From NCBI GenBank assembly GCA_020847315.1, contig JADLCF010000389.1, positions 1 to 34,800 of the forward strand: a stretch of 34,800 nucleotides of DNA, given 5' to 3'. Below the pieces are notes generated by a model that saw only the letters and a program-made list of their open reading frames with translations, was not told the origin of the DNA and made no database searches. This stretch comes from Bryobacterales bacterium. GTDB lineage: Bacteria; Acidobacteriota; Terriglobia; Bryobacterales; Bryobacteraceae. Made by a program: the position numbers and the translations under genes. Position 1 is the first letter of the stretch. Every line of letters starts with the position of its first letter. Of this stretch, positions 1 to 34,800 are shown in pieces.

Positions 1-35
1 CAGGAAGTGCCTCACATTTCGAAAGGATTTCCCCT

Positions 36-1037
36 TTGTTCAGACTAAGCTCTTTCCTTATCAGCGGCTTGGCGGCATGCGCGATGACCGTTTTCGCGCA
101 GGATGCGCCGCCCCCCTCCGCCGCGGCTCAAGCCCCAGCCGCAACCGCGGCCGCGGCCAAAGCGGCGCCCGATCCCGCGGACGCCGTGGCCCCCGATGCC
201 GTGGTGCTTCGCGTGGGCGAGCAAAGCTTTACGCGCCAACAGTTTGAGAACCTGATTCTCGCGCTTCCGCCGCAGTTGCAGGCGGCGGCCCGAGGCCCGC
301 AGAAGCGGGAATTCGCCCGTCAGATCGCCGAACTGTTCGCTGTGGCGGGGGAAGCCGAAAAGCGGAAGCTGGACGCCCAGCCGGAGATGCAGATGCGGCT
401 TAAGTACCAGCGGGACAACGTGCTCGCCGGATTCCTCTATCAGCAAATGGTGCAGGAGGCACAGGTGGATCCGGCCGAGGTGGAGAAGTATTACAACGAG
501 AACAAGGATTCGTTCGAGGAAGTGACGGCCCGTCACATTCTGGTGCGCTTCAAGGGTTCGCAGGTGCCTGCCCGCAAGGATGCTCCGGAACTCAGCGAAG
601 AAGAAGCACTCGCCAAGGCAACGAAACTCAAGGCCCGTCTCGCCGCCGGAGAGAAGTTCGAGGAACTTGCGAAGACTGAGTCCGACGACACCGGCTCCGG
701 CCAAGGCGGCGGAAGCCTGGGTACTTTCGGCAAGGGTCAAATGATTCCCGAATTTGAGAATGTAGCATTCACGCAGGCCCTCGGCCAGGTGAGCGACCCG
801 GTGAAGACGGCCTTCGGCTACCACCTGATCCTGGTGGAAGACCGCAAGTCGAAGACACTCGCCGAAGTGAAGGACGAGATCGCGGAGCAACTGAAGCCCA
901 CCGTGGCAAGGGAGCAACTCAAGGCGCTCACGGATTCGAAGGGTGTCACGCTGAACGACACCTATTTTGCCGCCGCTCCGGCCAGCACCGGCCCAGACGG
1001 TGACGCTCCGGCGCCGGCGGGTCCGGCCGGGCGGTAA
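36..1037 (+). CDS. Peptidylprolyl isomerase, PpiC/SurA-like (parvulin domain), secreted
   Basis: TTG start, signal-like N-terminus; parvulin signature VTARHILVRFKG...ELAKTESDDTGSGQGGGSLGTFGKGQMIPEFE. Confidence 0.9.
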   Translation: MFRLSSFLISGLAACAMTVFAQDAPPPSAAAQAPAATAAAAKAAPDPADAVAPDAVVLRVGEQSFTRQQFENLILALPPQLQAAARGPQKREFARQIAELFAVAGEAEKRKLDAQPEMQMRLKYQRDNVLAGFLYQQMVQEAQVDPAEVEKYYNENKDSFEEVTARHILVRFKGSQVPARKDAPELSEEEALAKATKLKARLAAGEKFEELAKTESDDTGSGQGGGSLGTFGKGQMIPEFENVAFTQALGQVSDPVKTAFGYHLILVEDRKSKTLAEVKDEIAEQLKPTVAREQLKALTDSKGVTLNDTYFAAAPASTGPDGDAPAPAGPAGR

Positions 1038-1257
1038 GAAACGGCGGATTCCCTCGGGCGCGCGCGCTCGCGGGGTTTCAACATACCTCTTCCTTGTGAA
1101 GATCTTCGGTTCGCAGCCGCGCCGCTCTCGCCGTTGTGGCGGGAGCGGCGCGGCAAGTCTTTGTCACCGGCGAGATCCCGTCACCTCTCCATTCCAGGAA
1201 AGGCCCCTGTTTTCAATCAGTTTCCGGCTGGCGAGTGAACTGCATGGTCTGTCTCGA

Positions 1258-1626
1258 ATGATAGACCGCGTCGCACAATCGCTCGAAGTTTACCTTGATC
1301 TACTCGCCACCCGGCAGAAGCTGGTGGCCTCCAACATCGCCAACCTCGACACTCCGGGCTACCGGACGCGAGACATCGACTTTCAGAACGAACTCGCGTC
1401 GGCCCTCTCCCGGACACAAACCGGTCGCGCGGTGGAGACCGGATCCGCGCCACCCGCCGCCTCGGAGGTCGAGGGTCTCGCCCTGAACAATGACGGCAAC
1501 AATGTGAGTCTGGACCGGGAGGCGCGGATGCTGGCCGACAATGCCATGCGCTTCGAACTGGGGTCCTCGTTGCTCGCCAGCCGCTACCGCACGATTCGCC
1601 TCGCGATCAAGGAAGGGAACTCCTGA
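1258..1626 (+). CDS. flgB: Flagellar basal body rod protein FlgB
   Basis: MIDRVAQSLEVYLDLLATRQKLVASNIANLDTPGYRTRDIDF is the FlgB/rod N-terminal motif; ORF track starts earlier (967) but homology begins at ATG 1258. Confidence 0.92.
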   Translation: MIDRVAQSLEVYLDLLATRQKLVASNIANLDTPGYRTRDIDFQNELASALSRTQTGRAVETGSAPPAASEVEGLALNNDGNNVSLDREARMLADNAMRFELGSSLLASRYRTIRLAIKEGNS

Positions 1627-2069
1627 TGAGCCTGATGAACACACTTTCAATTAGCGCTTCGGGCCTCGACGCGCAGCGCGCCCGCCTGCAGGCGCTCGCC
1701 GAGAATCTCGCTAACGCGGAAACCACCCGCACGCCGGGTGGGGGGCCGTATCTGCGCAAGGATGTCGTATTTGAATCGACCGCGCTGCCCGCGGGCTCCT
1801 TCCAGGACTATTTTGCCTCTGCGATCGATGGCGTTCAGATGGGAGTTGCGGTGCGCGAAGTGAGGGAAGATCCGCAAGCGGTGGAGATGCGCTACCAGCC
1901 GGGCCACCCCGACGCGAACACGAACGGCTATGTGGCCTACCCGAGCATCCAACCCGCGGAAGAGATGGTGAATCTGCAAGGGGCGGCGCGCGCCTATGAG
2001 GCGAATATCGCCGTGATGTCGGCCACGAAGGACATGGTGCGCCGGTCGCTCGAACTCTTCCGCGCCTGA
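1626..2069 (+). CDS. flgC: Flagellar basal body rod protein FlgC
   Basis: SISASGLDAQRARLQALAENLANAETTRTPGGGPYLRKDVVF; overlaps the flgB stop (TGATG). Confidence 0.95.
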   Translation: MSLMNTLSISASGLDAQRARLQALAENLANAETTRTPGGGPYLRKDVVFESTALPAGSFQDYFASAIDGVQMGVAVREVREDPQAVEMRYQPGHPDANTNGYVAYPSIQPAEEMVNLQGAARAYEANIAVMSATKDMVRRSLELFRA

Positions 2070-2160
2070 TCGGGTTTATTCGCCGGGAAAGAGGCGTGGG
2101 GGCGTGCGATGATTTGCGTCCGGCTACGTCGAATTCATTGGCTCTCAAGGAGAACGAATT

Positions 2161-2499
2161 GTGATGATCCCCTCGATTCCAAATATCGCTGCCGGTCTCT
2201 TCGGGCTGGGAGCGCTGACGCCATCGCGACAGGGCGCAAAGGCATCCATGGGTGCGATTCCCGATGGCGCCGCTCCGGCCAACTCCTTCGCCGGGGAACT
2301 CGCCGGGGCGATGGCGCGCGTGGAAAGCAGCGCAAAGGCGTCGGGCGAACTGCGGAATCAGCTCCTGCGCGGAGAGAACGTCGAATTGCATACGGTCGCC
2401 ATCCAGGCGCAGGAAGCGCAAGTCTCGTTTGAACTGCTGCTTCAGGTAAGAAACAAGCTCATTCAGGGCTATCAGGAGATTATGCGCATGCAGATCTAA
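2161..2499 (+). CDS. fliE: Flagellar hook-basal body complex protein FliE
   Basis: C-terminal ELHTVAIQAQEAQVSFELLLQVRNKLIQGYQEIMRMQI typical of FliE; position in operon. Confidence 0.93.
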   Translation: MMIPSIPNIAAGLFGLGALTPSRQGAKASMGAIPDGAAPANSFAGELAGAMARVESSAKASGELRNQLLRGENVELHTVAIQAQEAQVSFELLLQVRNKLIQGYQEIMRMQI

Positions 2500-2781
2500 A
2501 TTCCCATGGGATGCCTCAAGTTTCGCTGCCGGTCCGCCGATATACGTCTGAATGCCGGGAAGCAGCCTAGCCTCGGGGAGAGCGCCCCGCCATGGAGTCA
2601 TACGGCCGGGGAGTCAGACCGGGAACCCAGCCGGACGGGTAGGCAGCCCGCGGCGTGAGTCAGGTAGCCCGTGTCGCAGGCTGGGCAGCCGTGTCATTCC
2701 GTGGGGCGCCTGCGAGGCGGCGCGGCTCAGGGATGAGGCTCCGGGATGGCGGCTTAGCGGCGGAGGAGTTCTGACGGCGAG

Positions 2782-4518
2782 ATGACGCAATTGATCCAGC
2801 TCTTCACCAACCTTAGCTTGCGTCAGCGGGTTGTCATCGGCGCTGCCGCTGTGGCGCTGGTCGCGGGAATCTATGCCTTTGTGGCCTGGCAGACCGAACG
2901 GGACTTTCAGCCGTTGTTCGAGAATCTGAACCCGGAAGAAGCCGGGCAGATCGTGACGCGCCTCAAAGAGGCCGGCATTCCGGTGCGGCTGAACGATGCG
3001 GGGACGCGCATCTCGGTACCGTCCGCGCAGGTGGCGGAGCAGCGCCTGAGCCTGGCGGCGCAAGGCCTTCCGCAAACGGGACGCATCGGCTTCGAGATCT
3101 TCGACCAAACGAATTTCGGCGCCACGGATTTCACGGAACATATCAACTACAAGCGGGCGATCGAAGGCGAACTGGAGCGCAGCCTTCGCACGATTCAGGC
3201 CATCGAACAGGCTCGCGTGCATGTCACTTTCGCCAAGAATTCCGTCTTTCTGGAGAATAAGGAGCCGGCCAAGGGCAGCGTCATGGTGAAGTTGCGCGCC
3301 GGTGCGACGATGGATCCGAGACAGTCGGCCGCCATCGCTCATTTGGTGGCGAGCGCAGTGGAGGGTCTGCGGCCGGAACAGGTCTCGATTATCGACATGC
3401 GCGGCAATCTGCTCAGCCGTCCCAAGCAGGAAGGATTGGACGACGCCCAGGAGCCGCCCGAAGCCATCCTGCAATACCGCCATAAAGTGGAGGCGGATCT
3501 CGAATCGAAACTCAGCTCCACGCTGGATCCGCTGCTTGGGCCGGGCCGCTACCGCGCCAGTGTGTCGGCGGATCTCGACATGACGAGCGGAAATGAGAGC
3601 GCGGAGACCTTCGACCCGGAGAACTCCGTGATGACCAGCACCCAGAAGCAGGAGGACGTCGCCAACGGCACGCGGAGCGGCGGCGTTCCGGGAACGGCAT
3701 CCAACCTGCCGAGGAGCGGCGCCGCCGCGCGCCCGGCTTCGTCAGGAGTGGTGCGCCGGTCGGAATCCGTGAATTTCCAAACCAGCCGCACGGTGCGCCA
3801 TACGGTGGTTCCACGAGGGGTGCTGAAACGGGTTTCCGTGGCCGTGCTCGTAGATCATAAACTGCGCTGGGAGGGGACGGGAAAGGACGCGAAACGCATC
3901 CTCGAAGCGCCCAGCCCGCAAACCGTCGAGAGTATTCGAGAACTCGTCACCGGGGCGCTGGGCTTGCAGGAGGAGCGGGGCGATCAACTTGTCGTGGAGG
4001 CCCTTCCGTTCGATGCCACGATCTCGGAACCGCCACCCCCGGGAGGGGCGCCGGTTCCAGGTTCAACGACGGATTTCCCGCTGCCGGGCTGGCTCTCGTT
4101 CCTGCCCCAAAACGTTCCCGTTTGGGTTTGGGGCGCTGCCGGTGGAGGGGTGCTGCTCTTACTGCTGGTGGCGGGGTTCCTGTGGCAGCGGCGGCGGAAG
4201 AAGCGCCGCAAGGTGACTGCCGTGGCATCCGCGCCGGCCCTGGGTGCGCCAGGCTCGCCCCAAGCCTTGCCTCGTGCCACCGGAGAGGCGGCAATCGCGG
4301 ATGGCCTCAATGCGGAGGGCGGAAATCTGGAGGCCTTGATCCACGAACAGCAGGAGAGACTGAAGCTGAAAGAGAATGCCGCGATGGCATCGCTCAAAGG
4401 GGTGAAGCCGCGAAATGACGCCGATGTCCTCACCGGCCATTTGATCGACACGGTTCAGAAGGATCCCGCCGGAGCGGCGCAGATCCTGCGCAGTTGGTTG
4501 ACGGAGGATCGCCGATGA
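2782..4518 (+). CDS. fliF: Flagellar M-ring protein FliF
   Basis: 578 aa; FQPLFENLNPEEAGQIVTRLKEAGIPVRL...; second TM near C-terminus; operon context. Confidence 0.95.
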   Translation: MTQLIQLFTNLSLRQRVVIGAAAVALVAGIYAFVAWQTERDFQPLFENLNPEEAGQIVTRLKEAGIPVRLNDAGTRISVPSAQVAEQRLSLAAQGLPQTGRIGFEIFDQTNFGATDFTEHINYKRAIEGELERSLRTIQAIEQARVHVTFAKNSVFLENKEPAKGSVMVKLRAGATMDPRQSAAIAHLVASAVEGLRPEQVSIIDMRGNLLSRPKQEGLDDAQEPPEAILQYRHKVEADLESKLSSTLDPLLGPGRYRASVSADLDMTSGNESAETFDPENSVMTSTQKQEDVANGTRSGGVPGTASNLPRSGAAARPASSGVVRRSESVNFQTSRTVRHTVVPRGVLKRVSVAVLVDHKLRWEGTGKDAKRILEAPSPQTVESIRELVTGALGLQEERGDQLVVEALPFDATISEPPPPGGAPVPGSTTDFPLPGWLSFLPQNVPVWVWGAAGGGVLLLLLVAGFLWQRRRKKRRKVTAVASAPALGAPGSPQALPRATGEAAIADGLNAEGGNLEALIHEQQERLKLKENAAMASLKGVKPRNDADVLTGHLIDTVQKDPAGAAQILRSWLTEDRR

Positions 4519-5594
4519 GCACCTCTCCCGATGCCGGCACGGCCCTGGCGGTGCTGCCGCCGCCCGATTCCGCAGCCAAGAAACGTAGCACTGACAAGTT
4601 CAGCGGCGCGCGCAAGGCTGCCATGCTCCTGGTCATTCTGGGAGAGAAGGCGGGAGCGGAGTTGGTGCGGCATCTGAGCGAAGACGAAGTGCAGACGATT
4701 TCCAAGGAAATCGCCCGCTCGTCGACCATCACCGCTCAGAACGCCGACGACATTCTCGAAGAGTTCTACCAGATGACGGTCGCCCGCGAGTACGTGGTGA
4801 AAGGCGGCATGGACTATGCGCGGAAGATGCTGATCGGCGCGTTCGGTAACGAACCGGCCAAGCGCATCCTGGACCGCCTGGTGCAGACGATCGGCGAGGA
4901 CGCCGCCACGTTCGACCCTTTGCAGAAGGCCGATCCACAGCAGCTTGCTAAGTTTATCCAGAATGAGCACCCACAGACGATCGCGCTGATCCTGTCGCAC
5001 TTGAATACGACGCAGGCGGCCGCGCTGCTTACCTCGCTCCCGCCGGAGTGCCACGCCGATATCGCCACCCGCATGGCGAATCTTGACCGCATTTCTCCCG
5101 AAATCGTCTCCCGAATTGCCGCGATCATCGGCCAGAAGATCCAGGAACTCGGAGAGTATAGCCGGGAATCCTACGGTGGCATTCAAGCGGTCGCGGAGCT
5201 TTTCAATCGGTTGGACGCCAACTCCACCAAGGAGATCCTCGACCAGATCGAGAGCAACGACGAGACGCTCAGCAAGAGCATTCGCCACCTGATGTTTGTG
5301 TTTGAGGACATTATCAAGCTCGACGCGAATGCGATCCGTGAGATCCTCGCGCGGGTGGATCGCAAGCTGCTCACCGTCGCGCTCAAAGGCACGAGCGAAG
5401 TGCTGCGCCAGCACTTCATCAAAGTGATGTCGGGCCGTGCCGCCGACATGCTGCGCGAGGACATGGATGCGTTGGGGCCGGTGAAGATCCGCGACGTTGA
5501 TGAGGCGCAGCAGCAGATCATCGGCGTGGTGCGGCAACTGGAGAACGAGGGCGCGATCAACCTGGGCGGCGGTGGAGAAGAGTATGTCAGCTAA
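4515..5594 (+). CDS. fliG: Flagellar motor switch protein FliG
   Basis: GARKAAMLLVILGEKAGAELVRHLSEDEVQTISKEIA...EHPQTIALILSHL...; ATGA overlap with fliF. Confidence 0.96.
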   Translation: MSTSPDAGTALAVLPPPDSAAKKRSTDKFSGARKAAMLLVILGEKAGAELVRHLSEDEVQTISKEIARSSTITAQNADDILEEFYQMTVAREYVVKGGMDYARKMLIGAFGNEPAKRILDRLVQTIGEDAATFDPLQKADPQQLAKFIQNEHPQTIALILSHLNTTQAAALLTSLPPECHADIATRMANLDRISPEIVSRIAAIIGQKIQELGEYSRESYGGIQAVAELFNRLDANSTKEILDQIESNDETLSKSIRHLMFVFEDIIKLDANAIREILARVDRKLLTVALKGTSEVLRQHFIKVMSGRAADMLREDMDALGPVKIRDVDEAQQQIIGVVRQLENEGAINLGGGGEEYVS

Positions 5595-6300
5595 GCTGCT
5601 CCCCGCCGGAGTTCTTCGGGAAACGGAGCAACAGGGCGATACCACCGGGTGGATGGCACTGGCCGGAGCAGTGGAGGGCGCCGGAGCGATGCGCGCAACC
5701 GCGCCGGAACGCACTGGCATGCGTGAGGCGCGAAGCGCCTTTGAAGAAGAGTTGGCCGCCGCGCATACGGAGTTGCAGCGCGTGCGTGCAGAGGCGGAAT
5801 CGGGGGCCGGGGCCGCGTATCAATCCGGTTTCGATGCCGGCTTCCGGAAAGGCCTCGGGCAGAACCAGGGTGAAGTGGATGCCTTCCGGACGCAGATTGC
5901 CGCGACTTTGCATGGTGCGGAGACTGCCCGGCGAGAGTTGCTCGAACAGGCGGATGCCGACCTCGCCAAGCTCTCCATCGCGATCGCTGAAAAGATCCTC
6001 AACCGCCAGATCCAGATCGATCCTGAAGCACTCCAGGGTCTCACCCGGTCCGCGCTCGAACGGCTCTCCGGCAAGACCGTCCAGTGCGTGCGCATTCACC
6101 CGGCGGATCGCGCTGCCGTAGAGGAAGCGCTGGCTTCGCATTCCACGAAACGCGCCATTCGCGTGGAACCCGATGCATCGCTGGCGAGAGGCGCCTTACT
6201 TTTCGATACGGACTACGGAACGCTTGATGCGTCCATCGCCACCCAACTCGAAGAGATCGAGAGCGGGTTAGTGGACCGTCTTCGAAGGAGCGCTCCATGA
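5584..6300 (+). CDS. fliH: Flagellar assembly protein FliH
   Basis: FEEELAAAHTELQRVRAEAE...GFRKGLGQ...ADADLAKLSIAIAEKILNRQIQIDPEAL; between fliG and fliI; start ATG 5584 rather than ORF-track 5497. Confidence 0.88.
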   Translation: MSAKLLPAGVLRETEQQGDTTGWMALAGAVEGAGAMRATAPERTGMREARSAFEEELAAAHTELQRVRAEAESGAGAAYQSGFDAGFRKGLGQNQGEVDAFRTQIAATLHGAETARRELLEQADADLAKLSIAIAEKILNRQIQIDPEALQGLTRSALERLSGKTVQCVRIHPADRAAVEEALASHSTKRAIRVEPDASLARGALLFDTDYGTLDASIATQLEEIESGLVDRLRRSAP

Positions 6301-7667
6301 TGCGATCCCGGCTGTTCGAAGCGGGCGCCGGGCGGCAGTTTCTCGCGGGCCGCGAGTTCAGCCGCTGGACCGGCGCCGTCACCCAGGCGGTGGGCTTGCT
6401 GATTGAATCCATTGGCCCCATGGCCGCCCTCGGCGATTTCTGCGAGGTGGAAACCGCCCACGGTCGTCGGATTCGCGTGCAAGTGGTCGGCTTCCGGGAT
6501 CAGCGCGTTCTCTCGATTCCTCTCGAAGAGACGGATGGCATTCATTTGGGGGATACCGTCGTTGCCCGGCCGGAGGCGGCGCGCGTGGAGGTGGGCCCTC
6601 ACCTGCTCGGCCGCGTGTTGGATGGCTTCGGCAATTTCATGGATGTTCCCGGCATGGGAGGCTCCGCCATCGCGCCACCCGAATCCCTGCGAATGGCTCC
6701 GCGCCAGCTTTACGATCTCTACCGGCAACCCGCCAATCCGCTCGACCGCGAGAACATCCGCAAGCCGCTGGCCACCGGAATTCGGGTGATCGATGGATTG
6801 CTCCCCTGCGGCCAGGGCCAGCGCATCGGAATCTTCGGCGGCTCGGGCGTCGGCAAGAGCACGCTGCTGGGCGCGATGGCCCGGCACAACGCCGCCGATG
6901 TCTCCGTCATCGCGCTGATCGGCGAGCGAAACCGCGAAGTCCGCGAATTCATTGAGAACGATCTCGGCCCCGACGGCTTGCGGCGTTCGGTTGTCGTGGT
7001 GGCGACCTCCGACCGCCCCGCGCCGCTTCGCGTCCGCGCCTGCTTCGTCGCGATGGCGGTGGCGGAGTATTTTCGGGATCAGGGTGCGAATGTCCTGATG
7101 GTCATGGATTCCGTCACGCGTCTCGCGATGGCGCAGCGCGAGATTGGCCTTGCGGCCGGTGAACCGCCCAGCCAGAAGGGCTATACCCCCTCCGTGTTCA
7201 ACCTGCTCCCCAAAGTTTTCGAACGGGCCGGGAACTTTCCCCGTGGTTCGATTACCGGTTTCTTCACGGTGCTCGTGGAAGGCGACGACTTCAATGAGCC
7301 GATCTGCGACGCGGTCCGCGCCATCCTGGACGGCCACGTGGTGCTCTCGCGGGATCTGGGTTCGGCCGGTCATTATCCCGCTATCGACGTTCTCCGCTCG
7401 GTGAGCCGACTCTCCTCCCAGATCAGCGACCGTCAACAGCTTCAGCACGCCCGCTCCTTGAGGGAATCTCTTTCCCGCTATGAGCAGGCGCAGGATCTGA
7501 TTAACCTCGGCGCATATAGCAAAGGCGCTAATCCCAAGTTGGACACCGTCCTTGCCGTCAAGCCGGAGATTGAGCGCTTCCTGCGCCAGGAGCCGGATGT
7601 GGCGTCGCCGCGCGAAGAGACGCTCAACGGCCTCGGGCGGCTTGCCTCGATGCTCGAAAAAGGCTAG
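6297..7667 (+). CDS. fliI: Flagellum-specific ATP synthase FliI
   Basis: Walker A GIFGGSGVGKSTLL; ALIGERNREVREFIE; FNLLPKVFERAGNF; ATGA overlap with fliH. Confidence 0.96.
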   Translation: MMRSRLFEAGAGRQFLAGREFSRWTGAVTQAVGLLIESIGPMAALGDFCEVETAHGRRIRVQVVGFRDQRVLSIPLEETDGIHLGDTVVARPEAARVEVGPHLLGRVLDGFGNFMDVPGMGGSAIAPPESLRMAPRQLYDLYRQPANPLDRENIRKPLATGIRVIDGLLPCGQGQRIGIFGGSGVGKSTLLGAMARHNAADVSVIALIGERNREVREFIENDLGPDGLRRSVVVVATSDRPAPLRVRACFVAMAVAEYFRDQGANVLMVMDSVTRLAMAQREIGLAAGEPPSQKGYTPSVFNLLPKVFERAGNFPRGSITGFFTVLVEGDDFNEPICDAVRAILDGHVVLSRDLGSAGHYPAIDVLRSVSRLSSQISDRQQLQHARSLRESLSRYEQAQDLINLGAYSKGANPKLDTVLAVKPEIERFLRQEPDVASPREETLNGLGRLASMLEKG

Positions 7668-7670
7668 CCC

Positions 7671-8192
7671 ATGAAGTCGTTTCAATTTCCTCTCGAAAAG
7701 GTGCTGGCCTTTCGCAAGCGGCAGTGGGAGGCGGAGGCGGCGGTGCTCGAATCGCTGATCGCCAATCGGGTTCACCTCGAATCGGAACGCCGGCGAATCC
7801 AGGTGGCGATGGATGAGGCGGCGAGACGGCTCGCAAATGCGGCTCTTGTTCAGAACTCCCGCCTGGCGGAGTTCCGGATGGCCCAGTCCAGTTCCAAGGA
7901 GGCCGTCCGAGAAATCGGGATCCGCCTCACGAGCGTCCATGCAAAGATCGCGGATCAGCAGCGCGCGTTTCTCGAAGCCCGGCGCAATTACGAACTCGTA
8001 CTGCGGCTCCGCGAAAAGCGCTACGCGGAGTGGCAGAGCGAGGTTCAGCGCCAGGAGGAAGCGGATGCCACGGAGAGCTTCCTGGGGCGTTTCACCCAGC
8101 GGCGGCTGGCCCTCAATTCCCGGATGTCTGCCCCGGTCCAGTCGCGCGCCGGGATTCCGCCTCCGTCCGCAGAACCCGCAGATACGCGGTAA
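7671..8192 (+). CDS. fliJ: Flagellar export protein FliJ
   Basis: MKSFQFPLEKVLAFRKRQWEAEAAVLESL coiled-coil N-terminus; directly downstream of fliI. Confidence 0.85.
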   Translation: MKSFQFPLEKVLAFRKRQWEAEAAVLESLIANRVHLESERRRIQVAMDEAARRLANAALVQNSRLAEFRMAQSSSKEAVREIGIRLTSVHAKIADQQRAFLEARRNYELVLRLREKRYAEWQSEVQRQEEADATESFLGRFTQRRLALNSRMSAPVQSRAGIPPPSAEPADTR

Positions 8193-10311
8193 GCCGTTCG
8201 ATCGCCGATGCCGCCAGACCCAGATGCTCTCGCGCCAATTCCGGCTGCCCTTGCTCCAGCGATTCCCGGATGCCCGGCAGCGTCTTCACCCCATATCCGG
8301 TATAGAGCCCCGGCGCATAGATCGGATGCCGGTACCAGGGCCGGCCGGGAAGGCCCTTGGCGAGAGCCAGTTGCCGTTCCGCCTCAATCAATCGGCCATT
8401 GAGCGCGGATTGGCTCGCGCGGTCCGCGATCAATGCTTCCAGATTCCGCTGCGACCAGCGATTCCATTCCGTGCTCTCGTGTTCAAGCCCCGCCACTGCA
8501 CGGTCGAACCGCTCGAAATCAAGCGGTGCATGCTTCTCCCGCGCCAGTTTGGCGACGCCGTCCCGGTAGCCTTTGACGGTTGTCGAAAGCTCCGCAAAGT
8601 CGTAAGGTAGCACCGGCGCGGCGGAGAGCCGCAAGAGCGCGGTCAACATCACTTCGCTAAACGCCTTGCCATAGAGATACCCCGGATCGCAGAACTTCTC
8701 GTACCAGGCCAGCGTGTCGTAAATCGAATGGTAGACGCCCGCGCCAGGGCACCCACCGCTGAAGCCCAGATTCATGGAGGGCATCGTGATGTGGTGCAAA
8801 AACGGTGCGTAATCGGAGCCGGATCCCGCCGCCTCCACCGTGAAAGGCCGGGGCTCTCCGTCCGCTTCCGTTTGGGTCCGCACACGCGCCTCAAGCACCG
8901 AACGGCTCCCCACGGGGTCTCGAACATCGGCGAGCACCTCCCGCAGAAACGGCGCCAGGTGATGCGAGCCGGCCGCCCGGATCTGCCCCCGGCCGTTCGA
9001 ATCGGAGTTGAAATAGGCCACCAGTTTTTGCTGCAATTCCGGGCCGTGCTTCTCCACCCACTCCGTGCTGCCGATAATCCCGAACTCTTCTCCGTCCCAG
9101 AAGGCGAGCTTGATCGTCCGCGAGGGTCGCCAGCCGCCCCGGCTCAACTCGCCCATCACCCGGGCCGTTTCGAGAACCACCGCGCTTCCACTCACGGGAT
9201 CGTTTGCCCCGTTCACCCACGCATCGTGGTGGTTTCCGTACAGCACCCATTCATCGGGGAAGTCCTTGCCGGCCATGGTCGCGATGACGTTATAGATCGG
9301 CCGGATGGCGAAATCGTTTTCCACCTTCAGCCGAACCAGAACCGCCTTCTCCCCATCCGCGGCGCCAAGCCGGTAGGGGAAACGGAGCCCACCCTGCCAA
9401 TCCCGCGGTGCTTCTTTTCCGCCGAGCGCTTCGAGCAGCGGCCGGGCGTCATGATGCGAAATGGGCAGCACCGGAATCTTCAATATCGTGGCGGAATCTT
9501 TCACGCTCACCCGCTTGGCCCCCGGCACGCTTGCGGCGAACGGGGTCGTGGGGTCCCCCGGATAGATGGGCATATCCATCACGCTCCCACGCTGAACTCC
9601 CTGGGCGGGGCGGTAAGGTCCATCAGGATAGGTGGCGCCTTTGCCGTAGCCATCGTCAGCGGGGTCGGAGTAGATCAGACAGCCAAGCGCGCCCCGCTCC
9701 TGCGCGAGTTTCGCCTTGATGCCACGCCAGCAGCGTCCATAACGCGCGATCACGATCTTTCCCTTGAGCGAAACGCCCATTGCTTCGAGGGCCGCGTAAT
9801 CCTCCGGCGTGCCGTAGTTTACGTAGACAAGAGGCGCGGTGGCGTCTCCATCGCCGCCATAGGCATTGAACGTCGCCAACTGGTTGGCGTCGGCGGTATC
9901 GCTATCCTGTTCGATCGCCGGTTCCGCAATGGACGCCACGTACGGCCGTGGGGAAAGCATCTCCAGGCGACGTTGTTTGGGGAACGGCAGAAGTACGTCG
10001 AAGCGCTCCAGTTCCGCTTTCCAACCCCAGCGGCGCAGATTCCGCAGGATGTATTCGGCCACCTTTCGGGATGCGGGCGTGCCCGCATAGTGCGGCTCCG
10101 CCGCCATGGCGTGCATGAATTCCTTCACGCGCGCGGCGCTCGTCAGTTGCCGCGCCTTCTCCTCGATGGCGCGCTCTCCCGCCGCGGCAGCCGGGGGGAA
10201 CCCCCGCATCGATGGCTGCTGAGCGAGCAGCAAGGTCTTGTCTGCCGGCACGAGCGCCGCGCCAAGAAAGGCGAGTAGAAGAATCTGTTGCAACCGTTTC
10301 ATGAAATGCAA
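8113..10311 (-). CDS. M28-family metallopeptidase (glutamate carboxypeptidase II-like) with PA domain, secreted
   Basis: VLYGNHHDAWVNGANDPVSGSAVVLETARVMGEL...FWDGEEFGIIGSTEWVE...YHSIYDTLAWYEKFCDP. Confidence 0.92.
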   Translation of the reverse strand: MHFMKRLQQILLLAFLGAALVPADKTLLLAQQPSMRGFPPAAAAGERAIEEKARQLTSAARVKEFMHAMAAEPHYAGTPASRKVAEYILRNLRRWGWKAELERFDVLLPFPKQRRLEMLSPRPYVASIAEPAIEQDSDTADANQLATFNAYGGDGDATAPLVYVNYGTPEDYAALEAMGVSLKGKIVIARYGRCWRGIKAKLAQERGALGCLIYSDPADDGYGKGATYPDGPYRPAQGVQRGSVMDMPIYPGDPTTPFAASVPGAKRVSVKDSATILKIPVLPISHHDARPLLEALGGKEAPRDWQGGLRFPYRLGAADGEKAVLVRLKVENDFAIRPIYNVIATMAGKDFPDEWVLYGNHHDAWVNGANDPVSGSAVVLETARVMGELSRGGWRPSRTIKLAFWDGEEFGIIGSTEWVEKHGPELQQKLVAYFNSDSNGRGQIRAAGSHHLAPFLREVLADVRDPVGSRSVLEARVRTQTEADGEPRPFTVEAAGSGSDYAPFLHHITMPSMNLGFSGGCPGAGVYHSIYDTLAWYEKFCDPGYLYGKAFSEVMLTALLRLSAAPVLPYDFAELSTTVKGYRDGVAKLAREKHAPLDFERFDRAVAGLEHESTEWNRWSQRNLEALIADRASQSALNGRLIEAERQLALAKGLPGRPWYRHPIYAPGLYTGYGVKTLPGIRESLEQGQPELAREHLGLAASAIERLTAYLRVLRTEAESRRATGPGQTSGN

Positions 10312-10417
10312 ATCTCGCCAACGAACGGAGCGATCCCGCCGGGGCGGCCTGAAGAACCAGAATACATCCCCCGCCGCCGGGAGTTGCGCAAGGAATGAGA
10401 AATGCCGCCCGCCGTGC

Positions 10418-11866
10418 TTACTGGGGCCGAACCAGCGGCGTCCTCGGGGGAGGCGTCTTGTCTTCGGGCTTGAAAATTAGCGTGACGGCCGCGCTGTGGT
10501 TCCGCTCATCGAGATCCACCCTGGCTTTGCTCGACCCCAATGCATCCAGCAACTGCCGCTCGCGAATTTGCTCCAGGAAAAAGTCCGGGTAAAGCGAGTT
10601 GAATGGCTTCCCCGGCTCCAGATTCCACAGCTTCCGGATGCCCGCTTCGGTCACCAGATCCAGCCCCTCAATTCTCAGTTCTCGAAACAGGAATTGCGGC
10701 CCTTCGTTCACGGCCACCGTGAGGTCCGCCGTCTTTGCCTGGAAGTCAAGCGTGGGCTCGAACTTCGCGTCGGCTTTGATGTAGCCCTGTTTCTTGTAGC
10801 GATTCAGAATTTCCTTCACCCCATCGGCCACCGTCTTCATCAGCGCGGTCTCGCCCACGGGAAACTTCCCCAGTTTCAGCAACTCCGCTTCGGGAAAAAC
10901 GTGAGACTGCACGTGCGCATCCTTGAGGATGAACTCCGGCCCTTCATCCACGGTCACCATGACGCGGACGCCCTTCTCCTCCGTCAACGGAACGGATTCG
11001 ATCTTTGGGAAAGTCACCCCCAGGTGGCCGATTGCCCAGTAAGCGGGGACGATCTCGTTGTTGAGCAGCGCGCGGAAACGCTCTTCGGTGAACAGCAGTC
11101 CCGTGGCAGTTTGGATGAGGATCCGTCTCAACTCCATCGGCTCGATCTTCACGGAGCCTTCGAAGCGCACGTCGGAAATGGAGGGTACCGGCGTATCCGG
11201 CCGGTACATCACGGAGAGCGCGCCCCCCTGTTCCGCCCAAACCTGCCCGCGTACTTTCACTTCCTTGCCGTGCGCGGCCAAATACTCTTCAAGCATGCGG
11301 CTGTAACGCCGCAGCGCCGGCGCCGTCGCGGCGGATTCCCCGTCAAACGCCGGGTCCGCCACCTTGAGGTGCGCCAGCAGGTCTTCCCGCTCCGCGGGGA
11401 GGTCTTCGAAGCGAATGGGATAGAAGAGGCCGGTTTCTTGCACCTCGAAAGTGACGACATAGCCTTGCCGCGCGGCGGGCTTTTCGAAACGGTAGGCAAC
11501 GCTCTCAAACAGGCCTGTATTCATCAGCGCCAAGTGTGCCGCGGCGAACGAATCCTGGTTGACGGAGACGCCGATACGCAGCCCGCTCAATGCTGTCACC
11601 TTCGCGCTGTCCAGCCGTTTGTTCCCTTCCACGCGAACGCTCAGGAGCGGAAATCGCGTTGCGGGGTCAATGGTCTTGCCGGATTTCCGCGTCGCGGTCA
11701 CGGGCGCCTTTGTTTCCGGAACCATTTCCGGCGCCGGCGCGGACTTGGCGGGGGCGGGGCGCCGCGCCACCGATGGGGATGTTCCCGGTGCATTCTGGGC
11801 CGGAAGAGCGGCTTGCGCAGCAGTCAGGCAGAGAGTGAGCAGGCACGCGGGGAGGTGTCTTGGCAT
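10418..11866 (-). CDS. POTRA-domain protein (BamA-like periplasmic repeats, no evident C-terminal barrel)
   Basis: Signal peptide; repeated POTRA-like segments (LLSVRVEGNKRLDSAKVTALSGL..., ISDVRFEGSVKIEPMELRRIL..., VAVNEGPQFLFRELRIEGLDLVTEAGIRKL). Confidence 0.8.
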   Translation of the reverse strand: MPRHLPACLLTLCLTAAQAALPAQNAPGTSPSVARRPAPAKSAPAPEMVPETKAPVTATRKSGKTIDPATRFPLLSVRVEGNKRLDSAKVTALSGLRIGVSVNQDSFAAAHLALMNTGLFESVAYRFEKPAARQGYVVTFEVQETGLFYPIRFEDLPAEREDLLAHLKVADPAFDGESAATAPALRRYSRMLEEYLAAHGKEVKVRGQVWAEQGGALSVMYRPDTPVPSISDVRFEGSVKIEPMELRRILIQTATGLLFTEERFRALLNNEIVPAYWAIGHLGVTFPKIESVPLTEEKGVRVMVTVDEGPEFILKDAHVQSHVFPEAELLKLGKFPVGETALMKTVADGVKEILNRYKKQGYIKADAKFEPTLDFQAKTADLTVAVNEGPQFLFRELRIEGLDLVTEAGIRKLWNLEPGKPFNSLYPDFFLEQIRERQLLDALGSSKARVDLDERNHSAAVTLIFKPEDKTPPPRTPLVRPQ

Positions 11867-11977
11867 GGCAATACATCAATTGTACGGCCCGCATTCCGGT
11901 TGGGTTGCCTCTGGCCTGGAAGCCGTTGCGGCATCGCCGAAACGCCGCCGGGGTGTGTCCGCGGGAATTCGCCGGTG

Positions 11978-12358
11978 CTACACGCTCATCATCAACACGG
12001 GGTGTAGTTTGCGGAAGCAGGAAATCACTTCCCGCGGATGAAACGGCTTCTGCAGGAACATCGCGCGGTTACCGAGGGAGGACAAATCCATGAGTTCATC
12101 GGGAGGGTAGCCGCTCATCAGAACCAGCCGGATAGCGGGTTCCCTGGCTAGAACCCATCGGGAGAGTTCGATGCCACAGTCCATGCCCAGTTGGTAGTCG
12201 ATCAGCGCAAGGGGGAATCTTCCTGGCTCCGCGATCATCGCTTCCTTCGCCGATCCGGCGGCGCTGTGAATAGAGACGTCAAAGCCGATGGCGGCGAGAT
12301 AGAGTTCGAGCGCCCTGCTCAATTGTTCGTCGTCTTCGGCAATCAGAATCGGCAGCAT
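11978..12358 (-). CDS. Stand-alone response regulator receiver domain protein
   Basis: MLPILIAEDDEQLSRALELYL...LALIDYQLGMDCG...LVLMSGYP...FLQKPF: acidic pair, phospho-Asp, Ser, Lys; ORF extends to 12394. Confidence 0.87.
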   Translation of the reverse strand: MLPILIAEDDEQLSRALELYLAAIGFDVSIHSAAGSAKEAMIAEPGRFPLALIDYQLGMDCGIELSRWVLAREPAIRLVLMSGYPPDELMDLSSLGNRAMFLQKPFHPREVISCFRKLHPVLMMSV

Positions 12359-12427
12359 GGCCTTCGGAAGAGTCTCGAAATCACCGGCGATCACGGTCGG
12401 TTTCCAGCGAGCGCCAATACCCGATCG

Positions 12428-13933
12428 TTAAAAGAGGGGCAGCGGGAACGACGAGGGAGACCAGAAAATACCCGTGGACACACGGTATTGGTTCCGGTCG
12501 AAAAACGTGGTCGAGATCACGGAGCCATCGCCCCCATACCTGCGCGCGGAAAACGTGTTGGCCCAGGAAAAGCCGCGCCCCATCATGACCGAAAATCCGA
12601 CATCCGCCGAATAGCTCTTGTAGTTCCCATAACCAAGTTTGAGAGACTTCATCTCGCTGTAACTCACGCCGCCCCCGGCATTCCACCGCCGGGCGCTGTA
12701 TCGAATGCTGGCGCCGGCTGTCGTGTTCCGGTTGGTCAACACAATGCCATTTCCTGGATTGACCGTTCTTCCCGCGCTGACGCCGGCGGACCAGCGGCGC
12801 TTGGCGTAGCGGAGATCTGCTTGAAACGTCGGCAGATACGACTTGCGGTAGACAGCCTCGATCCCGCCCGTCGTGCCAAACAACTGGGCGATCAGCGGGT
12901 CCACCTGCACTCGCTCCAGGGATTGAGATTCGATCCGAGCGCCGCCCACGGATAGGGACAGATCAACGGTTCTCGATAATTTAGCGCCATACTCGAGATT
13001 CATGGTATGTACGTTGGAGCCACCGTACTGGTTGGTAAAGAAGAATTGATTGAAGATATAGGTAACGCCGATAGTCTGCCGCGCGGAGATCCGGTAGGAT
13101 GTAGTCCCGAGAATGTTGCCGGCCTTTACCCCGGCCAAGGCGCTCGATCTGCGCCAGTGCATGCTTCCTCCGCCGCCGACGGCGAAGGAAAGCCGGGCGG
13201 ATTTCTGGTAGCTGAGCGTCTGGTTGGTTTGCAGGAATAGTACGGGGGAATTGAAGAATTCATCCGTGGGAAGGATGCCCCCTGCGTTCCCAAGGTCTTC
13301 GAAGCCGAAGTTTCCAAAGAAGGAGTTGTTCAGGTACCCAAAGGTATTTTGAGAGCTAAGCTGCAGACGGCGGCTGAACGCATGCGTGACGCCAAGGACT
13401 CCCTGATGATTGGAATTAGAGAGATAAGGAATCTTCGGGTAGTGAGAATATCCGCCGCGATACATCAAATTCAGCATCGACCGGCGGAAAGCCTTGCTCC
13501 CGGTGATGCCGAACGAGAGATCCACGCCCGCAGCCGAGCGGGATGGAAAAACACCGTCCGGCTGCAGGGTCAGCGGAGCCAGCCCCGTATCGTAAATGCC
13601 ACTGACACCGAGATAGGGTGCGATCCGGAATAGCCCCTCGCTGGAGCGAACCGCTCCAATCCCGCGTTGGGAGGGCAGCGTAGGCCCCGCTTCGTCACCT
13701 CCGGGAAGGTAGACCGGAATCTCGTTCTCACTGGAAGGGGGCTGCGTGGATGCATCGATCTGCGCCGCCTGGGACGCGCTCAAATTCAAAAAGGGCCGCG
13801 TGCGCATGGCGATCGACGCCGAAGCGCCCGCCAGGGAGACGGCGCCTCCATGCGCCAATGGAAGGCCGGTCAGGACTCCCGTCAATACCCATACCGCCAG
13901 CGCGGCACAGCGAAAGACGATTCGCTTACTCAA
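12428..13933 (-). CDS. Outer-membrane beta-barrel family protein
   Basis: N-terminal signal; alternating amphipathic strands with aromatic girdle residues, C-terminal F. Confidence 0.65.
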
Positions 13934-14250
13934 TTTCTACCCCCAAGGCGTTCCGGCATCCGAACGAAACGAAGTCATGCAAGTTCCGGCCGTCGGTGTT
14001 CCCCGCCGGGCCCTTCGCAGCCGCCCGCTCTCGAATAAGAAAAGCGATACTGGCGGCCAAACCCGGACATTTCGAGTCTGACGAAGGCTCGGAACGCTGT
14101 CAAGATCAATTCGATTTACTCCGGGTAACAGAATCTTTCGGAAACAATCGCACGGCAGAACGTTCCCCGCCGGCGAATTTCCCGGCACAGATGGGAGCGT
14201 GCCGGAGAAATCGCCTGATTCGTCGCCCGTTGCTGGTATCATCCCGCTAT

Positions 14251-14664
14251 ATGACGTTCCACACGGAATACCACACGTTCCATACGAGATCGAAGCGGGA
14301 CTATATCAACATCACGGATAAAGTCGGCGCTGCGCTGGGGGAAAGCGGAATCGCTGAGGGCATGATTCTGGTTTCCGCGATGCATATCACCGCCGGTGTG
14401 TACGTGAACGATGCCGAGGACGGCTTGATCTCCGACATCGACGAGTGGCTGGAACAATTGGCGCCATACCGTGAGGATTACCGGCATCACCGCACGGGCG
14501 AAACGAATGGAGATGCTCACCTCAAGAACCTCGTCGTGCATCATCAGGTGATCGTTCCGGTGACAAACGGAAAGCTGGATCTGGGACCCTGGCAGCAAAT
14601 TTATTATGCCGAGTTCGACGGAATGCGGCCTAAGCGCGTCGTGATTAAGGTGATGGGGGAGTAG
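14251..14664 (+). CDS. YjbQ/UPF0047 family (secondary thiamine-phosphate synthase enzyme family)
   Basis: [40 protein letters not shown]...[46 protein letters not shown]. Confidence 0.93.
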
Positions 14665-14776
14665 CGCGAAATTCGTCACATTCGCATGATGTTCGCCTCA
14701 GCCACGTGGGATGACAATTTTTGCGCGCATGCAGAAACCTCGCGTAATCGGTCCTCGTAAGAAGGGATAACCAACT

Positions 14777-16807
14777 ATGAAACACCTGTCATGCATCGGT
14801 CTTGGAGTTGCCGCCGTCCTCGCTCTCTCCGCCGGGGCGGGCGCGCAGGAGATCCCTGTCCGCAGGGTTGTGCTCTATAAGAACGGGGTGGGATACGTCG
14901 AACGCGGTGGTGAGGCTAGCGCCTCGGGCCCCGTGACTCTCACCTTTCGCGCCGACGAGATGACAGACGTGCTCAAGTCGCTCAGCGTCAGCGCGACGAA
15001 CGGCAGCGTGGAACGGGTGCGCTTCTCGACCGACGAGAGTCTCGACGCGAAACTCCGCGCATTTCCGTTCCGCATCAACCCTGGGGAGAACATGGCGTCT
15101 CTCCTCGACGAACTGCGCGGGGAGCGGATCGAGGCGATGCGGGGCGCGGACCGCGTACAGGGAACGATTCTCTCCGCGCAGACCGTGCCGGCGACAACCC
15201 AAACACCCGCCAGGGAATATGTGACCCTGCTCGAAGACGGCGGAGCGATGAACAGCTACGAGGTTGCCTCGCTCGGCCAACTTCGATTCGCGAATGCGAA
15301 GCTTCAGCAACAGGTGGCGGACTATTTGCGCATCGTTGCGGAATCCCGCAACCAGGAGCGGCGTAGCGTGTCCATCGACGTGGCGCGGAGCGGAAACACG
15401 CAACTCTCCGCGCGCTACATGACCCCCATGCCGGTTTGGAAATCGAGCTACCGCATGATCTTCGGGAAGGGAGAGAAGCCCACGCTCGAAGGATGGGCGG
15501 TAGTCGATAACACCTCCGGGGCGGATTGGAGCGGTATCAGCCTGTCGCTAATCTCAGGCAAACCGGTATCGTTTCTGACGAACATCTATCCGCCGGTGAA
15601 TGTGGAACGGCCCTTTGTGCCCCTGCCGGGGATTGGCAGCACCGCGCCGGTAACGTATGAGAGCGAGATGCGGGTGCAGGCGGCGATCGCCCCCGCTGCC
15701 GCTCCCTCTCCCGCAATGGAGAAGACCGTGGCGGGTGGTGTGCTTGGTGGGACTATTGGCGCTCGGAACATGGCTTCCGCGGATGCAATGGAGAGATCCG
15801 AGGCGCGGCCCAGCGGGCTGGCCTCCGTCGCCACGGGCATTGAGGCGGGCGCGCTGTTCGCGTACCATTTCCCGGATCGCGTGAACGTCCGCAAGGGCGA
15901 ATCCGTCATGCTTCCGTTCCTCCAGAAGCCGGTTTCCGCGCAGCGGCTGCTGATCTTCACCGAACGCCAACCGGTCACCAACCACCCGATGCTCGCCTTT
16001 GAGATGACGAACGATTCCGGTGTGACTCTCGACGGGGGGCCCGTCACGGTTTTCGATGGCGGCGAGTACGCCGGAGAAGCGCTGTTCGAAACGACGAAAG
16101 AGGGGGAGAAGCGCCTCATGAGCTATGGAATCGACCTGGGCACGTCTCTGCGCGTGGAGCCTACGAGCGGCACGCGGACGGTACAGGAGATTTCCATGCA
16201 GCGGGGCATTCTGTCTGTAAAGTCCAAGCAGCGAAGCACCGTCAAGTACTCGCTTTCGAATGCGGATGCTCGCCCGAAAACGCTGGTGATCGAGCGCCTG
16301 ATCCGCCCGAACTATGAGACGGTGTCTCCGGCGGTGAGTGAGAAGACCTCCACAGCGAATCGCTTCCGTCTCCCGTTGCCGGCCAGCGGCGCGGCTTCCC
16401 TTGAAATTGTGGAGGAGTTTCCCTTCTACCAATCCCACCAGGTCTCGAACCTCAATGAGGACCAGTTGGTGATTTACACCCGCAATGAGACTCTCCCAGC
16501 GGCCGCCCGGCAGGCGCTCGAGCGGATCGTCGCGAAGAAGCGGCAGATTGCGGAGAACGCGCGTCAATCGGCGGTGGTTCAGGCGCGCATCGAGAGCCTG
16601 AATACCCAGATGGAGCGGGTCCGCCGGAATATGGGCAGCCTCAACAGCATTGCGGGGCAGCAGGCGCAGGTGCAGAAACTTGCCGTTGAGCTGGGCGCCC
16701 TGCAAACGGATGCGGCCGGCCGCGAAGCCGAACTGGATCGTCTGCGGGAAGGCGGTCTCACGCTGAAGCAGGAACTGGACGCGTTGATTGAGAGCACGCA
16801 GTTCTGA
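14777..16807 (+). CDS. DUF4139 domain-containing protein, secreted
   Basis: RRVVLYKNGVGYVERGG...MTPMPVWKSSYRM...LEGWAVVDNTSGADWSGISLSLISGKPVSF. Confidence 0.87.
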   Translation: MKHLSCIGLGVAAVLALSAGAGAQEIPVRRVVLYKNGVGYVERGGEASASGPVTLTFRADEMTDVLKSLSVSATNGSVERVRFSTDESLDAKLRAFPFRINPGENMASLLDELRGERIEAMRGADRVQGTILSAQTVPATTQTPAREYVTLLEDGGAMNSYEVASLGQLRFANAKLQQQVADYLRIVAESRNQERRSVSIDVARSGNTQLSARYMTPMPVWKSSYRMIFGKGEKPTLEGWAVVDNTSGADWSGISLSLISGKPVSFLTNIYPPVNVERPFVPLPGIGSTAPVTYESEMRVQAAIAPAAAPSPAMEKTVAGGVLGGTIGARNMASADAMERSEARPSGLASVATGIEAGALFAYHFPDRVNVRKGESVMLPFLQKPVSAQRLLIFTERQPVTNHPMLAFEMTNDSGVTLDGGPVTVFDGGEYAGEALFETTKEGEKRLMSYGIDLGTSLRVEPTSGTRTVQEISMQRGILSVKSKQRSTVKYSLSNADARPKTLVIERLIRPNYETVSPAVSEKTSTANRFRLPLPASGAASLEIVEEFPFYQSHQVSNLNEDQLVIYTRNETLPAAARQALERIVAKKRQIAENARQSAVVQARIESLNTQMERVRRNMGSLNSIAGQQAQVQKLAVELGALQTDAAGREAELDRLREGGLTLKQELDALIESTQF

Positions 16808-16941
16808 ACCGCCGGTCTGCGTGCAAGGCGCATTCCAAAGGGGGAAGGCGATCGAAACTTAGCGCCCCTGCGTCTCGTCCTACCACTGCCTGGAGATGGG
16901 CGGGATCGGACCCCGGAATCGGCGCGGAAAGGGGGCATGTT

Positions 16942-17325
16942 ATGGTGGTAGCTGTGAGTGAAAGGCATGTCTCCGGCTGGAAGCGCTTCTTCATGTGGGA
17001 CTTCCCCAGAGGCAGCGTCGCCTACGACATCAAGGTAGGCGCCATTCTGGCGTTTATCTTCCTCACCCCCTCCTATGTCTTTCGAGACCAGCCGACGCTT
17101 GGCAAGACGAAGGAAAATATCGTGATGCTGCCGCCCGCGGGCGCCGGTGAGCGCTATTGGCTGGAAGGGGGCGTGGTGGATGCAATTCCGCCGCAAGAGC
17201 GCGTGGAGCGTATATCCAGCCTGATCAGCGGCCGCACCGGGCGCGCGACGCGCGTCGTCAAGATCGACGCCATGCAATCCGCCGAAGGCGCCGTTTCCGG
17301 CTACGTCGCGATTACCGCGCCTTAG
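16942..17325 (+). CDS. Hypothetical protein with one TM segment
   Basis: ATG ORF with TM (VGAILAFIFLTPSYVF); immediately upstream of the LolA-like gene. Confidence 0.6.
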   Translation: MVVAVSERHVSGWKRFFMWDFPRGSVAYDIKVGAILAFIFLTPSYVFRDQPTLGKTKENIVMLPPAGAGERYWLEGGVVDAIPPQERVERISSLISGRTGRATRVVKIDAMQSAEGAVSGYVAITAP

Positions 17326-17375
17326 TGGATTCCGCGATCCACCGCTGAAAGAACCCATTCGGAGGGAGAATACCG

Positions 17376-18065
17376 ATGCGCAACTGGAAACTGGCGTTGA
17401 TTGCGTTCACCAGCTTGAGCGCGATCCTTCTGCAACCTGCCTCGGCCGCGACGGCAAAGGAAATCCTTTCCCGGATGGATGCCGCCGCCGCCACGTTCAA
17501 GAGCCTGAGCGCCGATATCGTACGCGTGAAGTACACCGCGATTCTCGACGACCGGTCTCAGGAAAGCGGGACCATGGAAGTTGTCCGTTCCGGGAAAGAT
17601 CTCCGGGCTCGTATCCGAATCCTGAAGCCCAGTGAGCGCGCGGTCTCGTTTCAGGGCAACGAGGTCGAGATCTTCTACCCAAAGATCAATACAGTTCAGA
17701 TTTTCGATGTCGGCAAGAACCGGGGATTGATCGATCAGTTCCTCCTCCTGGGCTTTGGCAGCAGTGGGAAGGATATTGCAAAGTCCTATGCGGTGAAAGT
17801 CACCGGACAGGAAAAGATCGATGGTGTTGACACAACCAAGATCGTCCTCACACCGAAGTCCGCAAAAGTGCGAGAATCGTTAAAGAGCGTCGAAATGTGG
17901 ATCCCCGATGGGCAAGCCTATCCGCTCCGCCAGAAGTTCGTGGAACCCTCTGACGACTATATGGAAGTCACCTACCGCAATAGTAAGGTGAATCCGGGGC
18001 TGACTCCCGGCGATCTAAAGCTTGACCTCCCTTCAGGAGTGAAGCGGGAGTACCCGCAGAAATAA
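17376..18065 (+). CDS. Outer-membrane lipoprotein carrier LolA-like protein
   Basis: Signal peptide; AKEILSRMDAAAATFKSLSADIVRVKYTAI...LRARIRILKPSERAVSFQGNEVEIFYPKINTVQIFD. Confidence 0.85.
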   Translation: MRNWKLALIAFTSLSAILLQPASAATAKEILSRMDAAAATFKSLSADIVRVKYTAILDDRSQESGTMEVVRSGKDLRARIRILKPSERAVSFQGNEVEIFYPKINTVQIFDVGKNRGLIDQFLLLGFGSSGKDIAKSYAVKVTGQEKIDGVDTTKIVLTPKSAKVRESLKSVEMWIPDGQAYPLRQKFVEPSDDYMEVTYRNSKVNPGLTPGDLKLDLPSGVKREYPQK

Positions 18066-18068
18066 CCG

Positions 18069-19238
18069 TTGTCTACCAACATCCAACTCCCTAGTAGCGC
18101 CGCGTCTTCATCGCCCGCGCTCCCTTCTTCCGGCGGCCAGAGAACGAAATCGAGTTCCGAAGGCCGCCTTACCTTTATTGATTGGACTCGCGGCATCGCG
18201 GCCTTGATCATGCTGCAGGGGCACAGTTTCCACTCCCTGCTGAATCCGGGTGATCGCAAGGGCGACGTGTATACGCTCTCTCAGTTCATCGGCGGCATGC
18301 CCGCGCCGATTTTTCTCTTTCTCACCGGCGTGACGCTCTCGTTCTTGCTGGATGGCAGGGAGCGCCGGGGCGTGGATCCCATGGGGCGTTTCGCCGCCGG
18401 TCTTCGCCGTGCCGGTTACCTGCTACTCCTCGCGCTAGGCGTGCGCCTGCAGGCGTTTCTCTTTGCCTGGCCATGGGCGCGTCCCGATGACATCCTCAAA
18501 GTGGACGTGCTGAATTGCATGGGAATTTCTCTGGCGCTGATGGCCTTCACCGCGTTCTTGACCACGACAGAAAGAGTTAAGTCCTCCTTCCTGATTGGCG
18601 TCGCGATTTCCGTGCTGGCGCCGGTTGTCTCCGGCCTGCCCTGGGATGGTTCGCATCCGCTGCTGCGGGCCTATCTCGCCCCCAGTACGGAGGTTTTTGG
18701 ACTATTCCCCTGGGCCGCGTTCACTGCCTTCGGGGTGGCGTTCGGCAGCATGCTTCGGCTGACCTCCAAGCCGGATCTGGACCGATTCATGCAATGGACC
18801 TGTCTCGCCGGGCTAGTAATGGTCGTTGCCGCCAGCTATATCGCATCCCTTCCATATTCGGTGTATCGCAGCTCGGATTTCTGGCTGAATAGTCCAGCAT
18901 TAACGTTTATTAAGCTTGGCGTGATTCTATTGGTAGCCTGTTTCGCCTATCTTTGGTTGAGCTATCTGCCTTCCCGTAATTTTAGCTTCGTAACGTTGAT
19001 GGGCACATCCTCACTGCTGGTTTATTGGGTTCACCTTGAAATCGTCTATGGGCGCTGGCTGTGGTTCTGGAAAGAGCAGCTATCCGTAACCGAGACGGCC
19101 ATATTCAGCATTGGTCTCATGGCTGCCATGGTGGGGTTGGCCCTGGCATGGCGGCGTCGCCGGGAAGTCTGGGCCTGGATGGGCACGCTGCGTCTGCCGG
19201 GCAGATCTCCCGTTCCTGAGACGGAATCCGAATCGTAG
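18069..19238 (+). CDS. Multi-TM acyltransferase, heparan-alpha-glucosaminide N-acetyltransferase-like (DUF1624)
   Basis: TTG start; FIDWTRGIAALIMLQGHSFHSLL, FIGGMPAPIFLFLTGVTLSFLL, multiple TM helices. Confidence 0.82.
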   Translation: MSTNIQLPSSAASSSPALPSSGGQRTKSSSEGRLTFIDWTRGIAALIMLQGHSFHSLLNPGDRKGDVYTLSQFIGGMPAPIFLFLTGVTLSFLLDGRERRGVDPMGRFAAGLRRAGYLLLLALGVRLQAFLFAWPWARPDDILKVDVLNCMGISLALMAFTAFLTTTERVKSSFLIGVAISVLAPVVSGLPWDGSHPLLRAYLAPSTEVFGLFPWAAFTAFGVAFGSMLRLTSKPDLDRFMQWTCLAGLVMVVAASYIASLPYSVYRSSDFWLNSPALTFIKLGVILLVACFAYLWLSYLPSRNFSFVTLMGTSSLLVYWVHLEIVYGRWLWFWKEQLSVTETAIFSIGLMAAMVGLALAWRRRREVWAWMGTLRLPGRSPVPETESES

Positions 19239-19409
19239 CAACGCGGTTCCCGGATGGTGTCTTGCCGGGCGCCCCCGACTGCCCGGAATCGGAGAATTTT
19301 GTTTATTCAGGAAGGTATTAGTAACCTTTCACGGGTGAATCGCGTCTAAATCGCTCAGGGGCGAGGCGGGGGTCTCCGCCGGCGAACCTGGAAAGGCAGT
19401 AGTCTCTCG

Positions 19410-20108
19410 ATGAGGCTTCTTATCGTTGATGGTGAGAAAGGGATCTCCGAGTTTCTCGCTCACTCCCTCGCTGGGGTCGGCTACCAGGTGGAATGCCTTA
19501 CCACCGGAGAAGAAGCGCTCGCCAGATTGGCGACCGACCCGTTCGACCTTCTGATTCTTGAACTCGCCCTGCCCGACATCGACGGCTTGCGGCTTCTCGA
19601 GAAGATCCGCAACCGGAAGGGCGATATCCCCGTGATTGTCCTCAGCGGCCGCGCGACCGTGGAAGAACGGGTGCGAGGCCTGGAGATGGGCGCGGACGAT
19701 TACATGGTGAAGCCGTTCGCTTTGATCGAGTTGCAAGCTCGAATCAAGGCCGTGCTGCGGCGCGCCATGCCAAGCCAGGACCGGCTGCAAGTGGCGGACC
19801 TCACCCTGGATTGCGTTCGCCGCAGAGTGAGCCGCGGGAGCCGACAGATCGACCTTGCCCCCAAGGAATTCGACATCCTCGAATACCTCATGCGGAACGC
19901 CGGCCAGAACCTGAGCCGCACCCAGATCGTGCAGCACGTCTGGGAACGGGATTACGACGGCCTCACGAATATCGTGGATGTCTATATCCGCCACTTGCGA
20001 AGCAAAGTGGACGATGCCCACGCGATCCGGCTGATTCAGACCGTCCGCGGTGTCGGCTACACGATACAGCCACGAGAGGCCGTGCCATCGGCCCGATTCG
20101 GCGCGTGA
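19410..20108 (+). CDS. OmpR/PhoB-family response regulator (receiver + winged helix)
   Basis: MRLLIVDGEKGISEFLAHSL...LELALPDIDGL...VLSGRA...VKPFAL...LAPKEFDILEYLMRNAGQNLSRTQIVQHVWERDYDGLTNIVDVYIRHLRSKVD. Confidence 0.95.
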   Translation: MRLLIVDGEKGISEFLAHSLAGVGYQVECLTTGEEALARLATDPFDLLILELALPDIDGLRLLEKIRNRKGDIPVIVLSGRATVEERVRGLEMGADDYMVKPFALIELQARIKAVLRRAMPSQDRLQVADLTLDCVRRRVSRGSRQIDLAPKEFDILEYLMRNAGQNLSRTQIVQHVWERDYDGLTNIVDVYIRHLRSKVDDAHAIRLIQTVRGVGYTIQPREAVPSARFGA

Positions 20109-20283
20109 TCACCGCGAAAGCGTGGCCTCGTTTCTACTGCGCCCAAGGCTTCAGCCTTCCGGCGGGCAGCCCGACCTTCCACTCCTACGCTATTCTGGGC
20201 ATAGGGTTTCGTCGCGGGTCCCGGGTGCAGAGTCTTAGGCGCGGGCGCTCCCGGTGCATGCGTTCCAGCCCGCCGGTGGAAAT

Positions 20284-20682
20284 ATGCAATTTGAGCGAAG
20301 AATTTCCGATGGCATCACGATCGTCAGCCTTAGCGGCAAACTGATCGTGGGCGAGGCCACCGCGGCGCTGAAGGACCTGATTAAGACGTTGACGGACGAG
20401 GGGGTGAGGAAGCTCATCCTCGATCTCGCCGAGGTGGATTACATCGATAGCTCCGGCCTCGGCACCCTGGTTTACTGCTTCTCCACCTTTCGAAAGAACG
20501 GTGGCACGCTTAAGCTCATGAGACTCACCCGCCGCAACATCGAGTTGATGCTCCTCACCAAACTCGAGACGGTTTTTGAAGTCTTCGACCAGGAGCAGGC
20601 CGCCGTCGATAGCTTCTTCCCCGGCCGCGAGGTTCGCAAGTTCGACATCCTCGAGTTCCTTCGCGGGCAGAATCAGGTTTAG
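20284..20682 (+). CDS. STAS-domain anti-sigma factor antagonist
   Basis: MQFERRISDGITIVSLSGKLIVGEA...ILDLAEVDYIDSSGLGTLV. Confidence 0.92.
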   Translation: MQFERRISDGITIVSLSGKLIVGEATAALKDLIKTLTDEGVRKLILDLAEVDYIDSSGLGTLVYCFSTFRKNGGTLKLMRLTRRNIELMLLTKLETVFEVFDQEQAAVDSFFPGREVRKFDILEFLRGQNQV

Positions 20683-20685
20683 AGA

Positions 20686-21990
20686 ATGCACCTTGTCGTG
20701 ATTGGCGGAGTGGCTGCGGGAATGAGCGCGGCTTCCAGGGCGAGGCGTCTCTCTCGCGACCTGAAGATCACGGTGCTCGAACGTTCTTCCGTTGTCTCCT
20801 ACGGAGCTTGCGGGCTGCCTTACTGGATCGGCGGCACGGTGAGGAACTCCGGCGCGCTGATCGCTCACCCCCCCGAGTTCTTTGAGCGCGAACGGGACAT
20901 CCGCGTGCGCACGAACACGGCCGCGCGCGAGATCGTTCCGGCGCGCCGCCGGGTGTTGCTTGAGAGCGGCGAGGAGTTGGCCTATGACCGGTTGGTGCTT
21001 GCCACCGGCGCCCGTGCCGCCACCCCGCCGATTTCCGGAGCGGATCTGCCGCATTGCTTCCGGTTCCGCACCTGGGAAGATGCGCATCTGTTGGAGGCAT
21101 TCCTTCGGGAGCGCCAACCGCGCCATGCCGCGATCGTCGGCGCGGGCTTCGTGGGCCTTGAGATGGTGGAAGCGTTCCTGGCGCGCGGCCTCCGGGTGAG
21201 CCTATTTGACCAATCCAACCACTTCCTGGGCTGGCGTGATGAGTGGCTTTCCGCCCAGATTCGAGACCAATTGCAACGGGCAGACGTTGCTCTCCATCTG
21301 GGGGAGCCTGTGCGCGAGATCCAGGACGGCGCTGTCGATGGGGTCCCGGCGGATGTCGTTGTGCTGTCCCCTGGGATTCGCCCCAATGTGGACCTTGCCG
21401 CCACGGCCGGGATCGCTCTTGGGCGCAGCGGCGCAATCGCGGTGAACGAGTTTCTGGAAACGAACGTCGCCGGTATCTATGCGGCCGGGGATTGCGCGGA
21501 GACGCACCACCTGTTGCTGGATGCGGCGGCATGGATCCCACTTGGCACGACGGCGAACAAGATGGGCCGTGTGGCGGGCGCGAACGCGGCGGGCCGGCGC
21601 GAGCGCTTCCCGGGGGTGCTCGGCACTTCGATTCTGCGCGTGTGCGGCGCCGCGGTGGCCGTGACAGGGCTCTCCGAGCCGGCGGCGCGAGAGGCGGGTT
21701 TTCGCCCCGTTTCCGCCGTGATCGAATCTCGCACCCGTGCTTCGTACTTCAGCGGCGAAGCGGTGAAGGTGAAGCTGATCGCGGACAGGGGCAGCGGTAA
21801 ACTCCTGGGTGGCGCTCTGATCGGCAAAGAAGGGGTGGAAGGCCGCATCAATGTTCTTGCGACCGCGCTCACCGCGGGCCTACGAGTCGAGGAGTTTCAA
21901 TTCGTGGACCTCTGCTACGCGCCGCCTTACGCCACGGTATGGGATCCATTGCTGATCGCCGCGCAGCAATTGCTCAAGGAGACCGGTTGA
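20686..21990 (+). CDS. FAD/NAD(P)-dependent oxidoreductase, CoA-disulfide reductase-like
   Basis: MHLVVIGGVAAGMSAASRARR...SYGACGLPYWIGG...LVLATGARA...IYAAGDCAE. Confidence 0.9.
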   Translation: MHLVVIGGVAAGMSAASRARRLSRDLKITVLERSSVVSYGACGLPYWIGGTVRNSGALIAHPPEFFERERDIRVRTNTAAREIVPARRRVLLESGEELAYDRLVLATGARAATPPISGADLPHCFRFRTWEDAHLLEAFLRERQPRHAAIVGAGFVGLEMVEAFLARGLRVSLFDQSNHFLGWRDEWLSAQIRDQLQRADVALHLGEPVREIQDGAVDGVPADVVVLSPGIRPNVDLAATAGIALGRSGAIAVNEFLETNVAGIYAAGDCAETHHLLLDAAAWIPLGTTANKMGRVAGANAAGRRERFPGVLGTSILRVCGAAVAVTGLSEPAAREAGFRPVSAVIESRTRASYFSGEAVKVKLIADRGSGKLLGGALIGKEGVEGRINVLATALTAGLRVEEFQFVDLCYAPPYATVWDPLLIAAQQLLKETG

Positions 21991-22041
21991 GGAGTCAATC
22001 TCTCCAATCGCCGCCGGGTTTCGCTAAGCTAGAGGGTAGCC

Positions 22042-22503
22042 ATGGGTAACAAGGTCACCGACATTCTGGGTAGTGCTTCCGCTATTGCCAAGGGCATGGG
22101 CGTCACATTCAAGGAAATGATGTCGCCCACCGTGACGGAGGATTATCCGGACGGTCCGGCAATGCTCCAGGAGCGCTACCGCGGCAAGCACGAATTGCAG
22201 CGCGATGCGAACGGCATGGAGAAGTGCGTCGCGTGTTTCCTTTGCGCCGCCGCGTGCCCGGTCAACTGCATTTACATCGAGGCGGAAGAGAATCAGGACC
22301 AGAAGCGGATCAGCGGCGGCGAACGCTACGCCAGCGTTTATAACATCGATTACAGCCGCTGCATCTTTTGCGGGTATTGCGTGGAGGCGTGCCCCACCGA
22401 TGCCATCACGCATGGGCACGATTTCGAACTCGCGAGCTACAACACAAGCACCCTCGTCATGCGGAAGGAAGACATGCTTGTGCCGTTCCCGCCCAAGAAG
22501 TAA
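22042..22503 (+). CDS. nuoI: NADH-quinone oxidoreductase subunit I-like 2x[4Fe-4S] ferredoxin
   Basis: CVACFLCAAACPVNCIYIEAEE...CIFCGYCVEACPTDAITHGHDFELASYN. Confidence 0.9.
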   Translation: MGNKVTDILGSASAIAKGMGVTFKEMMSPTVTEDYPDGPAMLQERYRGKHELQRDANGMEKCVACFLCAAACPVNCIYIEAEENQDQKRISGGERYASVYNIDYSRCIFCGYCVEACPTDAITHGHDFELASYNTSTLVMRKEDMLVPFPPKK

Positions 22504-22527
22504 GCGGCCACCCAACAAGATCGGCCG

Positions 22528-23655
22528 CTACGCCCTGATGGCAACGGGAGGTTTTTCCATCCGCCGGAGCACCCGGCAGGCCCGCCGGGCCACGATGCGT
22601 TCTTCGTTGGCTTCCACCACCAGCACCTTCGTCTTGCTGCCCTGCGTTGAGATGATACGATCTCCGGCCTGGGCAACGTTGATGGCTTCATCCACTTCCA
22701 CCCCCAGGAAGGCCAAGCCAAGGCAGACCATGGACCGTACCCGAAAACCGTTCTCTCCGATTCCGCCCGTAAAGGCAATGGCGTCCAGCCCTTCCAGCGC
22801 CGCGGCGTACGCGCCTACATATTTCTTCACCGAATAGCAGAACAGATCGAAGGTCTCGCTTGCCTTGGCGTCGCCACCCTCGGCGGCCTTCACGATGTCT
22901 CGGATATCCCCACCCTCAACGCCAGACAGCCCCGCCAACCCTCCGTCGTCAAGCAAACGGCGGAGAAGCTCGTCCATACTCAAATTCAGCTTCTTCTGGA
23001 GATAGAACACGGCAAAGGGATCGAGTTCCCCGTGGCGAGTGGCGTTCTCCAGGCCGGATTGAGGGGAGAATCCCATCGAACAATCAATGCTCACTCCGCC
23101 TTTGATGGCGCAAACCGAGGAACTCCCCCCGAGATGGCAGCTCACTACCCGGAGTTCGGCCTTCGGACGGTCAAGCATTTCCGCGCTGCGCTCGCTCACC
23201 CACTCGTGCGATGCGCCGTGAAAACCGTAGCGTAAAATGCCGTACTTCTCGCCCCATTCCTGGGGGATGCCGTAGCGCTTGGCCCATGCGGGGCGGTGAG
23301 AGTGAAACTCCGTTTCAAACGCGGCCACGAGCGGCGTATCCGGCATCGCTTCCTGAAAGGCGCGGATCCCATCAAGGTAGATGCGGTTGTGCAGCGGCGC
23401 CACCGGGTAGAACTCTTCCATCGCCTGAAGCACGCCGTCGTCCACCACGTACGTTCCACAATAGTCCGGCCCGGCATGCACGGCCTTGAACGCGACAGCG
23501 TCCACCGGCGCATCCAGTTTGCGCACTTCCTCCACGGCCGCGCGGTAATCCGTTACGCGCTCGATCTTGCCCTTGGCGATCACCGCCTCGGATGGCATCT
23601 CGAGAAGCTGATACTTCACAGACGTGGAGCCCAGATTGGCGATCAAAATGTTCAT
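22528..23655 (-). CDS. ackA: Acetate kinase
   Basis: MNILIANLGSTSVKYQLLEM...FETEFHSHRPAWAKRYGIP...RYGFHGASHEWVSERSAEML...VVSCHLGGSSSVCAI...AFTGGIGENG; start ATG at 23655. Confidence 0.9.
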   Translation of the reverse strand: MNILIANLGSTSVKYQLLEMPSEAVIAKGKIERVTDYRAAVEEVRKLDAPVDAVAFKAVHAGPDYCGTYVVDDGVLQAMEEFYPVAPLHNRIYLDGIRAFQEAMPDTPLVAAFETEFHSHRPAWAKRYGIPQEWGEKYGILRYGFHGASHEWVSERSAEMLDRPKAELRVVSCHLGGSSSVCAIKGGVSIDCSMGFSPQSGLENATRHGELDPFAVFYLQKKLNLSMDELLRRLLDDGGLAGLSGVEGGDIRDIVKAAEGGDAKASETFDLFCYSVKKYVGAYAAALEGLDAIAFTGGIGENGFRVRSMVCLGLAFLGVEVDEAINVAQAGDRIISTQGSKTKVLVVEANEERIVARRACRVLRRMEKPPVAIRA

Positions 23656-23708
23656 GCAGTCCTTCCCCGGCATCTTGCGTCTACCCGGCATCCCACAGGA
23701 TAAGACTC

Positions 23709-24557
23709 ATGAGTATCGCAATTTTGAAAGCCCCGCAAGTGAAATTCCAGCGTGATAATGGAGAAATAGCAATGCCTCGACCCGATTGCCCGCGATGCGG
23801 TGGAACTGGATGGATCGTCGAAGAACGCCACGGCCTGGAAGGCGCGAGCCCGTGCGATTGCGCGGAAGCCGTTTCACCGGAAACGCTCTACCAGCGCGCC
23901 GGGATACCCCCGCTGTATCGCGAGGCGTCGTTCGATAACTTCGCGACGGTGAGAGGCAACCCTGCATGGGAGCGCGAATTGAGGGATACCCTGTTTCAGG
24001 TGAGCCGATTCGCCAAGGATTTGGCCCGCCGACCACGGAACGTTCCCTCGAAGAACCCGCGTGGATTGTTGCTGGTGGGGCCGCCGGGAACGGGCAAGAC
24101 TCACCTTGCGGTGGCCGTGCTCCGGGATCTCATTGCCGCCGGGTATCAATGCCGCTTTTTTGATTATCAACAGCTTCTCGAGATGATCCGCTCGAGCTTC
24201 GATCCACTTTCCGGGGCGTCTTCCAGGGACACGTACGGAACCGCGCTCGAAGTGGAAGTCCTCCTGCTTGACGATCTTGGCAGCCACCGCGTCTCGGATT
24301 GGATCGAGGATACGATTACGGGAATCGTCACCTACCGCTGCAATCACCAGAAGCCCACGATTCTGACGACAAATCTGCCGGACCCGGATGCCGGCGATCC
24401 GCTTCGTGAGCGCAACCCGCACCTGCCGGGGCAAGCGATGATCCGGACCTCCCTCGCGGACCGGATCGGCTCCCGGGCCCGTTCGCGCCTGTTCGAAATG
24501 TGTACCGTGCTGCGCATGCCGGCCGTGCCGGACTTCCGGATTAGCGCCACCCGATGA
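23709..24557 (+). CDS. DnaC/IstB-like ATP-binding protein with N-terminal Cys cluster
   Basis: CPRCGGTGWIVEE...CDC; Walker A LLVGPPGTGKTHLAVAVLRDL; Walker B VLLLDDLG; ILTTNLP. Confidence 0.88.
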   Translation: MSIAILKAPQVKFQRDNGEIAMPRPDCPRCGGTGWIVEERHGLEGASPCDCAEAVSPETLYQRAGIPPLYREASFDNFATVRGNPAWERELRDTLFQVSRFAKDLARRPRNVPSKNPRGLLLVGPPGTGKTHLAVAVLRDLIAAGYQCRFFDYQQLLEMIRSSFDPLSGASSRDTYGTALEVEVLLLDDLGSHRVSDWIEDTITGIVTYRCNHQKPTILTTNLPDPDAGDPLRERNPHLPGQAMIRTSLADRIGSRARSRLFEMCTVLRMPAVPDFRISATR

Positions 24558-24671
24558 CGTTGTGCTACCAAGCGGCCGCCACGAGCCCGCGACGGAGCGT
24601 CGTGAGATGGAGAGACGCCGGGTTCCACTCCCGAGGGGCGTGAATCTTACAGATCTTACAGTTTTGCCGGA

Positions 24672-24689
24672 TTCTTGCATGTGCAAGAA
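24672..24689. repeat. Perfect inverted repeat TTCTTGCA-TG-TGCAAGAA in intergenic DNA
   Basis: Read directly: 8-bp arms, 2-nt centre. Confidence 0.7.
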
Positions 24690-25059
24690 GCCGCGACTGA
24701 CATATTCGGCGAAGGAACAATACGATTTTCAAAGAACGAAGCGATGCGCTGGGCAGCTTTGAGCGGGGAAGACGGAGATCTCTCACGCAGAACGATTACG
24801 CCGATCGCGTGTGGGAAATCGAACCATGGCGGGAGTTGCGCCGGGTTGGAGGCCGCGCAACCCACGGAATCCAGGGAGGTTGTGGGAAGGGAGGAAAAGT
24901 AGCAAGATCGGTGATCGCGCGGCGGGGCGAGCGCTTTTGTTCGCGAGATCGTGGGGACGGGTTCGGCCGGATGGAGGAAGGGAAGAGCGGAGAGTCCGCA
25001 GTGCGGGATTCGAGCGGGAAGGCCTTGGTCCGAGGTTCTGTGGATTACCGGAATGTGCC

Positions 25060-25592
25060 ATTTTGCGGAACGAAGCCAAAGGGGTTTGCGGGCACTGGGC
25101 GGAGGATGGAGATGTGGCGGGCGTGGCCGCGGGGGAGTCGCGCCCGCAAATAGGCGGTCGCTTCGTGGACTCGCTGGCGCGAGGCGGTTTCTTTCTTGCC
25201 GTAAGGCCTATTTGTGCGTCCGGTTGATTGTAGCGGCGGCGGGGGCGGATTTGACCTTTGTGGAGGCAGTGCGTCAATGCGGGTGGGCCTCCCCGATGGT
25301 GGAAGTGATGGCCTGCGTTGCCGTTCCGTGATTCCGGGGTGGAAGCGAATTTCTCTTCGCTGGCTGTGACTGCGATTCAGACGGCTGCGCGATGTAGGGT
25401 AGATCGGAGTGGTCTGGCTCGCATTGGAGGTTAGGGAATCCACTTCGGTGGGCAAGGCATCGGCGGCTTCTGGACCCCCCAGGCGCTGCTCGGAAAGAGG
25501 CCTAACGCGGCTGGAATTCCTGCTTGAAGTTGCATAACAATCGTGGAATCAGCGTGTTAGCGTAAAGCCAAAGCGTAGCCTGTCCCTCTTTT
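25060..25592. repeat. Dispersed direct repeat, copy 1 (left boundary approximate)
   Basis: High identity to 28262..28904 at a ~3200 bp offset; e.g. identical run gattcagacggctgcgcgatgtagggtagatcggagtggtctggctcgcattggaggttagggaatccac. Confidence 0.9.
25500..25562 (+). other. Imperfect bulged hairpin (attC-like), copy 1
   Basis: GCCTAACGCGGCTGGAATTCC ... GGAATCAGCGTGTTAGC; stem retained with one G.T wobble relative to copy 2. Confidence 0.5.
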
Positions 25593-25608
25593 TCCTTTTC
25601 CTTTCCGA

Positions 25609-25704
25609 GCGATCGTCTACGACGCAAAGCGCGACCTGGTGCTCATGGTCGCCGGGGAAACAACCGGCCCCGCGCTCGTCTATGCAATGCGATACGCGCC
25701 GTAA
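25609..25704 (+). pseudogene. C-terminal fragment of a truncated gene
   Basis: In-frame AIVYDAKRDLVLMVAGETTGPALVYAMRYAP* with no upstream start; begins just after the end of repeat copy 1. Confidence 0.45.
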
Positions 25705-25779
25705 CCCGCGTGGCCGATGCGTTGCCTGGAGACGCCGCTTTCAACGGCGTTCCGGGTAACCTCTCCACGCGGGAACCGC

Positions 25780-26742
25780 CTATGCGAGAGCCGCGCGGCA
25801 AAACTCCACGCACTTCTTCACCTCGGCGACAACGGTAGAACCCGCCGGCGTCTGGTATTCGTACTCGATGCTGCCCGGGAACTTGTAGCCGTGCTTTTTC
25901 ATGGATTGCAGTATGGCTTTGAGCGGCGTGCCGCCCTCGCCCCACGGCATGTTGGGGCCGCCGCGTGTCCCCGCCGCTGCATCCCCCGTCTTCTCGGGCC
26001 CTTTGCGATCCTTGAGATGGAGGCTCGCGATCCGGCTGGCGTACTTCTCCATCACGGGCACGGGCGATTCGCCGGTGAGCGCGTAGTAGTGCCCGACATC
26101 GAAATTCAACGCCGTATAGGGAGAAGCCGCAAGCACCTCGTCGAAGTGGGAACTGCCCCCCTGTCCATGCGTGTGGAAGGCGATCCGTAGCTTCCGCTTG
26201 GCGGCGTATTCCGCCACGCGATGCAGCAACTCGCCCTTCTCGGGAAGCTCCATCGTGATGTGGTTCGCCCCCAGGGTTTCGGCCACGTTCCAGATGTATT
26301 CGTATTCGGCGCCGGACATCGCGAGCGTCGGGGGCAGCTTGAACGCATAAATGGATACGCCCGCATCGTTGTACATCTTGCGGAACGCCTTGTACTTGGA
26401 CATGGGGACGGAAAGCCGGAACTTCTTGATCTCGGCGGCGGCATTCGCCATCGCGGCCTTCTCGGCATCGGTGGGAGGGCGGCGCGGTCCGCCACGCCTC
26501 GGCGTCTCCGGCACCCCCGCGAAACCCTCCGCCACGTTCGACATCAGTTCGATGGCGCTAATCCCGCATCCGGTAATGTAGCCGAGGACGTCTTCCGCCT
26601 TCTGCGGCAGTTCGCGGAAACTATAGGTGATCACGCCGACTTGAACGCCGCCGAAGTTGGAATTCGGCTTGGCGGCCAGTAATGACGGCAATGCCGCGGA
26701 CGCGGCTGCAGCTTTGGCAAAATCCCGGCGTGAATAACGCAT
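25780..26742 (-). CDS. Sugar phosphate isomerase/epimerase (xylose isomerase-like TIM barrel) with Tat signal
   Basis: MRYSRRDFAKAAAASAALPSLLAAKP Tat-like leader; ISAIELMSNVAEGFAG...RIAFHTHGQGG...ALNFDVGHYYALTGESPVPVMEKYASRIASLHLKD. Confidence 0.88.
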   Translation of the reverse strand: MRYSRRDFAKAAAASAALPSLLAAKPNSNFGGVQVGVITYSFRELPQKAEDVLGYITGCGISAIELMSNVAEGFAGVPETPRRGGPRRPPTDAEKAAMANAAAEIKKFRLSVPMSKYKAFRKMYNDAGVSIYAFKLPPTLAMSGAEYEYIWNVAETLGANHITMELPEKGELLHRVAEYAAKRKLRIAFHTHGQGGSSHFDEVLAASPYTALNFDVGHYYALTGESPVPVMEKYASRIASLHLKDRKGPEKTGDAAAGTRGGPNMPWGEGGTPLKAILQSMKKHGYKFPGSIEYEYQTPAGSTVVAEVKKCVEFCRAALA

Positions 26743-26820
26743 CGCATTCCTCCCAAGAGAGCCGTTCGGCCCGCCATCCAGTCTATCGCTTTAGAGGGAA
26801 CGAACGCGTCAACGCGGGCT

Positions 26821-27408
26821 TCAATCCCAACCTGCTTCCTCGCGTCCTGTGTTTGCGCCGTTCGCCAGATACGGCGGCAAGAGCGCAGCCCGCGGTTTGG
26901 CCGCGCCACGCGCCGGAGCGGTCTCAAGGAACCGAATCTCCGTCGTCTGCTTGTCAAGGGCCTTGCCCCAGTGGTAGCCCAGGATGGCGCCGCCAAGCAT
27001 GCCGATAAAGAGCCGTGGGTCCTGTTCACCGCCCCCCGCCAAGACACCCAATCCAGCCCCGGCAACATATCCTCCCGCGACGCCAGCCCAGCGCCAGCGC
27101 GTCCGCAGCGGGTCCGTGACTACCGCCATTCTCGTGATAGCCGACCGATCCAACCGGCTCTCCCGGCCATGAGGGTACACATCGCCCGGCTTACTCTTCG
27201 TTACCGCAATCACGATGCCGGAATCGTCCTGCCCGACGACCGTTCCGTATACTTCCGTGGATCTATCCACCACAATCACGACCGGGCGCGCGCCTACGGT
27301 GCTTTTCAGATCGTCCCAGGAGATCGTCAGCGCGTCCGCACCCGCGCAAAGCACCATCGGGCCGATCAGCCGGATGGCCAGAACGAGAAGTACCGAAAGC
27401 CGTATCAT
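26821..27408 (-). CDS. Hypothetical secreted/membrane protein with Gly-rich segment
   Basis: Start MIRLSVLLVLAIRLIGPMVLC; WAGVAGGYVAGAGLGVLAGGGEQDPRLFIGMLGGAILGYHWGKALDKQ. Confidence 0.65.
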   Translation of the reverse strand: MIRLSVLLVLAIRLIGPMVLCAGADALTISWDDLKSTVGARPVVIVVDRSTEVYGTVVGQDDSGIVIAVTKSKPGDVYPHGRESRLDRSAITRMAVVTDPLRTRWRWAGVAGGYVAGAGLGVLAGGGEQDPRLFIGMLGGAILGYHWGKALDKQTTEIRFLETAPARGAAKPRAALLPPYLANGANTGREEAGWD

Positions 27409-27594
27409 GGTTTCCTCCTGCGTTCGAGAGTACGCGGGATTCTGGAGCATGGCAACGATTTTTTAGCGATGATTTCGGTGAGAGTGCAGTCTCATGAAGC
27501 GTAGCTGGACCGCGCCCAATTCGTGTGACGCCAGATCTGAGGGGGCGCCGCCGGGCCGGCCTCGGTTGCGTGGCTTGGGCTGGCTGGCGCTGGT

Positions 27595-28014
27595 TTAGCC
27601 GGGATGGGTTTTGTCTGGGTTTTTGAAAAATTTCGCGGCGCTTCCGGGACGGTTTGGATGGACGTATCCCGCTGATTCTGTAGGGGGTAGCGGTGGGATT
27701 CGGTTGTAAGGGTTTGTAAGGTTTGTCAGGGTTGCCGGATTGCGGTTGTGGGCGGCTTCGACGGCGTCGTGGAACTCCGTTTCGCGATAGCGCCATTGCT
27801 CATAGGCGGAGCGGGTGACGCCCACAAGGGCGCAGGCATCGTGGATCGATTCGCCTTGGGCGAGGAAGTGGAGAGAATCCGCTTGGTGGTGTTCGCGGGG
27901 TTGCCGCTCGGGATTCCGGGCGAATTCAAGCGGCTTTCGCTTTGTGGTCTTCAAGGGATCTACTTCCTTTCGAGCGGCGGGGCGGTTGATCTGGTTGCCC
28001 GGCTTCGCACTCAA
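27595..28014 (-). CDS. Small HTH protein (terminase small-subunit/homeodomain-like), possibly degenerate C-terminus
   Basis: FLAQGESIHDACALVGVTRSAYEQWRYRETEFHDAVEAAHNRN resembles a helix-turn-helix; Pro-rich low-complexity tail. Confidence 0.45.
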   Translation of the reverse strand: MSAKPGNQINRPAARKEVDPLKTTKRKPLEFARNPERQPREHHQADSLHFLAQGESIHDACALVGVTRSAYEQWRYRETEFHDAVEAAHNRNPATLTNLTNPYNRIPPLPPTESAGYVHPNRPGSAAKFFKNPDKTHPG

Positions 28015-28699
28015 TGGGATTGTAGGGATGGGAAGTGCGGAAATCGGGGCGGTGACTCGCTAAGCCATTGAGGGCAAGGGAGATGTGGTTTCGCAAGATG
28101 CGTGATCGCCTTGGGCGAGAGCGCTGTTTTTGGGTGGTTTTGCGTGGATGAGGGCGTTACGGAGCGTCGCGCCGACAAACGGTCCGACGCGACATGGTCT
28201 CGCTCGCGCTCGGCGAGAGTGTTTCAGAGCCTTGGGTTGGCCCTCGGTCAAAAAAGGGACCGTATTACGGAACGAAGCCAATCGCGCAACGGGCAATCGG
28301 CGTAAGCCGAGGATGCAGCGGGCGTGGCCGCGCCGGAGTCGAACCCGCAAACGGGCGGGTGCTCCATGGACTCGCTGGCGCAAGGCGGTTTCTTTTTGCC
28401 GCAAGGCCTATTTGTGCATCCGTTTGATTGTAGCGGCGGTGGGGGCGGATTTGACCTTTGTGGGGGCAGTGGATCGGTGCGGGTGGGCTTTCCCGATGGT
28501 GGAAGTGATGGCCTGCGTTGTAGTTCCGTGATTCCGGGGTGGAAGCGAATTTTTCTTCGCTGGCTGTGATCGCGATTCAGACGGCTGCGCGATGTAGGGT
28601 AGATCGGAGTGGTCTGGCTCGCATTGGAGGTTAGGGAATCCACTTTGGCGGGCAAGGGATCGGCGGCTTCTGGACCCCCCAGGCGCTTCTCGGAAAGAG

Positions 28700-28762
28700 G
28701 CCTAACGCGGCTGGAATTCCTGCTTGAAGTTGCGTAACCTACGTGGAATCAGCGCGTTAGCA
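28700..28762 (+). other. Imperfect bulged hairpin (attC-like), copy 2
   Basis: CTAACGCG-(G)-CTG-(GA)-ATTCC pairs with GGAAT-CAG-CGCGTTAG: 16 bp, bulges all on one arm, 24-nt loop. Confidence 0.55.
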
Positions 28763-28778
28763 TAAAGTGAAAATGGTG

Positions 28779-28889
28779 GAGCCTGTCGGAATAAAGAATT
28801 CTCGAACCTAGAATCAATAACTTACGGACGATCAGCTCCTCGTAAGTTATTGATTCTTCGTTGCTCCGCGTGTTCATTCCGACAGGCTC
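28779..28889. mobile_element. 111-bp MITE-like palindromic element with 14-bp TIRs and GGTG target duplication
   Basis: TIR GAGCCTGTCGGAAT (28779-28792) / ATTCCGACAGGCTC (28876-28889); inner 16-bp arms GAATCAATAACTTACG (28811-28826) / CGTAAGTTATTGATTC (28841-28856); GGTG at 28775-28778 and 28890-28893. Confidence 0.85.
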
Positions 28890-28904
28890 GGTGGCTGTCC
28901 CTCT

Positions 28905-29033
28905 TTTTCGGAGATTCAACTCAGAGACCACCTCGGCAATGAAGCGGGCCAAGTGCGATTCCGGCAACCAATCATGGAGGGAAGGAGCCACGAGAAGCGG
29001 CTGATCGAGAGTACAGGGCCGAAATCTCCTCAT
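28905..29033 (-). pseudogene. N-terminal remnant of an IS1182-family-like transposase
   Basis: MRRFRPCTLDQPLLVAPSLHDWLPESHLARFIAEVVSELNL matches the typical N-terminus of this family; truncated at the repeat junction. Confidence 0.75.
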
Positions 29034-29214
29034 ATGTCCATTGGATGCGATCGGCCAGAACAAGGCTGCACGGAAATGTTTGCGCATCAAGAAAGTTGAC
29101 GTGTTAATCTCCGACAGGCTCACTTCCTGTCCCCGAATTTGTCCCCGAATTCGTGTCGGCTCCCGTAAGCCTATGATGTGGCAGAATATACCTTACAGGT
29201 CGAAGTGGAGGAGC

Positions 29215-29979
29215 GTGGCGAAAGGCGTACATGTGACAGCTGCGAAGGACGCGCTAGGACATTTGATCGTGCGGAACCTCGTCAAATCCTACCAGACGAC
29301 GGTTGCGCTCGACAACGTGAGCCTCGAAACCGACTCCTCCGAGGTTGTGGCGATCGCTGGTGGAAACGGTGCGGGCAAGAGCACGATGCTCAAAGTCATT
29401 TCAGGTACCATTGCGCCTGACTCTGGCTTCGTGGAGTTCGAAGGTTGCAGACTCCAACTTGGGCACGTCAGTGACGCGAGATCGCACGGCATCGCGATGG
29501 TCTTCCAGGACGGTGCTCTGTGCGCGGACGCGTCTGTGTTCGAGAATTTGTTCCTTGGGGCAGAGCCGGTGACACCCTTGGGCTTCCTCCGATTGGGTCG
29601 AATGCGCCAGTTGGCTATGGAGATGATCGAGCGCTACCAACTGCCCATTCCTCGGTTGGACGCGCAAGTCAAAGACCTCTCAGGGGGGCAACAAAAGGCT
29701 GTAGCCCTCGGTCGAGCGCTGCTGTACAAACCGCGACTACTGCTCCTCGATGAACCCACCTCCGCCTTAGGAGTCCGAGAACAGAACACCATTATCACCA
29801 ACCTATTGACGCTGTCTGAACAAGGGGTCGGCATTCTGCTTTGCACTCACTCGCCGGACGAAATACTCGCTGCGGCGAAGCGGGTAGTAGTGCTTCGACG
29901 GGGCAGGTTGATGACAGACGCGTCTGTCGATGGCCTTTCCAGGTCGGATCTTGCGGTAATGATGAGTGGCAACGCATGA
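29215..29979 (+). CDS. Sugar-type ABC transporter ATP-binding protein (single NBD, RbsA/XylG-like)
   Basis: Walker A GGNGAGKST, signature LSGGQQKAVALGRALL, Walker B LLLLDEPTSAL; start codon uncertain (ATG 29173, GTG 29215 or GTG 29233). Confidence 0.92.
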   Translation: MAKGVHVTAAKDALGHLIVRNLVKSYQTTVALDNVSLETDSSEVVAIAGGNGAGKSTMLKVISGTIAPDSGFVEFEGCRLQLGHVSDARSHGIAMVFQDGALCADASVFENLFLGAEPVTPLGFLRLGRMRQLAMEMIERYQLPIPRLDAQVKDLSGGQQKAVALGRALLYKPRLLLLDEPTSALGVREQNTIITNLLTLSEQGVGILLCTHSPDEILAAAKRVVVLRRGRLMTDASVDGLSRSDLAVMMSGNA

Positions 29980-30914
29980 GCGCCCTGCTTCGACTCAACT
30001 TCGTGACGCTGCCGCTAGCAGTCGCAGCGATCTATGTCGCTGTAATCCTCATGGTGCTGCCGGCATTCCTCAGTCAAGGGAACCTGGTTCTCATCTCGTA
30101 TTACACCGCGCTCCTAGTACCCTGCGTAATCGGCACGTACCTGTTGATTCTGCTCGGACTTTTCGACCTTTCGTTAGGGGCGAACGCTGCTCTTGCCGCG
30201 GTGATATGCGCGAAAGCTATGTCTGCTGGCGTTCCGGTTAGCATCAGTATTCTCTTGGCTGTTGCCGCTGGTGGGCTGGGCGGCATCGCAAGCTGGATAC
30301 TCGTGGCCGTTCTCCGGATACCAGCCCTGATTGGAACCCTGATTACGATGTCTGCACTGCGTGGATTGGCGTTGCTCGTCACGTCAGGGCGCGTCATAGG
30401 GGGAGTGCCTCAGAGCCTCACTGATCGCGTCCTCGGCGGGTCCGGTCATCTGGTCAACCCGATTCTCTTCGCCCTCGTGCTGTTACTTTCCATCGAGTTC
30501 TTGAGTCGCCGTCACCGCCTATTCCGGCGACTCTACCACGCGGGCAGCAATCCTGGAGCCGCGGCGAGTAATGGCATCAATGTGACTGGGCTCAAGTGCG
30601 TGGCGTTCACTCTGGCCGGTATTGGGGCGGCGACAGTCGGGGTGATGCAGACCGCCAGAACGCAGTCGGCTTCCCCATTAGCCTTTCCCGAACTCGCCCT
30701 GGAGTCTATCGCTGCCTGCATCATCGGCGGAATGAGTCTATCCGGTGGCAGGGGAGCCGCAACCGGATGCGTTCTTGGGATGCTGATATTAGTCTCCTCC
30801 CGAAACATCGTTGCCCTTGCCGGGGTTGACGTTTACTGGGAAGATCTTGCGATTGCGCTCGTATTGTTCGTAGCTGTCCTTCTTGGCGTCGTACGCAAAT
30901 GGAGGTCTGCTTGA
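29976..30914 (+). CDS. ABC transporter permease (RbsC-like, BPD_transp_2)
   Basis: ATGA overlap with the ATPase; multi-TM; LLGLFDLSLGANAALAAVICAKAM, ALIGTLITMSALRGLALLVTSGRVI, ACIIGGMSLSGGRGAATGCVLGMLIL. Confidence 0.92.
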   Translation: MSALLRLNFVTLPLAVAAIYVAVILMVLPAFLSQGNLVLISYYTALLVPCVIGTYLLILLGLFDLSLGANAALAAVICAKAMSAGVPVSISILLAVAAGGLGGIASWILVAVLRIPALIGTLITMSALRGLALLVTSGRVIGGVPQSLTDRVLGGSGHLVNPILFALVLLLSIEFLSRRHRLFRRLYHAGSNPGAAASNGINVTGLKCVAFTLAGIGAATVGVMQTARTQSASPLAFPELALESIAACIIGGMSLSGGRGAATGCVLGMLILVSSRNIVALAGVDVYWEDLAIALVLFVAVLLGVVRKWRSA

Positions 30915-31002
30915 CGTACTGCCCAGTTAACCCCGCCGAAGTCATGAACTCACCGGTATGTCTAGTCAATAGCCCAAGTTCTTGGAATTGGAGGTCCCGC
31001 TT

Positions 31003-32037
31003 ATGAAACGCACACTTGCTGTCTCAAGGCTCCTTTACTTTGGTGCCTTGATCACCGTGGGCCTTAGTCTTGTGTCTTGCGCGGAGAAGCCGGCTGCGCC
31101 CGCAGGGATCAAGACGCGCCGCTATGCCTTGAATGTCGTCAATAGCTCGATACCGGCGTGGTTGTTCGCCAACGACGTCCTCAAGAAGATGTCGTCCGTC
31201 ACGCCAGGCCTTCAGACTGAATTTGGTGGGCCGACTGGGGGCGAGGTCGACAAGCAGATCGAACAGATCGACGCGCTAGTAGCGCGTCACGTTAACGGAA
31301 TCATCTTGTGCCCTGCTGACCCAAAGGCCCTCGCTCCAACGGTGAACCGCGCGCTATCAAGCGGAGTGCCGATTGTGACGATTTTCGGTGATGTTGCAGG
31401 CTCCGCGCGCCTCACGTCAATAACCGCAGCCGAGCGTCTCAGCGCCTTTGCACTCGTCGAGAAGGTTGTCCAGGACAAAGGATGGGCGCAAGGGCCTGAA
31501 AAGAGTATCCAGATTATGGCGATCATCACGAAACCGGGGTTGACCTTCGCCGAGGAGCGACTGGCAGGTGTCCGTGACGCGGTAGCGAAGTACCGGACGC
31601 TGAATCTGGTTCGCGTCGTCAGCAACGAATGGAGCGACAAGAAGGGTGCTGAGCAGGTGGCCGCGACTCTTCAGGCCAATCCGCGACTCCGGGCTGTTTT
31701 TGGCCTCGACTCACGTGCCGCAGTTGGCGCAGTAACGGCACTGAGGGAAGCAGGAAAAGCCAAAGGATCTCTCGTTTTGACGGGGTGGGATACAGACGAG
31801 GACTTGCTCAAGTCCGTGGCCGAAGGCTGGGTTCACTGCACCTCTGCGCCGAATATGACCTACATGACTCAACTTGGAATCTCGATTCTTGAAGCGTGGA
31901 ATTTAGGCTATCTCTATCCAGAGTCTCTCAAGGTCAAGGAATTCAACCTCCCCCCCCTTCCTGATCATATTGACGTGGCACAAACCTTAATCGACACCAA
32001 GAATGTTAACGCATTCTTCCGTCAAGCCACCCAATGA
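31003..32037 (+). CDS. Sugar ABC transporter substrate-binding lipoprotein (RbsB-like)
   Basis: Lipobox-like LSLVSC; QIDALVARHVNGIILCPADPKALAPTVNRALSSGVPIVTI; SD ggagg upstream. Confidence 0.92.
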   Translation: MKRTLAVSRLLYFGALITVGLSLVSCAEKPAAPAGIKTRRYALNVVNSSIPAWLFANDVLKKMSSVTPGLQTEFGGPTGGEVDKQIEQIDALVARHVNGIILCPADPKALAPTVNRALSSGVPIVTIFGDVAGSARLTSITAAERLSAFALVEKVVQDKGWAQGPEKSIQIMAIITKPGLTFAEERLAGVRDAVAKYRTLNLVRVVSNEWSDKKGAEQVAATLQANPRLRAVFGLDSRAAVGAVTALREAGKAKGSLVLTGWDTDEDLLKSVAEGWVHCTSAPNMTYMTQLGISILEAWNLGYLYPESLKVKEFNLPPLPDHIDVAQTLIDTKNVNAFFRQATQ

Positions 32038-32609
32038 AAATTCCGGAACTGCACTACGTACTCGCTCTATCACCGACTATGTGGCAATGGCTAACAGAAA
32101 ACAACAACAGCGCGGCGGTGCAGGGATTGGCCGCCATGTTGAATGTGATCATCACGATTGCGCTTGCATGTTTGACCGGTTGGTATGTTCTGCTAACGCA
32201 CAAGATGCTCATGATGCAGCAAGGGCAATTCCAGTCGACTATCACTGCACGCGCGAGAGAGTTGACCCAATCACGGCGACGATTGGCCATGCTGATCACC
32301 AGGTTCAGCAAGATATTGGACCAGCTGCCGTGGGAAGATCGCGATCTCGAGAAGTTCGCTAGCATGGCGCTCTGGAACGACCGAGACATGGATATGTTTG
32401 AAGAAGCCGTTCTCGCGGTCGGGCCTGATTCGGCGGATGTCGCAGGCGAGTTCATAGAAAGCGTGCGCTGGTTGGCTGGCGAGAATCGTCGTTTGCAGGA
32501 AAGAGATGAAGCTGCGGCGATCATACAACCGGACGAGTACCGACACAGGTTGATTGCCGCAAAGACTAAACTCGCTGATGTCGCCATGCTGTTGGTTGGT
32601 TCCGAGTAG
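32034..32609 (+). CDS. Hypothetical one-TM coiled-coil protein
   Basis: ATGA overlap with the binding-protein gene; TM MLNVIITIALACLTGWYVLL followed by a charged helical region. Confidence 0.75.
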   Translation: MKIPELHYVLALSPTMWQWLTENNNSAAVQGLAAMLNVIITIALACLTGWYVLLTHKMLMMQQGQFQSTITARARELTQSRRRLAMLITRFSKILDQLPWEDRDLEKFASMALWNDRDMDMFEEAVLAVGPDSADVAGEFIESVRWLAGENRRLQERDEAAAIIQPDEYRHRLIAAKTKLADVAMLLVGSE

Positions 32610-32640
32610 GCAGTGCTGAAGAGTGCAATCGAGGAATTGA

Positions 32641-33852
32641 ATGAGTTCTGAGGCAGATTTTGACTTCCACCCGGTCTTTCCGTATGAGCCGGACGAACAG
32701 ATTGTAGTTGGCGACATCAGTGAAGCAACTTCCGAATCCATCAGCGTCGAGGTGCTTGCCCACCTTCTGGATTTGGCGCCACTGCAGGTTCTGATCAAGG
32801 ACAAGAGCGGAAAGTATGTATATCTGAATAGGTCAATTCGGAAAGGGCTCAACGGCGCAGGCCGCGACCCCATTGGCATGAGCGATCAGGAGGCAACTCC
32901 TATCGCAGCGCAGGTGGCGGCCTGGAGGGAAGCTGAGGCTGCCTGTATGGCGACGGGCAGAATAAATGAGAACAACGTCGTTTGGACGGACCGGCAGAAG
33001 AAGAATCACGTCAATCAGGTCCTGAATGTTCCGTTAAGCAGCAAGGACGATGGCGTGGTTGGTGTTGCTGTAATCGCCACTGACATCACGTATCGGGCCG
33101 TGGTAAAAGCGTCTGAAGACTTACTCCAACTACTGCAGCACGATTGGGTGAAGAATCTCCTCAGCGGACTGATCAACCGCATCGACGAAAGTCTGAGAAC
33201 ACCCCAGGGGGCTACCCCTTCGGGGACCTTGGCGGGCTACTCTCTGGAGCAGCTCCGGCTAGTCTTTGAGTTCATGGAATCATATTTGGTCAGCCTACCT
33301 TCAATTCTGTCGGGCTACACGCCAGGAAACGGGGACAGGAGAGTAATAATGGATTTTGGCTCCGAGGTGATCGCATACATGCAGAAGCTCGCGCCACTGA
33401 TCCAGCTCGATGTTACTCTTCGGTTTGAACCTAATCAGACGTTCTTCCTGCGTGCCGATCAAAAATGCCTTCGGGTGATGTGCTACGAGCTCATGCGCAA
33501 TCACCAGAAGTATGGGGTGGGCGATGTGCTCACCGTCGCGATAAGCGAGATTGGGCATGAATATGTGAAAGTGGCATTTCAAAGCCCAGGAGAAAAGCAT
33601 CGGATTCCGACAGCGTACGCGCAGATCGGCACGAAGGGACTGCATATGCCAACCTACGATTCCGAGGGCAATGAGAAAGATCCTAAAGGCCTCGGAAGCG
33701 GGATGTACTTCTGTCACACCCTGGCGCTTGCCCATAATGATCTAAACGTAAGCGATCCTGAGCGGTATCGGGGTGTTGTGTACGGCGCTGAGTTCGATGA
33801 AGGGCTTTACGCAAACGTGTTCTGGTTTAGATTCCCAAAGGTGACCACATGA
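32641..33852 (+). CDS. PAS-domain soluble sensor histidine kinase (divergent)
   Basis: PAS-like LAPLQVLIKDKSGKYVYLNRSIRKGL...GVAVIATDITYR; possible H-box LQHDWVKNLL; N-box-like CYELMRNHQKYG; G-box-like GLGSGMYFCHTLALAHN. Confidence 0.72.
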   Translation: MSSEADFDFHPVFPYEPDEQIVVGDISEATSESISVEVLAHLLDLAPLQVLIKDKSGKYVYLNRSIRKGLNGAGRDPIGMSDQEATPIAAQVAAWREAEAACMATGRINENNVVWTDRQKKNHVNQVLNVPLSSKDDGVVGVAVIATDITYRAVVKASEDLLQLLQHDWVKNLLSGLINRIDESLRTPQGATPSGTLAGYSLEQLRLVFEFMESYLVSLPSILSGYTPGNGDRRVIMDFGSEVIAYMQKLAPLIQLDVTLRFEPNQTFFLRADQKCLRVMCYELMRNHQKYGVGDVLTVAISEIGHEYVKVAFQSPGEKHRIPTAYAQIGTKGLHMPTYDSEGNEKDPKGLGSGMYFCHTLALAHNDLNVSDPERYRGVVYGAEFDEGLYANVFWFRFPKVTT

Positions 33853-34334
33853 GAGTACTCATAATTGATGATGAGAAGTTCGCTGCGGAGGGCCTTAAAA
33901 ACTTTTTGAGTGATCAAGGCATAGAGGCAGACGCAGTTGTTCGCCCGAGCTATATTGATGCCGCTAAAGATGCGTGTACCATACTCAGGGCGATACATAA
34001 TGAAGATACTGCATATGCGGCGCTGATTCTAGATATTCATTATCAAGATCATTTCATCGGCGGAATCAAGGTGTACGCAAAGTTACTGGCCGAGAACCTT
34101 CGCGGCAAGTTTCGCCATTTATTGATATGGACGAAATACTATCCGAGCGGGGGAGTGAAGTCGGACGAGTTTAAGGCTGTTGAGATTTTCCGAGAGTTGA
34201 GCTTTGCGCCACCACAGAATGTTCTGCCCAAAGGGACAGCATCCGATCAAAAAAGAATCGTGGAGAGGCTCTCGGAGCTTGCGAAGGAAGTTAACACGCC
34301 GGTAGGGACGTATGGTATGTGGCGGTTTCACTAG
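33849..34334 (+). CDS. Stand-alone receiver-domain response regulator
   Basis: MRVLIIDDEKFAAEGL; ALILDIHYQD; LLIWTKYY; NVLPKG; ATGA overlap with the kinase; no output domain. Confidence 0.78.
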   Translation: MRVLIIDDEKFAAEGLKNFLSDQGIEADAVVRPSYIDAAKDACTILRAIHNEDTAYAALILDIHYQDHFIGGIKVYAKLLAENLRGKFRHLLIWTKYYPSGGVKSDEFKAVEIFRELSFAPPQNVLPKGTASDQKRIVERLSELAKEVNTPVGTYGMWRFH

Positions 34335-34350
34335 CCAACCAGGGGAGGCC

Positions 34351-34367
34351 CCCCGGCTCTGCCGGGG
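34351..34367. repeat. Hairpin CCCCGGC-TCT-GCCGGGG, probable IS200-type end structure
   Basis: 7-bp perfect stem, 3-nt loop, ~85 bp upstream of the tnpA start. Confidence 0.65.
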
Positions 34368-34452
34368 TGGCAGTAGAAGTTTGACATTTGAGGGAGTCCA
34401 TCGCCGAAACTCTGAATCGTGAGCCGCCAAGCACACGAAAGGAGAAACCGCG

Positions 34453-34800
34453 ATGGACGACTTTGAGAGTCTAAGTCACACGAAGTGGGAGTGCAAGTAC
34501 CACATCGTGTTCATTCCCAAGTATCGCAGGAAGGTGCTTTACGGACAGTTGAAGAAGCACCTTGGAGAGATCTTCCACAAACTGGCGATGCAAAAGGAAA
34601 GCCGAATCGAAGAAGGGCATTTGATGAGCGATCATGTGCACATGATGATCGCAATCCCACCGAAATATGCAGTGTCGCAGGTGGTGGGCTACATCAAGGG
34701 CAAGAGCGCGATTCAGCTGGCGCGAAGCTATGGGGAGCGGAAGCGGAACTTTGTCGGGCAGCATTTTTGGGCACGAGGATACTTCGTGTCCACGGTGGGG
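34453..34800 (+). CDS. tnpA: IS200/IS605-type TnpA (Y1 HUH transposase), truncated by window end
   Basis: MDDFESLSHTKWECKYHIVFIPKYRRKVLYGQL...EEGHLMSDHVHMMIAIPPKYAVSQVVGYIKGKSA; HVH = HUH motif; open to the window end. Confidence 0.95.
   Translation, partial: MDDFESLSHTKWECKYHIVFIPKYRRKVLYGQLKKHLGEIFHKLAMQKESRIEEGHLMSDHVHMMIAIPPKYAVSQVVGYIKGKSAIQLARSYGERKRNFVGQHFWARGYFVSTVG

What the first reader, a model, noticed from the sequence alone, without database searches (positions are those of the whole stretch)
28779..28889. 111-bp MITE-like palindrome with precise GGTG target duplication
Seen: 14-bp perfect TIRs, plus inner 16-bp perfect arms around a 14-nt loop. GGTG flanks both sides. Removing the element and one GGTG gives aaaatGGTGgctgtccctctttttc, which aligns with the uninterrupted sister repeat (aaagcgtagcctgtccctctttttc, 25570-25592). 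This is an internal empty-site comparison within one window.
Basis: seen in the sequence. Interest (0 to 1): 0.65.

Follow-up and report, generated by a model that had tools for sequence, protein, structure and literature searches.

The report
IS1182-type miniature transposon (MITE) family
This 111-base palindrome is a small gene-less jumping element found in at least a dozen places in this soil-type bacterium's genome, almost certainly moved by the transposase of a larger known mobile element family (IS1182) whose broken remains lie right beside it; it is a new member of a known kind.

Summary
Window 28779-28889 has 14-bp perfect terminal inverted repeats (TIRs), 17-bp (not 16) perfect inner arms around a 14-nt loop, and GGTG on both sides. 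There are 12 full or near-full copies in the host genome with the same ends. All 10 that can be tested have exact 4-bp duplications. Across relatives, 31 of 39 distinct copies do. Empty sites with a single target copy exist in a congeneric genome. The TIR is identical over 18 bp to the right end of an intact 1691-bp IS1182-family element in a congener. A truncated copy of that IS lies in the window itself, just downstream (28911-29121). MITEs and IS copies also share a target rule: TGTCCC exactly 6 nt outside the element end. Relatives occur in 13 of 76 sampled genera of the family (Bryobacterales). IS1182-derived MITEs with 4-bp duplications are already known (MITEPye1; ISMac2-type), so this is a new member of a known kind. 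Less ordinary: two inverted IHF-consensus matches at fixed distance from both ends, conserved across genera but absent from the IS ends. Their function is untested.

The parts
28779..28889 (.). the 111-bp MITE (type A)
   Evidence: 12 copies with the same ends in the host genome; TSDs
28775..28778 (.). left target-site duplication GGTG
28890..28893 (.). right target-site duplication GGTG
28779..28792 (+). left TIR GAGCCTGTCGGAAT
   Evidence: matches IS1182-family ends
28876..28889 (-). right TIR; read inward GAGCCTGTCGGAATGAAC matches the right end of the intact IS1182-family element L075 over 18 of 18
28810..28826 (+). inner arm (17 bp) holding the IHF-consensus match AATCAATAACTTA at 28812-28824
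28841..28857 (-). inner arm (17 bp) holding the second, inverted IHF-consensus match at 28843-28855
28896..28901 (+). TGTCCC target motif, exactly 6 nt outside the MITE's right end
28911..29121 (-). truncated left end of an IS1182-family IS: TIR GAGCCTGTCGGAGATT at 29121 reading inward, then the first ~41 codons (MRRFRPCTLDQPLL..., start at 29033)
   Evidence: tblastn 1e-17, blastn 75-77% identity over ~197 bp; NCBIfam NF033551 E=5e-4, below that model's curated cut-off
29128..29133 (+). TGTCCC exactly 6 nt outside the end of the IS1182 remnant (same target rule)
28260..28907 (.). host repeat unit into whose 3' end the MITE inserted; uninterrupted sister at 25058-25592

Best explanation
The feature is a non-autonomous miniature transposon (MITE) of the IS1182 family. 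Shown: fixed ends, several dispersed copies, 4-bp target duplications, empty sites in relatives, TIRs identical to those of a coding IS1182-family element in a congener, and a shared target motif. Inferred: an IS1182-family DDE transposase supplied in trans binds the GAGCCTGTCGGAATGA ends, cuts the element out and joins it to target DNA with a 4-bp stagger, preferring sites 6 nt from TGTCCC. That motif resembles the element's own TIR (target GTAGCCTGTCCC, TIR GAGCCTGTCGG). More speculative: the two inverted IHF-type motifs about 34 nt from each end are bound by an IHF/HU-family protein that bends the DNA and brings the two ends together.
For: Copies and ends. TSDs. Empty sites. IS1182 partner: L075 in congener G003, 1691 bp, intact 525-aa transposase, ends GAGCCTGTCGGAGATT / GAGCCTGTCGGAATGAAC; the family is assigned by NF033551 (E 6e-51, below its curated cut-off) and PF05598 on the shorter host copy, and by 36-42% identity to annotated IS1182 proteins on plasmids. 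Left/right asymmetry of the ends (GGAGATAGA versus GGAATGAA) is shared by IS L118 and MITE L102, both flanked by CTAG. IS1182 elements of other phyla, including the ISfinder-named ISMno38, have GAGCCCGTCCGA / CAGCCTGTCGGA ends and CTAG duplications. Target motif: TGTCCC at offset 6 in 13 of 82 flanks against 0.03 at other offsets, and at the IS copies in L117, L120, L121 and the window remnant.
Against: No intact IS1182 copy of this clade was found in the host assembly (87% complete, 404 contigs), only truncated ones. Several IS copies (L075, L117, L120) sit between palindromic arms without a 4-bp duplication, so IS and MITE insertions do not look identical. Beyond about 18 bp the MITE interior does not match any IS found, so direct descent by internal deletion is not shown.
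Confidence: 0.93

Rival explanations
1. A MITE mobilised by a transposase of another family (for example IS5, IS701 or IS1380) that happens to have similar ends.
For: 4-bp duplications also occur in other DDE families (general knowledge); no active IS1182 copy of this clade is seen in the host assembly.
Against: 18 of 18 terminal bases match the congener's IS1182 end, IS1182-family elements of other phyla carry the same type of end, and the IS remnant in the window obeys the same target rule.
Confidence: 0.04
2. A functional structured RNA or transcription terminator present in many copies, selected as an RNA hairpin rather than as a mobile element.
For: Very stable predicted fold.
Against: No Rfam match. 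Changes on both sides of pairs are no more frequent than in column shuffles (5 pairs versus 3.2; 71 of 500 shuffles reach it), and the pair at columns 40/71 is broken in 9 of 22 sequences, so the sequence of each half is conserved, not its pairing. TSDs and empty sites show insertion. No terminator-like site.
Confidence: 0.02
3. The GGTG flanks are chance, and the copies spread by duplication of a larger repeat unit rather than by transposition.
For: Several copies, including this one, lie in one host repeat family.
Against: TSDs differ between sites (GGTG, GTAG, CCAC, CACC, CGAT, GGAA) but match at each site, and many flanks are unrelated.
Confidence: 0.01

Closest known systems
MITEPye1 of Paracoccus yeei (PMC11578231)
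   Same: IS1182-type TIRs (18 bp), 4-bp direct repeats, no gene, intergenic, folds into a long hairpin, presumed mobilised in trans by an IS1182 IS.
   Different: Different phylum; 1-3 copies per chromosome. Sequence not compared here. No paired IHF-type motifs or TGTCCC target rule was seen in the passages read.
ISMac2-derived MITE of Methanosarcina acetivorans (IS1182; PMC3852290)
   Same: IS1182-derived MITE, 160 bp, 14 copies, 26-bp IR, 4-bp DR.
   Different: Archaeal host; longer TIR; sequence not compared.
Correia elements (Neisseria) and QMITE1 (Coxiella)
   Same: MITEs that carry an IHF-binding site (PMC2229807, PMC5896051, PMC10969869).
   Different: Here two inverted IHF-type matches sit symmetrically about 34 nt from each end. 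The TIRs and the mobilising family differ.
IS1272 (IS1182 family), inverted-repeat-replacing transposition (PMC5678879)
   Same: IS1182-family element whose targets are palindromic; some IS copies here also sit between palindromic arms without TSDs.
   Different: The MITEs make ordinary 4-bp duplications, and no replacement of a target hairpin was seen at them.
IS elements that target REP sequences (Tobes and Pareja, PMC1525189)
   Same: Insertion next to a dispersed host repeat (here TGTCCC-type).
   Different: Only the abstract was read; its named REP-specific ISs were not compared with the IS1182 element here, and whether the TGTCCC repeats are true REPs was not tested.

Membership tests
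MITE (non-autonomous DNA transposon) | short, no transposase gene, terminal inverted repeats | tested here: met
   111 bp, 14-bp perfect TIRs
MITE (non-autonomous DNA transposon) | multiple dispersed copies with the same ends | tested here: met
   12 full or near-full copies in the host genome; relatives in 18 of 237 family genomes
MITE (non-autonomous DNA transposon) | target-site duplications of fixed length | tested here: met
   4 bp; 10 of 10 in the host, 31 of 39 overall
MITE (non-autonomous DNA transposon) | empty sites in relatives | tested here: met
   G004:C506, C17, C4, C636 and others
IS1182-derived | TIR matches a coding IS1182-family element | tested here: met
   18 of 18 with the right end of L075; family by NF033551 and PF05598
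IS1182-derived | 4-bp duplication as in IS1182-family elements | tested here: met
   CTAG at L118 and at ISMno38-type, Roseomonas and P. aeruginosa copies; ISPse1 DR 4 (PMC3281130). Some IS copies lack a TSD.
IS1182-derived | interior derived from the IS by internal deletion (not required of a MITE; many share only their ends with the partner) | tested here: not met
   No similarity beyond ~18 bp to the IS ends found
IS1182-derived | moved by an IS1182 transposase in trans | not testable with these tools
   needs a transposition assay
IHF-site-bearing MITE (Correia/QMITE1-like) | match to WATCAANNNNTTR, conserved among copies | tested here: met
   27 of 41 elements have exact matches on both strands, 6 more on one
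IHF-site-bearing MITE (Correia/QMITE1-like) | binding by IHF | not testable with these tools
   host encodes three HU/IHF-family proteins, the best scoring 112.2 bits against a 115-bit cut-off for IHF beta

The most novel reading that the evidence does not exclude
The element is built as two inverted transposon 'ends', each a TIR plus an IHF/HU-bound bend site at fixed spacing, that were assembled independently of the parent IS ends; and IS1182-type transposases choose targets by recognising a TIR-like TGTCCC motif 6 nt from the insertion point, so that host repeats act as landing sites for both the IS and its MITEs.
Probability: 0.35. Interest if true: 0.5.

Novelty: new member of a known kind. 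Interest (0 to 1): 0.34.

Why it matters
It adds an IS1182-derived MITE family to Acidobacteriota, where the paper searches made here found none, with a named mobilising family and clean duplications and empty sites. The fixed spacing between TGTCCC and the insertion point makes IS1182 target choice directly testable, and the paired IHF-type sites offer a clear hypothesis about what a 111-bp palindrome keeps besides its TIRs.

Tried and rejected
Rfam scan of the window: no family. RNA-structure reading: rejected because pairing does not covary. The genome-wide pattern CTGTCGGAAT...ATTCCGACAG gave 17 stretches, most of them chance hits without TIR extension or TSD (e.g. L080, L083, L086, L095); only the Bryobacterales and Gemmatimonadota ones look real. 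Search for solved structures of the transposase: none. Deriving the MITE interior from the IS ends: no match past ~18 bp. An apparent 1244-bp IS in C22 with both ends is a damaged copy (252-aa open frame) without a clean TSD. The palindrome count was inflated by self-overlaps and was replaced.

Full report
Observation. These are the only such inverted repeats in the window, and shuffles give 0.05 per window. As single-stranded DNA the element folds with z = -8.0.

Copies and duplications. A search of the host genome found 12 full or near-full copies at 86-100% identity with the same ends. Two are cut by contig ends. The other ten all carry an exact 4-bp duplication, and the four letters differ from site to site: GGTG, GTAG (three sites), CCAC, CTAC, CACC (two sites), CGAT, GGAA. 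Five copies are 98-100% identical to the window's element (counting itself), which suggests recent spread. A second subfamily of 109 bp has the same TIRs and a different interior, at C93, C359 and C379; two of three have exact TSDs. Across all genomes searched, 31 of 39 testable copies with distinct flanks have exact 4-bp duplications; chance would give 1 in 256 each.

Empty sites. Joined flanks were searched in the genus and aligned. The C10 site is empty in G004 at C506 and C17, with about 120 bp aligned on each side and one CACC. The site of the window copy is empty in G004:C636 (...AGTGAAAGTGGTGACTGTCCCTCTTTTTC, one GGTG). The C93 type-B site is empty in G004:C4, aligned over 135 bp with two mismatches, though only 15 bp of that lie beyond the junction. 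The C383 target is a ~100-bp repeat with empty copies in G002 and in this same window at 34331-34432. Within contig C109, an uninterrupted GAAGCGTAGCCTGTCCCTC lies near the copy interrupted by the MITE.

Host and range. G004's contig C598 carries the same element, position and contig length (12,790 bp) as JADYZL010000598.1, Bryobacterales bacterium SJ57, so the host genus belongs to the Bryobacterales (Acidobacteriota, from general knowledge). In the family, 18 of 237 genomes and 13 of 76 genera have recognisable relatives. Two 119-bp analogues with the same TIR type and 4-bp duplications are in a Gemmatimonadota MAG.

The mobiliser. One TIR search hit in the host (C22) lies beside a transposase gene that scores as IS1182 (NF033551, E 6e-51, below that model's curated cut-off) with a DUF772 domain. 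A DUF772 search of the genus found an intact element in G003: 1691 bp, 525-aa transposase, left end GAGCCTGTCGGAGATT, right end GAGCCTGTCGGAATGAAC. The MITE's right end is identical to the latter over 18 bp. In the window itself, 28911-29121 on the minus strand is a truncated left end of the same kind of IS, starting at its TIR and running through the first ~41 codons. The IS in G249 (L118) and the MITE in G201 (L102) share the left/right difference GGAGATAGA / GGAATGAA and both have CTAG duplications. On plasmids of other phyla, annotated IS1182-family elements, among them ISMno38, have ends GAGCCCGTCCGA or CAGCCTGTCGGA next to CTAG. No intact copy of this clade was found in the host assembly, which is 87% complete.

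Target choice. TGTCCC stands exactly 6 nt outside an element end in 13 of 82 flanks, against a mean of 0.03 at other offsets. It does so in several genomes and in different repeat contexts, although a few of the sites belong to one host repeat family and are not independent. The same spacing is seen at IS copies (L117 on both sides, L120, L121) and, inside the window, at both the MITE (28896) and the IS remnant (29128). In the host the motif TGTCCCYSWWTT occurs 24 times against 1 for the reversed control, and at least five of these lie 6 nt from a MITE or IS1182 end. The targets resemble the TIR (GTAGCCTGTCCC versus GAGCCTGTCGG), so recognition by the transposase is plausible but inferred. Some IS copies sit between palindromic arms without a 4-bp duplication, which recalls the palindrome targeting reported for IS1272 (PMC5678879).

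What the interior keeps. In 22 aligned copies the TIRs and the two inner arms are conserved (1.6-1.8 bits per column after thinning to 85% identity), while linkers (1.0-1.2) and loop (0.65) are less so. Pairing is not what is conserved: changes on both sides are no more frequent than in shuffles, and columns 40/71 mismatch in 9 of 22. Each arm matches the IHF consensus WATCAANNNNTTR; 27 of 41 elements match exactly on both strands at 33-36 nt from the ends. The consensus is the one used for QMITE1 in PMC5896051. The seven IS copies examined lack the motif, as does the 109-bp subfamily, so it is not required by all elements with these TIRs. The host has three HU/IHF-family proteins, one nearly reaching the IHF-beta cut-off. 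The motif was noticed after looking at the alignment, so its significance is moderate.

Comparison with what is known. IS1182-derived MITEs with 4-bp repeats are published: MITEPye1 (PMC11578231) and an ISMac2-related MITE (PMC3852290). MITEs with IHF sites are published too (Correia, QMITE1; PMC2229807, PMC5896051). The paper searches listed no work recognisable from title or abstract as describing an IS1182-type MITE in Acidobacteriota; ISfinder itself could not be searched. The finding is therefore a well-supported new member of a known kind, with two testable refinements.

Noticed in passing
window 34331-34432 and 34453-34800: An empty copy of the ~100-bp repeat into which the C383 MITE inserted, next to an IS200-like (Y1-type) transposase reading frame cut by the window end (identified by eye, not by a family search).
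   Followed up: partly
window 25058-25592 and 28260-28907: A ~500-650-bp repeat unit without a recognised gene, many partial copies in the host genome, of unclear origin; its 3' end TGTCCCTCTTTTT is the MITE landing site.
   Followed up: partly
window 29128-29151: Tandem pair TGTCCCCGAATT-TGTCCCCGAATT next to the IS1182 remnant; the TGTCCC(TCTTTT/CGAATT) motif is repeated 24 times in the host genome against 1 reversed control and resembles REP-type repeats.
   Followed up: partly
L034:1501-1609, L042:537-645, L041:1408-1516: A 109-bp sister MITE subfamily with the same TIRs but a different interior and no IHF-type motif.
   Followed up: partly
L084:932-1050 and L085:5541-5659: 119-bp elements in a Gemmatimonadota MAG with the same TIR type and CGAG/CTAG duplications: an IS1182-type MITE candidate in another phylum.
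   Followed up: no
L117:1320-2918: An IS1182-family IS flanked on both sides by GGGACAGGCAGC in inverted orientation, that is, apparently inserted in a palindrome without a 4-bp duplication.
   Followed up: no
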